38,209 bases of DNA from a bacterium (GTDB lineage: Bacteria > Zhuqueibacterota > QNDG01 > DTFT01): the NCBI GenBank assembly GCA_030372965.1, contig JAUCQC010000144.1, positions 1 through 38,209 on the forward strand, written 5' to 3'. Both the position numbers and the translations under genes were made by a program. Shown here in pieces: positions 1-38,209 of this stretch. The notes beneath the pieces are model-generated. The model worked only from the letters and a program-made list of their open reading frames with translations, was not told the origin of the DNA and searched no databases. Each line of letters starts with the position of its first letter. The first letter of the stretch is position 1.

Positions 1-38
1 CGCTGTCTCGTGGGCTCGGAGATGTGTATAAGAGACAG
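1..38. other. Nextera transposase adapter left on contig end
   Basis: Bases 5-38 match the 34-base Illumina Nextera read-2 transposase adapter, which ends with the 19-base Tn5 mosaic end (AGATGTGTATAAGAGACAG, bases 20-38). This is library-preparation DNA and not part of the organism. It marks the true end of the assembled contig, so the first genomic base is about 39. Bases 1-4 are also probably artefact. Confidence 0.97.
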
Positions 39-100
39 GCCAGAAGCCCATTCTCCGATCATTCCGGAAAAATCGCACTCATAAAAACGGGCTTCTGGCC
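38..100. repeat. 12-bp inverted repeat next to the adapter
   Basis: Bases 38-49 (GGCCAGAAGCCC) are the exact reverse complement of 89-100 (GGGCTTCTGGCC), with 39 bases between. The right copy belongs to a terminator; the left copy abuts the adapter. A fold-back chimera formed during library construction is the simplest explanation; a natural inverted repeat is the alternative. Confidence 0.6.
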
Positions 101-105
101 GCCCG
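83..105 (-). terminator. Rho-independent terminator of the DUF3467/barrel unit
   Basis: Read on the minus strand just after the stop codon at 107, CGGGC (105-101) and GCCCG (92-88) form a 5-bp GC stem with an 8-base loop, followed at once by five T (87-83). It would end transcription of the two minus-strand genes to its right. Confidence 0.6.
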
Positions 106-106
106 A

Positions 107-721
107 TTACAGGAAAAGATAAAGGGCAATGGCGATATCCGGACCGCTGAAGTCCGACAGGCCTCCGACCGCTTCACGGGGCCGCATCAGACGGTACTGG
201 AACGTCATGCCGGTCCCGATGCGGCGCGACAGCGCCAGGTCGAATCCCGCGCCCAGATTCGCCCCCCAGGACGGCCGGGCGGAGCGCAGGCCGGAGCCGA
301 AGGGCCGGGTTCCGCCTTCCGTGCCCCAGTAGACGCAGGCGCCGTACAGAACGTACGCGGACAGGCGGAAATCGGGAACCAGCCAGTATTTGAAATCCGC
401 CGAGACGGAATGAAAGCTCAGTGATTCCAGAACGTCCCTGTCCTCGTCCGGATCCCGGAGCGACCAGAATCCGCCGACGAGCCGGAATCCGATCTCCCTG
501 CCCAGGGGGAAGGAGAGGCCCGCGGCCAGCCGGGGCGTCGCCCCGCATTCACCGAATGAGGACAGGCGCAATTCCTCGTTGAGGCTCTGCGGCTGCCAGT
601 TCCCGGCCTCGAACACGAAGGACATCTTTCGGGAGGGACTCGGAGACTGGGCCGCGGCCGCAGGCCGGAGCGCCAGGAAGCAGAGTGAGGCGGCAAGCGC
701 CGCCCGGAAACGGAACCTCAT
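107..721 (-). CDS. small outer-membrane beta-barrel protein (hypothetical)
   Basis: A 204-residue protein starting MRFRFRAALA, with a signal peptide (about residues 1-24, ending PAAAAQS). The rest has alternating hydrophobic and polar segments such as FRLSAYVLYGACVYWG and IGTGMTFQYRLM, and ends in YLFL with a terminal hydrophobic residue, as outer-membrane beta-barrels do. This suggests a small 8-stranded barrel of the OmpX/OmpW type, but no specific family is recognised. The start was chosen at 721 because it opens the signal peptide and lies 4 bases after the stop of the upstream DUF3467 gene; no strong Shine-Dalgarno is present, so translation may be coupled to that gene. Longer in-frame starts upstream would run through the DUF3467 gene and give no signal peptide. 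Function unknown. Confidence 0.75.
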   Translation of the reverse strand: MRFRFRAALAASLCFLALRPAAAAQSPSPSRKMSFVFEAGNWQPQSLNEELRLSSFGECGATPRLAAGLSFPLGREIGFRLVGGFWSLRDPDEDRDVLESLSFHSVSADFKYWLVPDFRLSAYVLYGACVYWGTEGGTRPFGSGLRSARPSWGANLGAGFDLALSRRIGTGMTFQYRLMRPREAVGGLSDFSGPDIAIALYLFL

Positions 722-725
722 GGAA

Positions 726-1052
726 TCAGGCGCCCGTCCCCTTCGGCTGGGCCGGCGACTGAAAACCGAAGGCCTTGCCGGATTCCGTGCCGGCCAGCTT
801 GATTTCACCGAACTGTTTCTCGTATTTATCGATGTTCTCGGCCAGCGCCCGGCCGAGCGATTTGGCGTGCTGGGGGGCCATGATGATGCGGCAGTAGACC
901 TTGGCTTTGGGAACGCCGGGAAGCATGCGCGTGAAATCCAGGACAAATTCGGCCGGGGAATGGCTGATCACCACGAAATTGGAATAAATGCCTTCCGCTT
1001 CCTTCTCGCCGAGTTCTATATTGATCTGCTGGGGCTGACCCATCTGGTTCAT
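726..1052 (-). CDS. DUF3467 family protein
   Basis: A 108-residue protein (MNQMGQPQQINIELGEKEAE...) matching the DUF3467 pattern: an N-terminal IxIELxE..AEGIYSNFVVISHSPAEFVLDF core, then PGVPKAKVYCRIIMAPQHAK and a C-terminal helix (ALAENIDKYEKQFGEI). DUF3467 proteins are small, cytosolic, widespread and of unknown function. The start has a good ribosome site (AAAAGGAG, about 8 bases upstream) and a consensus promoter lies 46 bases upstream. It is the first gene of a two-gene unit with the barrel protein, 4 bases away. The last 15 residues are low-complexity (Gln/Pro/Ser/Gly) and outside the conserved core. Confidence 0.9.
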   Translation of the reverse strand: MNQMGQPQQINIELGEKEAEGIYSNFVVISHSPAEFVLDFTRMLPGVPKAKVYCRIIMAPQHAKSLGRALAENIDKYEKQFGEIKLAGTESGKAFGFQSPAQPKGTGA

Positions 1053-1097
1053 GACCGCTCCTTTTGGGTAAGAACGCGTTTAAATTTGCTCTTTTCT

Positions 1098-1126
1098 ATT
1101 ATAAACAATCGGGGACTGAATGTCAA
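1098..1126 (-). promoter_or_regulatory. consensus sigma-70 promoter of the DUF3467 unit
   Basis: On the minus strand TTGACA (1126-1121), a 17-base spacer and TATAAT (1103-1098) match both consensus hexamers exactly. The start of transcription would be near 1091, giving a 5' leader of about 39 bases before the ATG at 1052. Confidence 0.85.
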
Positions 1127-1142
1127 GTCCCGCTTGTTAAAA

Positions 1143-1322
1143 GGTTCCGGGTTGCGGGTTACGGGTTTCGGGTCGAAAAAACCGGTCTTTTCATGTGAAT
1201 TCGACAAATAATTCGCGGAATAGGATAACAAATCGGAAACCTTTCAACCGCGACACATGCATCCATTCAATCCGGCTCAGGGTCTTTGAAAACACGGAAC
1301 TCGGAACCCGGAACCCCGAACT
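1143..1322. repeat. inverted pair of heptamer repeat arrays (intergenic 1053-1367)
   Basis: Left array, 1143-1175: four 7-base units GGTTCCG, GGTTGCG, GGTTACG, GGTTTCG plus a partial fifth. Right array, 1295-1322: CGGAACT, CGGAACC, CGGAACC, CCGAACT, the reverse complement of the same motif. About 120 bases of AT-richer DNA lie between. The 315-base gap between the DUF3467 gene and rlmD holds these arrays and the two promoters; I see no convincing gene in it. Confidence 0.8.
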
Positions 1323-1329
1323 TCTCCTG

Positions 1330-1358
1330 TTGCATTTCCCCCCAAACATCCGTAGATT
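1330..1358 (+). promoter_or_regulatory. candidate rlmD promoter close to the start codon
   Basis: TTGCAT (1330-1335), 17 bases, TAGATT (1353-1358). The predicted transcription start is at about 1365, only 2-3 bases before the ATG at 1368, and no Shine-Dalgarno precedes that ATG. If real, the mRNA would be leaderless. Confidence 0.4.
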
Positions 1359-1367
1359 GATCCCATC

Positions 1368-2813
1368 ATGCCGGAACCGAGAAAAAAATTCGAAATCATC
1401 GAGCTGGAGATCGCGGATCTCGCCTTCGGGGGGCGGGGAATCGCCAGACAGGACAATTACGTCTGGTTCGTGGACGGGGGCATTCCGGGCCAGAAGGTCC
1501 GTGCCCGCACCTACCGCATCGCCAAACAGTACGGCGAGGCGCGCGCCGTCGAAACGCTTTCCCCTTCGCCCGACCAGGTGGACCCGGTGTGCCCGCATTT
1601 CGGCGTCTGCGGCGGATGCCAGCTCCAGCACCTGCGCTATGAAGCCCAGACCGCGGCCAAGACCAGGCAGGTGCGGGACCTGCTCCAGCGGATCGGCGGT
1701 TTCCCGGAACCCGACGTGCGGCCGACCCTGCCTTCCGCGTCGATCACGGGTTACCGGAACAAGATGGAATTCACGTTTTCCGACCTTGCCTGGAAGCCCT
1801 CACCGCCCGCATCGGACGGGAACGTTTCCAGCGCCGCCGGGGCCGAACCCGGATGGGCGCTCGGGCTGCACGTGCCGGGCCGTTTCGACAAGGTTTTGAA
1901 CATCGAATCCTGCCCCCTGCAGTCCGACCGCGCCAATGCCGTTCTGGCGTCCGTCCACGGGCTGGTGGCCGCGTCAGGACTGCCCGGCTACGGCGCGCGC
2001 AGCCACCGTGGTGTGTGGCGTTTTCTTGTCCTGCGCGAGGGCAAGGCCACGGGCGATCTGATGGCGCATTGCATCACGTCCGGCCAGAACTTCCGGGAAA
2101 CGCGGGACGTGGTCGACCGCATGGCCGCGGAACTGGTCCGCCGCCATCCCTTCATCACCACCTTCACGCACGCGGTGACCGACCGCCTGTCCCAGGTGGC
2201 GGTCGGAGAATCGGAACGCGTGCTGCACGGCGACGGACGCATACGGGAAAAACTGGGGAGCCGTGTCTTTGAAATTTCCCCCGGTTCCTTTTTTCAGACG
2301 AACACGGCGCAGGCGGTCCGGCTGTTCGAGACCGTCGCCGAGACGGCCGGATGGAAGGGGAACGAGCGGGTGTACGATCTGTACTGCGGCACGGGCGCGA
2401 TCGGCATCAGCATCGCGGACAAGGTCGGGGAGGTGATCGGCATCGAGTCTGTCGAGCCTGCGGTGCGGAACGCCGTGCGGAACGCGGAATTGAACGGCCT
2501 GACCAACATCTCCTTCGTTCTGGGGGATCTCAAGGACGCGCTCCGCGACACGGGCTTCAGGGAACGTTTCGGCCCGCCGGATTCCGCGGTCGTGGACCCG
2601 CCCCGGGGAGGCATGCATCCGGACGCGTTGGAGGACCTGATCCGCCTCGCCCCGGCATCCATCGTTTACGTCTCCTGCAATCCGCCGATTCTCAGTCGCG
2701 ACGCGAAAACGCTGTGTTCCCGGGGCTACGTCCTGGGCCCCGTCCAGCCCGTGGATCTGTTTCCGCACACCGGGCACGTGGAGGTGGTCGCGGTCTTTAA
2801 AAAGAGTTCATAG
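1368..2813 (+). CDS. rlmD: 23S rRNA (uracil-C5) methyltransferase, RlmD/RumA family
   Basis: A 481-residue SAM-dependent RNA methyltransferase that makes 5-methyluridine, probably in 23S rRNA. An N-terminal TRAM-like RNA-binding domain (about residues 8-64) is followed by the iron-sulphur cluster cysteines Cys75, Cys81, Cys84 (CPHFGVCGGC) and Cys182 (IESCPLQ). The Rossmann domain shows SAM motif I (YDLYCGTGAIG, 336-346), DPPRGG (410-415) and the catalytic cysteine in VSCNPP (Cys437); GSFFQTN (306-312) is the usual family signature. All key residues are present and the length is normal. The RlmD, RlmC and TrmA specificities cannot be separated safely by eye; the four-cysteine cluster favours RlmD. 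There is no Shine-Dalgarno. The stop codon lies inside a heptamer repeat array. Confidence 0.93.
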   Translation: MPEPRKKFEIIELEIADLAFGGRGIARQDNYVWFVDGGIPGQKVRARTYRIAKQYGEARAVETLSPSPDQVDPVCPHFGVCGGCQLQHLRYEAQTAAKTRQVRDLLQRIGGFPEPDVRPTLPSASITGYRNKMEFTFSDLAWKPSPPASDGNVSSAAGAEPGWALGLHVPGRFDKVLNIESCPLQSDRANAVLASVHGLVAASGLPGYGARSHRGVWRFLVLREGKATGDLMAHCITSGQNFRETRDVVDRMAAELVRRHPFITTFTHAVTDRLSQVAVGESERVLHGDGRIREKLGSRVFEISPGSFFQTNTAQAVRLFETVAETAGWKGNERVYDLYCGTGAIGISIADKVGEVIGIESVEPAVRNAVRNAELNGLTNISFVLGDLKDALRDTGFRERFGPPDSAVVDPPRGGMHPDALEDLIRLAPASIVYVSCNPPILSRDAKTLCSRGYVLGPVQPVDLFPHTGHVEVVAVFKKSS

Positions 2814-2877
2814 TTCAAAGTTCATGGTTCAAAAAGGTTCCGGGTTCCGGGTTCCGCGTTCCGGGTTCCGGGTTGAA
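2806..2877 (+). repeat. heptamer tandem array over the rlmD stop codon
   Basis: Ten units in a 7-base period: GTTCATA, GTTCAAA, GTTCATG, GTTCAAA, then after two bases GGTTCCG three times, CGTTCCG, GGTTCCG, GGTTGAA. The first unit supplies the last rlmD codons and the TAG stop (2811-2813). Two motif subtypes (GTTCAWN and GGTTCCG) are joined in one array. Confidence 0.85.
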
Positions 2878-2937
2878 GCCCGCAATCGCAATGTTACACG
2901 AAATTCGTCTCAATGATTTACCCTATTCACCAATCTT

Positions 2938-2980
2938 GATCCGTGCAAATCCGTTTCATCCGTGCCGATCCGTGTTCCAT
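2938..2980 (+). repeat. ATCCGTG-type intergenic repeat, copy 1
   Basis: About four imperfect units of 9-11 bases (ATCCGTGCAA, ATCCGTTTC, ATCCGTGCCG, ATCCGTGTTCC) ending at CAT 2980. Nearly the same 41-42 bases recur in the same orientation at 5595-5635. The two copies bracket the hydrolase and ogt genes. Confidence 0.8.
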
Positions 2981-3003
2981 TTCTTTTTCCCGTATACCGG
3001 ACA

Positions 3004-4938
3004 ATGCGCAAACTGATCCGCAAATCCCCTCTCCTCCCCCTGCTCCTCGCCGCCGCTGCCGGCCTGAACGCCTTCGACAAACAGACCGTGATGATGCCGA
3101 TGCGCGACGGGGTGCGGCTCGCGACGGACATATACAGGCCCTCCGTTTCCGTCGACCTTCTGCCCTGCGTCCTGGTGCGCACCCCGTACGGCAGAAAAAT
3201 CGGCATGGAAGCGTGGATGCTGTCCCTGCTCACGGACGTCATGCAATACGCGGTCGTCCTTCAGGACACCCGCGGCCGCCACGGCTCCGAAGGCGTGGAT
3301 TCGCTGTACTTCTCGGACGGGTGGGGCGCGGTCCGGGACGGGTATGACACGGTGGAATGGCTCGCGGCCAGGAGCTGGTCGAACGGCCGCGTCGGCATGT
3401 TCGGCGCTTCGGCCCTCGGCATCACGGGGATTCTCGCCGCGGGCGCGGCGCCGCCCCATCTCTCCTGCGTGGTCGCGATCGTCGCGGCCTCGAACCTTTA
3501 CGGGGACGCGATCTTTTACGGCGGAGAATACCAGAACGCGCTGGTAAGCGGGTGGCTCGAGGAAACCGGGAACGAAGACCTCATCCCGTTTTTCCGGAAC
3601 CACCACGACGGCGGACCCGAGTACGACCGGGTGAATCTGACCGCCCGCTTCGACAGCGTCCGAGTCCCGGTCTTTCACATCGGCGGGTGGCACGACATCT
3701 TCATCCAGGGAACCCTGAACGCCTTCACCGGCCTGCAGGCCTCCGGGGGCCCCGGCGCGCTCGGCAACCAGGCCCTGCTGGTGGGTCCCTGGGTGCACGA
3801 CATTCTGGACGAAAACTGCGGGGAACTGTCCTTTCCCGGTTCCGGTGCCGAGGCCTTCATCGACGACATCGTGAACTGGTTCGAAGTCTGGCTCAAGGGC
3901 CGCTCCGGACGCGTCCCCTTCCCTGCGGTGCGCTACTATCTGATGGGCGACGCGGAACAGGCCGAAGGGCCGGGAAACCGGTGGATTTCAGGATCGGCCT
4001 GGCCGCCGGAGTCGGAGACGACCTCTTATTATCTGTCCGAAGGGGGCCGGCTCGCGACCGCGCCTCCCCTTCCGGGCGAGCCGCCCGATGTTTTCAATTT
4101 CGATCCTTCGGATCCGGTGCCGACCCTGGGCGGCCGGAACCTGAACCTCCCGGCCGGCTCGCGGGATCAGAGACCGGCGGAAAGCCGGACGGACGTGCTG
4201 GTCTATGAGACTGAAATCCTCGACGATTCGGTCGTGATCGCGGGACGCGTCGTCGTCCGCCTCTGGGCGTCCTCGGACGGCCCGGACACGGATTTCACCG
4301 CCAAGCTCTGCGACGTGTACCCGGACGGCCGTTCCATGCTCGTGGCGGACGGCATCGTTCAGGCCAGGCACCGCAACTCGCTGACGGTCGAGGAATTCCT
4401 GACGCCGGGCGAACCGGAGCGGTTCACGATCGACCTGTGGTCCACGGCCCTGGTTTTCGCGGCCGGCCACCGCATCCGTCTGTCCGTCTCCAGCTCCAAC
4501 TGGCCCCGGTTCAGCGTGAATCCGAACACGGGCGGCCCCTTCGGAGCGGACGAAACGAAGCGCGTCGCGCGGCAAACCGTGTATCACGACGCGTCCCGCC
4601 CCTCTTCACTGGAACTCCCGGTTCTGCGGCCGGCAGGCGTTCGGGACGAAACGCTCCGCCGGTTCGCCCTGGGCCCGAACTACCCCAATCCGTTCAATTC
4701 CTCGACCGTGATTCCGGTCTATCCGGGCGCCTCCGCCGGCCCGCTCGGGCTCGAAATCATCGACGCGTTCGGCCGGCGTCTCCGGTTCTGGCGCCTGCGG
4801 GACGGCGTCGCGGGCGCGCAACTGATCCGCTGGGACGGGCGTGACGAATCGGGCCGGGACGCGCCTTCGGGCGTGTATGTGGTCCGGCTCCGCTCCGGCC
4901 GATCCGTTGAAACCGCCAAGATCATCAGGCTCCGCTGA
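3004..4938 (+). CDS. secreted CocE/NonD family alpha/beta hydrolase with T9SS-type sorting domain
   Basis: A 644-residue exported hydrolase. A signal peptide (1-23) is followed by a CocE/X-Pro dipeptidyl-peptidase-like hydrolase domain: MPMRDGVRLATDIYRP, RTPYGR (oxyanion Tyr62), QDTRGRHGSEG, the nucleophile elbow GASALG (Ser136), GGWHDIFIQG (acid Asp) and GPWVHD (likely His). A jelly-roll C-terminal domain (about 360-540) includes LWASSDGPDTDFTAKLCDVYPDG. Residues about 555-644 are a FlgD-like sorting module (LGPNYPNPFNSSTVIPV ... GVYVVRLRSG ... KIIRLR), typical of type IX secretion cargo. The family cleaves esters or N-acyl bonds; the substrate is unknown. The start at 3004 gives a clean signal peptide; an in-frame ATG at 2962 would add 14 residues. 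No good Shine-Dalgarno is seen. It is probably co-transcribed with ogt, 16 bases downstream. Confidence 0.9.
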   Translation: MRKLIRKSPLLPLLLAAAAGLNAFDKQTVMMPMRDGVRLATDIYRPSVSVDLLPCVLVRTPYGRKIGMEAWMLSLLTDVMQYAVVLQDTRGRHGSEGVDSLYFSDGWGAVRDGYDTVEWLAARSWSNGRVGMFGASALGITGILAAGAAPPHLSCVVAIVAASNLYGDAIFYGGEYQNALVSGWLEETGNEDLIPFFRNHHDGGPEYDRVNLTARFDSVRVPVFHIGGWHDIFIQGTLNAFTGLQASGGPGALGNQALLVGPWVHDILDENCGELSFPGSGAEAFIDDIVNWFEVWLKGRSGRVPFPAVRYYLMGDAEQAEGPGNRWISGSAWPPESETTSYYLSEGGRLATAPPLPGEPPDVFNFDPSDPVPTLGGRNLNLPAGSRDQRPAESRTDVLVYETEILDDSVVIAGRVVVRLWASSDGPDTDFTAKLCDVYPDGRSMLVADGIVQARHRNSLTVEEFLTPGEPERFTIDLWSTALVFAAGHRIRLSVSSSNWPRFSVNPNTGGPFGADETKRVARQTVYHDASRPSSLELPVLRPAGVRDETLRRFALGPNYPNPFNSSTVIPVYPGASAGPLGLEIIDAFGRRLRFWRLRDGVAGAQLIRWDGRDESGRDAPSGVYVVRLRSGRSVETAKIIRLR

Positions 4939-4954
4939 AAAGGAGAATCCTGAC

Positions 4955-5509
4955 ATGGAAAAACTGACCTACACCCGCGTGAAAACGCCTCTGGGAACGC
5001 TGACGCTCGTCGCCTCCCGGAAAGGCCTGTTCACCGTCTTCCTGCCGAAGAAGGGGAAGGCGATTCCTGAAGCCTGGCTCCGCGGCAGACTTCACGGCCT
5101 GAATCTGGTCCGGGATGACCGTGGAATGGCCGGGACAACGCGCCAGATCGGGGAATATTTCGCCGGAAAAAGAAAAGCCTTTTCCATCCGGTTGGATCTC
5201 CGGGGGACGGAATTCCAGAAGCAGGTCTGGAGAGCGCTCTCGGCCATACCGTACGGCCGCACGGAAACCTACGGTTCGATCGCGAGGCGGATCGGCAGGC
5301 CCCGCGCGTCACGGGCCGTGGGCGCGGCCTGCGGCGCGAATCCGGCGGCCATCATCGTCCCCTGCCACCGCGTGGTCGGGAGCGGCGGCAGCCTCACGGG
5401 ATTCGCGGGCGGGATCGCGATGAAGAAAAAACTGCTGGAGATGGAAAAAGGGGAAGAATCGGAAGGACCGCCGAAGTCACGACCGCGGCGACGAACCGTC
5501 GGCCCCTGA
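4955..5509 (+). CDS. ogt: methylated-DNA--protein-cysteine methyltransferase
   Basis: A 184-residue suicide DNA-repair protein that moves the alkyl group from O6-alkylguanine to its own cysteine. The N-terminal ribonuclease-H-like domain covers about residues 1-80. The C-terminal domain carries the helix-turn-helix and Arg finger region (PYGRTETYGSIARRIGRPRASRAVG is in the expected order) and the active site IVPCHRVVG with acceptor Cys137. The last 20 residues are a basic tail not found in the family core. The ATG at 4955 follows AAAAGGAGA at a good distance; earlier in-frame starts would overlap the hydrolase gene. A secreted hydrolase and a cytosolic repair enzyme have no obvious common task, so the pairing may be incidental. 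Confidence 0.93.
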   Translation: MEKLTYTRVKTPLGTLTLVASRKGLFTVFLPKKGKAIPEAWLRGRLHGLNLVRDDRGMAGTTRQIGEYFAGKRKAFSIRLDLRGTEFQKQVWRALSAIPYGRTETYGSIARRIGRPRASRAVGAACGANPAAIIVPCHRVVGSGGSLTGFAGGIAMKKKLLEMEKGEESEGPPKSRPRRRTVGP

Positions 5510-5594
5510 ATCGGCCTTCTCTGCGGGAATCGGTCAACCTGCGGAAGTTTGATTACGGCTTTCCAATCAACGAATAACCATATTCCACTTCTTT

Positions 5595-5635
5595 ATCCGT
5601 GCAGATCCGTCTCATCCGCCAGATCCGTGTTCCAT
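5595..5635 (+). repeat. ATCCGTG-type intergenic repeat, copy 2
   Basis: ATCCGTGCAG, ATCCGTCTC, ATCCGCCAG, ATCCGTGTTCCAT. It differs from copy 1 (2938-2980) by a few substitutions and one gap, in direct orientation. Confidence 0.8.
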
Positions 5636-5642
5636 TGACGGT

Positions 5643-5676
5643 AAAGCCCCCGGCCGTTTCGGCAGCGGGGGCTTTT
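5643..5676. terminator. bidirectional terminator between ogt and the PKD gene
   Basis: AAAGCCCCC (5643-5651) pairs with GGGGGCTTT (5667-5675), with a small inner CCG/CGG stem in the loop. T-runs follow on both strands (TTTT at 5673-5676 on plus; TTT on minus). It sits between converging genes. Confidence 0.85.
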
Positions 5677-5704
5677 GATTGCCGGATCCGGATTTCGTCG
5701 GCGT

Positions 5705-8700
5705 TCACTGCATGAGGATCATCTTCCGGCTGAGCACCATCCCGTCTGTTTCGAGACGGCAGACATACACTCCCGACGGCAGTCTTCGGCCCGCGTCATC
5801 CCGTCCGTTCCACTCCACGGTATGCGCGCCCTGCGGCTGTTTCCCCTCGCAGAGCACGGCCACGGCCTGCCCCGCGGCATTGACCACGACGAGCCTCACC
5901 GCGGACGGCGCGGGCAGCTCGAAGGTGATTCGCGTCGCGGGGTTGAACGGATTGGGGTAATTCTGTCGCAGCGCGATCCGTTCGGGCGCGGGATTGTCCC
6001 GCGGCGCTCCGGAGGCGCCGATGCGCAGAATGCCGAGGTTCGAGCTTTTCCTTGAGATGCCGTTCTGGTCCACGGCGTCCACGTCCCAGAAAAAAATGCC
6101 GTTCGGCAGAAACGCGTCGGGCGCGTAGCGGAACAGCGTGTCGTGGGTCACAACCCGGCGGATTGGATTGACAATAGCGCCCTGCTCGTGGAGGTTCCAG
6201 GCGTAATACACGATTCCGACCGAGTCCTGCGTGGAGGAGGCCCGCCACTTGAATTCGACCGTGTCCGGCCAGGCATCGGCCCTCAGGAACGCGGGCCCGA
6301 CAATGACGAACGGCGCGGGCGGATCGAGCACCGAAACCACCGTCACGGTCACCGAATCCCTGCAGGAGGCTCCCAGGGGATCCGTGGCGACGAAGAGGAG
6401 GCTCTCGACTCCGTACCACCCGGCGGTCTGGGGCGTCAGCGTGATGCGGGTCTTGGCCGCGTCCATCGACCAGCGGATGTGGCGGTTCCCGGAGACGCTG
6501 AACGTCATGGCCGACGCTTGGTTGTCCAGGTCGGAAACCCTGGCCCGGAGCGAATCAAGCGGCACCACGGCGGAACTGTCCTCGAGCATCTCAATGTCCG
6601 GGCTGGGACGGGCCCAGACGGGCGCGTCGTTCACAGGCCGCACGATGAACCGCACGCGGCTGCTGTCCGCGTGGTTCAGCGGGTCCAGAACGAAAATCCA
6701 GATGTCCTCCGACCCGGACCACTCGGAGTCGAGCGGTCGGACCCGGAGCACGCGTTCCACAAGCGCGACCTCCAGGTTCTGCCCGCCGCGGAAACGCCAG
6801 GCCAGCAGGTTGTCTCCGTGCACCGGGTCCGAAACGAGGCCGTCCAGCTGAAGCGGCGCGAACGCGTTTCCCTCGTTCGTCGTCTGATCGGGTATTTCGG
6901 CGATCGTGGGCTTGTCCAGCATGATGGTCACGGAGGCCGTGTCGAGACTGACCCCGCCGTCGTTGTCCGAAACACGGAACGAGGCCCTGTAGCGTCCGAA
7001 CGCGTGGTAGACGAAGGTCGGGCCGGTGACGCCCCGCGTTTCGAATATCCCGTCCCCGTCCAGGTCCCATTCATAGGTCAGAACGTCGTTCTTCCCGGGA
7101 TCCGACGCCGATCCGTGAAACTGAACCGCGGAACCGGTCGTGCCCGTGTAGGGCCCCCCCGCCTCGACCGCGGGCGCCACATTGGCGATGGTCACCCGGG
7201 CCGAATCCCTGCCCGCGCCGCCGTCGTCGTCCGTCACGGTCGCCTTCACCCAAAACACGCCGTCGTCGGCGAACACATGCGACACCGCCGGTCCCTGTCC
7301 GGTCTTTCCGTCCCGGAAATCCCAGAGCACCGTGTGGGTGTCCTGTCCCGGATCGCGGATCACCGCCTCGAAGTTGAAAGAACCGCCTTCCAGTCCGGTC
7401 CGGTCTGCCCCGACGTCGACCGTGGGCGCGGCGTTGGTGACGGTCAGGGTGGCTGTCGCTTCGGCCGTGAATCCCGAGCGGTCCGTCACGCGCAGACGGA
7501 CGATTGCGGTCGTGTTGTCCGTATAGGTCCGCTGGATCGTGGGCGATCCGGACACCGAATCCCAGACCCCGTCATTGTTGAAGTCCCAGGCGTACGAAAC
7601 GATGCCGGCGTTCTGGCCTGTGTCTGCCGACCCGGACCCGTTGAACGTGACGGTCTGGCCCTCGACGAGGGTGTAGGGCCCTCCCGCGGAGGCGGTGGGC
7701 GGATTGTCCCCGATGTTACGGAGCAGGCGGACCCGGATGTCCTGGCCCTGGGGGTAGACGAGCGCGAAATGGTTCCGGACCGCGCGCAACAGGTGCTTGC
7801 TGCGGCCGTCCGTGCTTCCAACGCCGGACGCGATCAATTCCGGAGTCGACCAGGTGGCGCCGGCATCCCGGGAGAGGGTGAAGAACAGATCGCCCGCCGC
7901 CTTCGTCAAATAGGCGAGGCCCACGACCCGGCCGTCCGAAGTCGCGGCCACTGATCCGAGGCCCCAGCCGTTTCCGTCGTTCCAGGTTTCGAGCGCGCCC
8001 GCGGGAGTGGCCATGACGTTCCGGACAAAGTTCCCGCCTTCATAACGGACGTACCTCACCGAGGGCGAGGAGCCCGCATCCAGGTCGATTTGTGATCCGT
8101 AGCAGAGGTGGACGGTTCCGGACGCGTCGACGAATAGGTCCGGCGACCCGTTGCGCCCCGTGTTCTGGGCGGAATGAACGTCGGCGATGAAAGACATTGT
8201 CTCCCCGCCGTCGTCCGACCGGTAATAACTGACCGGACTCCCGCCGGGATCCGGAGACCCGAGGACCAGGTGCACTTTTCCGTCCCTGGCGACGCCGATT
8301 TCCATGCGGTCGTCCGTGCGGAAGGGCCTCAAACCCGCAATCCGCCGGTCCGTGGTACCGCCTGAAATCCGCATGTAGGCGGCCTCGGCCCAGGGAGCGG
8401 CGTCCAGGGCGTATCCCCTGGCCAGGTGAAGGCGGTCCGATCCCTCGGCCGCGACGCGGATCGAATATCCCCGGTTCTGAATGTACGAAATCATCTGCGA
8501 GGCGCCCCATCCGGATGGCCGCCGTTCGATCCGATACGTGTTGAACAGGGTTTGATCCACCTGGAGGGGGTAGACGATGTGCGCGTCCCCGTCCGAGTCG
8601 ACCGAAACGCCGGGCCCGAAGCACCAGCCGCCCGCGGCGGATTCGGAACCGGGCACGGTCTCCGTGTCCAGAATCGTGCCGAGGGAATCCAACCGGAAAT

Positions 8701-8887
8701 ACGTGACTCCGCGGGTGTCGTAATCCGTCCCGCCGATGGTCACGACGTGGATGTCCCCGTTCCTGGAATCGATGTCCAGGTCCGGGGAGACCGCTTTTGT
8801 TTTCAGGGTGACGGGATCGGACCAGCGGCTCTGGGCCGCGAGGGTTCCGTGGATGAGTACGAGAAGCAACAGCCGTCCGGCTTTCAT
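5705..8887 (-). CDS. secreted PKD-domain protein with T9SS-type sorting domain
   Basis: A 1060-residue exported protein: signal peptide (1-19, LAAQS). Residues about 20-395 look like a sialidase/BNR-type propeller region (repeats such as VSVDSDGDAHIVYP, VARDGKVHLVLGS, YYRSDDGGETMSF, LSRDAGATWSTPELI). Three PKD/Ig-like domains follow (about 396-484, 488-568, 571-655; e.g. YAWDFNNDGVWDS, WDFRDGKT, YEWDLDGDGIFE). Cadherin- or Ig-like modules span about 656-850, a fibronectin-like domain about 855-955, and the sorting module 972-1060 (ALRQNYPNPFNPATRITFEL ... GVYVCRLETDG ... KMILMQ). No catalytic residues are recognised. It is probably a surface or released adhesive or binding protein. The start at 8887 opens the signal peptide; GAGCGG lies 5 bases upstream. 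It stands alone and converges on ogt. Confidence 0.88.
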   Translation of the reverse strand: MKAGRLLLLVLIHGTLAAQSRWSDPVTLKTKAVSPDLDIDSRNGDIHVVTIGGTDYDTRGVTYFRLDSLGTILDTETVPGSESAAGGWCFGPGVSVDSDGDAHIVYPLQVDQTLFNTYRIERRPSGWGASQMISYIQNRGYSIRVAAEGSDRLHLARGYALDAAPWAEAAYMRISGGTTDRRIAGLRPFRTDDRMEIGVARDGKVHLVLGSPDPGGSPVSYYRSDDGGETMSFIADVHSAQNTGRNGSPDLFVDASGTVHLCYGSQIDLDAGSSPSVRYVRYEGGNFVRNVMATPAGALETWNDGNGWGLGSVAATSDGRVVGLAYLTKAAGDLFFTLSRDAGATWSTPELIASGVGSTDGRSKHLLRAVRNHFALVYPQGQDIRVRLLRNIGDNPPTASAGGPYTLVEGQTVTFNGSGSADTGQNAGIVSYAWDFNNDGVWDSVSGSPTIQRTYTDNTTAIVRLRVTDRSGFTAEATATLTVTNAAPTVDVGADRTGLEGGSFNFEAVIRDPGQDTHTVLWDFRDGKTGQGPAVSHVFADDGVFWVKATVTDDDGGAGRDSARVTIANVAPAVEAGGPYTGTTGSAVQFHGSASDPGKNDVLTYEWDLDGDGIFETRGVTGPTFVYHAFGRYRASFRVSDNDGGVSLDTASVTIMLDKPTIAEIPDQTTNEGNAFAPLQLDGLVSDPVHGDNLLAWRFRGGQNLEVALVERVLRVRPLDSEWSGSEDIWIFVLDPLNHADSSRVRFIVRPVNDAPVWARPSPDIEMLEDSSAVVPLDSLRARVSDLDNQASAMTFSVSGNRHIRWSMDAAKTRITLTPQTAGWYGVESLLFVATDPLGASCRDSVTVTVVSVLDPPAPFVIVGPAFLRADAWPDTVEFKWRASSTQDSVGIVYYAWNLHEQGAIVNPIRRVVTHDTLFRYAPDAFLPNGIFFWDVDAVDQNGISRKSSNLGILRIGASGAPRDNPAPERIALRQNYPNPFNPATRITFELPAPSAVRLVVVNAAGQAVAVLCEGKQPQGAHTVEWNGRDDAGRRLPSGVYVCRLETDGMVLSRKMILMQ

Positions 8888-9070
8888 GACCGCTCCTGCG
8901 TCATCCGGCTCCTCCCCTTTTCGTCAGGGCTGGATGGAAATTCACCACCCCCGGAGCCGGCATTCCCCTAAGGACAAGATCAATATTTTCAGGATATTGC
9001 GAAATTTTCAGCAACCCTGAAAACAAGTATCATGATAAGACTTGCGAGAAGTATGCCAGGGAGAATACGA

Positions 9071-9191
9071 GTTCAAGGTTCAAGGTTCAAAGAAAACAAC
9101 AAAAAGCATATACTTTTATTCAACGTATGTGGTGGTCGATTGGAACTGCTCTCGCTTTTTACTTTGAACTTTGAACACATGAACTTTGAAC
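9071..9191. repeat. second inverted pair of heptamer arrays (intergenic 8888-9197)
   Basis: Left array 9071-9091: GTTCAAG, GTTCAAG, GTTCAAA. Right array 9163-9191: TTTGAAC, TTTGAAC, ACATGAAC, TTTGAAC, inverted relative to the left one, with 71 AT-rich bases between. The right array abuts the stop codon of the phosphomannomutase gene (9198-9200). The 310-base gap also holds TATCATGATA (9028-9037) and a short dyad CAATAT..ATATTG near 8990-9000, in the promoter region of the PKD gene; I see no gene in it. Confidence 0.75.
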
Positions 9192-9197
9192 TGTCTT

Positions 9198-10568
9198 CTA
9201 CCCCTCCATCTCCGCGATTTTAACTTCCGGAAATTCCTCGAGCCGCTTGCGGAAAACCGTTTCGATCTCCTTGAGCCGCTCCGGGGTTTTCGCCTCAAAG
9301 CGCATGACCAGTAGCGGCTGGGTGTTGGACGCGCGCACCAGGCCCCATCCGTCCCCGAACAGCACCCGGGCGCCGTCCACATCGATCACCTGATAGTCCC
9401 GTTTGAAGGACCGGACCAGCCTGTCCACCACGTCGAACTTTCTGTCGTCGGGGCAGTCGATCCGGATCTCCGGAGTGGACTCGAAGGCCGGCAGCTCATC
9501 CACCAGCTCGGAGAGCCTCCGGTTCACGCCGGCCAGCATTTGCACGAGCCGCATCGAGACGTAGATGCCGTCGTCGAAACCGAAATACCCGTCCTTGAAG
9601 AAAATGTGGCCGGACATTTCGCCCGCGAGCGGCGCGCCGGTTTCCTTCATCTTCGCCTTGAGCAGGGAATGCCCGGTCTTCCACATGACGGGCACGCCGC
9701 CCGCTTTTTCGATGGCCTCCGGGAGCAGCTGCGAGCACTTGACGTCGAACACGATCGGCGCCCCGGGATGGCGCGACAGGACCTCTCCGGAGAGGAGGGC
9801 GAGTATCTTGTCCGCGAAAACCGGCCGGCCGCGGTCGTCGACCAGGCCCAGCCGGTCCGCGTCTCCGTCGTAACCGATCCCGAAATCGGCGCCCGTCTCG
9901 ACGGTGCGGCGCCTCAGGTCTTCGATGTATTTCATCACCGTGGGGTCCGGCAGATGGTTCGGGAACCGGCCGTCCGGATCACAGTACATGCGGATCACTT
10001 CGCATCCCAGGGTTTCGAACAGGCCCGGCGCGACGGGGCCGGCCGTTCCGTTGCCCGCGTCGATGACGATTTTGAACCGTTTCGGGATTCGGATCCTTTC
10101 GAGGATCATGGCCCGGTACTCGGGGACGATGTCATGGCGCGTCAGCCGGCCCCGGCCGTCGGCGAATTTGCCCGACTCGATGAGCGCGAGAAGCGCCTGT
10201 ATCTGTTCGCCGTGCAGGGAAGCCAGTCCCTCGCACATTTTGAGGCCGTTGAATTCGATCGGATTGTGGCTCCCGGTCACCATGACGCCGCCGCCGGCCT
10301 TCAGCTTCTCGATGGCGTAGTACAGAACAGGTGTTGGAACGGTTCCGACGTCGATGACATCCATGCCGGCGGAAAGAATCCCCCTGGCCAGCGCCGCGGA
10401 GATCCGCTCCGAGGAGAGCCGCACATCCCGGCCGATCACCGCGTTCTTCAGGCCCTTGGCGGTCAGGGTGGTCGCGTAGGCGCGCCCGATGAGCTCCACG
10501 GTGCCGTCGTCCAGGTCCGTGTCCGCGATGCCGCGGATGTCATAGGCTCTGAAAATATTCCTGTTCAT
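9198..10568 (-). CDS. phosphomannomutase/phosphoglucomutase
   Basis: A 456-residue alpha-D-phosphohexomutase, interconverting hexose 6- and 1-phosphates for nucleotide-sugar, LPS or exopolysaccharide synthesis in the cytosol. The four-domain set is complete: N-terminal FRAYDIRG, the phosphoserine loop MVTGSHNP (Ser100), the metal loop YDGDADR (234-239), the sugar-specificity loop GEMSGH (316-321) and the phosphate-binding loop RASNTQP (412-418). GEMSGH fits the bifunctional PMM/PGM (AlgC/ManB-like) group rather than GlmM. The length is normal. Start ATG 10568 with GGGAGA upstream. It lies downstream of prmC in the same direction but 190 bases away with its own TATAAT, so it is probably a separate unit. 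Confidence 0.95.
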   Translation of the reverse strand: MNRNIFRAYDIRGIADTDLDDGTVELIGRAYATTLTAKGLKNAVIGRDVRLSSERISAALARGILSAGMDVIDVGTVPTPVLYYAIEKLKAGGGVMVTGSHNPIEFNGLKMCEGLASLHGEQIQALLALIESGKFADGRGRLTRHDIVPEYRAMILERIRIPKRFKIVIDAGNGTAGPVAPGLFETLGCEVIRMYCDPDGRFPNHLPDPTVMKYIEDLRRRTVETGADFGIGYDGDADRLGLVDDRGRPVFADKILALLSGEVLSRHPGAPIVFDVKCSQLLPEAIEKAGGVPVMWKTGHSLLKAKMKETGAPLAGEMSGHIFFKDGYFGFDDGIYVSMRLVQMLAGVNRRLSELVDELPAFESTPEIRIDCPDDRKFDVVDRLVRSFKRDYQVIDVDGARVLFGDGWGLVRASNTQPLLVMRFEAKTPERLKEIETVFRKRLEEFPEVKIAEMEG

Positions 10569-10593
10569 ACCGTCTCCCGATTAGGTTGTTGAA

Positions 10594-10616
10594 GCTCCCC
10601 GCCGCCCGCTGCGCGG
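10594..10616. repeat. GC-rich repeat element, copy 1
   Basis: GCTCCCCGCCG followed by CCCGCTGCGCGG. The same string with one inserted T and one substitution occurs at 30996-31019. It holds a small CCCGC-tgc-GCGGG hairpin, and lies in the 5' leader of the phosphomannomutase gene. Possibly a REP-like dispersed element. Confidence 0.45.
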
Positions 10617-10625
10617 GATCAAGCT

Positions 10626-10653
10626 ATTATATGCCTGCTTGTTGAAGACAAGC
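10626..10653 (-). promoter_or_regulatory. TATAAT box with an upstream dyad, phosphomannomutase gene
   Basis: On the minus strand a perfect TATAAT lies at 10631-10626. Immediately upstream GCTTGT (10637-10642 on plus) and ACAAGC (10648-10653) form a 6-bp dyad around a 5-base centre, where the spacer and -35 should be. No good -35 hexamer is seen at 16-18 bases, so an activator- or repressor-bound promoter is possible. Confidence 0.45.
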
Positions 10654-10733
10654 GGCGGGCCTTCAATAATGAAATAATCCGATAGCTTGGTCCGGCGAAG
10701 CCGGGGGATGCGCTCGCTGACAGATTCAGGGTT

Positions 10734-10758
10734 GCGGGGAACCGCGGCCGTTCCCCGC
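10734..10758 (-). terminator. strong hairpin directly after the prmC stop
   Basis: GCGGGGAAC (10734-10742) and GTTCCCCGC (10750-10758) form a 9-bp perfect stem with a 7-base loop, touching the prmC stop codon (10759-10761). No T-run follows, so it may end or stabilise the transcript without being a classical intrinsic terminator. Confidence 0.5.
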
Positions 10759-11499
10759 TCACTTCTTCGCCCGGACCACGCGGGGGATGCCGTTCAGGTC
10801 CGGAAGCGCGGTCGCGTCCCGGAGTCCGGTCCGGCCGAACATCTCCAGCACGGCCCCCGACTGTCCCGCCCCGACCTCCGCCCAGACCAGACCGCCCGGG
10901 ACGAGCATGGCCGCGGCCAGCCCGGCGAGCACCGGGTAGAACGCGAAACCGTCCCCGCCGTCGCACAGGGCCCGACGGGGTTCGTGTTTCCGGATTTCGA
11001 CCGGAAGCCGCTCCCATTCGTCCATGGACACGTAGGGCGGGTTCGAAACCAGCGCGTGGTACGGCGGCGCGGCCGCCGCGTGAAATCCCGCGTCCATCGC
11101 GTCCGCCCGCAGGAACCGCACGCGGTCGCCGACGCCGAGCCGGGCCGCGTTGTCCGCCGCGGTTCTGATCGCATCCGGCTCCGAATCCACCGCGTCCACC
11201 GACGCTTCCGGCAGGTTCCGCGCCAGACTCGCCGCGATGCACCCGCTTCCGGTGCCGATGTCGAGTATGCGGACCGGCCCCGCCGCCTTCAGCGTCTCGA
11301 CCGCGTCCTCGACCAGAATTTCCGTCTCCGGCCTGGGGATGAGAACCGAGGGATTCACCCGGAACGTCAGGGACATGAACTCGGTCTCTCCCAGCAGGTA
11401 CTGGAGCGGCTCACCCGCCGCCCTGCGCCGGAGCAGGTCCCGCATCGATGACCGTTCGGAGCCGGAAAGCGGCCGGTCGAACTGCAGGTACAATCCCAC
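10759..11499 (-). CDS. prmC: peptide chain release factor N5-glutamine methyltransferase
   Basis: PrmC methylates the glutamine of the GGQ motif in release factors RF1/RF2 using SAM. The catalytic domain is complete: PSVLIPRPETEILVE, SAM motif I (ILDIGTGSGCIA) and the NPPY substrate motif (SNPPYVSMDEWERL). The GTG at 11499 is the first standard start codon and gives 246 residues, but it falls inside the N-terminal domain: homologous sequence continues upstream in frame for about 45 residues (see 11500-11634) with no ATG, GTG or TTG. True length is therefore probably about 291 residues, normal for PrmC. The usual partner prfA is not adjacent; the upstream neighbour is a divergent phosphodiesterase gene. 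Family assignment is firm; the start is not. Confidence 0.9.
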   Translation of the reverse strand: MGLYLQFDRPLSGSERSSMRDLLRRRAAGEPLQYLLGETEFMSLTFRVNPSVLIPRPETEILVEDAVETLKAAGPVRILDIGTGSGCIAASLARNLPEASVDAVDSEPDAIRTAADNAARLGVGDRVRFLRADAMDAGFHAAAAPPYHALVSNPPYVSMDEWERLPVEIRKHEPRRALCDGGDGFAFYPVLAGLAAAMLVPGGLVWAEVGAGQSGAVLEMFGRTGLRDATALPDLNGIPRVVRAKK

Positions 11500-11634
11500 G
11501 CGGTCCGCTTTCAGGACGGATGCCAGAAGCCGCTCGGCGTTGAGACGCGGGGACTCGATTCCGTTCCGTTTCAGAAATGACGCGGCCTCGTTCAGAACGT
11601 CGATGAGCCGCCAGATCCGTCCGTTCTCTTCGAT
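11500..11634 (-). other. prmC N-terminal coding extension without a standard start codon
   Basis: In frame with prmC this stretch reads IEENGRIWRLIDVLNEAASF, then LKRNGIESPRLNAERLLASV and LKADRV, a typical PrmC N-terminal helical domain. No ATG, GTG or TTG occurs before the in-frame TGA at 11665-11667. An ATC at 11634-11632 lies 7 bases after GGAG, ideal ribosome-site spacing, and would serve as a rare ATC start; CTG codons at 11593-11595 and 11572-11574 are less likely. A base error (ATG read as ATC) would give the same picture. Confidence 0.7.
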
Positions 11635-11729
11635 GAAGGGACTCCGTGCTCCGGAATGGGTGTTTCAGCCGCCCTGCGTGGATGGCATGGGTAAAATAGC
11701 GATTTTTATCAAAAATTCCAACTTTGGCG

Positions 11730-11759
11730 TTGCGCACCGGCTTCCGCCCGAAGTATATT
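11730..11759 (+). promoter_or_regulatory. promoter of the phosphodiesterase gene
   Basis: TTGCGC (11730-11735), 18 bases, TATATT (11754-11759), followed by a short leader holding AGGAGG before the ATG at 11781. Confidence 0.5.
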
Positions 11760-11780
11760 GTCCGGTCCAGGAGGGCTTTC

Positions 11781-12494
11781 ATGCATGATTTCACCGTATT
11801 CGCCCACAGGGGCGCGTCCGGAACCGAACCCGAGAATACGCTCCGCTCCTTCCGCAGGGCGCTGGAAACCGGAGCGGAATGGGTGGAACTCGACGTGCAC
11901 GCGGTCGAGGGCGTGCCTGTCGTTTTTCACGACGACCGGCTCGAACGCACGACCAGCGGATCGGGCCTGATTTCCCGGCAGTCGCTGGAGGTTGTCCGCT
12001 CCCTGGACGCGGGTCTGGGAGAGCGCATCCCCCTGCTGGACGAGGTTCTCGCGCTGCTGGCCGGCAGGGCGGGCGTGAACATCGAACTGAAGGGCGGCCG
12101 GACCGCCGAACCCGTCGCCGCGCTCCTGGCAGACCGTCTCTCCGGGGGCGTCTGGACGCCGGATCGTCTGCTGGTCTCCTCGTTCGACACGGACGAACTG
12201 TCGCGCTTCGGCCGTCTCATGCCGCAGATCCGCCTGGGCGCCCTGCTCCGGAAAGCCCCTCCGGACCCCCGCTCCGTCTTGCCGGGCCTGTCCCTGTTCT
12301 CCCTGCACCTCAGCCGCGGCGCCGTCACGCCCGAAACCGTGAACCGCGCCCATGGGCTCGGCCTCAAGGTGTTCGTCTACACCGTGAATGGCACCGCGGA
12401 CATGGACCGCCTGAAATCCATGGGCGTTGACGGGGCCTTCACCGACTTTCCCGAACGCTTCCCGCCTTCCCGGGGCGCTCTTCCCCCGGCCTGA
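11781..12494 (+). CDS. glycerophosphodiester phosphodiesterase
   Basis: A 237-residue GDPD-family TIM-barrel enzyme that hydrolyses glycerophosphodiesters (deacylated phospholipid head groups) to glycerol 3-phosphate and an alcohol. Catalytic and metal residues are in place: FAHRGASGTEPENT (His9, Arg10), WVELDVH (Glu36, Asp38), VVFHDD (His50), NIELKG, and the C-terminal VYTVNG...GVDGAFTDFPE. The length fits the short cytosolic UgpQ-like class, and no signal peptide is seen. The start at 11781 follows CCAGGAGGG at proper spacing; a longer in-frame start at 11724 would overlap the promoter. Single gene. In the gap after it (12495-12624) GGGGCCG and CGGCCCC (12527-12533, 12564-12570) and an overlapping CCGTTTC-cgt-GAAACGG hairpin could end transcription from either side. 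Confidence 0.93.
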   Translation: MHDFTVFAHRGASGTEPENTLRSFRRALETGAEWVELDVHAVEGVPVVFHDDRLERTTSGSGLISRQSLEVVRSLDAGLGERIPLLDEVLALLAGRAGVNIELKGGRTAEPVAALLADRLSGGVWTPDRLLVSSFDTDELSRFGRLMPQIRLGALLRKAPPDPRSVLPGLSLFSLHLSRGAVTPETVNRAHGLGLKVFVYTVNGTADMDRLKSMGVDGAFTDFPERFPPSRGALPPA

Positions 12495-12624
12495 TATCCT
12501 CCGCCGTCCTTAGACCGAAAAAACGAGGGGCCGCCCGGTTCCGAGGATTCCGTTTCCGTGAAACGGCCCCGCGACACCGGACGGCCTCTTGGATGATCAC
12601 GTCTGCGTCAGACGGACGGCCTTC

Positions 12625-13812
12625 CTATTTGCCGGCCTCGTTCCTGCCGGCGTCGATCCGCAGGATGTCCCGGTCCGCCGCGGCCAGCTGCTGCATGTTC
12701 AGATAAATGTACCGGCTGCCGCCGTAAACCAGGTGGCCGCCGCAGCTCGCCGGCAGAATGCCCTTGTAGAAGGGCGCCGGCGTTCCGTCGGCCAGGATCT
12801 GGAAGATCGGGTCCGTGGCCTTGTTCGTGCAGACCACCAGGTTTCCGTCCTGGTCCATGACGAACGATAGAATCTTGGAATCCGCGTACCCGGGGACGTC
12901 GGCGATGTCGAACACTTTCTCCTTAGGCGTGGCGGACGAGTAATCCGCCGCGATCGTGGATTTCCACACGCCCGTGCCGTCTGTCACGTAGACGCTCCCC
13001 CGGTAGCATTTGACCCAGACCGCGCTCAGGTCGTTGAATTCGGTCAGCGACTTGTTCGTCAGATCGGAAAGGATGATCTGCAGTCCGTTCTTGTCGCCCA
13101 CGCCCACGGCCGCGCCCTGGGCGTCGAAATCGAATCCTTTCGGAGTGGCCGGAAAATCGGCCAGTTTGACGGAGTCCCCGCCCTCGACCGGAATCCGGTT
13201 GAGCGCCGTTCCCCCGGCCTCGATCAGGTAAGCCGCGCCGTCCGGTCCGACCACGATCCCCGCGTTTTTCTTCTTGGACTTGTTGGCGCCGAAAGCGGAG
13301 CCGGCTTCGGTGGCGTCGATCTTGGTGACGCTCTTGGTCGTGGTCAGAACGTATATGTTTTCCGACCGGTCAACGCCCATGAACTGGATGAATCCGGTCA
13401 CATTCTTGTTGCCGTACAGCCGGTTCACGGCGTCCACGGCGTATCCCGGAAACTGTCCGATTCCGTACGCGCCCTCGACGAGCACCTTGACGGCCAGCCC
13501 GTCACCCGTGATGTTGGGACGGAGGATGGTGAGCGACGACGCCGTGGCGGCCGTCACTTCGGCCCGCGCGGTTCCCACGTAAACCGTGTTCTTCGACGCG
13601 TCCGACGCGAAGCCCTGTCCGTTGATCGTGATGAAATGGACGCCGGCGCCGGCCCTGCCGTCGGGGCTCACGCCCGTGATTTCCGGAAACGTGCCCAGAT
13701 CCGCGCCCGGATCCCACACCGAGGCCGGGGTGTCGTATTCGCAGCCCGCCCACGCGAGCGCCAGAAGGACAAGCGCCAGGGGCAGCCGTTTGATGAAGAC
13801 GTTGTGTTTCAT
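12625..13812 (-). CDS. IPT/TIG-domain lipoprotein with propeller-like region
   Basis: A 395-residue lipoprotein. The signal peptide ends in a good lipobox (LAWAGC, Cys24). Residues about 42-125 are an IPT/TIG Ig-like fold (GVSPDGRAGAGVHFITINGQGF). From about 135 to the end come repeats of the NHL/SMP-30 propeller kind (SENIYVLTTTKSVTKIDA, GPDGAAYLIEAGGTALNRI, DQDGNLVVCTNKATDPIF, SRYIYLNMQQL). The start at 13812 gives the lipoprotein signal and has AAAGGGG upstream. It is last in the LacI/TonB unit, 22 bases after the PorV gene. In SusC-type loci an outer-membrane lipoprotein usually binds the ligand; this one has no SusD similarity that I can see, so a ligand-binding role is inference from position only. 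Confidence 0.85.
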   Translation of the reverse strand: MKHNVFIKRLPLALVLLALAWAGCEYDTPASVWDPGADLGTFPEITGVSPDGRAGAGVHFITINGQGFASDASKNTVYVGTARAEVTAATASSLTILRPNITGDGLAVKVLVEGAYGIGQFPGYAVDAVNRLYGNKNVTGFIQFMGVDRSENIYVLTTTKSVTKIDATEAGSAFGANKSKKKNAGIVVGPDGAAYLIEAGGTALNRIPVEGGDSVKLADFPATPKGFDFDAQGAAVGVGDKNGLQIILSDLTNKSLTEFNDLSAVWVKCYRGSVYVTDGTGVWKSTIAADYSSATPKEKVFDIADVPGYADSKILSFVMDQDGNLVVCTNKATDPIFQILADGTPAPFYKGILPASCGGHLVYGGSRYIYLNMQQLAAADRDILRIDAGRNEAGK

Positions 13813-13834
13813 GTGAAATCCCCTTTCCCGGATA

Positions 13835-14836
13835 TTAGAAGGACGCGCGCGCCGTGATGCGCTGCACCGAGTCGAACACGCCGAAAGGCGTGTAGGCGTA
13901 ATCGAAGCCCACGCCCTTGTATCCCGCTCCGATTCCGAACGAGAAGGAATCCTCGTCCTCCTCGGTGACGTATCCGCCGCGCAGGGAAACCAGCTTGAAC
14001 AGCGTGTAGTCCAGGCCCACCATGACCTGCTCGGGCCGCGAGCGGTAGTGCGCGACATCCACGACCGCGATCAGGGAATGATCGATTCCCCCGGTCCCGA
14101 TCCAGTCCAGCAGGTCGGCGGAGACGCCCATCGTGAAAGTCAGCGGCAGCTGAAAACCTTCGCGTTCGAACTTGTATTCCTTCGAAAAATTGCGGATCGA
14201 CATGCCGAAGGCCAGGCTCTTGAAACCGGTCTTGAAATTGGTCCCGAAGTCGAAGGACAGCGGCGTGACCTCGTTTGCCTCCTTTTTCAGCGAATCGACG
14301 CCCGCCGGCAGCCAGCTCTCGCCCAGCTGCTGCTTCACCCAGTGCGCCTGGGCGCCGACCGCGAACCGGTCGGTGAGGGAACGGGCGTAGCCGAGCCCGA
14401 CCGAGAGGGCCGAGGGCGAAAACTTGCCCAGGTCGGCGTATCCCCGGTCCTGCGACAGGTCCACCATGGTCCACTGCAGGTCGCCGTAGTCCACGTTCTG
14501 AAGAGAGGCGCCGAAAACGCCGTACTTGCCCTTGAAGGGCCTGAAGGCGACGCTCATCTCGGTGTGCCGGATGTCGGCGAGCCACTCGTTCAGGCTGATC
14601 GAGAAATCGGCGGTGCCGGTCATGCCGGCGATGCCCGCGGGGTTGAAGAACAGGCTGCCGGACCCCATCTCGAGCGTGGTGACGGCCCCGGCCATGGCCA
14701 TGGCCCTGGCGTCGGCCTTGACGTTCAGAAACTCCATGCCGCTCTGGGCCAGTTTTTTATAATTCTGGGCCGATCCGTCGGAGGCCAGGCCGAGCAGGAT
14801 CAATCCGATCCCCAGAATGGTGAGATGCCTTTTCAT
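13835..14836 (-). CDS. PorV/PorQ family outer-membrane protein
   Basis: A 333-residue protein with a signal peptide (about 1-23, DGSAQN) and the family's N-terminal signature (GMEFLNVKADARAMAMAGA, then GSGSLFFNPAGIA). The rest is a FadL-like barrel of alternating strands ending RITARASF, with a terminal Phe. PorV in Bacteroidetes receives cargo at the T9SS translocon; PorQ and related proteins are less defined. Members in other FCB phyla are often encoded next to TonB receptors, as here. Start ATG 14836 with GAGGAAAA upstream. It follows the 701-residue cargo-like gene by 33 bases. This could be a transporter or cargo-handling partner dedicated to this locus rather than the general T9SS PorV; the sequence cannot decide. 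Confidence 0.85.
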   Translation of the reverse strand: MKRHLTILGIGLILLGLASDGSAQNYKKLAQSGMEFLNVKADARAMAMAGAVTTLEMGSGSLFFNPAGIAGMTGTADFSISLNEWLADIRHTEMSVAFRPFKGKYGVFGASLQNVDYGDLQWTMVDLSQDRGYADLGKFSPSALSVGLGYARSLTDRFAVGAQAHWVKQQLGESWLPAGVDSLKKEANEVTPLSFDFGTNFKTGFKSLAFGMSIRNFSKEYKFEREGFQLPLTFTMGVSADLLDWIGTGGIDHSLIAVVDVAHYRSRPEQVMVGLDYTLFKLVSLRGGYVTEEDEDSFSFGIGAGYKGVGFDYAYTPFGVFDSVQRITARASF

Positions 14837-14869
14837 GGTCTTTTCCTCGCGTTTGGATTTGGGAGACCG

Positions 14870-16975
14870 TTATCGGATGATCACGAACTTCCGGAACGTC
14901 TTTTCTCCGTCGGGCGTCTCGAACACCGCGATGTAGAGCCCGCTCACCACGACCTGACGCGATGAGGTCACCGATTCCCAGAGTTCGTCCCCCGAGTTGT
15001 TGGTGTGGTTCAGGGTCTTGATCAAATCCCCGCGCTCGGTGTAGATCTTGATGGTGCACTGGGGCGGAAGGCCGAAAAACGCGATCCGGTCCGGCTGGTC
15101 GAACTGGATGCTCCGGCCGCCGAGGTGGAAGGGGTTCGGAACGACGCGGATGGAATCCATCGTGGTCAGGACCGAAGGCCGCCGGAGGTACGCGGGCTGG
15201 TTCGTGACCGTGTAGTATTTGCTGCTGACCAGCGGCGTGCCGGGTTTGATGTCGTTCTGGGACCCGTCATCCTTGCTCACGATGTAGTAGTAGTAGTTGA
15301 AACCCCGCTTGGCCGTGATGTCGTCGAAACGGTTGACGACGTTGTTCTTGTCGCACGAGAACAGCAGGTCGTACAGGGTGTCGGGCCTGGCCGAAGCACG
15401 GTAGATTTCGTACCCGTTGAAATAGGGCCACGATTCCGCGTTGTTGGCCCATTCGAGCACGATGCGGTCTCCGCCCGAGCTGACGGTGAACGTTTCGGGC
15501 GGGGGCGGCGGCTGGGGGATCACCAGATTGTTGTTGTACGCCCGGATCGCGCGCCGCAGCGTCTCCTTGATCGAATCCTCGGCCGTCCAGACCCATGCGC
15601 GCTTGTAGGCGTGCCGGTCGCTGCTGGTCGAGCCGTCAGGCATCGTGAAGGGCGCGGCGTTGTTGAACCAGTTCGTCCCGACTTCCAGGCTCTTGCGCCG
15701 GGTCAGGCCGTTGACGCCTTCGGCCATGACGATATGAACGCTCTGGCCGGGCTCCAGGGTGTAGGGCCCGTAGGACAGGATCTGCGCGGACCCGCCGATG
15801 CCCGGGCCGAACAGGTCGGCGAAATTGCCGTCGCCCACCGCCTCGGCATGGGTCTGATCGGGATGGCCGGCGCTCATGGCCGCGTACTGCAGGGTCATCT
15901 GGTTGATATTGTACGAGTCGATCCAGTTCATGATGTTGTCGTCCGTGTCCCACCACGGCGTGGACTTCGGCTGTTCGAGATCGTCGGACTTGTCGGTGGC
16001 CGACTTGTCCGCGTGCAGGGTCGCGACACCGCAGAAGCCGGGCGCGCCGAGCACACCGGGCCCGCCGTAATTGGGTTCGCCCCAGTCGGCTTCATAGCCC
16101 ATCGACGCCTGCGAGTGCGGACCGTACCAGGCGTACGAGGCGCGCATTTCGAACAGCGGGTCGGTCGGATCTTGGCCGATGGTGTGGAGCACCGTGTTCC
16201 GGCCCCAGCTCACGTTCCCGGTGGAATGCCAGCCGCCGATGTAGCCCTGGTGGCCGGGCGCGTACCGGTTCGTGAAGGCGAAGTAAACGCCGTTCAGAGT
16301 CTGGTTGACCGGCGCGCCGCTTCCGTCCTTCAGGCCGACGTTGGTGAAGACGAAATCGTAAATGTGGTAGTCGTCATGGTTCTGCTGGCTGTAGGCGTAG
16401 ATGGTGCGCTCGCACCGGACCCCGATGTTGGTCTCGGTGACGTTGACCAGAACGCGGTCCGCCGGCAGGTCGGGATCGATCTCGTCGACGATGTCGTCGA
16501 GCGTGTTGTCCGTGCCGTCCGCGCCGTCGACTGTCACGATGGGATGGTTGAATCTGCCGTACAGCTTGAACTCGCCCGGCACGAAATTGGTCAGCGTGTT
16601 GAGGTAGCGCGGCCCGGCCTGGCATACCTTGAACGGATAGGTGAGCCCGGTTTTCGGGTCGGCGAAGTCCGTGGCGCCGATCCAGAGCGAGCGGGAGCAC
16701 TGCGTGTCGGTGCGGTAGTACAGCGCCTCCCACATCATCTCGTCGGCCTGCTGGGTGTTCTGCGCGGCCGCGCGGGAGATCAGCCCGTATTCGATCTCCA
16801 TGCCGGCGTTGGTGTACCACTGGCGCAGGTCGCCGACCCGGATCCACTTGACCTCATGGGGACCGGTGTATTCCTGTGCGGGCAGGGCCGCGGGAAGAAG
16901 CGCCGCGGCGAGCGCGCACAGAGCCGCCGCCCGGGCGAACGCCCCGCCGAAACCGGTGTTATTCAATTTCTTCAT
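14870..16975 (-). CDS. secreted protein with fibronectin-like and T9SS-type C-terminal domains
   Basis: A 701-residue exported protein: signal peptide (1-34, ALPAQEY). A large N-terminal region (about 40-480) has no family I can name; it is rich in Trp, Tyr and Asn (WGEPNYGGPGVLGAPGF, YLNTLTNFVPGEFKLYGRF). Residues about 493-590 form a fibronectin-III-like domain (RIVLEWANNAESWPYFNGYEIYRAS). The last 90 residues are a diverged FlgD-like sorting module (IRVVPNPFHLGG ... TIKIYTERGDLIKTL ... GLYIAVFETPDGE), lacking the full NYPNPFN motif. It lies between the TonB receptor (31 bases upstream) and the PorV/PorQ gene, so it is likely the surface or released partner of the receptor. Enzyme activity is not evident. 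Confidence 0.82.
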   Translation of the reverse strand: MKKLNNTGFGGAFARAAALCALAAALLPAALPAQEYTGPHEVKWIRVGDLRQWYTNAGMEIEYGLISRAAAQNTQQADEMMWEALYYRTDTQCSRSLWIGATDFADPKTGLTYPFKVCQAGPRYLNTLTNFVPGEFKLYGRFNHPIVTVDGADGTDNTLDDIVDEIDPDLPADRVLVNVTETNIGVRCERTIYAYSQQNHDDYHIYDFVFTNVGLKDGSGAPVNQTLNGVYFAFTNRYAPGHQGYIGGWHSTGNVSWGRNTVLHTIGQDPTDPLFEMRASYAWYGPHSQASMGYEADWGEPNYGGPGVLGAPGFCGVATLHADKSATDKSDDLEQPKSTPWWDTDDNIMNWIDSYNINQMTLQYAAMSAGHPDQTHAEAVGDGNFADLFGPGIGGSAQILSYGPYTLEPGQSVHIVMAEGVNGLTRRKSLEVGTNWFNNAAPFTMPDGSTSSDRHAYKRAWVWTAEDSIKETLRRAIRAYNNNLVIPQPPPPPETFTVSSGGDRIVLEWANNAESWPYFNGYEIYRASARPDTLYDLLFSCDKNNVVNRFDDITAKRGFNYYYYIVSKDDGSQNDIKPGTPLVSSKYYTVTNQPAYLRRPSVLTTMDSIRVVPNPFHLGGRSIQFDQPDRIAFFGLPPQCTIKIYTERGDLIKTLNHTNNSGDELWESVTSSRQVVVSGLYIAVFETPDGEKTFRKFVIIR

Positions 16976-17006
16976 GGTCGGTCTTCCTCAATCGATGGGT
17001 GAGTGG

Positions 17007-20000
17007 TTAAAACGACACGTTGACGCCGAAGAAGATCTGCCTCGGGTTCAGGAAATTGAAATAGGTCTGGTTCGGCATGTCGATGTAGGCCTTGTCCTTG
17101 AGAATCCGGTCGATCTTCGACTTCGGCACCTGCTGCCAGCCGTCTGCCCCGGACTGCATGTACTTTTTGGACGAGGTTTCGTAATAGATCATGCCCGCGT
17201 CCGGATTGGAGATGTCGCTCACCATGGCGACCATCGTCATGGGCTGGAAGGCCACGCCCGTGCGGCGGTATTCTCCGACCCGGTCGTCCCCGGGGATGTT
17301 GTCGTAATCGTCGCTCTTCGGCAGGTGCAGGGACTGCATGTAGAACAGGTAGTCGTTCGTGTCGTAGAAACCCGCGCCGGACAGTTTCTTCGTGTTGAAC
17401 AGGTTGTCCACCTCGACGAAGAAGGTCCAGTTGAAGCCGGCCAGCGGGATCAGCTTGTTCACGCGCAGGGAGAAATTGGTGAAATCGGTGACCTGCACGT
17501 TGGAGACCACGTCCGCCTTGGAGTCCGGGTTGTAGGTGATGTACTCGCCGGCCTTCCAGTTGAACAGCAGGTTCATCGTCCAGTTCTCCAGCGGGCGGAC
17601 GTTCATCAGCTCGGGGCCGAATCCCTTGGGCGAATTCAGCACCAGGCTGGTCCGCGCGTAGGGCTGGGCGATCGGCTTCTGCTGGTAGAGGAACGTGGTC
17701 CGCGTGCGGGCGTCGGAATCACGCTGGCGCGAGACGCTCTGGAAGACGAACGGATTGCCGAAATACCCGTAGCTGGAGACCTGGTAGGTGTAGTTGGCGA
17801 AACCGGACACCCAGCCCGTGTTCCGCTTCAGCGTGACCTCGAACCCGCGCACGTCGGCGTAATTGTTGCTGTTGGCCGCGCTGTAGCTCACCTTGCCGTC
17901 CGCGCTGGTGTAGGTCGTGAACGACTGCTGGTTGGAAATGTCGTGGTAGAACGCCGCGGCCTGAATCAGCAGGCCGCCCTGGCCGAACATTTCCTGGTCG
18001 TAGCCCAGTTCATACGAAACGGTTTTGGCGAGTTCCAGGTTGGGATCGCCGTAGTTCTGCATCTCGCCGCCGGCCCCGCGGCCGGTCCGGATCAGCTCCT
18101 CGTAGGTGGGCAGCTGCTTGAAGTGGCCGTAGTTGAAATACAGTTTGGAGCTCTCGGTGATGGGATGCGAAATGCCGAGCCTCGGGCTGAGGCTGATGTC
18201 GGCCTTGGCTTTTTCGGTCCGGAACTCGGCGTCCTGGTTGTACAGGTAATTGCTCGCGTAAAACGTCACGTCGAAGGGGTTGACCGGCTTGATCCAGTCC
18301 GTGTTGGCGTTGCTGTAATCGAGACGCAGGCCCGCGTTGACGACGAAGCCCTTGGCCTCGAGCTTGTTCTGGGCGTACAGGGCGCCCCGGAACGGGAACT
18401 TGTGCGACTTGTTCATGATCCGGAGGCCCGTGAAATTGTTGATGGACCCGTAGTACAGGTCCAAATCGTTGTAGACGAACTCGAGGCCCGTCTTGAACAG
18501 ATTGTAGAAGTTCAGCTGGCTGGTCATGTCGAATTTGAGGGTGATCGCCGAAATGTCGCTGGTGTCGCGCGACTGGCCCGAGTGGCCGCCGAAAATGTTG
18601 ATGGCGCCGCCCACGCCGCCGATGGAGTTGGCGCTCCATCCGAAGGGCGCCTCGTCCGCGAAGTAACCGGGCACGATCTCCTGGGTTCGGGCGTAGTTGC
18701 GTTCCCGGACGGGTCCGGTCGTGTACTTGGTCTTGACGTATTCCAGCCGGCCCTCGTAGAAGGTCTTGGCGCTGAGCGTGTGCGTCAGCTTCAGGGAGCC
18801 GCCGGCGTGCCGGACGAAGGCCTCGGAGTACCAGGAGTCTCCGAACAGGCGGCCGGCCCGCTGTTCATTGGAAACCTGGGCGATGGACAGCGGATCCGTC
18901 AGGTACATGGTCGGCATCCAGTAGCGGGCGACGCGGGAATCGTTCGGCCCGAACTGGTTGTTCAGGTAGCCCGGTCCCTGGCCGTCGGGCATGAAGTTAG
19001 CGACCGCCGCGGTGAACCATCCGCCGTACTCGCTCGCGGTCAGCTTCATGTTCTTCTTGATGTCCGAGGTCAGCTGGAACATCCAGTTGTCCACCACGTA
19101 ATCGTCGCGCGTCAGGGGTATGAGGAGCATCTCCCGGTCGCGCTTGAAGCTGCCGAAGAACCGCAGGTCCCCGAGGGACTTGCCGATGAACGGGACGGGC
19201 CCCCCGAAACCGGCGTCAATGTTGTAGTCGAACTGGTCATTGACGTCCGTCTTCCGGTGCTCCCATGTGAACAGCCGCCGGGCCGCCGCCGGGGTGAGGT
19301 CGTTGGTCGGATCGGCGTCCGCGAGCAGCTCATCGGATACCGCGTTCCAGCCCCGGAAATCCGGGTACTGGCGCTGGGTGTACGGATCCCAGGCGCCGCT
19401 GGCGGTGCCGGTCCAGCACACGGCGTCGTCCAGGTAGGGCCGCATCCACATGGAATTTTTGTCGAACACGGACTTGCCGAACTGCTTCGGGGCCGGCGGG
19501 CTGCCCTTGACGGTGAGGCCGCCGCTGTAGCGCTGCTTGCCGCCCTCGCGGGTCACGACGTTGATGATTCCCGACCGCACCTGGCCGTATTCGGCGTTGA
19601 ATCCGCCGCGCTCCATCGCGACCTCCTGAACCGCGTTCAGGGCCACGCCGGTGATGGGCTTGTTGTTGCGGGGATCGCGGAGCGTGGTGCCGTTGATCTG
19701 GAACAGCAGTTCGCTCTCGTCGCCGCCCCGGATGGCCAGGCCCTTGTCGACGCCGGCCTGCAGCTGCACGAGGTCGTTCACCGTGGTCACCGCCAGGTCC
19801 TTGATCTCGGCGCTCGAGAAGGCCGACACGCTGGTGGCCACGTCCTGCTTCACCGCCTCGCGCTTGCCGCTGATGGTCACGGTTTCTCCGGGGATGAGCT
19901 CCTGGTCGAGCTTGAAATCGACCGGCGAGGTCTGGTCGATGCGCACCTGCACGTCGGTCACGGTGACGGACTTGAAGCCCATGGCCCGCACCTGCACCGA

Positions 20001-20228
20001 ATAAACGCCGGGCGGAACCTGCAGGATGCTGAATTCACCGTTCGCGTCCGTGGCCGCGCCGAGGGCGGTGCCGACCAGGATCACGTTCGCGCCGTAGTAC
20101 GGCTGGCCCGTGGCCCGGTCGGTCACCTGTCCGGCAATCCTGCCGGTGGTGCCGCTCCACAACGGGATAGAGACGGCGAATGCCGTGCACACCACGGCCG
20201 CCAATACCCATAGCCGTTCTCGTTTCAT
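17007..20228 (-). CDS. TonB-dependent (SusC-like) outer-membrane receptor
   Basis: A 1073-residue receptor that imports a ligand across the outer membrane with TonB energy. Signal peptide (about 1-27); carboxypeptidase-regulatory-like beta-sandwich (28-115: GRIAGQVTDRATGQPYYGAN, then DANGEFSILQVPPGVYSVQV); plug domain (about 130-240: VNDLVQLQAGVDKGLAIRGG, then AEYGQVRSGIINVVT); a long 22-strand-type barrel ending FFGVNVSF with terminal Phe. The start at 20228 has GGAGG at good distance and opens the signal; an ATG 14 codons earlier adds only a non-hydrophobic stretch. No SusD-like gene lies next to it. It sits 73 bases after lacI in the same direction. The substrate is unknown; LacI control suggests a sugar or other small carbon source. 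Confidence 0.92.
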   Translation of the reverse strand: MKRERLWVLAAVVCTAFAVSIPLWSGTTGRIAGQVTDRATGQPYYGANVILVGTALGAATDANGEFSILQVPPGVYSVQVRAMGFKSVTVTDVQVRIDQTSPVDFKLDQELIPGETVTISGKREAVKQDVATSVSAFSSAEIKDLAVTTVNDLVQLQAGVDKGLAIRGGDESELLFQINGTTLRDPRNNKPITGVALNAVQEVAMERGGFNAEYGQVRSGIINVVTREGGKQRYSGGLTVKGSPPAPKQFGKSVFDKNSMWMRPYLDDAVCWTGTASGAWDPYTQRQYPDFRGWNAVSDELLADADPTNDLTPAAARRLFTWEHRKTDVNDQFDYNIDAGFGGPVPFIGKSLGDLRFFGSFKRDREMLLIPLTRDDYVVDNWMFQLTSDIKKNMKLTASEYGGWFTAAVANFMPDGQGPGYLNNQFGPNDSRVARYWMPTMYLTDPLSIAQVSNEQRAGRLFGDSWYSEAFVRHAGGSLKLTHTLSAKTFYEGRLEYVKTKYTTGPVRERNYARTQEIVPGYFADEAPFGWSANSIGGVGGAINIFGGHSGQSRDTSDISAITLKFDMTSQLNFYNLFKTGLEFVYNDLDLYYGSINNFTGLRIMNKSHKFPFRGALYAQNKLEAKGFVVNAGLRLDYSNANTDWIKPVNPFDVTFYASNYLYNQDAEFRTEKAKADISLSPRLGISHPITESSKLYFNYGHFKQLPTYEELIRTGRGAGGEMQNYGDPNLELAKTVSYELGYDQEMFGQGGLLIQAAAFYHDISNQQSFTTYTSADGKVSYSAANSNNYADVRGFEVTLKRNTGWVSGFANYTYQVSSYGYFGNPFVFQSVSRQRDSDARTRTTFLYQQKPIAQPYARTSLVLNSPKGFGPELMNVRPLENWTMNLLFNWKAGEYITYNPDSKADVVSNVQVTDFTNFSLRVNKLIPLAGFNWTFFVEVDNLFNTKKLSGAGFYDTNDYLFYMQSLHLPKSDDYDNIPGDDRVGEYRRTGVAFQPMTMVAMVSDISNPDAGMIYYETSSKKYMQSGADGWQQVPKSKIDRILKDKAYIDMPNQTYFNFLNPRQIFFGVNVSF

Positions 20229-20301
20229 ACAACCGTCCTCCTCAGATGGGAATGAAAGGTTACTGGTCACGCTTTTCCGTCCGGGCGTTCCACGCCGGCC
20301 T

Positions 20302-21312
20302 TCAGGCCGACTTGCGGATGATCAGCTCGGTTTTTAATATTTTATGGACCGGATGCGCGTCGCCGGACCGGTTCGAGATCCGTTCGATCAGGAGTTCGGC
20401 CGCGGTCCTGCCGATCTCGTACGCCGGCTGACGGACCGTGGTGAGCGGCGGCTCGATGAGATCGGCCATGGGGTTGTCGGTGAATCCCATGACGGCCATC
20501 CGGTCCGGCACGGCGATGCCTTCCTGCTTCAGGCGGACCAGCGCGCCCATGGCCACCGGATCGGTCACGCAGAAAACCGCGTCGGGCCTTTCTCCGCCCT
20601 GCTTGAGCAGTCTGGACATGGAATCCACGCCGTCCTCCTCGTTCAGGCCGCCGCGGATGACCCATTCGTCGCGAAGGGGACAACCGAGCCGGCTGACCGC
20701 GTCCCGGAATCCCTCGAACCGGAGGCGGCAGATGCTCAAAAATTCGGGTCCGCCCAGGTGGCCGAACCGGCGGTAACCCTTCCGCACCAGGTACTCGCCC
20801 GCGCGAAAGGCCCCGTCGTAGTCATCGACCACCACGGTGGGCGCGTCCACCTCGCCGCAGACGCGGTCGAAAAAAACGAGCGGCACGCCCCGCTGTTTGA
20901 GGCGGTTGAAATGCTCGCACGATTTCGTCGTCACGGACACGGATATCAGGAGTCCCGCCACACGGTGGGACAGCAGGACGTCGATGTTGCTCTTTTCCCT
21001 CTCGAAATCCTCGTTGGACTGGCAGATCATGACCGTGAATCCGGCCTGATAGGCCACGTCGGTGACACCGGACATGATGGACGCGAAGAAATAATGCTTG
21101 ACCTGGGGGACCACGACGCCGATGACCTGGGATTGTTTCTGCTGGAGGCTTTTCGCGAGGGTGTTGGGATGGTAGTCGAGTTCACGGGCCAGGGCCTCGA
21201 TCCGCTTGCGCGTCTCCTCGCTGATATCCGGGTGGCCGGACAGGGCGCGGGATACGGTCGAGACGGATACGCCCATTTTACGGGCTATGTCCTTGATCGT
21301 GGTTTGTTTCAT
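20302..21312 (-). CDS. LacI family transcriptional regulator
   Basis: A 336-residue repressor-type protein. N-terminal helix-turn-helix (residues 4-25: TTIKDIARKMGVSVSTVSRA), hinge helix YHPNTLAKSLQQKQS (about 47-61), then a periplasmic-binding-protein-like effector domain (VIGVVVPQVKHYFFASIMSG ... FFDRVCGEVDAPTVVVDDYDGA ... MAVMGFTDNPMADLIEPPLTTV). Length and motifs are normal. It is the first gene of the unit with the TonB receptor, secreted protein, PorV-like protein and lipoprotein. A perfect palindrome of LacI type lies on its own promoter, so autoregulation together with the downstream genes is likely. The effector is probably a sugar or sugar phosphate, but that is family knowledge only. 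The Shine-Dalgarno is weak. Confidence 0.94.
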   Translation of the reverse strand: MKQTTIKDIARKMGVSVSTVSRALSGHPDISEETRKRIEALARELDYHPNTLAKSLQQKQSQVIGVVVPQVKHYFFASIMSGVTDVAYQAGFTVMICQSNEDFEREKSNIDVLLSHRVAGLLISVSVTTKSCEHFNRLKQRGVPLVFFDRVCGEVDAPTVVVDDYDGAFRAGEYLVRKGYRRFGHLGGPEFLSICRLRFEGFRDAVSRLGCPLRDEWVIRGGLNEEDGVDSMSRLLKQGGERPDAVFCVTDPVAMGALVRLKQEGIAVPDRMAVMGFTDNPMADLIEPPLTTVRQPAYEIGRTAAELLIERISNRSGDAHPVHKILKTELIIRKSA

Positions 21313-21456
21313 TTCTGATTGGGATGCCGGGAGAGGGTTCGGTTCCGGCCGCGTGCCGTAGGCCCGGGTGCGTTTCAGGCGGAACGGTTCGATTGCGGAC
21401 CTGCGCCGACTCTGCGGAACCGTTCACGCCCGATGAAATGGGCCCACTTTGGTTCC

Positions 21457-21468
21457 GCAAACGTTTGC
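21457..21468. promoter_or_regulatory. LacI-family operator
   Basis: GCAAACGTTTGC, a perfect 12-bp palindrome with the central CG that LacI-family hinge helices insert into. It starts one base after the -10 box of the lacI promoter, so it covers the transcription start; a bound repressor would block initiation. Confidence 0.8.
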
Positions 21469-21497
21469 AAGTTACGAAACTAATTTTTCTTTGTCAA
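21469..21497 (-). promoter_or_regulatory. promoter of the lacI-TonB receptor unit
   Basis: On the minus strand TTGACA (21497-21492), 17 bases, TAACTT (21474-21469). The transcription start would be near 21462, inside the operator, with a leader of about 150 bases to the lacI ATG. Confidence 0.7.
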
Positions 21498-21638
21498 CGG
21501 ATTTTTCGTAAAAATATTCCAGGTACTGAATACTGTTACTTTACATAGAAAAACCGTTAAGAACGTCAATACAGTTAAAAGTGACGGAGAAATCTGAGAT
21601 CCCCGAAGAAACCCGACTTTGAGGATCTGTCTTTCCGC

Positions 21639-21667
21639 TTGACATTTAAATATCTCAACATTATATT
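21639..21667 (+). promoter_or_regulatory. sigma-70 promoter of the tandem lipoprotein genes
   Basis: TTGACA (21639-21644), 17 bases, TATATT (21662-21667), in the AT-rich part of the 602-base gap between the divergent lacI and lipoprotein genes. Predicted transcription start near 21674. Confidence 0.75.
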
Positions 21668-21673
21668 TAAATA

Positions 21674-21914
21674 TATAACTTGAGGAACCACGCATACCCC
21701 TTGCTCTCCTTTTTGTTCAACACCTTCATTTAAGTCATTCGTAACTGTATACGAGACCGCCTGTCTTTAATATATCGCGGGAGACAGGATAGTCCGTCCT
21801 CACCTATAATTATTAGGAGGACCCGAACCGCATTTCGGCTAACGGATGTCCGGCCCTGCCGGTCCTTCATCCCCAATCATCCGTATCTCGCCTGAAAGGC
21901 GAAAGGAGGGTCCC
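21674..21914 (+). other. long 5' leader of the tandem lipoprotein genes
   Basis: About 240 bases separate the predicted transcription start from the ATG at 21915. They contain a 7-bp hairpin CCTGTCT/AGACAGG (21760-21766, 21782-21788), an unused ribosome-site-like AGGAGG near 21823, and a small GCCT-gaaa-GGC hairpin just before the real ribosome site AAAGGAGG. No known riboswitch is recognised; a further promoter nearer the gene is the alternative. Confidence 0.4.
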
Positions 21915-22733
21915 ATGAACCGTCTCATTCCTGCGGCTCTTTGCCTGGCCGCGGCCGCTCTGCTCCTCGACTGCTCCCGTGATGAACCCACCGGTATCGT
22001 CTACGCGCCGGACACGGCCGGCCCAAAACGCCTGATCCGTGCCGGACAAATCCGCTTTTCCTACGACGACCAGGGACGTCTGTCCGGGGTGGATTCGATT
22101 CGCACGATCAGCCTGTCCCGATCGTATGAGTTCGTATACGATAGTGACCGCCTCATCCGTGAGAACATCCGTTACCGGTATGACGGCACCGGAGGATGGG
22201 AAAACCGCTCGCGTGTATACGAATACGACGGCAACGGTCGTTTGAAGATCATCCGGGACCTGTATGAACGGTATCCGGACGGGGAGCTTGTTTCAAGGGG
22301 TGGATGGAATATCAAATGCGACACCCGCGGAAGGGTGACGGCGTACCAACGTTTTTATACCACCGGCAATCCGCTCCCGGAGGATGAATTCGTCTACTAT
22401 CTGAACGGCAACTTGTACGAGTGGAGAACCGGCTTCACACAGGAAGGGGATTCGGTCATTCCGCTGTACGATCGGACGTACGAATACGACCGGGGGAAAA
22501 ACCCGTTCCCGGCGCGAATCGGTGATCGGGAGATTTTCCCGCGCACGGACGAGAACAACCCGGTGAAAATCACCGAGATTTCACGCGAGGGAGGCCGGAT
22601 CCGTGTCACGGTCCTGGAGTACGAATACACCTACGATGACTCGGGATACCCGATCCATTCCCTGTGGTATGTCAACGGCAGCCTGGCCGGAGAAACGGAT
22701 TACGAGTATGAGCCGGTTCCGGCTGCCGACTGA
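21915..22733 (+). CDS. YD-repeat-like exported (lipo)protein, paralogue 1
   Basis: A 272-residue exported protein. The N-terminal signal (MNRLIPAALCLAAAALLLDC) ends in Cys20, but the residue before it is Asp instead of the Gly/Ala/Ser of a normal lipobox, so lipidation is uncertain. The mature part is built of short YD/RHS-like beta-hairpin repeats (IRFSYDDQGRL, YEFVYDSDRLI, RVYEYDGNGRL, YTYDDSGYP, TDYEYEP). It ends in GETDYEYEPVPAAD, nearly the same as the next gene's end. The start at 21915 follows AAAGGAGG; an in-frame ATG 23 codons earlier would bury the signal. The next gene, 84 bases downstream, is a diverged copy. Function unknown; such repeats often bind carbohydrate or stay as shell-like surface strands. 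Confidence 0.8.
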   Translation: MNRLIPAALCLAAAALLLDCSRDEPTGIVYAPDTAGPKRLIRAGQIRFSYDDQGRLSGVDSIRTISLSRSYEFVYDSDRLIRENIRYRYDGTGGWENRSRVYEYDGNGRLKIIRDLYERYPDGELVSRGGWNIKCDTRGRVTAYQRFYTTGNPLPEDEFVYYLNGNLYEWRTGFTQEGDSVIPLYDRTYEYDRGKNPFPARIGDREIFPRTDENNPVKITEISREGGRIRVTVLEYEYTYDDSGYPIHSLWYVNGSLAGETDYEYEPVPAAD

Positions 22734-22817
22734 GTCCGCCGCGAGACTCTCCGGATCTCCGGCATTTGCGGAACCGGACGCTCACACGGATGCTGTGAAC
22801 TCCTCCAGGAGGGACAA

Positions 22818-23609
22818 ATGAATCGAAAAATCGCGCTCTTCGCGACGATCGCCGCCGCGATCGTCATTTCAGGCTGCGGCCGGGACAGATCGACAAACCC
22901 ATCCGGCCGTTCGATCGGGAAACGCCTCATTCGCGCCGGTCATGTCTCCATCGCCTACGATTCCGAAGGCCGGGTTCAATCCCTGATCGAGATGCCGGCC
23001 TACACCTATGAAATGATGTCAAGCGAGTTTCATTATCAGGATGGCCTGTTGGCCGATCAGGAGATACTGATGGCCTACGGGGAAGGCGAGTCCTCCCTGC
23101 ACCGGTACGTCTATGAATACGACACCAGGGGGTTTTTGAGCCGGGTCACGCAGCTCAACATCTATGATGACCGGATCGAGCCCAGCTTCAAGTGGGCCGT
23201 CCGGTGCGACAGCCTGGGACGGCCGGTGGTGTTCGACTGGCTGTGGGCCGACGGATCCACGTCGCCCCGGATGGAGTTCGTCTTCGATTCGGACGGAAAT
23301 ATCCGCACCGAAAAGACGGATTTTTCGGGAGGCGTCGCGCAAACCGTCACCTCGTATGAGTATGACCGTTTCCTGAACCCTTTCACGGAGGTGAAAGGGG
23401 TCATGCATTTCTTTCACGGCTTCAACAGGAACAATCCGCTGACGAGCGTCACGGAGTCGACCGTCATGGGGTTACCGCGCCGGACGGAAACGCGCCATGA
23501 GTATGTTTACGACGACGCGGGGTATCCCGTCTATGCGCGGACCTATCTGAACGGCGAACTCAACGGGGAAACGAAATACGAATACGAACCGGTTCCGGAA
23601 GCGGATTAA
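22818..23609 (+). CDS. YD-repeat-like lipoprotein, paralogue 2
   Basis: A 263-residue lipoprotein with a standard lipobox (VISGC, Cys20). Order of segments parallels paralogue 1: KRLIRAGHVSIAYDSEGRV (against KRLIRAGQIRFSYDDQGRL), YVYEYDTRGFLSRV, MEFVFDSDGNIRTEK, TSYEYDRFLNPF, EYVYDDAGYPVYARTYLNG and the end GETKYEYEPVPEAD. These YD-like hairpin repeats resemble RHS-type modules but lack the RHS core and toxin tip. The ribosome site CCAGGAGGGA precedes the ATG. It shares a transcript with paralogue 1 and is followed by a 10-bp hairpin. Clearly a tandem duplication that has diverged; role unknown. Confidence 0.85.
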   Translation: MNRKIALFATIAAAIVISGCGRDRSTNPSGRSIGKRLIRAGHVSIAYDSEGRVQSLIEMPAYTYEMMSSEFHYQDGLLADQEILMAYGEGESSLHRYVYEYDTRGFLSRVTQLNIYDDRIEPSFKWAVRCDSLGRPVVFDWLWADGSTSPRMEFVFDSDGNIRTEKTDFSGGVAQTVTSYEYDRFLNPFTEVKGVMHFFHGFNRNNPLTSVTESTVMGLPRRTETRHEYVYDDAGYPVYARTYLNGELNGETKYEYEPVPEAD

Positions 23610-23621
23610 ATTCGGACAGCC

Positions 23622-23662
23622 GGACCTCCCGGGGGCCGAAGACACCAACCCTCGGGAGGTCC
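23622..23662 (+). terminator. hairpin after the tandem lipoprotein genes
   Basis: GGACCTCCCG (23622-23631) pairs perfectly with CGGGAGGTCC (23653-23662) over a 21-base loop, 13 bases after the stop codon. The tail is only weakly T-rich, so termination is likely but not certain. Confidence 0.55.
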
Positions 23663-23714
23663 TCTCCGTCCTGTAAAATAGTATCACCCATTCTGCCCGC
23701 ATCCACACAAGTCC

Positions 23715-23743
23715 TTGACTTTTTCCCTTTAATTGGTTAAATA
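23715..23743 (+). promoter_or_regulatory. promoter of the Gfo/Idh/MocA oxidoreductase gene
   Basis: TTGACT (23715-23720), 17 bases, TAAATA (23738-23743). The start would be near 23750, giving a 140-base leader that holds the two dyads at 23802-23856. Confidence 0.65.
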
Positions 23744-23801
23744 AAAACAGTGCTTTTCCAGTCCATACTGCATTTAATCCTTTCTTGTTATATAGAGGGA
23801 A

Positions 23802-23856
23802 GGTCCCGAGGGACCAGGCCGGCAAATCTTTCAACCAAGGAAGGTCCTAAAGGACC
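23802..23856 (+). promoter_or_regulatory. two 14-bp dyads in the oxidoreductase leader
   Basis: GGTCCCGAGGGACC (23802-23815) and GGTCCTAAAGGACC (23843-23856), starts 41 bp apart, each preceded by GGAA. A third GGAAGG follows at the ribosome site (AAGGAAGGCCCCT before the ATG at 23892). They could be RNA hairpins in the leader or tandem protein-binding sites. Confidence 0.6.
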
Positions 23857-23891
23857 AATCTATTATATTTTTTTAAATAAGGAAGGCCCCT

Positions 23892-25283
23892 ATGGAAAAA
23901 AAGGATTCGGAGAAACGGATCACCCGCAGGGATTTCATCGGCGGCATGACCGCCGCCGCCGCGGCGTTCACCATCCTCCCCTCCGGGCTTCGGGCTGGTG
24001 AAAATTCCAGGCCGTCCGGAACGCTCAGCCCCAACGACCGGCTGAACATCGCGGTCGTGGGCGTGGGCGGCATGGGCCGATCCAACCTGAAGGCCGTGGC
24101 GGACACGGAGAACATCACGGCCCTGTGCGATGTGGACGAGAACCTCGCCTCGGAGGTGTTCGCTCAATTTCCCAAGGCCGCCCGGTTCTGGGACTTCCGC
24201 GACATGATGGACAAGGCGCATCGGGACATCGACGCGGTCATCGTCGCGACGCCCGATCACACCCACGCGGTCGTCGCCATGGCCGCCATGCAGATGAACA
24301 AACACGTGTATGTCCAAAAGCCCCTCACCCGGCTCGTGTCCGAGGCGAGAAAGCTCACCGAAGCGGCCCGCCGGTACGGCGTGAAGGCCCAGATGGGGAA
24401 CCAGCACCACTCCGAGGAGCCCATCCGGCTGATCGCCGAGATGATGGCCGACGGCGCCATCGGCCCGGTGCGCGAAGTGCACCTGTGGACGAACCGGCCG
24501 GTGTGGCTGCAGGGCGTGGCCGAGAGGCCCGCGGCCGTGCCCCGGCCGGACGGACTGGACTGGGACCTCTGGTGCGGGCCATCCCCCCTGCGCGGGTACA
24601 ATCCCGTCTACCACCCCTTCGCCTGGCGCGGCTGGTGGGATTTCGGGACCGGCGCGCTCGGGGACATGGGCTGTCACTTCATCGACCCGACCTATTTCGC
24701 GCTCAAGCTGACCAAGCCCACGGCCATGGAAGCCAGCATCGCGGCCCTTGTCGACCCGAAGGAAATATGGGAGAAGGTCGACAACCGCGAAACCTTCCCC
24801 TCCGGGTCCATCGTCACGTTCGAATTCCCGGCCCGGGAGTCCATGCCCCCGGTGCGGCTGTTCTGGTACGACGGCGGGCTCAAGCCCCCGAGACCCGAGG
24901 AGCTGGAGCCGGGCCGCAATCTTCCGGTCAACGGATCCCTGTACATCGGGGACAGAGGGAAAATACTCCACGACCTGGACGGCGCCGCGCCCCGCATCAT
25001 CCCGGAGGAGAAAATGCGCGCCTACACCATGCCGGCCAAGACCATCCCCCGCATCTTCACGAGCCACGAGATGAACTGGGTCAATGCCTGCAAGGGCGTC
25101 GGCGACCTGAGCTCGCCGTTCGACTACGCGGGGCCGCTGGCCGAGTCCACGCTCGCGGGCAACCTGGCCGTGCGCTTCCCCTGGCAGAGGCTCGAGTGGG
25201 ACGCCGAGGCCATGCGGGTGACGAACTTCGACGACGCGAACGAATACGTGGAGCCGCATTACCGGCAGGGGTACTCGATTTAA
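23892..25283 (+). CDS. Tat-exported Gfo/Idh/MocA family oxidoreductase
   Basis: A 463-residue NAD(P)-dependent oxidoreductase. The N-terminus carries a twin-arginine signal (RITRRDFIGG, Arg12-Arg13, then a hydrophobic stretch to about 36), so the folded, cofactor-loaded enzyme is exported to the periplasm. The Rossmann domain has NIAVVGVGGMGRSN (GVGGMG 57-62), CDVDE, the signature ATPDHTHA (119-126) and VQKPLTR (Lys143; the usual EKP is QKP, common in this exported subfamily). The second domain has the tight WDLWCGPSP and HPFAWRGWWDFGTGALGDMG stretches typical of Tat-signal relatives. The family oxidises or reduces sugars and derivatives; the substrate is unknown. Ribosome site AAGGAAGG. Followed by a palindromic repeat and a strong terminator. 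Confidence 0.93.
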   Translation: MEKKDSEKRITRRDFIGGMTAAAAAFTILPSGLRAGENSRPSGTLSPNDRLNIAVVGVGGMGRSNLKAVADTENITALCDVDENLASEVFAQFPKAARFWDFRDMMDKAHRDIDAVIVATPDHTHAVVAMAAMQMNKHVYVQKPLTRLVSEARKLTEAARRYGVKAQMGNQHHSEEPIRLIAEMMADGAIGPVREVHLWTNRPVWLQGVAERPAAVPRPDGLDWDLWCGPSPLRGYNPVYHPFAWRGWWDFGTGALGDMGCHFIDPTYFALKLTKPTAMEASIAALVDPKEIWEKVDNRETFPSGSIVTFEFPARESMPPVRLFWYDGGLKPPRPEELEPGRNLPVNGSLYIGDRGKILHDLDGAAPRIIPEEKMRAYTMPAKTIPRIFTSHEMNWVNACKGVGDLSSPFDYAGPLAESTLAGNLAVRFPWQRLEWDAEAMRVTNFDDANEYVEPHYRQGYSI

Positions 25284-25294
25284 AATGTTCACAC

Positions 25295-25334
25295 GTTTGA
25301 ACGTTGGAACGTTCGAACGCGCCAACGTTCAAAC
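25295..25334 (+). repeat. octamer palindromic repeat after the oxidoreductase gene
   Basis: Five 8-base units: GTTTGAAC, GTTGGAAC, GTTCGAAC, GCGCCAAC, GTTCAAAC. The ends form a 13-bp perfect stem, GTTTGAACGTTGG (25295-25307) with CCAACGTTCAAAC (25322-25334), over a 14-base loop that holds the palindrome GTTCGAAC. Confidence 0.8.
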
Positions 25335-25347
25335 CTGAGCCATTCGG

Positions 25348-25384
25348 ACGGTAACCTTTTGAGGAAGGTTACCGTCTTGTTTTT
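25348..25384 (+). terminator. Rho-independent terminator, oxidoreductase gene
   Basis: ACGGTAACCTT (25348-25358) and AAGGTTACCGT (25365-25375) form an 11-bp perfect stem with a 6-base loop, followed by CTTGTTTTT. It ends only 17 bases before the WYL regulator start. Confidence 0.85.
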
Positions 25385-25401
25385 AAAGGGAAAAGTTTTT
25401 C

Positions 25402-26352
25402 ATGCGCATCGACCGCCTGCTCGGCATCACCGTCCTGCTCCTGAACCGCGACCGGATCGCGGCCCGCGAACTCGCGGAGCGGTTCGGGGTTTCCGTGCGG
25501 ACCGTGTACCGGGACCTGGACACCATCAACTCGGCCGGCATTCCGGTGGTCTCCCACGCGGGCAACCAGGGCGGTTACGGCATACTGGACACGTTCCGCA
25601 TCGACCGCCAGGTGCTGACCTTCGAGGACGTCGTCTCCCTGGTCTCGACCCTCCGCGCCGTGAACAGCGCCCTGGAAAACCGGGAGCTCGACGCGGCCGT
25701 GGAGAAAATCGCCAACCTGCTCCCGCGCCGGGGGGAGGACGCGCTCAGCCGGGTTTCGGAACGCGTCGTCATCGACATCCTGCCGATGGGGTACACGAAG
25801 AAACAGAAGGACCGCCTGGCGGACGTACACCGCGCGGTTTCGGAACAGCGCCTGATCCGGTTCGCCTACTGCAACAACCGCGGGGAGAGCACCGTGCGCA
25901 CCGTCGAGCCCATGACCCTCGTTTTCAAGGGAAGCGCCTGGTACCTGTTCGCGTTCTGCAGGCTGAAGTCCGCGTACCGCCTCTTCCGCCTGTCCCGCAT
26001 GTCCGATCCGGAGGTGCTGGACGGAACCTTCGAACGGAGGGAAGAATCGTTCCGGGATGTTTTCGCCTCAGACCCGGCCGGCCCGAACCTCGTGGAACTC
26101 GAACTCCGGTTCTCCCCGGCCGTCCGCGTCCGCGTGGAGGATTTCTTCGATCCGGAACAGATCCGGACGGACGAAGTCGGCCGTCTGCTGGTCGGCGCGG
26201 TCTTTCCCGAGGATGAATGGGTGTATTCCTTCCTCCTGGGATTCGGCGAGCACCTGGAGGTCCTGTCGCCGGAGCGCATCCGGAACCTTCTCGCGGAAAA
26301 GGCCGGAAAGATACAGGCCCTGTACAAAGGCGGGCGGAATTCGAAAGCATGA
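25402..26352 (+). CDS. WYL-domain transcriptional regulator (YafY family)
   Basis: A 316-residue regulator. A winged helix-turn-helix of the HTH_11 type (1-60: RIDRLLGITVLLLNRDRIAA, then RFGVSVRTVYRDLDTINSAG) is followed by a linker, a WYL domain (about 145-225: RLIRFAYCNNRGE ... VFKGSAWYLFAFCRLKSAYRLFRLSRM, with the ligand-pocket residues WYL as WYLFAFC) and a C-terminal WCX extension (about 240-316). WYL domains sense nucleic acid or small ligands. Start ATG 25402 with AAAGGG upstream. It lies directly behind a terminator yet has no visible promoter of its own, so it may depend on read-through or a weak promoter within the repeat. Target genes are unknown. Confidence 0.93.
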   Translation: MRIDRLLGITVLLLNRDRIAARELAERFGVSVRTVYRDLDTINSAGIPVVSHAGNQGGYGILDTFRIDRQVLTFEDVVSLVSTLRAVNSALENRELDAAVEKIANLLPRRGEDALSRVSERVVIDILPMGYTKKQKDRLADVHRAVSEQRLIRFAYCNNRGESTVRTVEPMTLVFKGSAWYLFAFCRLKSAYRLFRLSRMSDPEVLDGTFERREESFRDVFASDPAGPNLVELELRFSPAVRVRVEDFFDPEQIRTDEVGRLLVGAVFPEDEWVYSFLLGFGEHLEVLSPERIRNLLAEKAGKIQALYKGGRNSKA

Positions 26353-26399
26353 AAGGCTGAAGCCTGAATTCCGGACTGGAATTAAGGCTTCAGCCTTTT
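26352..26399 (+). terminator. terminator overlapping the WYL gene stop codon
   Basis: AAAGGCTGAAGCCT (26352-26365) pairs perfectly with AGGCTTCAGCCTTT (26385-26398), 19-base loop, ending in TTTT. The first base of the stem is the last base of the TGA stop. Confidence 0.8.
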
Positions 26400-26523
26400 A
26401 GAAAAACCTGAAACCAGCATCGATTCTTTTCCCAACCCTGACACACCCCTGTCACAGCCTCTTTTATATTGGGACAGCTTCCGGACCGGAAGCGGAACCT
26501 GTAACCCGAAAAGGAGGTCTGTG

Positions 26524-26748
26524 ATGAACGCCCGTTTCTGCCAGTCCTGCGGCATGCCGCTCCCCGAGAACGTGAAGGCGGTTTATTGCCAGTACTGCAC
26601 CGACGAAAAGGGAAAACTCAAGCCCAGAGAGGCCGTTCGTGAAGGCATTGCCGCCTGGCTGGAGCAGTTCACCCCCGACAGGAAGGCCGATCTGCGCAAA
26701 CGCGCGGAATCGTATCTCAATGCCATGCCGGCCTGGGCGGAGAAGTGA
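26524..26748 (+). CDS. small zinc-ribbon protein
   Basis: A 74-residue protein. The N-terminal half is a zinc ribbon with two CxxC pairs (Cys6/Cys9 in FCQSCGMPL, Cys22/Cys25 in YCQYC). The rest is a basic, helical tail (REGIAAWLEQFTPDRKADLR), resembling the putative zinc-ribbon domain found in short bacterial proteins and on some AraC-type effectors. It probably binds Zn and perhaps protein or nucleic acid. ATG 26524 was preferred to the GTG directly before it because the AAGGAGG lies 7-8 bases upstream. The stop is followed within one base by the next gene's ATG, so the two are translated together. Confidence 0.85.
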   Translation: MNARFCQSCGMPLPENVKAVYCQYCTDEKGKLKPREAVREGIAAWLEQFTPDRKADLRKRAESYLNAMPAWAEK

Positions 26749-26749
26749 G

Positions 26750-27121
26750 ATGAAAACGACCGGTCGAATCTGGGTGTACGGCCTGCTGATCTGGATCATC
26801 GGCATGGCAGTCGCCACGGTCCTGTGGCCGCTACACGCATCCCGCCTGTTGCTGTTCAAGAGCCTGATGGTCGTGACCATGACGGCCGCGGGAATGTTCT
26901 TCACCGTGCGGGTGTTCGATTCCGTGCGCTCGGATCACGTGAAAACAGGAATCCGGACCGGCCTGATCTGGACCGTCCTGAACTGGGCTCTGGATCTGAT
27001 CGTTCTGGTCGGCTTGATGAAAACTCCGGCCGCCACGTATGCCATGGACGTGGGCCTGGGTTATCTCGCCATTCCGGTCATCACGGTCGGATGCGGAATT
27101 CTGCTGGAGAGGAAGCGTTGA
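26750..27121 (+). CDS. small four-helix membrane protein
   Basis: A 123-residue inner-membrane protein with about four hydrophobic helices (roughly 8-26, 34-54, 66-84, 94-116). Conserved-looking charged loops (TVRVFDSVRSDHVKTG) separate them. No named family is recognised with confidence; it resembles small uncharacterised membrane proteins often fused or linked to zinc-ribbon proteins. Its ATG lies one base after the stop of the zinc-ribbon gene, without its own clear ribosome site, so translational coupling is probable. A long hairpin follows the stop codon. Confidence 0.75.
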   Translation: MKTTGRIWVYGLLIWIIGMAVATVLWPLHASRLLLFKSLMVVTMTAAGMFFTVRVFDSVRSDHVKTGIRTGLIWTVLNWALDLIVLVGLMKTPAATYAMDVGLGYLAIPVITVGCGILLERKR

Positions 27122-27126
27122 TAAAG

Positions 27127-27161
27127 CACGTGCGACGCACCTCGAAGGTGCGTCGCACGTG
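27127..27161. terminator. 16-bp perfect hairpin between converging genes
   Basis: CACGTGCGACGCACCT (27127-27142) and AGGTGCGTCGCACGTG (27146-27161) pair perfectly around a 3-base CGA loop, five bases after the membrane-protein stop. Neither side carries a T-run. It may act as a bidirectional transcript end or be a palindromic dispersed element. Confidence 0.55.
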
Positions 27162-27185
27162 TCGTCCGGAGTTTGGGACCGGTTT

Positions 27186-27428
27186 TTAATCAGAAAACAG
27201 CACCTCCAGAATCGTCCCCAGATTGTCCTTTCCTTCCAGTGTGCGCAGGTTGAAGATCTCCGTGTACCCGCAATGGCCGCAGGAGACGAAGGCGTACCGG
27301 TAGGGCTGAACCTCAAACAGCCTCGACAGGCCCGTGCCGGACATGGCCAGTTTCTGAACGCTTCCCCCCTGGTGTTTGCATTTCGAACAGATAAAACGTT
27401 CGCTCAACTGCCTCTCGACCTCGCTCAT
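27186..27428 (-). CDS. DUF2082-type zinc-ribbon protein
   Basis: An 80-residue protein with two CxxC knuckles (Cys14/Cys17 in FICSKC, Cys50/Cys53 in SCGHCGYTEIF) and the family pattern GTGLSRLFEVQPYRYAFVSC followed by LGTILEVLF. DUF2082 members are described as nucleic-acid-binding zinc-ribbon proteins, without a defined function. The start at 27428 follows AAAGGAGGAGG; the frame is open further upstream but that part has no family similarity. It converges on the membrane-protein gene. Function unknown. Confidence 0.88.
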   Translation of the reverse strand: MSEVERQLSERFICSKCKHQGGSVQKLAMSGTGLSRLFEVQPYRYAFVSCGHCGYTEIFNLRTLEGKDNLGTILEVLFSD

Positions 27429-27614
27429 CTCCTCCTCCTTTTTCACACATATACGGACAGGGATCCTCCATGTTTCATGCCCGATAGGAGCCTCCCGCGG
27501 AGCGGAAAACGCGCTCACTGTCAGGACCGGACTCGCACGAAAACATGGACAGGATCCGGTCCGGCCGAACCGAAACCAGCCCCGGGTCACCCTGCAGGAA
27601 CGCCCCCCGGGAAG

Positions 27615-27643
27615 TTGCTTTTTGTCCTTTATTTTTGTAAGTT
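27615..27643 (+). promoter_or_regulatory. weak candidate promoter of the sensor kinase
   Basis: TTGCTT (27615-27620), 17 bases, TAAGTT (27638-27643) in the 272-base gap between the divergent zinc-ribbon and kinase genes. Only moderate agreement with consensus. Confidence 0.3.
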
Positions 27644-27700
27644 TAAGATGGGAGGAACTGTGGCTCCACATCTTCAACCACGAGGCGAAAGACGCCGGCC

Positions 27701-30700
27701 ATGACAGCTCGAAGAAAATCCTTTCCCTCCTTCCTCTTCGGCCTCCTCTGCTGGACCCTTGCGAGCCTCTACGCTCAAACCGAAACCATCCGGTTCGAAA
27801 AACTCTCCATTGAACACGGCCTCTCGCAGAGTTCCGTCACGTCGATCTGCCAGGACCGCAGGGGATTCCTCTGGTTCGGTACGTATGAGGGTATCAACCG
27901 GTACGACGGATACGAATTCAGGATTTTCCGCCATAACCCGGACGACCCGCACAGCCTCATCCAGAATGTCATCAAGGACATCCGGGAGGACCGGTCCGGC
28001 ACGCTCTGGATCGCCACCGACGGCGGTTTGGACAGGTACGACCGCCAGGCCGACCGTTTCATCCACTACGTCCACGACCCGGCCGATTCCACGAGCCTCA
28101 GCCACAACCGGGTGCGGTGCGTCTACGAAGATGCCGAAGGCAGTCTCTGGGCCGCCACGGACAACGGCCTGAACCGGTATGACCGCAAGTCGGACCGGTT
28201 CGTCCGGTATCGGCACAACCCGTCCGATCCCGCCAGCCTCTGCGACAACAAGGTCCGCGAAATCTATGAGGACCGTCAGGGAAATCTCTGGATCGGCACG
28301 GACGCGGGTCTCGAATGTCTCGACCGCAAAACGGGCCGCTTCCGTCATTACCGGAACGTGCCGGGCGATCCGAACAGCATCAGCGGGAACCACGTGATTT
28401 CCTTCGGTGAGGACAGAAGCGGATATCTGTGGATCGGCACATGGGACAAAGGGCTGAACCGTTTCGACCGCCGGACGGGAAAATTCAAGCGGTACATGGC
28501 CGATCCACGGAATCCGAAGAGCCTGCAGTACAACACGGTGAGGGCCATTTACGAGGACCGAGGCGGCACTCTGTGGATCGGCACCTACGGAGGGGGCCTC
28601 GAAAGGTATGACCGGGAAACCGACGGATTCACGCATTTCCGCTCGAATCCGGACGATCCGATCAGCCTCAGCAGCGACGCCGTCTGGTGCATCGCCGAAG
28701 ACGCGTCCGGGATTCTCTGGATCGGAACCGATTTCGGGGGCATTTCCAAGTACGACCGCAGAAAGAACCAGTTCGAATTTCACCGGAGCGGTTCCGGCGC
28801 GGCGGGCGGCCGGTACCGCAACGCGGTGAACGCGCTGTACGCCGATCCGGACGACCGCGGCCGCATCCTCTGGATCGGCACCTGGGGAGGCGGGCTCTGC
28901 CGCCTGGACCGCCGCACCGGAGAGCAGGTCTGCTTCAAGAACGACCCCTACGATCCCGGGAGCATCAGCAACGATGTGATCCGCTGCATCGAGAAGGACC
29001 GTGACGGCCGGCTTTGGATCGGGACCGACGTCGGGCTGAACCGTCTGGACCGCGGAACCGGACGGTTCGAGCGGTTCTACTGCGAACCGGGAAATCCCGC
29101 CACACTGGATTACGACAACATCTTCAGCCTCTGCGAGGACAGCAGGGGCAATCTGTGGGTCGGATCGTATTACGGGGGACTGAACCGCTTCGATCGGAAA
29201 ACACGGCGCTTCATCCGGTACCGGACGGATCCCGCGGACCCGGACGCATTCAACGACAACATCGTCTGGTGCATCAGGGAAGACAGGGCGGGCCGGATCT
29301 GGATCGGAACCGACGCCGGAGGGCTGAACCGGTTCGACCCCGCGACCGGGCGGTTCGCCCATTACCTGAGAATTCCGGGAAATCCAAACAGCATCAGCGA
29401 CAACAAAGTCCTCAGCATCCACGAGGACGCCGCCGGAATCCTCTGGCTGGGAACGCCGGGCGGCCTGAACCGGTTCGACCCCGCGGCCGGACGCTGGCGA
29501 CGGTACGGACGGCAGGACGGCCTTGCCTCGGACGCCGTGCAGTCCATCGCGGGGGACCCGGAAGGCTATCTCTGGATCGGCACCACCAAGGGACTGTCGC
29601 GCTTCGATCCGCGCAAGGACACATTCGTCAATTTCAGCTCAAACGACGGGCTCCAGGGAGACGAGTTCAACGTCAATGCCTGCGCGTCGGCCGTCACGGG
29701 GGAGATGTTCTTCGGCGGGATCAACGGCTTCAACGTGTTCTTCCCGAACCGGGTGAAACTCAACGGATTCATCCCGCCGGTCGTGCTGACCGACTTCCAG
29801 CTGTTCAACCGGTCCGTTCCGGTCGGTGAGCCGGTCGGCGGCCGGGTGATCCTGAAGCAGTCCATCACGGAAACCCCGGAGATCTCACTGTCGCACCGGC
29901 AGAACGATTTTTCCATTTACTACGCCGCCCTGTCCTTCTCCGCGCCGGACCGCAACGCCTACCGGTTCCGGCTGACGGGCATCGAGAAGGAGTGGAGCCC
30001 GGCCGGCCCGAGGCGCTTCGCCACGTACACGCGGCTGCCGCCGGGCAATTATGTCTTCGAGGTGAAGGGCTCCAACAACGACGGCGTCTGGAACGAGAAG
30101 GCCGTCTCCCTGAAAATCCGGATCCGGCCGCCGTTCTGGAAGACGGCCTGGTTCATCGTTCTGGCGTCGATGGCCGGCCTCGGCCTGGTGGCCGCGGGTT
30201 ACGTCAACCGCACCGGAAAGATCAAGGCGAGGAACCGGGAACTGGAATCGCGTGTCCGGGAAAGAACACGCCAGCTGGAGGAGGCCAACCGCGAACTCGA
30301 GGCCTTCACCTATTCGGTCTCGCACGACCTCAGGTCGCCCCTACGCGCCATGGACGGGTTCAGCCAGGCTGTTCTCGATGAATACGGGCCGAAACTCGAC
30401 GACCGGGGCGCGGATTATCTCCGGCGCATCCGGAGGGGAAGCCAGCAGCTGGGACGGCTGATCGATGACCTGCTGAAGCTGTCCCGGCTTGCCCGAAGCG
30501 AGATGAATTTCAAGGACATCGACATCGGCCGTCTGGCGGAGACGATCGCGGAGGAACTGCGGCGGTCGGAACCGTCCCGAAAAGCCGAATTCGTCATCGC
30601 CCGGGACGCGATCGTGCACGGGGACCCGAATCTGCTGAAAGTGATGCTCACCAACCTGCTCGGCAACGCCTGGAAATTCACGTCGAAACGTCCCGAAACC

Positions 30701-30994
30701 CGCATCGAGTTCGGCGTTCGGCACGGAGAAGGCGGCCGCGTGTTTTTCGTGCGGGACAACGGCATCGGCATGGACATGAAATACGCGGACAAGCTGTTCA
30801 AGCCGTTCCAGCGCCTGCAGTCGGAGTTCGAGGGAAGCGGCATCGGCCTGTCCACGGTCGCCCGGATCATCCGCCGGCACAACGGCCGCATCTGGGTCGA
30901 GGGGAAACCCGATGCGGGCGCCGTCTTCTATTTCACGCTGGACAATCCGGAACACGCCGGTGACGGGAACCCGGCCGGATCGCGTCCGGTTTGA
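27701..30994 (+). CDS. two-component sensor histidine kinase with 14-blade Reg_prop sensor
   Basis: A 1097-residue inner-membrane kinase. Signal peptide (1-25); 14 Reg_prop repeats (about 27-680, pattern EDRxGxLWIGTxxGGLNRYD), i.e. two seven-blade periplasmic propellers; a Y_Y_Y Ig-like domain (about 735-808: YRFRLTGIEKEWSPAGPRRF); one membrane helix (about 812-836); a coiled linker; HisKA with the phosphate acceptor His875 (YSVSHDLRSPLRAMDGF); HATPase with NAWKF, DNGIGMDMKY and GSGIGLSTV. There is no receiver or AraC domain, unlike Bacteroides hybrid sensors, so a separate response regulator must exist; none is adjacent. The kinase core resembles that of phytochrome-like kinases. Such sensors typically detect sugars or oligosaccharides. 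The ribosome site is weak. Confidence 0.94.
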   Translation: MTARRKSFPSFLFGLLCWTLASLYAQTETIRFEKLSIEHGLSQSSVTSICQDRRGFLWFGTYEGINRYDGYEFRIFRHNPDDPHSLIQNVIKDIREDRSGTLWIATDGGLDRYDRQADRFIHYVHDPADSTSLSHNRVRCVYEDAEGSLWAATDNGLNRYDRKSDRFVRYRHNPSDPASLCDNKVREIYEDRQGNLWIGTDAGLECLDRKTGRFRHYRNVPGDPNSISGNHVISFGEDRSGYLWIGTWDKGLNRFDRRTGKFKRYMADPRNPKSLQYNTVRAIYEDRGGTLWIGTYGGGLERYDRETDGFTHFRSNPDDPISLSSDAVWCIAEDASGILWIGTDFGGISKYDRRKNQFEFHRSGSGAAGGRYRNAVNALYADPDDRGRILWIGTWGGGLCRLDRRTGEQVCFKNDPYDPGSISNDVIRCIEKDRDGRLWIGTDVGLNRLDRGTGRFERFYCEPGNPATLDYDNIFSLCEDSRGNLWVGSYYGGLNRFDRKTRRFIRYRTDPADPDAFNDNIVWCIREDRAGRIWIGTDAGGLNRFDPATGRFAHYLRIPGNPNSISDNKVLSIHEDAAGILWLGTPGGLNRFDPAAGRWRRYGRQDGLASDAVQSIAGDPEGYLWIGTTKGLSRFDPRKDTFVNFSSNDGLQGDEFNVNACASAVTGEMFFGGINGFNVFFPNRVKLNGFIPPVVLTDFQLFNRSVPVGEPVGGRVILKQSITETPEISLSHRQNDFSIYYAALSFSAPDRNAYRFRLTGIEKEWSPAGPRRFATYTRLPPGNYVFEVKGSNNDGVWNEKAVSLKIRIRPPFWKTAWFIVLASMAGLGLVAAGYVNRTGKIKARNRELESRVRERTRQLEEANRELEAFTYSVSHDLRSPLRAMDGFSQAVLDEYGPKLDDRGADYLRRIRRGSQQLGRLIDDLLKLSRLARSEMNFKDIDIGRLAETIAEELRRSEPSRKAEFVIARDAIVHGDPNLLKVMLTNLLGNAWKFTSKRPETRIEFGVRHGEGGRVFFVRDNGIGMDMKYADKLFKPFQRLQSEFEGSGIGLSTVARIIRRHNGRIWVEGKPDAGAVFYFTLDNPEHAGDGNPAGSRPV

Positions 30995-30995
30995 T

Positions 30996-31019
30996 GCTCC
31001 CCGCCGTCCCGCCGCGCGG
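30996..31019. repeat. GC-rich repeat element, copy 2
   Basis: GCTCCCCGCCG, then TCCCGCCGCGCGG; matches 10594-10616 with one insertion and one substitution. It starts one base after the kinase stop codon. Confidence 0.45.
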
Positions 31020-31080
31020 CGGCAACAACGCCGGCTTCCCGTCCGCCGCTTGAACGGTTCATCCGCCCCACACTGACCCA

Positions 31081-31097
31081 CCGCCGGTTTCCGGCGG
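31081..31097 (+). other. hairpin just upstream of the metalloprotease ribosome site
   Basis: CCGCCGG-ttt-CCGGCGG, a perfect 7-bp stem with a 3-base loop, 5 bases before the AAGGAG ribosome site. It could stabilise the leader or tune translation. No T-run follows. Confidence 0.5.
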
Positions 31098-31113
31098 ATC
31101 ACAAGGAGCCCGC

Positions 31114-33372
31114 ATGCGCCAAAAACACCTGCTCGTCCGAATCCTGATGCCGATCCTCATCCTTTCCGCGGTTCCGGCCGGACTGCCGTCCGAAACGCAG
31201 ACCCGCGAAATCCCGCTCGAGCGGGAGACGGGCCGGCGGATCCGGCGCATCCCGGCGTCCTTCCTGCTCCGCGGGCGCGAACGCGCCCTCATCGAGGGAC
31301 TGCGCCAGCATCCGGAATGGAGGATCGGGGCTCCGCTTCGCAAGACCGCCTGGTCCTTCTCCGTGGGATCCACGAGAGGGTGGTACGCCTACGATTTCAC
31401 GACTGAGAAGGATTACGTCGTAGCCTCGACCTGCCGAGCCGTGGGCGTCAATTGTTATGTCTTCGTGGAGAACGCCGTCTGGGGAACCCGCGTCACCCAG
31501 GCATCCGTCGATTCGATCCGGAACGTCTTCGACCTGCGGACCCCGGCCGATCCGAACCGGGGCATTTACCGGACGGACATCGACGTGTTCGGGTCCGTGC
31601 CGAACGTGGACGGCGACCCCCGCGTCATCATCCTGATTCTGGACATCCGGGATGATTTCACGACGACGGGCGGATACGTCGGGGGGTATTTCGACTCCAC
31701 CAACGAGTACGACATCTCGACCAGCAATCGCGCCGAAATGATCTACCTCGACGCCGACCCGGTGACCCTTTCCTCCGAAGACGGCATCCGTGAGTCCATG
31801 AGCATCACGGCGCACGAATTCCAGCACATGATACACTGGCAGCAGGACTCCGAGGAGATCAGCTTCGTCAAGGAAGGCTGTTCGCTCCAGGCCGAGATCG
31901 TCTGCGGTTATCCCATGTACGACCAGAATCATTACGTCAACGAAACAAACTACACGCTCCTGGGCTGGCGGTACGGGGAGGAGGGCGTGCACGGCGACTA
32001 TTCGCGCGCCGCGCGCTTCATGGCGTACGTCGGCGAGCAGGCGGGGACGGGCGTTTTCCGTCCCATGGTCGCCAGCGCCAAGACCGGCATCGCCGGCATC
32101 AACGCGGGTCTGACGGCCGTTTCCCTGGGCCGGGATTTCAACGCGCTCTTCCGGGACTGGCTCGTGGCCAATGTGCTCAACGACCGGTCCTTCGATCCCC
32201 GGTACGGATACGCGGATCCGGGGCTCATGAAACCCGTTCCGATTGTATACCCGTTCGAGGCCGTGGCGGACGCGCAGACCGTGGAGCCCCTTGCGGCGGT
32301 CTACCTCCGTTTCCCGATGGGACCGGAATTCCGCATCCGGTTCGAGACCGGCAGCCCGAATCTGCTGATCAAGGCGGTCGAAACCGGGGAGGCGGGACCC
32401 CGCGTGATCGACATCACGCCCGGCGTGGAGTACGGCGCGCCCGATCTCGATCCGGCGGCCGGAGAACGGACATTCATCTGCATGAACACCCATCAGACCC
32501 AGCAGGCCGTCGTGTCCTACGCCACCAACGGATCCGCGTCCGGAGCCGCGGAACTGAAGTGGGACATGACCGAGCCTTCGGGCTATCTGACGCTCTCCAT
32601 CCGGGACACGGTCTGCGTGACCTTCGACGCGGTGCCCGGGGCGAAACTGGATTCCGTTCGGGTGGCCCTGAGACGCGCGGGCCAGATCACGGGAGGCGTC
32701 TGGCGGCACACCGGCAACACCCGGCCCACACCGCTCGGCGAACCCCTGGCTTTCCCCGTGACCGCGTCCATCGCCACCGAAACTCCCGTGCCCTACCCGG
32801 TTCCATTCGAGAACTGGGCGACCATTGACCTGACGGCTTACGACATCGACGCGGGGTCGCCTTTCGCCGTGGCCTTCATCTGCCAGGGAGCGGGAACCGT
32901 GGGCCAGCGGGTCATGGTCACGGAGCAGAAGCGGACGGGATCGGACCACAGCCTGACCTGGATGAACGACCCCGGGGGATCCAGTCCGCCCAACTGGTAT
33001 TCCGTGGGGCCGCAGCAGGATTCGGTTTTCGTCTACCTGATCCGGGCTTATGTGAGCATGACCTCCGGCGCGGACGGCCCGGCCGGGCTCCCGGCCGCGT
33101 TCTCCCTGTCTCCGAACTATCCCAATCCCTTCAATCCCTACACCCGTTTCTCGTTCCGCCTGGCCGTCCCGTCGCGTGTCTCGGCGGAGGTCTGGAACCT
33201 GATGGGACATCGCGTGGCCGCTCTCGCGGACAGGACCTTCCCGGCCGGTGAGCACGCGCTCGCGTGGGACGGCATGGGTCAAAACGGCCTCCCCGCGCCG
33301 TCAGGCGTGTACCTGATCCGACTGCAGGCGGGCGGGAACGCGACGGTTCGGAAAATGGTGCTGGAGCGGTAG
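31114..33372 (+). CDS. secreted M30-like zinc metalloprotease with T9SS-type sorting domain
   Basis: A 752-residue exported protease. Signal peptide (about 1-25); a pro- or N-terminal region to about 150; a catalytic domain with the zinc site TAHEFQHMIHW (His234, Glu235, His238) and a downstream FVKEGCS (Glu254) that fits the third ligand of hyicolysin-like M30 peptidases (gluzincins). A beta-rich C-terminal part (about 400-655) follows, then the FlgD-like sorting module (LSPNYPNPFNPYTRFSFRLA ... GVYLIRLQAGGNA ... KMVLER, about 664-752). All zinc ligands are present, so it should be active. ATG 31114 with AAGGAG upstream. It shares a bidirectional terminator with a convergent lipoprotein serpin gene. 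M30 rather than another HExxH gluzincin family is a judgement by eye. Confidence 0.87.
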   Translation: MRQKHLLVRILMPILILSAVPAGLPSETQTREIPLERETGRRIRRIPASFLLRGRERALIEGLRQHPEWRIGAPLRKTAWSFSVGSTRGWYAYDFTTEKDYVVASTCRAVGVNCYVFVENAVWGTRVTQASVDSIRNVFDLRTPADPNRGIYRTDIDVFGSVPNVDGDPRVIILILDIRDDFTTTGGYVGGYFDSTNEYDISTSNRAEMIYLDADPVTLSSEDGIRESMSITAHEFQHMIHWQQDSEEISFVKEGCSLQAEIVCGYPMYDQNHYVNETNYTLLGWRYGEEGVHGDYSRAARFMAYVGEQAGTGVFRPMVASAKTGIAGINAGLTAVSLGRDFNALFRDWLVANVLNDRSFDPRYGYADPGLMKPVPIVYPFEAVADAQTVEPLAAVYLRFPMGPEFRIRFETGSPNLLIKAVETGEAGPRVIDITPGVEYGAPDLDPAAGERTFICMNTHQTQQAVVSYATNGSASGAAELKWDMTEPSGYLTLSIRDTVCVTFDAVPGAKLDSVRVALRRAGQITGGVWRHTGNTRPTPLGEPLAFPVTASIATETPVPYPVPFENWATIDLTAYDIDAGSPFAVAFICQGAGTVGQRVMVTEQKRTGSDHSLTWMNDPGGSSPPNWYSVGPQQDSVFVYLIRAYVSMTSGADGPAGLPAAFSLSPNYPNPFNPYTRFSFRLAVPSRVSAEVWNLMGHRVAALADRTFPAGEHALAWDGMGQNGLPAPSGVYLIRLQAGGNATVRKMVLER

Positions 33373-33397
33373 GGCCGGCGGGCACAATGGAATGAAA

Positions 33398-33430
33398 AAG
33401 AGGCTCCGGATCGGATTTCCGGAGCCTCTT
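33398..33430. terminator. bidirectional terminator, metalloprotease and serpin genes
   Basis: AAGAGGCTCCGGA (33398-33410) and TCCGGAGCCTCTT (33418-33430) form a 13-bp perfect stem with a 7-base loop. T-runs follow on plus (CGTTTT) and minus (TTTTT) strands. It lies 25 bases after the protease stop and 23 before the serpin stop. Confidence 0.9.
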
Positions 33431-33453
33431 CGTTTTCGGTCCCGCAGGAAGGA

Positions 33454-34680
33454 TCACTGCGTCAGGGTTTCGATTCTCCCCATGAACAGCATCGTCCCGG
33501 ACGTCTTGTCGTAGATCGCGAAGGCGAAGGGCCGGTCGAAGCGAATCGTGCCTTCGTCCGGTTCCACGGAAGTCTCCCGGATCTCCACGACCGTCACGGC
33601 CGCGGCTTCCGTTCCCTTCTCGTCCACTTCGACGAACGATTTGTGATAAACATCGCTGATATAGGGACCGACGCTTCCGGTGATCCGGCTGAAATCGGCC
33701 CTGCCGTCGAAAGCGGCGGCCATTCCCAGGGCCTTCAGCGCGTCGCTCAGCGTGATTTTGTACTCGACCTTGAACTTCGGGAGATACAGGTTCATTTCCC
33801 GTTTGACGAAGTTCCCTCTCCATCCCCGCCACGCGGTTTCCGTCCATCCCCGGATGAAATCGTCCGTGGAGCGCCCCTCCTCCGGAAGGAACAGGGCCAT
33901 GGCGAAGCGGCCGTTGCCGTACGGCAGTTCCACGGCGCGGAAATCCGATGTCCGGAAATATCCGATCTCCGACTTCTGCGACATCATCCTGCAGGGCAGG
34001 GCGGACCCGCCGGCGGGATAAAAATATTCGTCCCGCGTGGTCTTCGGATCGAAGGCGGTCACCCAGGTTCCCTTGAAATAAACCGCATTGATCAGAAACA
34101 TCACCGTCATCGGATCGATGTCACCGATCATCTCGTCGATGCGGCCGTGCGTCTTGTCCGAAATCCAGCCGTTGATGACATCCGGCGCGGCCGGGTCGGA
34201 GAAGTCCAGCTCCCGGACCGCCGCGTCGAAGCACTGCCGGTTCACATCGACGAAGGCGGGCAGAACCGGATAGCCCATCCGGTACCAGATGGAATTCGCG
34301 ATTTCCATGACCGTTTCAGGATCCGCCGCCGGCAGAAGGTCGAGGAGGCCCCGATAGGAGGCGTTGACCTCGTCCTGGGACATGCCCTCGAACCCGAGGA
34401 CCGAGCGCATGTCCGCCTCGGTCCCGCCGGCTGCGCCGTTCAGAGTCATGCCCAGGGCCATCGAAACCGAGAAGGGCGAGACGAAGACGTTCTTCACGCC
34501 CTCCTCCCTGCACACTTCGGCGAACAGATTGAAGCCGAAAGCGTTGGAGGCCTCGGACACGCGTTTTTCCAGGGCGGTCAATTCCCGGGCCGGCTGCGGA
34601 TCGGCGTTCCCGATCGTGGACAGGTCCCGGTCGCAGGACAAGACCATGAGAGCGGACGCGAATAACAGGGTTTTTCTCAT
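33454..34680 (-). CDS. lipoprotein serpin (serine/cysteine protease inhibitor)
   Basis: A 408-residue serpin on a lipid anchor: signal peptide with lipobox (LMVLSC, Cys15), then the full serpin fold (NLFAEVCREEGVKNVFVSPF, ALGMTLNGAAGGTEADM, NGWISDKTHGRIDEMI, FLINAVYFKGTWVTAFD, LPKFKVEYKITLSDALKALG, FDRPFAFAIYDKTSGTMLFMG). The hinge EKGTEAAAVT (354-363) has the small residues required for loop insertion, so it is probably inhibitory. By alignment to alpha-1-antitrypsin the scissile bond would be near Thr370-Ser371, but the loop is about three residues longer and the P1 residue is uncertain. The start at 34680 follows GGAGG; an ATG five codons earlier lacks support. Last gene of the sigma-54 activator operon. 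It is predicted to sit in the periplasm or on the cell surface. Confidence 0.95.
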   Translation of the reverse strand: MRKTLLFASALMVLSCDRDLSTIGNADPQPARELTALEKRVSEASNAFGFNLFAEVCREEGVKNVFVSPFSVSMALGMTLNGAAGGTEADMRSVLGFEGMSQDEVNASYRGLLDLLPAADPETVMEIANSIWYRMGYPVLPAFVDVNRQCFDAAVRELDFSDPAAPDVINGWISDKTHGRIDEMIGDIDPMTVMFLINAVYFKGTWVTAFDPKTTRDEYFYPAGGSALPCRMMSQKSEIGYFRTSDFRAVELPYGNGRFAMALFLPEEGRSTDDFIRGWTETAWRGWRGNFVKREMNLYLPKFKVEYKITLSDALKALGMAAAFDGRADFSRITGSVGPYISDVYHKSFVEVDEKGTEAAAVTVVEIRETSVEPDEGTIRFDRPFAFAIYDKTSGTMLFMGRIETLTQ

Positions 34681-34713
34681 CTGAAATTCCTCCATGGATT
34701 GGAAAAGGGGCGG

Positions 34714-35277
34714 TCATGAAATCCATATCATCACGGACCGGCTCACGCCCCATTCCCCGTCTTTTTTCTTCAGATGGATCAAAGATCCGTAAGCGGCCAG
34801 AGGAGCCCAGTACACGGACCCGTAAACCAGCGCCTCGGTCCCGTCCCGGTTGAAACCCGCGAGCGACACCGTGACCGCGCCGCAGGACCCGGGCACGGTC
34901 CGCTCCCAATCCCAGGACGACCGCGCGTCCAGAAACACGATGCTCCTTCCCGGACACCGGAAACCCCTGATCGAAACCCGGTTCCGGTTCCGTCTCTGAA
35001 AGCTGTTCCAAGTATCAACCGACAGGCCCGTCAGGCGCTCCCGGATCAATTCGCCGTAGGCTTCGGTCCTGCCGCCCGGTCCGATCGCCGTGCTGTCCAC
35101 CATCGCCACGACCGGGCAGGGCATGAATGTCGTGTCTCCGAGAAGCGCCCGGTACACCGCGAAATCGGACTCCAGTCCGGCGCCCCTGGACGGTGAAAGA
35201 ATCGATCCATCACGCTCACACCCGGCGATTCCGAGGAGAACGGAGAGGACCGCAAGTGCCACGACCGTTCGTCTCAT
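34714..35277 (-). CDS. hypothetical lipoprotein
   Basis: A 187-residue lipoprotein with a clean lipobox (LLGIAGC, Cys20). The mature part has no recognised family. Seen in it: a YRALLGDTTFMPCPVVAMVD stretch, a WNSFQRRNR segment, CPGRSIVFLDARSSWDWE, and a C-terminal beta-rich end (LIHLKKKDGEWGVSRSVMIW), which resembles small domains ending with a 'kkkdGeWkv' hairpin as in NTF2-like or uncharacterised lipoproteins. Two further cysteines could form a disulphide. ATG 35277 has AGGAGG upstream. 33 bases before the serpin gene and 22 after the barrel gene, so one operon. Confidence 0.78.
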   Translation of the reverse strand: MRRTVVALAVLSVLLGIAGCERDGSILSPSRGAGLESDFAVYRALLGDTTFMPCPVVAMVDSTAIGPGGRTEAYGELIRERLTGLSVDTWNSFQRRNRNRVSIRGFRCPGRSIVFLDARSSWDWERTVPGSCGAVTVSLAGFNRDGTEALVYGSVYWAPLAAYGSLIHLKKKDGEWGVSRSVMIWIS

Positions 35278-35299
35278 TCCAGCCTCCTGCCTGATCCGC

Positions 35300-36361
35300 T
35301 CACCACTCCCGCGTCAGTCCCAGCGAAACGATCGTCTTGCGGTAGTACAAGGCCCGGATCGGCGATTCGTTCCTGTACCGCGCGGCCCTCAGCCGGCCGG
35401 TCCATCCGTTTCCGAACCGGCGGGAGAGATCCACCAGGGCCTGGCTGTTGGTTTCGTCCTCCGCGTCCGGACGGACGCGAATGAGCGCGGCCAGACCGTC
35501 GGCGTACGTCTTCTTCCGATGCGTCCAGAACGCGCGGACATTGAGGCCCCAGGGCAGCAGTTTGCCGAAACCGAATTCGAGAAAAGGATCCCGGTATGAA
35601 TAGCCGAAGCTGTTGGACCGGTTTCCCTGCAGGGTAAACCGGCACGTCCACAGGCCGTACCGGTAGGCTTCGATCGAAGCGGCTGTCTCCCAGTTCCGGT
35701 CCCTCTGGCGTTCGTCCAGAAACCGCCACTCCGGTTCGGGTGTTTCCCGCCCGACGCGCCCGACCGCGCGCCTCTCGAATTCCAGGGACCGGGAGCACGC
35801 CCGGAGCGACCACTTGACGGACGGCAGGGGCGAGGATTCCAGGGCCGCGCTCCATTCAGAGGAGCGGAAATCGAAGGCGCTGGACGGCGTGTAGTCGAAG
35901 CCGCCCGCCGACCATCCGAGCCGCATCACCGCGCGGCCGAAGAGGTTCATTCGGACATAAGGCGACGCGTTCCAGGCCGCGTATCCCCGGCCGTCCCGCA
36001 GGAATGTCTTGGTTCTGCCGCGCAATTCCGCCCCGGCCGAAAACGCCTTCCGGGTTCCGGTCTCCGCCGAAAGGCAGGCCGCATGCACGTGCCGGGTCTC
36101 GGACGGATGGGCCGAGTACACGTCCGCGCCCCCCGAGTAATCCGCGGAGAGGGCCAGGCGGCCGGCCGGCCGGACACGGCCCCCGATCTCCGCCCACACA
36201 CGGCCGATCCGGTCCGGAACCGCGGCGCTGTCCGATTCGAAGACATTGGAGTCGCTGAAAACCGCGATCGAAATCCGCGCCGCGCCCTGTCCGCCCGACG
36301 CGGGCGGAATCGTCAGGGCGAGCCACGCCGGGATGAAAATGAAGGCGGGAAGCGGTTTCAT
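35300..36361 (-). CDS. outer-membrane beta-barrel protein (hypothetical)
   Basis: A 353-residue exported protein: signal peptide (about 1-24, PPASGGQGA), then amphipathic strands throughout (RISIAVFSDSNVFE, RLALSADYSGGADVYS, VKWSLRACSRSLEF, WTCRFTLQGNRSNSFGYSYR, VRAFWTHRKKTY) and a terminal TIVSLGLTREW with Trp at the end, the C-terminal sorting signal of outer-membrane barrels. About 16 strands are plausible. No named family. 15 bases after the coiled-coil gene, 22 before the lipoprotein gene. The start at 36361 has no clear ribosome site and probably depends on coupling. It may be the membrane platform of this operon. Confidence 0.78.
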   Translation of the reverse strand: MKPLPAFIFIPAWLALTIPPASGGQGAARISIAVFSDSNVFESDSAAVPDRIGRVWAEIGGRVRPAGRLALSADYSGGADVYSAHPSETRHVHAACLSAETGTRKAFSAGAELRGRTKTFLRDGRGYAAWNASPYVRMNLFGRAVMRLGWSAGGFDYTPSSAFDFRSSEWSAALESSPLPSVKWSLRACSRSLEFERRAVGRVGRETPEPEWRFLDERQRDRNWETAASIEAYRYGLWTCRFTLQGNRSNSFGYSYRDPFLEFGFGKLLPWGLNVRAFWTHRKKTYADGLAALIRVRPDAEDETNSQALVDLSRRFGNGWTGRLRAARYRNESPIRALYYRKTIVSLGLTREW

Positions 36362-36376
36362 CAGGGGGCCGGCCGC

Positions 36377-37381
36377 TCAGTCCGCGGCTTCCGCGGCCCT
36401 TTTCAGGAACCATCGGGCCCTGGCCGAGAGGCTGTCCGCGCGCGCCGCCAGCCTGCGACTGTATTTCTCCAGCCGTTCGATGCGGGAGTTCAGGTCGGCG
36501 GGTTCGCTTTCCGCGCCGGCCCCTTCCGCGATCCAGCCGGACGGCAGTTCCGGACCCGTCCCTTCCGCGGGCGGCGGACCGATAGTCGTTCCGATCGGAT
36601 TCCCGCGGTCGTCAAAGGTTTCCTTGTCTCCGGCCGGCTGGCCGTACTCCATGCGCCGGCCCACAAGTTCATCCTGCTCGTTGAACAGCGCGAACTCCCG
36701 CGACAGTTCGGCCACGTTCCGGCGCACATCCCTTTCCTCGCGGAGCGACCGGATGCGTCCGTTGATTCTCCGCATTTCGTCCCGGGTGGACTCGGCCTCG
36801 TCCTGAAGCAGGTTCGCTTTCAGGCGGATGTCCTCCGGGCTGTTCCACGGCTGAAGCAGCACCGGATCCGTCTGCCGGACCGGCGCGGGTCCGGCCGACA
36901 GGCGCGATTCCCACGCCGTTTTCCGGTTCAGCAGATCCTGCAGAACCGCCGCCAGCTCAACCTTCCGCCTGCTGTCCGCGTTTTCCGCCTCCTCCCGGAT
37001 TCCTATGAGCGCCGCCTGAATCGCGTCGATCAACCGGCCCACGGTTACATCCCGCCTCTTCCGGCAGTCATCGAGATCTTTTCTCAGCCGGTTCATCTCC
37101 GCGTCCAGCCGCTGGGAGGTCTGGAGCCATTTCTCCATCTGCCTGTGCTCCTTGGGGCTGAGCATCTCCTTCGAACGGAGCATGTCCATCTGAGCGGCAA
37201 CCGCTTCGCCGTCCTTCTGAATCCGGCTCCGGACGGACTGCAGTGAATCCAACGATTTTTCAATCGAAAGGCTCAGTTTTTCGAGGGATTCCAGGTCATC
37301 CGTGCCGGAAAAACCGGACGCGTTCAGGGGGTTCAACCCATGCAGAAAAAGGAGGAAAACGATGGAATGAATCGTCTTCAT
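36377..37381 (-). CDS. secreted coiled-coil protein
   Basis: A 334-residue exported protein: signal peptide (about 1-22, NPLNASG), then long coiled-coil segments (about 27-160 and 180-245; heptad-rich [36 protein letters not shown]). A low-complexity Gly/Pro/Glu linker (about 245-290, [15 protein letters not shown]) and a final coiled coil (292-325, [20 protein letters not shown]) follow. No family is recognised; the layout resembles periplasmic spacer proteins. Its ATG overlaps the stop of the sigma-54 activator gene by 4 bases (ATGA), so the two are translationally coupled. A protein anchored or bridging between barrel and inner membrane is inference. Confidence 0.82.
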
Positions 37382-38209
37382 GGCGGGCCCGATCCGGGAC
37401 TAATCCCATATTTTTCAAGTTTATAGTAGAGCGCGCTTTCCTTGATGTTCAGCAGTTTGGCCGCTCTGGCCTTGACGCCGCCGGACAGGCTCATGGCTTT
37501 TTCAAGCAGCCGTCTCTCAACCGCTTCCAGCGTGGCGTCCAGATCCATGCCGTCCTTCGCAACATCCATGCCTTCAAGTCCGGACGAGAGAAAAGAAAGA
37601 TTCTCCGATCCGATCCGATTGTCATCCGAAAGGACCAGCGCCCGTTCCAGAACATTCTCCAGTTCACGCACATTGCCGGGCCAGTCATAGGATTCGAGAA
37701 TGCGGAGGCCATCCTCGGAGAGGGTGACTCCGGGCTTCCGCATCTGCGAGGACATCCTGCGGATGAAATGATCGGCCAGAAGCCGTATGTCCTCCCGCCG
37801 TTCCCGTAGCGGCGGAAGCCGCACCGGCAGTATGTGGAGCCGGTAATACAGGTCCTCGCGGAAGCGTCCCGCCTTCACCTCGGCCTGCAGGTCCCGGTGG
37901 GTGGCGGCGATGATGCGCACGTCGACGCGGATCGTCTCCTCCCCGCCCACCCGCTCGAATTCGCGCTCCTGCAGGACGCGGAGCAGTTTGACCTGGGTGG
38001 AGGGCGTGATGTCGCCGATCTCGTCCAGGAAAAGCGTGCCCCCGTCGGCGAGCTCGAACCGTCCCCGTTTCTGGCGGATCGCGCCCGTGAACGCGCCTTT
38101 CTCGTGGCCGAACAGCTCGCTTTCGAGCAGCGTCTCCGGCAGGGCGGCACAGTTGATGGCGATGAAGGGCTTGTCGCGCCGCGGCGAGTTCGCGTGGATG
38201 TGGCGGGCC
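37378..38209 (-). CDS. sigma-54 dependent activator, NtrC/Fis family (5' truncated)
   Basis: The last 276 residues of an enhancer-binding activator that opens sigma-54 promoters by ATP hydrolysis. The gene runs off the right edge, so the Walker A motif and any receiver or sensor domain are missing. Seen: [20 protein letters not shown], the sigma-54 contact loop GAFTGA, Walker [12 protein letters not shown], the sensor and arginine-finger region ([17 protein letters not shown], then [20 protein letters not shown]), and a C-terminal Fis-type helix-turn-helix ([20 protein letters not shown], then [11 protein letters not shown]). All motifs in the visible part are intact, so it is cut only by the window. 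It is the upstream gene of the coiled-coil/barrel/lipoprotein/serpin operon and overlaps the next gene by 4 bases. Whether it is a response regulator cannot be told. Confidence 0.93.

What the first reader, a model, noticed from the sequence alone, without database searches (positions are those of the whole stretch)
21639..23662. Tandem diverged YD-repeat lipoproteins under one strong promoter with a long leader
Two neighbouring proteins share start and end blocks (KRLIRAG..., ...GETxYEYEPVP(A/E)AD) but differ strongly in between, which points to duplication followed by fast divergence of exposed loops. Paralogue 1 has an unusual lipobox with Asp before Cys. They resemble RHS-type repeat strands without toxin or core. 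The 240-base leader may hold regulation.
Basis: partly seen in the sequence, partly recalled or inferred. Interest (0 to 1): 0.55.

Follow-up and report, generated by a model that had tools for sequence, protein, structure and literature searches.

The report
Accessory pair of YD-repeat lipoproteins
Two side-by-side, distantly related genes for exported, probably membrane-anchored proteins sit in a small self-contained block that a close relative lacks; they look like a known but poorly understood type of beta-sheet protein, perhaps serving as a shield against toxins from neighbouring bacteria.

Summary
P1 (21915-22733, 272 aa) and P2 (22818-23609, 263 aa) are full-length paralogues, 35% identical, with conserved start and end blocks. 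A sigma-70-like promoter, a leader of about 240 nt and a hairpin after P2 complete one transcription unit. New fact: a same-genus genome (about 90% DNA identity in the flanks) has the same LacI and Gfo/Idh neighbours but 315 bp in place of the 2,140-bp block 21564-23703, so the whole unit is accessory. No relative reached E <= 0.001 in 387 other genomes. Both structure models (low confidence) are sheets of 14-15 strands; by alignment Z-score their best matches are Bacteroides 'porin-like' proteins (4ghb, 3tzg), with Rhs shells next; Foldseek's E-value puts an Rhs protein first for P1. P1's Asp at -1 is real. 'Fast divergence of exposed loops' is not supported: synonymous sites are saturated and strands are no more conserved than the rest. 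Best guess: an accessory envelope recognition protein pair, possibly orphan immunity proteins comparable to Bti1 of Bacteroides fragilis, whose near-identical homologue is reported as a DUF4595 lipoprotein. No toxin link was shown, and T6SS genes were not searched.

The parts
21564..23703 (.). accessory block of 2,140 bp, replaced by 315 bp in the same-genus genome G001
   Evidence: blastn of L103 against the window: L103 1-1137 = 20425-21563 (90.6%), L103 1453-1508 = 23704-23759 (89.3%), L103 1555-2991 = 23841-25277 (90.4%)
21639..21667 (+). sigma-70-like promoter TTGACA-17-TATATT, inside the block
   Evidence: 5 of 1000 shuffles reach 11 of 12
21674..21914 (+). leader, about 240 nt (start of transcription inferred)
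   Evidence: fold of 21674-21940: z -1.88, 6 of 200 shuffles fold as well; no Rfam family at threshold
21915..22733 (+). P1: YD-repeat lipoprotein-like protein, 272 aa, with Asp at -1 of the lipobox Cys
   Evidence: model with 14 strands, mean pLDDT 60.8
22818..23609 (+). P2: paralogue, 263 aa, ordinary lipobox (ISGC)
   Evidence: model with 15 strands, mean pLDDT 63.6
23622..23662 (+). hairpin with 14-nt arms after P2, terminator-like but without a strong T run
   Evidence: inverted repeat I5; fold of 23610-23685: -35.5 kcal/mol, z -4.0, 0 of 200 shuffles. The terminator scan did not list it

Best explanation
P1 and P2 are a two-gene accessory operon with its own promoter and terminal hairpin, between a conserved LacI-type regulator gene and a conserved Gfo/Idh gene. 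Each protein is exported. P2 is very probably anchored to a membrane by a lipidated Cys; P1 is perhaps poorly processed because of Asp at -1. Each folds into a large antiparallel beta-sheet of Rhs/YD hairpins, in the manner of the Bacteroides 'porin-like' (DUF4595-type) and DUF3836 proteins. I infer that the variable middle carries a binding face for a specific partner and that the two copies bind different variants. The partner I think most likely is an incoming envelope-acting toxin, so that the pair would be an orphan immunity cassette comparable to Bti1 of Bacteroides fragilis. Shown: gene layout, paralogy, accessory status, YD pattern. Modelled only: the fold. Inferred: one transcript, surface, binding, immunity.
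For: Block absent from G001 between the same neighbours. No match in 387 other genomes at E <= 0.001, which fits patchy accessory genes. P1 and P2 have the lowest third-position G+C of 19 ORFs measured in the window (0.692 and 0.746; the others 0.750-0.901). Best structure matches by VIA-align Z are Bacteroides 'porin-like' proteins: P1 to 4ghb Z 10.7 (183 aligned, 4.0 A) and 3tzg Z 9.4 (185, 4.7 A); P2 to 3tzg Z 11.0 (190, 5.0 A) and 4ghb Z 10.8 (193, 4.7 A). Precedents in print: BF9343_1936 (Bti1), named an immune protein on the authority of Chatzidaki-Livanis 2016 (not read), has a domain 'similar' to the DUF4595 domain of its homologue in strain BOB25 (one substitution apart), which is called a lipoprotein (PMC11854122, section 6 and passages); an orphan Bti1 is listed (PMC7604300, one table passage); tandem TipC immunity proteins with lipoprotein signals have conserved start and end regions and a variable centre, the layout seen here (PMC9484751, section 18 read).
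Against: Pfam's DUF4595 model matches neither protein and nothing in this genome at E <= 0.01. No toxin was recognised among 19 neighbouring ORFs scanned at E <= 1e-5, but 6 of the 19 have no Pfam match and other ORFs of the window were not scanned; no PADLOC model matches P1 or P2. T6SS genes were not searched. The models rest on one two-sequence alignment, with low confidence; TM-scores to 4ghb and 3tzg are at most 0.45, and Foldseek's E-value ranks RhsA first for P1. LolA-type proteins also score well for P1 (9tp6 Z 8.1), and against viral models P2 resembles MORN-repeat proteins (25 of the 50 rows listed), so part of the match may be a generic hairpin sheet. Gain versus loss of the block is not settled, and G001's contig is only 3,075 bp. 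Neither conservation nor hydropathy alternates along the P1 strands (1608 and 926 of 5000 permutations reach the observed values). The published orphan immunity proteins studied in PMC12247911 have SUKH domains, not this fold (passages). A shared fold shows no function.
Confidence: 0.33

Rival explanations
1. Accessory envelope lipoproteins of unknown ligand, for example for cell-surface structure or adhesion, with the same fold but no role in immunity.
For: Fold and export signals as above; YD-repeat proteins with lipoprotein-like signals also occur in the Oscillospiraceae locus L003 and in the partial frame L070 from the same phylum, no toxin link known to me.
Against: Does not by itself explain a tandem divergent pair in an accessory block.
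Confidence: 0.3
2. Surface sugar-binding lipoproteins that belong to a carbohydrate-uptake locus run by the neighbouring LacI regulator, with the TonB-dependent receptor and Gfo/Idh.
For: Neighbours are a LacI regulator, a TonB-dependent receptor and Gfo/Idh; a LacI-type palindrome GCAAACGTTTGC lies at 21457-21468.
Against: G001 keeps LacI, the palindrome and Gfo/Idh but not P1/P2; P1/P2 have their own promoter-like site about 170 bp beyond the palindrome.
Confidence: 0.18
3. Leftover fragments of a large Rhs/teneurin-type shell protein.
For: Rhs-type shells are among the best structure matches (Z 8.6 for P1, 8.7 for P2; RhsA first by Foldseek E-value for P1); weak RHS_repeat hits.
Against: Both are complete ORFs with their own signal peptides and conserved ends; no RHS_repeat match at E <= 0.01 in this genome, which is 85% complete.
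Confidence: 0.07

Closest known systems
Bacteroides 'porin-like' proteins 4ghb (BACUNI_01323) and 3tzg (BVU_2266), DUF4595-type
   Same: predicted fold over nearly the whole mature protein, similar length; Z 9.4-11.0
   Different: sequence identity 9-14%; Pfam DUF4595 does not match P1 or P2. That these two entries belong to Pfam DUF4595 and are lipoproteins is recalled, not tested
DUF3836 (PDB 4r03, 4r8o)
   Same: YD-hairpin sheet; Z 7.1 and 6.7 for P1, 9.9 and 9.6 for P2; P1 19.0 bits
   Different: below the Pfam cut-off of 25 bits; solved chains of about 100 residues
Rhs/YD-repeat shells (RhsA, Tse5, Tc BC components, teneurins)
   Same: YD turn pattern and hairpin sheet
   Different: no closed shell, no Rhs core, no toxin; 263-272 aa lipoprotein-like proteins
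Bti1 (BF9343_1936), immunity protein of the B. fragilis GA3 T6SS
   Same: reported to carry a domain similar to DUF4595, homologue called a lipoprotein; an orphan copy is listed (PMC11854122 and PMC7604300, passages)
   Different: sequence and structure not compared here; no effector recognised next to P1/P2
TipC immunity proteins of streptococci
   Same: tandem genes, lipoprotein signal, conserved start and end, variable centre (PMC9484751, section 18)
   Different: different toxin system and host; homology not tested

Membership tests
Bacterial lipoprotein (P2) | positive n-region, hydrophobic core, lipobox with G/A/S before Cys | tested here: met
   MNRKIALFATIAAAIVISGC, read by eye; the lipobox rule is recalled
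Bacterial lipoprotein (P1) | small residue at -1 | tested here: not met
   LLLDC, Asp at -1; the only such case among 24 candidates. Whether it is still lipidated is not testable here
DUF4595 (PF15283) | match to the Pfam profile | tested here: not met
   no hit for P1 or P2 with max E 10 (HMMER filters drop most weak hits); no hit in this genome at E <= 0.01
DUF4595-type fold (4ghb, 3tzg) | same fold over the domain | tested here: inconclusive
   highest Z for both models (9.4-11.0), but pLDDT 60.8 and 63.6 and TM at most 0.45
DUF3836 (PF12930) | profile score above 25 bits | tested here: not met
   P1 19.0 bits, P2 no hit
YD repeat (TIGR01643) | profile score above 15.8 bits | tested here: inconclusive
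   P1 19.9 bits, above; P2 13.7 bits, below
Rhs toxin | Rhs shell/core with C-terminal toxin | tested here: not met
   proteins of only 272 and 263 aa; RHS_repeat below cut-off
T6SS effector-immunity pair | cognate effector next to the immunity gene | tested here: inconclusive
   no toxin recognised among 19 neighbouring ORFs, 6 of them without any Pfam match at E <= 1e-5
Orphan immunity gene | protects against a toxin made by others | not testable with these tools
   needs a protection assay; patchy presence is seen

The most novel reading that the evidence does not exclude
A minimal, self-contained orphan-immunity cassette (own promoter, leader, two diverged YD-hairpin lipoproteins, terminal hairpin) that is gained or lost as a unit in a lineage outside Bacteroidota (inferred: only 82 genomes of its phylum are held), showing that the Rhs/YD hairpin sheet is used both in toxin shells and as the shield against toxins.
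Probability: 0.2. Interest if true: 0.6.

Novelty: new member of a known kind. Interest (0 to 1): 0.36.

Why it matters
It gives a clean two-gene accessory unit, with the site without it in a sister genome, in which a fold of largely unknown function can be tested. If the proteins are immunity factors, they would link YD-hairpin lipoproteins more widely to defence against neighbours. If not, they are an ordinary variable pair of envelope lipoproteins.

Tried and rejected
Lineage-specific lipoprotein sorting signal: P1, P2 and two other lipoproteins of the window share C-x-R-D after the Cys, but none of the 19 candidates in 351,071 bases of further stretches has it (4 of 24 in all), so a genome-wide signal was rejected.

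LacI control of the pair: the palindrome at 21457-21468 is kept in G001, which lacks P1/P2, so it more likely belongs to the LacI/Gfo module (sequence printed).

dN/dS: saturated. Two-faced sheet: no alternation seen (its first run failed with a division by zero). One search counted motifs on gapped alignment rows and was replaced.

Relatives. A1 profile: the own genome is the only match at E <= 0.001 among 82 phylum genomes and among 388 wider genomes (these sets overlap); P2 alone against 59 genomes likewise. At E <= 5, 45 of 387 others had weak matches; 29 of those places were given loci and re-scored, and 15 frames with E below 0.5 were read. They include YD-repeat proteins (L052, L053, L056 Rhs-like, L070, L076) and unrelated proteins; none has both end blocks, but L054, a 94-aa frame of another kind, resembles the end block over 22 residues. 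Genome contigs: 99 stretches matched a peptide pattern, one encodes a weak relative (Oscillospiraceae, 23%, E 1e-5 relative to the candidates only), which the A1 profile does not match at E <= 0.001. Viral contigs: 76 stretches matched a pattern, none a relative. Plasmids: P2 none at E <= 0.01; P1 best 3e-2. The motif YEYDxxxNPF in viral contigs: 103 stretches, 80 held and read; 74 of the 80 are one capsid-like phage protein (identity recalled), 6 are short other frames, none matches the A1 profile at E <= 10. PHROGs: P2 17.4 bits to phrog_34665, E 0.008, unknown function. PDB by sequence: nothing below E 0.1. Foldseek against viral models (P2): 25 of 50 listed rows are named MORN-repeat; the first is a phage protein annotated with a lipoprotein attachment site (E 4.8e-9, TM 0.26 at most). 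G001's 315 bp against the block: best local score 16, reached by 4 of 200 shuffles, so a deletion scar is possible but weak; no direct repeat of 8 bases or more between 21501-21640 and 23601-23760.

Literature: 8 searches. DUF4595 occurs in 3 papers of the library; the search for DUF3836 and the PDB/locus names listed 9 papers, none on these proteins by title.

Full report
What is there. Two + strand genes, P1 (21915-22733) and P2 (22818-23609), lie 84 bases apart. They align from end to end at 35% identity, E 1e-43. The block KRLIRAG is identical (7 of 7) and the last 20 columns are 15 of 20 identical, while columns 45-235 are 53 of 191. Both are rich in Tyr-Asp turns: the pattern h.[YF]D..G occurs four times in each mature protein and was reached by 0 of 5000 shuffles. 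A search of the genome (85% complete) with P1 at E <= 1 finds these two copies only.

Transcription unit. A promoter-like site with 11 of 12 consensus bases starts at 21639; only 5 of 1000 dinucleotide shuffles of the intergenic region reach that on the + strand, although the generic scan as a whole is not above chance (3 found, 1.8 expected). The leader of about 240 nt folds slightly better than shuffles (z -1.88, 6 of 200) and no Rfam family reaches its threshold. A hairpin with 14-nt arms follows P2 (z -4.0, 0 of 200), without a strong T run. That all this is one transcript is inferred.

Accessory block. The Gfo/Idh gene just downstream has a 94%-identical match in the same-genus genome G001. 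Its contig (L103, 3,075 bp) aligns to window 20425-21563 at 90.6% and to 23704-23759 and 23841-25277 at about 90%, but has 315 bp where the window has 21564-23703. Promoter, leader, both genes and the hairpin all fall inside this 2,140-bp block. Direction (gain here or loss there) is open: no target-site repeat was found, and a weak similarity of G001's 315 bp to the P1-P2 junction is reached by 4 of 200 shuffles. Rarity (0 of 387 other genomes at E <= 0.001) and the two lowest third-position G+C values among 19 ORFs measured (0.692 and 0.746 against 0.750-0.901) favour gain, weakly.

Fold. AlphaFold2 models on the two-sequence alignment are of low confidence (mean pLDDT 60.8 and 63.6; the best P1 model stood far above the other four, 60.8 against 43.9 and lower; two P2 models agreed in confidence, 63.6 and 63.3) with 14 and 15 strands. 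By VIA-align Z the best solved matches are the Bacteroides 'porin-like' proteins 4ghb and 3tzg (P1: 10.7 and 9.4; P2: 10.8 and 11.0). For P1 there follow Rhs-type shells (8.6, 8.3), a LolA-type protein (8.1) and, lower, DUF3836 proteins (7.1, 6.7); for P2 the DUF3836 proteins (9.9, 9.6), 3msw (9.1) and RhsA (8.7). Foldseek ranks RhsA first for P1 (E 4.6e-6; 4ghb 2.1e-5) and 3tzg first for P2 (E 1.2e-6); TM-scores to 4ghb and 3tzg are at most 0.45. The two models used the same pair of sequences and are not independent. Sequence profiles support the YD class only weakly.

Export. P2 has a normal lipobox. P1 has Asp at -1, the only case among 24 crude lipoprotein candidates in 389 kb of this genome. 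Lipoprotein signal peptidase is generally held to need a small residue there (recalled), so P1 may stay unprocessed or be processed slowly.

Function. Three things point to a variable binding protein rather than a core enzyme: patchy presence, tandem divergent copies with conserved ends, and the modelled fold. In print, Bti1 (BF9343_1936) of B. fragilis is called a T6SS immune protein, with a domain similar to the DUF4595 domain of its near-identical homologue, itself called a lipoprotein (PMC11854122, section 6 read and passages; the original 2016 experiments were not read). An orphan Bti1 is listed (PMC7604300, one passage). Its effector Bte1 acts on a periplasmic chaperone complex (PMC12718326, passages). 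Divergent orphan immunity genes protect gut bacteria, though those studied have SUKH domains (PMC12247911, passages including parts of the abstract). Tandem TipC proteins show conserved ends and a variable centre (PMC9484751, section 18). These are parallels, not membership: Pfam DUF4595 does not match, no toxin was recognised among 19 scanned neighbours, 6 of them unassigned, no PADLOC model matches, and T6SS genes were not searched. I therefore put the immunity reading at about one in three, with unspecified envelope recognition close behind, a sugar-uptake role lower because G001 keeps the LacI/Gfo module without the pair, and an Rhs remnant lowest.

Verdict. The kind of protein is known; the sequences are a new, isolated branch at the sensitivity reached here. 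Claims of loop-specific fast evolution and of leader regulation are not supported by what could be tested.

Noticed in passing
21457-21468: LacI-type palindrome GCAAACGTTTGC upstream of the LacI gene, kept in G001; one other near-match in the genome (C102:11609-11622).
   Followed up: partly
33454-34695 and 34714-35277 (- strand): A serpin with a lipoprotein-type signal and a neighbouring unassigned lipoprotein share C-x-R-D after the Cys with P1 and P2; 4 of 24 candidate lipoproteins, all four in this window.
   Followed up: partly
23798-23857: Two copies, 41 bases apart, of GGAAGGTCCnnnnGGACCA, each able to form a short hairpin, in front of the Gfo/Idh gene; a looser third copy at 23881.
   Followed up: no
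27701-30994: Sensor protein with two-component regulator propellers, Y_Y_Y, HisKA and HATPase domains.
   Followed up: no
13835-14836 and 14870-16975 (- strand): Two exported-looking proteins next to a TonB-dependent receptor with no Pfam match at E <= 1e-5.
   Followed up: no
L003 3564-7098: Oscillospiraceae contig with two YD-repeat proteins with lipoprotein-like signals (526 and 365 aa) on either side of a 263-aa protein that shares the N-terminal part of the first.
   Followed up: no
L054 (G205:C17:8018-8083): A 94-aa frame of another kind of protein resembles the P1/P2 end block over 22 residues (E 0.002 for one genome).
   Followed up: no

Follow-up and report, generated by a model that had tools for sequence, protein, structure and literature searches.

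Closest described systems

The established targets of serpins are serine and cysteine proteases, which they trap by loop insertion; trapping of a metalloprotease by a serpin is, to our knowledge, not known. The serpin described here is encoded in a contig of the phylum Zhuqueibacterota (JAUCQC010000144.1; the whole analyzed stretch of 38,209 nucleotides is called the window below). Among solved structures, the serpin best matches Tannerella forsythia miropin (PDB 5ncs, E=1.3e-80), likewise from a T9SS organism, and the hinge and loop of the two proteins are nearly identical (GTEAAAVTAVEMVKTSS versus GTEAAAVTVVEIRETSV). However, miropin belongs to another phylum and another operon context, and its Lys before T-S is a Glu in the window serpin, which has an Arg one residue earlier. 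Miropin has been suggested to be a guard against secreted serine proteases (PMC4404884).

The genes in the same run as the serpin resemble sigma-54 systems of the ZraPSR/AtoSC type, with an NtrC-type regulator and a kinase closest to the AtoS and ZraS models. The product of the helper gene in the ZraPSR operon, ZraP, is exported and may be likened to the exported operon gene found here. Nevertheless, the kinase scores far under the equivalog cut-offs, the coiled-coil and barrel proteins belong to unnamed families, and an inhibitor cargo is present. In relatives, the cargo position can be taken by a lipoprotein with domains of two other described inhibitors, BsuPI/IPI of Bacillus subtilis (PDB 3isy) and emfourin, the inhibitor of protealysin. 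The difference is that both domains are fused in one lipoprotein, and no BsuPI was found in the window's genome. BsuPI was reported as a subtilisin inhibitor, a status that has been debated (PMC3901451), while emfourin is an inhibitor of two M4 metalloproteases, protealysin and thermolysin (PMC9505478).

A secreted protease and a serpin converging on one hairpin

The protease gene (31114 to 33372, plus strand) codes for 752 aa with a signal-peptide-like N-terminus. Its HEFQH zinc-binding motif (31813 to 31827) aligns with HEYQH of lugdulysin (M30, PDB 7bb8; E=1.2e-16), and the catalytic domain and HExxH region can be aligned to this enzyme across 270 residues; the T9SS tail and the long C-terminal part set the window protease apart from it. 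We call the protease M30-like rather than M30 because, in spite of the HExxH and the lugdulysin match, its score against Pfam M30 (PF10460) was 18.7 bits, under the cut-off of 25.8. FlgD_ig and the T9SS type A sorting domain (TIGR04183; residues 669 to 750, positions 33118 to 33363) were both above their cut-offs in the profile search, the latter with 25.6 bits versus 23, and the genome codes for PorU (830 bits), as expected for a T9SS cargo. Directly upstream, on the same strand (27701 to 30994), there is a large hybrid sensor kinase with 12 propeller repeats, Y_Y_Y, HisKA and HATPase domains, which may be related to the control of the protease. M30-like relatives were detected in 25 of the 82 phylum genomes. 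Full-length orthologues outside the genus appeared only in two genomes of a distant family of the phylum (G079:C120 and G081:C6; 45 to 47%) and in none of the nearer kin, a distribution that would fit transfer or loss.

The protease and the serpin (33454 to 34680, minus strand) converge on a single strong hairpin (33398 to 33430) that folding predicts to be a terminator for both genes and that is conserved in the sister locus L030. Its stem has 13 bp, with -28 and -26 kcal/mol on the two strands (z of -4.4 and -4.9). The initial annotation had described an M30-like protease and an inhibitory-type serpin meeting at one bidirectional terminator, and open reading frames, domains and hairpin all agree with it. 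Only the direction of the T-run had to be reversed, since it favors the serpin strand (T5) and not the protease strand (T4). The accompanying statement that serpins are rare in bacteria does not apply to this phylum, where 53 of 82 genomes carry one.

The serpin: fold, anchor and reactive loop

The serpin, of 408 aa, is encoded by the last gene of an operon run and is single copy in the genome. Its match to Pfam PF00079 (366 bits, cut-off 27) goes from residue 44 to 403 and covers the whole fold. The ATG at 34680, with a GGAGG 8 nt upstream, seems a likelier start than 34695. The signal peptide (MRKTLLFASALMVLSC) carries the lipobox VLSC (34633 to 34644), characteristic of lipoproteins, with a predicted lipidated Cys16 and a mature N-terminus after VLS. 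The lipid Cys or lipoprotein-type start is kept in nearly all of 51 aligned serpins of relatives. Incidentally, the serpins of L133 and L134 (G080 and G081, one genus) have an ordinary signal peptide without lipobox. It had been proposed that a lipid-anchored serpin serves self-protection at the envelope; the anchor and the envelope location are supported, a pairing with the neighboring protease is not (see below). Among 42 serpins, 15 have the motif C-x-R-D at the lipid Cys, versus 3 of 94 other candidate lipoproteins; the motif could be an export signal or, equally, a mark of shared descent. The 187-aa lipoprotein next to the serpin (34714 to 35277) likewise carries it.

The hinge and reactive center loop (EKGTEAAAVTVVEIRETSVEPDEGTIRF, 33538 to 33621, minus strand) were located by the sequence, the PDB match and the alignment. 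The hinge (P17 to P8, EKGTEAAAVT) fits the inhibitory pattern ExGTEAAA(A/V)T with its small residues, which is conserved in practically all of the 51 aligned serpins. By sequence, the window serpin is of the inhibitory type. The canonical count gives Thr370 (in T-S) as the candidate P1, with Arg368 as the alternative.

A probable two-component operon ended by the serpin

The serpin closes a run of genes on the minus strand separated by 4-bp overlaps or gaps of 15 to 34 bp. Upstream of it come a predicted lipoprotein of 187 aa (34714 to 35277; GIAGC-ERD, without a Pfam match), an outer-membrane-barrel-like protein of 353 aa (35300 to 36361), an exported coiled-coil protein of 334 aa (36377 to 37381) and the C-terminal part of an NtrC-type sigma-54 activator (37378 to 38209), cut by the contig end, as judged from its sequence and the comparison with the sister locus L030, which has the same run. 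The barrel profile had no match among PDB sequences, neither barrel nor coiled coil is named in NCBIfam (a TIGR03016 match was far under the cut-off), and the predicted structures were unusable (pLDDT 27 in two rows for the barrel, 39 for the 187-aa lipoprotein), so that the identities given to these proteins are putative and derived from sequence comparison.

The kinase orthologue of the same genome lies at the end of another contig, C201 (388 bits, versus 127 for the next best paralogue), in the order C69 dipeptidase, kinase and, directly after it, the N-terminal part of the NtrC gene. In the sister locus both NtrC parts are in one reading frame, the first agreeing with C201 and the second with the window. 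The outermost ends of both contigs each disagree with this intact NtrC, suggesting that the gene was split by breaks of the assembly at the conserved GAFTGA region. The last ca. 110 bases of the window (38100 to 38209) and positions 1 to 60 of C201 (L179, in G000) look chimeric around the GAFTGA motif, and the end of C201 translates to LLYTSPSPRDS, resembling sequencing-adapter read-through. The components of an NtrC-type two-component system are there, namely receiver and kinase on C201, the GAFTGA sigma-54 interaction domain and a sigma-54 gene in the genome (receiver and GAFTGA partly judged in a relative). The window's own operon, in which the genes abut, yielded no sigma-54 site scoring at least 10/11.

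This two-component operon is a stronger context for the serpin than the protease neighbor. In the open-licence literature searched, we saw no report of an operon like this one, which appears to be a new context for a known kind of protein.

The module across relatives

Neighbor families were taken around 48 serpin loci and then refined with profiles across the 82 phylum genomes. Outside the genus, barrel and coiled-coil homologues are about 20 to 32% identical. The run recurs with them in other families, where its order is either NtrC-serpin-coil-barrel or NtrC-coil-barrel-cargo-serpin. The barrel family was present in 51 of the 82 genomes (one weak match left out), almost always as a single copy, versus 8 of 208 genomes outside the phylum. 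Among the 33 genomes with both genes, serpin and barrel gene are no more than 4 kb apart in 15, belonging to 12 families (p about 3e-32 in a rough random-placement estimate that ignores relatedness). Because the internal order varies, this linkage is not one frozen block. In the serpin tree, the linked serpins are scattered, the linked state requires 10 changes, at least 3 of them forced, and clustering is only moderate. Outside the phylum, G082 has an intact kinase-NtrC-coil-barrel-serpin run, and three further genomes (L197, L198 and L199) have the core kinase-NtrC-coil-barrel run without serpin.

There are also barrel modules without serpin and serpins without module. At the scale of whole genomes, the co-occurrence of serpin and barrel was no better than chance (odds ratio 1.0), and about 20 genomes carry the core module without any inhibitor.

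Other proteins recur in these neighborhoods. DUF3160 proteins, some of them T9SS-tailed, are found beside serpins or directly after the barrel gene (L093, L102, L103, L104, L109, L118 and L161), and VIT-VWA proteins, with inter-alpha-trypsin-like domains, adjoin serpins at L128, L133, L134 and L093. A T9SS-tail protein adjoining the serpin of L132 (7324 to 8550) has a CSCVPP start that recalls TIMP/NTR domains; Pfam recognizes only its tail.

Varied cargo and sigma-54 sites

In many relatives, the gene after the barrel codes for a lipoprotein family (f4) of which nearly all members are lipoprotein-like. BsuPI was detected in 15 of its 19 members and emfourin in 10. The family profile matches the solved B. 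subtilis inhibitor (PDB 3isy, E=2.8e-9); its representative reaches 61.5 bits for BsuPI (cut-off 22.9) and, for emfourin, 23.7 versus a Pfam cut-off of 27, the best member having E=1.5e-8. The phylum has 24 BsuPI genes; 17 of these come directly after the barrel gene, all of them in three families. Lipoprotein f4 and serpin are found together within the module in L106, L107 and L128, and away from it in L118, L120 and L121. The slot also holds cargo that is not inhibitor-like: a barrel-like protein of 600 aa, DUF2330, DUF6174 and PAP2.

Strong sigma-54 (-24/-12) sites are located upstream of f4 in 13 of 15 cases versus 11 of 308 other genes. Sites were detected upstream of f21-(f6)-serpin units (L102, L103 and L125), of a serpin (L099), of f4-serpin pairs (L120 and L121), and also of the serpin-holding units of L106 and L107. 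The weight matrix used for such sites had been built from those of f4 and f21, which leaves only its remaining sites as independent.

Function of the module and alternative explanations

With a probability of about 60%, the serpin is the envelope-anchored, inhibitory-type cargo of a two-component, sigma-54-linked anti-protease operon in which the inhibitor cargo is exchangeable. The operon order is sensor kinase, NtrC-type sigma-54 activator, exported coiled coil, barrel-like protein and then inhibitor cargo. Envelope or proteolytic stress, sensed as a periplasmic signal, would activate the kinase, and the phosphorylated NtrC with sigma-54 would raise the serpin along with barrel and coiled coil. 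The serpin, at the cell surface or the periplasmic face, might then use loop insertion to trap serine or cysteine proteases of the cell itself or of foreign origin. In relatives, the BsuPI-emfourin lipoprotein fills or shares the serpin slot, which would give broad protection against several protease classes. All this suggests a regulated cell-surface shield against proteolysis; caution is called for mainly because some of the cargo has no inhibitor domain and because serpin and barrel do not occur together beyond chance across whole genomes. The wider interpretation, a regulated envelope anti-protease response driven by sigma-54 and a two-component operon, in which exchangeable surface lipoprotein inhibitors (serpin, BsuPI-emfourin) guard free-living bacteria from foreign or own secreted proteases, is tentative and, in our judgment, falls somewhat short of even odds.

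The module could serve another role, such as envelope build-up, surface polymer or metal stress, as in ZraPSR-like systems, with the serpin as a frequent hitchhiker in a permissive locus for surface proteins. The inhibitor-free core modules, the mixed cargo, the odds ratio of 1.0 and the fact that AtoS and ZraS are the nearest named kinase models are all in its favor, but two unrelated inhibitor-type families share the slot, one with strong sigma-54 promoters, and the serpin and BsuPI lipoprotein families pair outside the module too, so that we regard this explanation as rather unlikely. A role of the serpin in guarding or tuning a secreted cysteine protease of the cell itself, e.g., PorU, which had been put forward as a target, or a gingipain-like C25 protease, looks improbable. 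The genome does contain, besides PorU, one further C25-like protein and more than 100 T9SS-tail proteins; serpin and PorU would share the outer-envelope location, and the loop Arg (P3 by count) is a possible bait. Yet no C25 family recurs beside the 48 serpin loci, and serpin does not track PorU (34 versus 49 of 49 high-quality phylum genomes), although this comparison is uninformative because PorU is universal in the phylum.

The least probable explanation is that the two neighbors work together, the serpin being the protease's own guard. Their convergence and shared terminator are seen in each of the two genomes of the genus (the window and its sister, L030/G010; 2/2), but the adjacency, whose synteny in relatives had been suggested as a check, goes no further than that. 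The two genes are on different contigs in all of the 15 other phylum genomes with both, among them G081 with its protease orthologue, and no serpin was found in G079, the other genome with a full-length orthologue. Across phylum genomes, the presence of one does not correlate with that of the other (odds ratio 1.24, p=0.80), and the genes are convergent, not co-transcribed. The earlier reservation that a metalloprotease is an unlikely serpin target also stands. On linkage and co-occurrence we rejected the pairing: the position of the serpin beside a secreted protease is a local accident, and the M30-like protease is probably a bystander outside the serpin system.

Implications for prokaryotic serpins

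What most prokaryotic serpins do physiologically was called enigmatic in the main phylogeny of the family (PMC8233489). The conserved operon supplies a regulator, a likely type of trigger, co-expressed partners and a cell compartment, which makes the role of the serpin testable. If the anti-protease reading is true, bacteria would have, at their surface, a protection from proteases that can be switched on and that combines inhibitors of unrelated folds.
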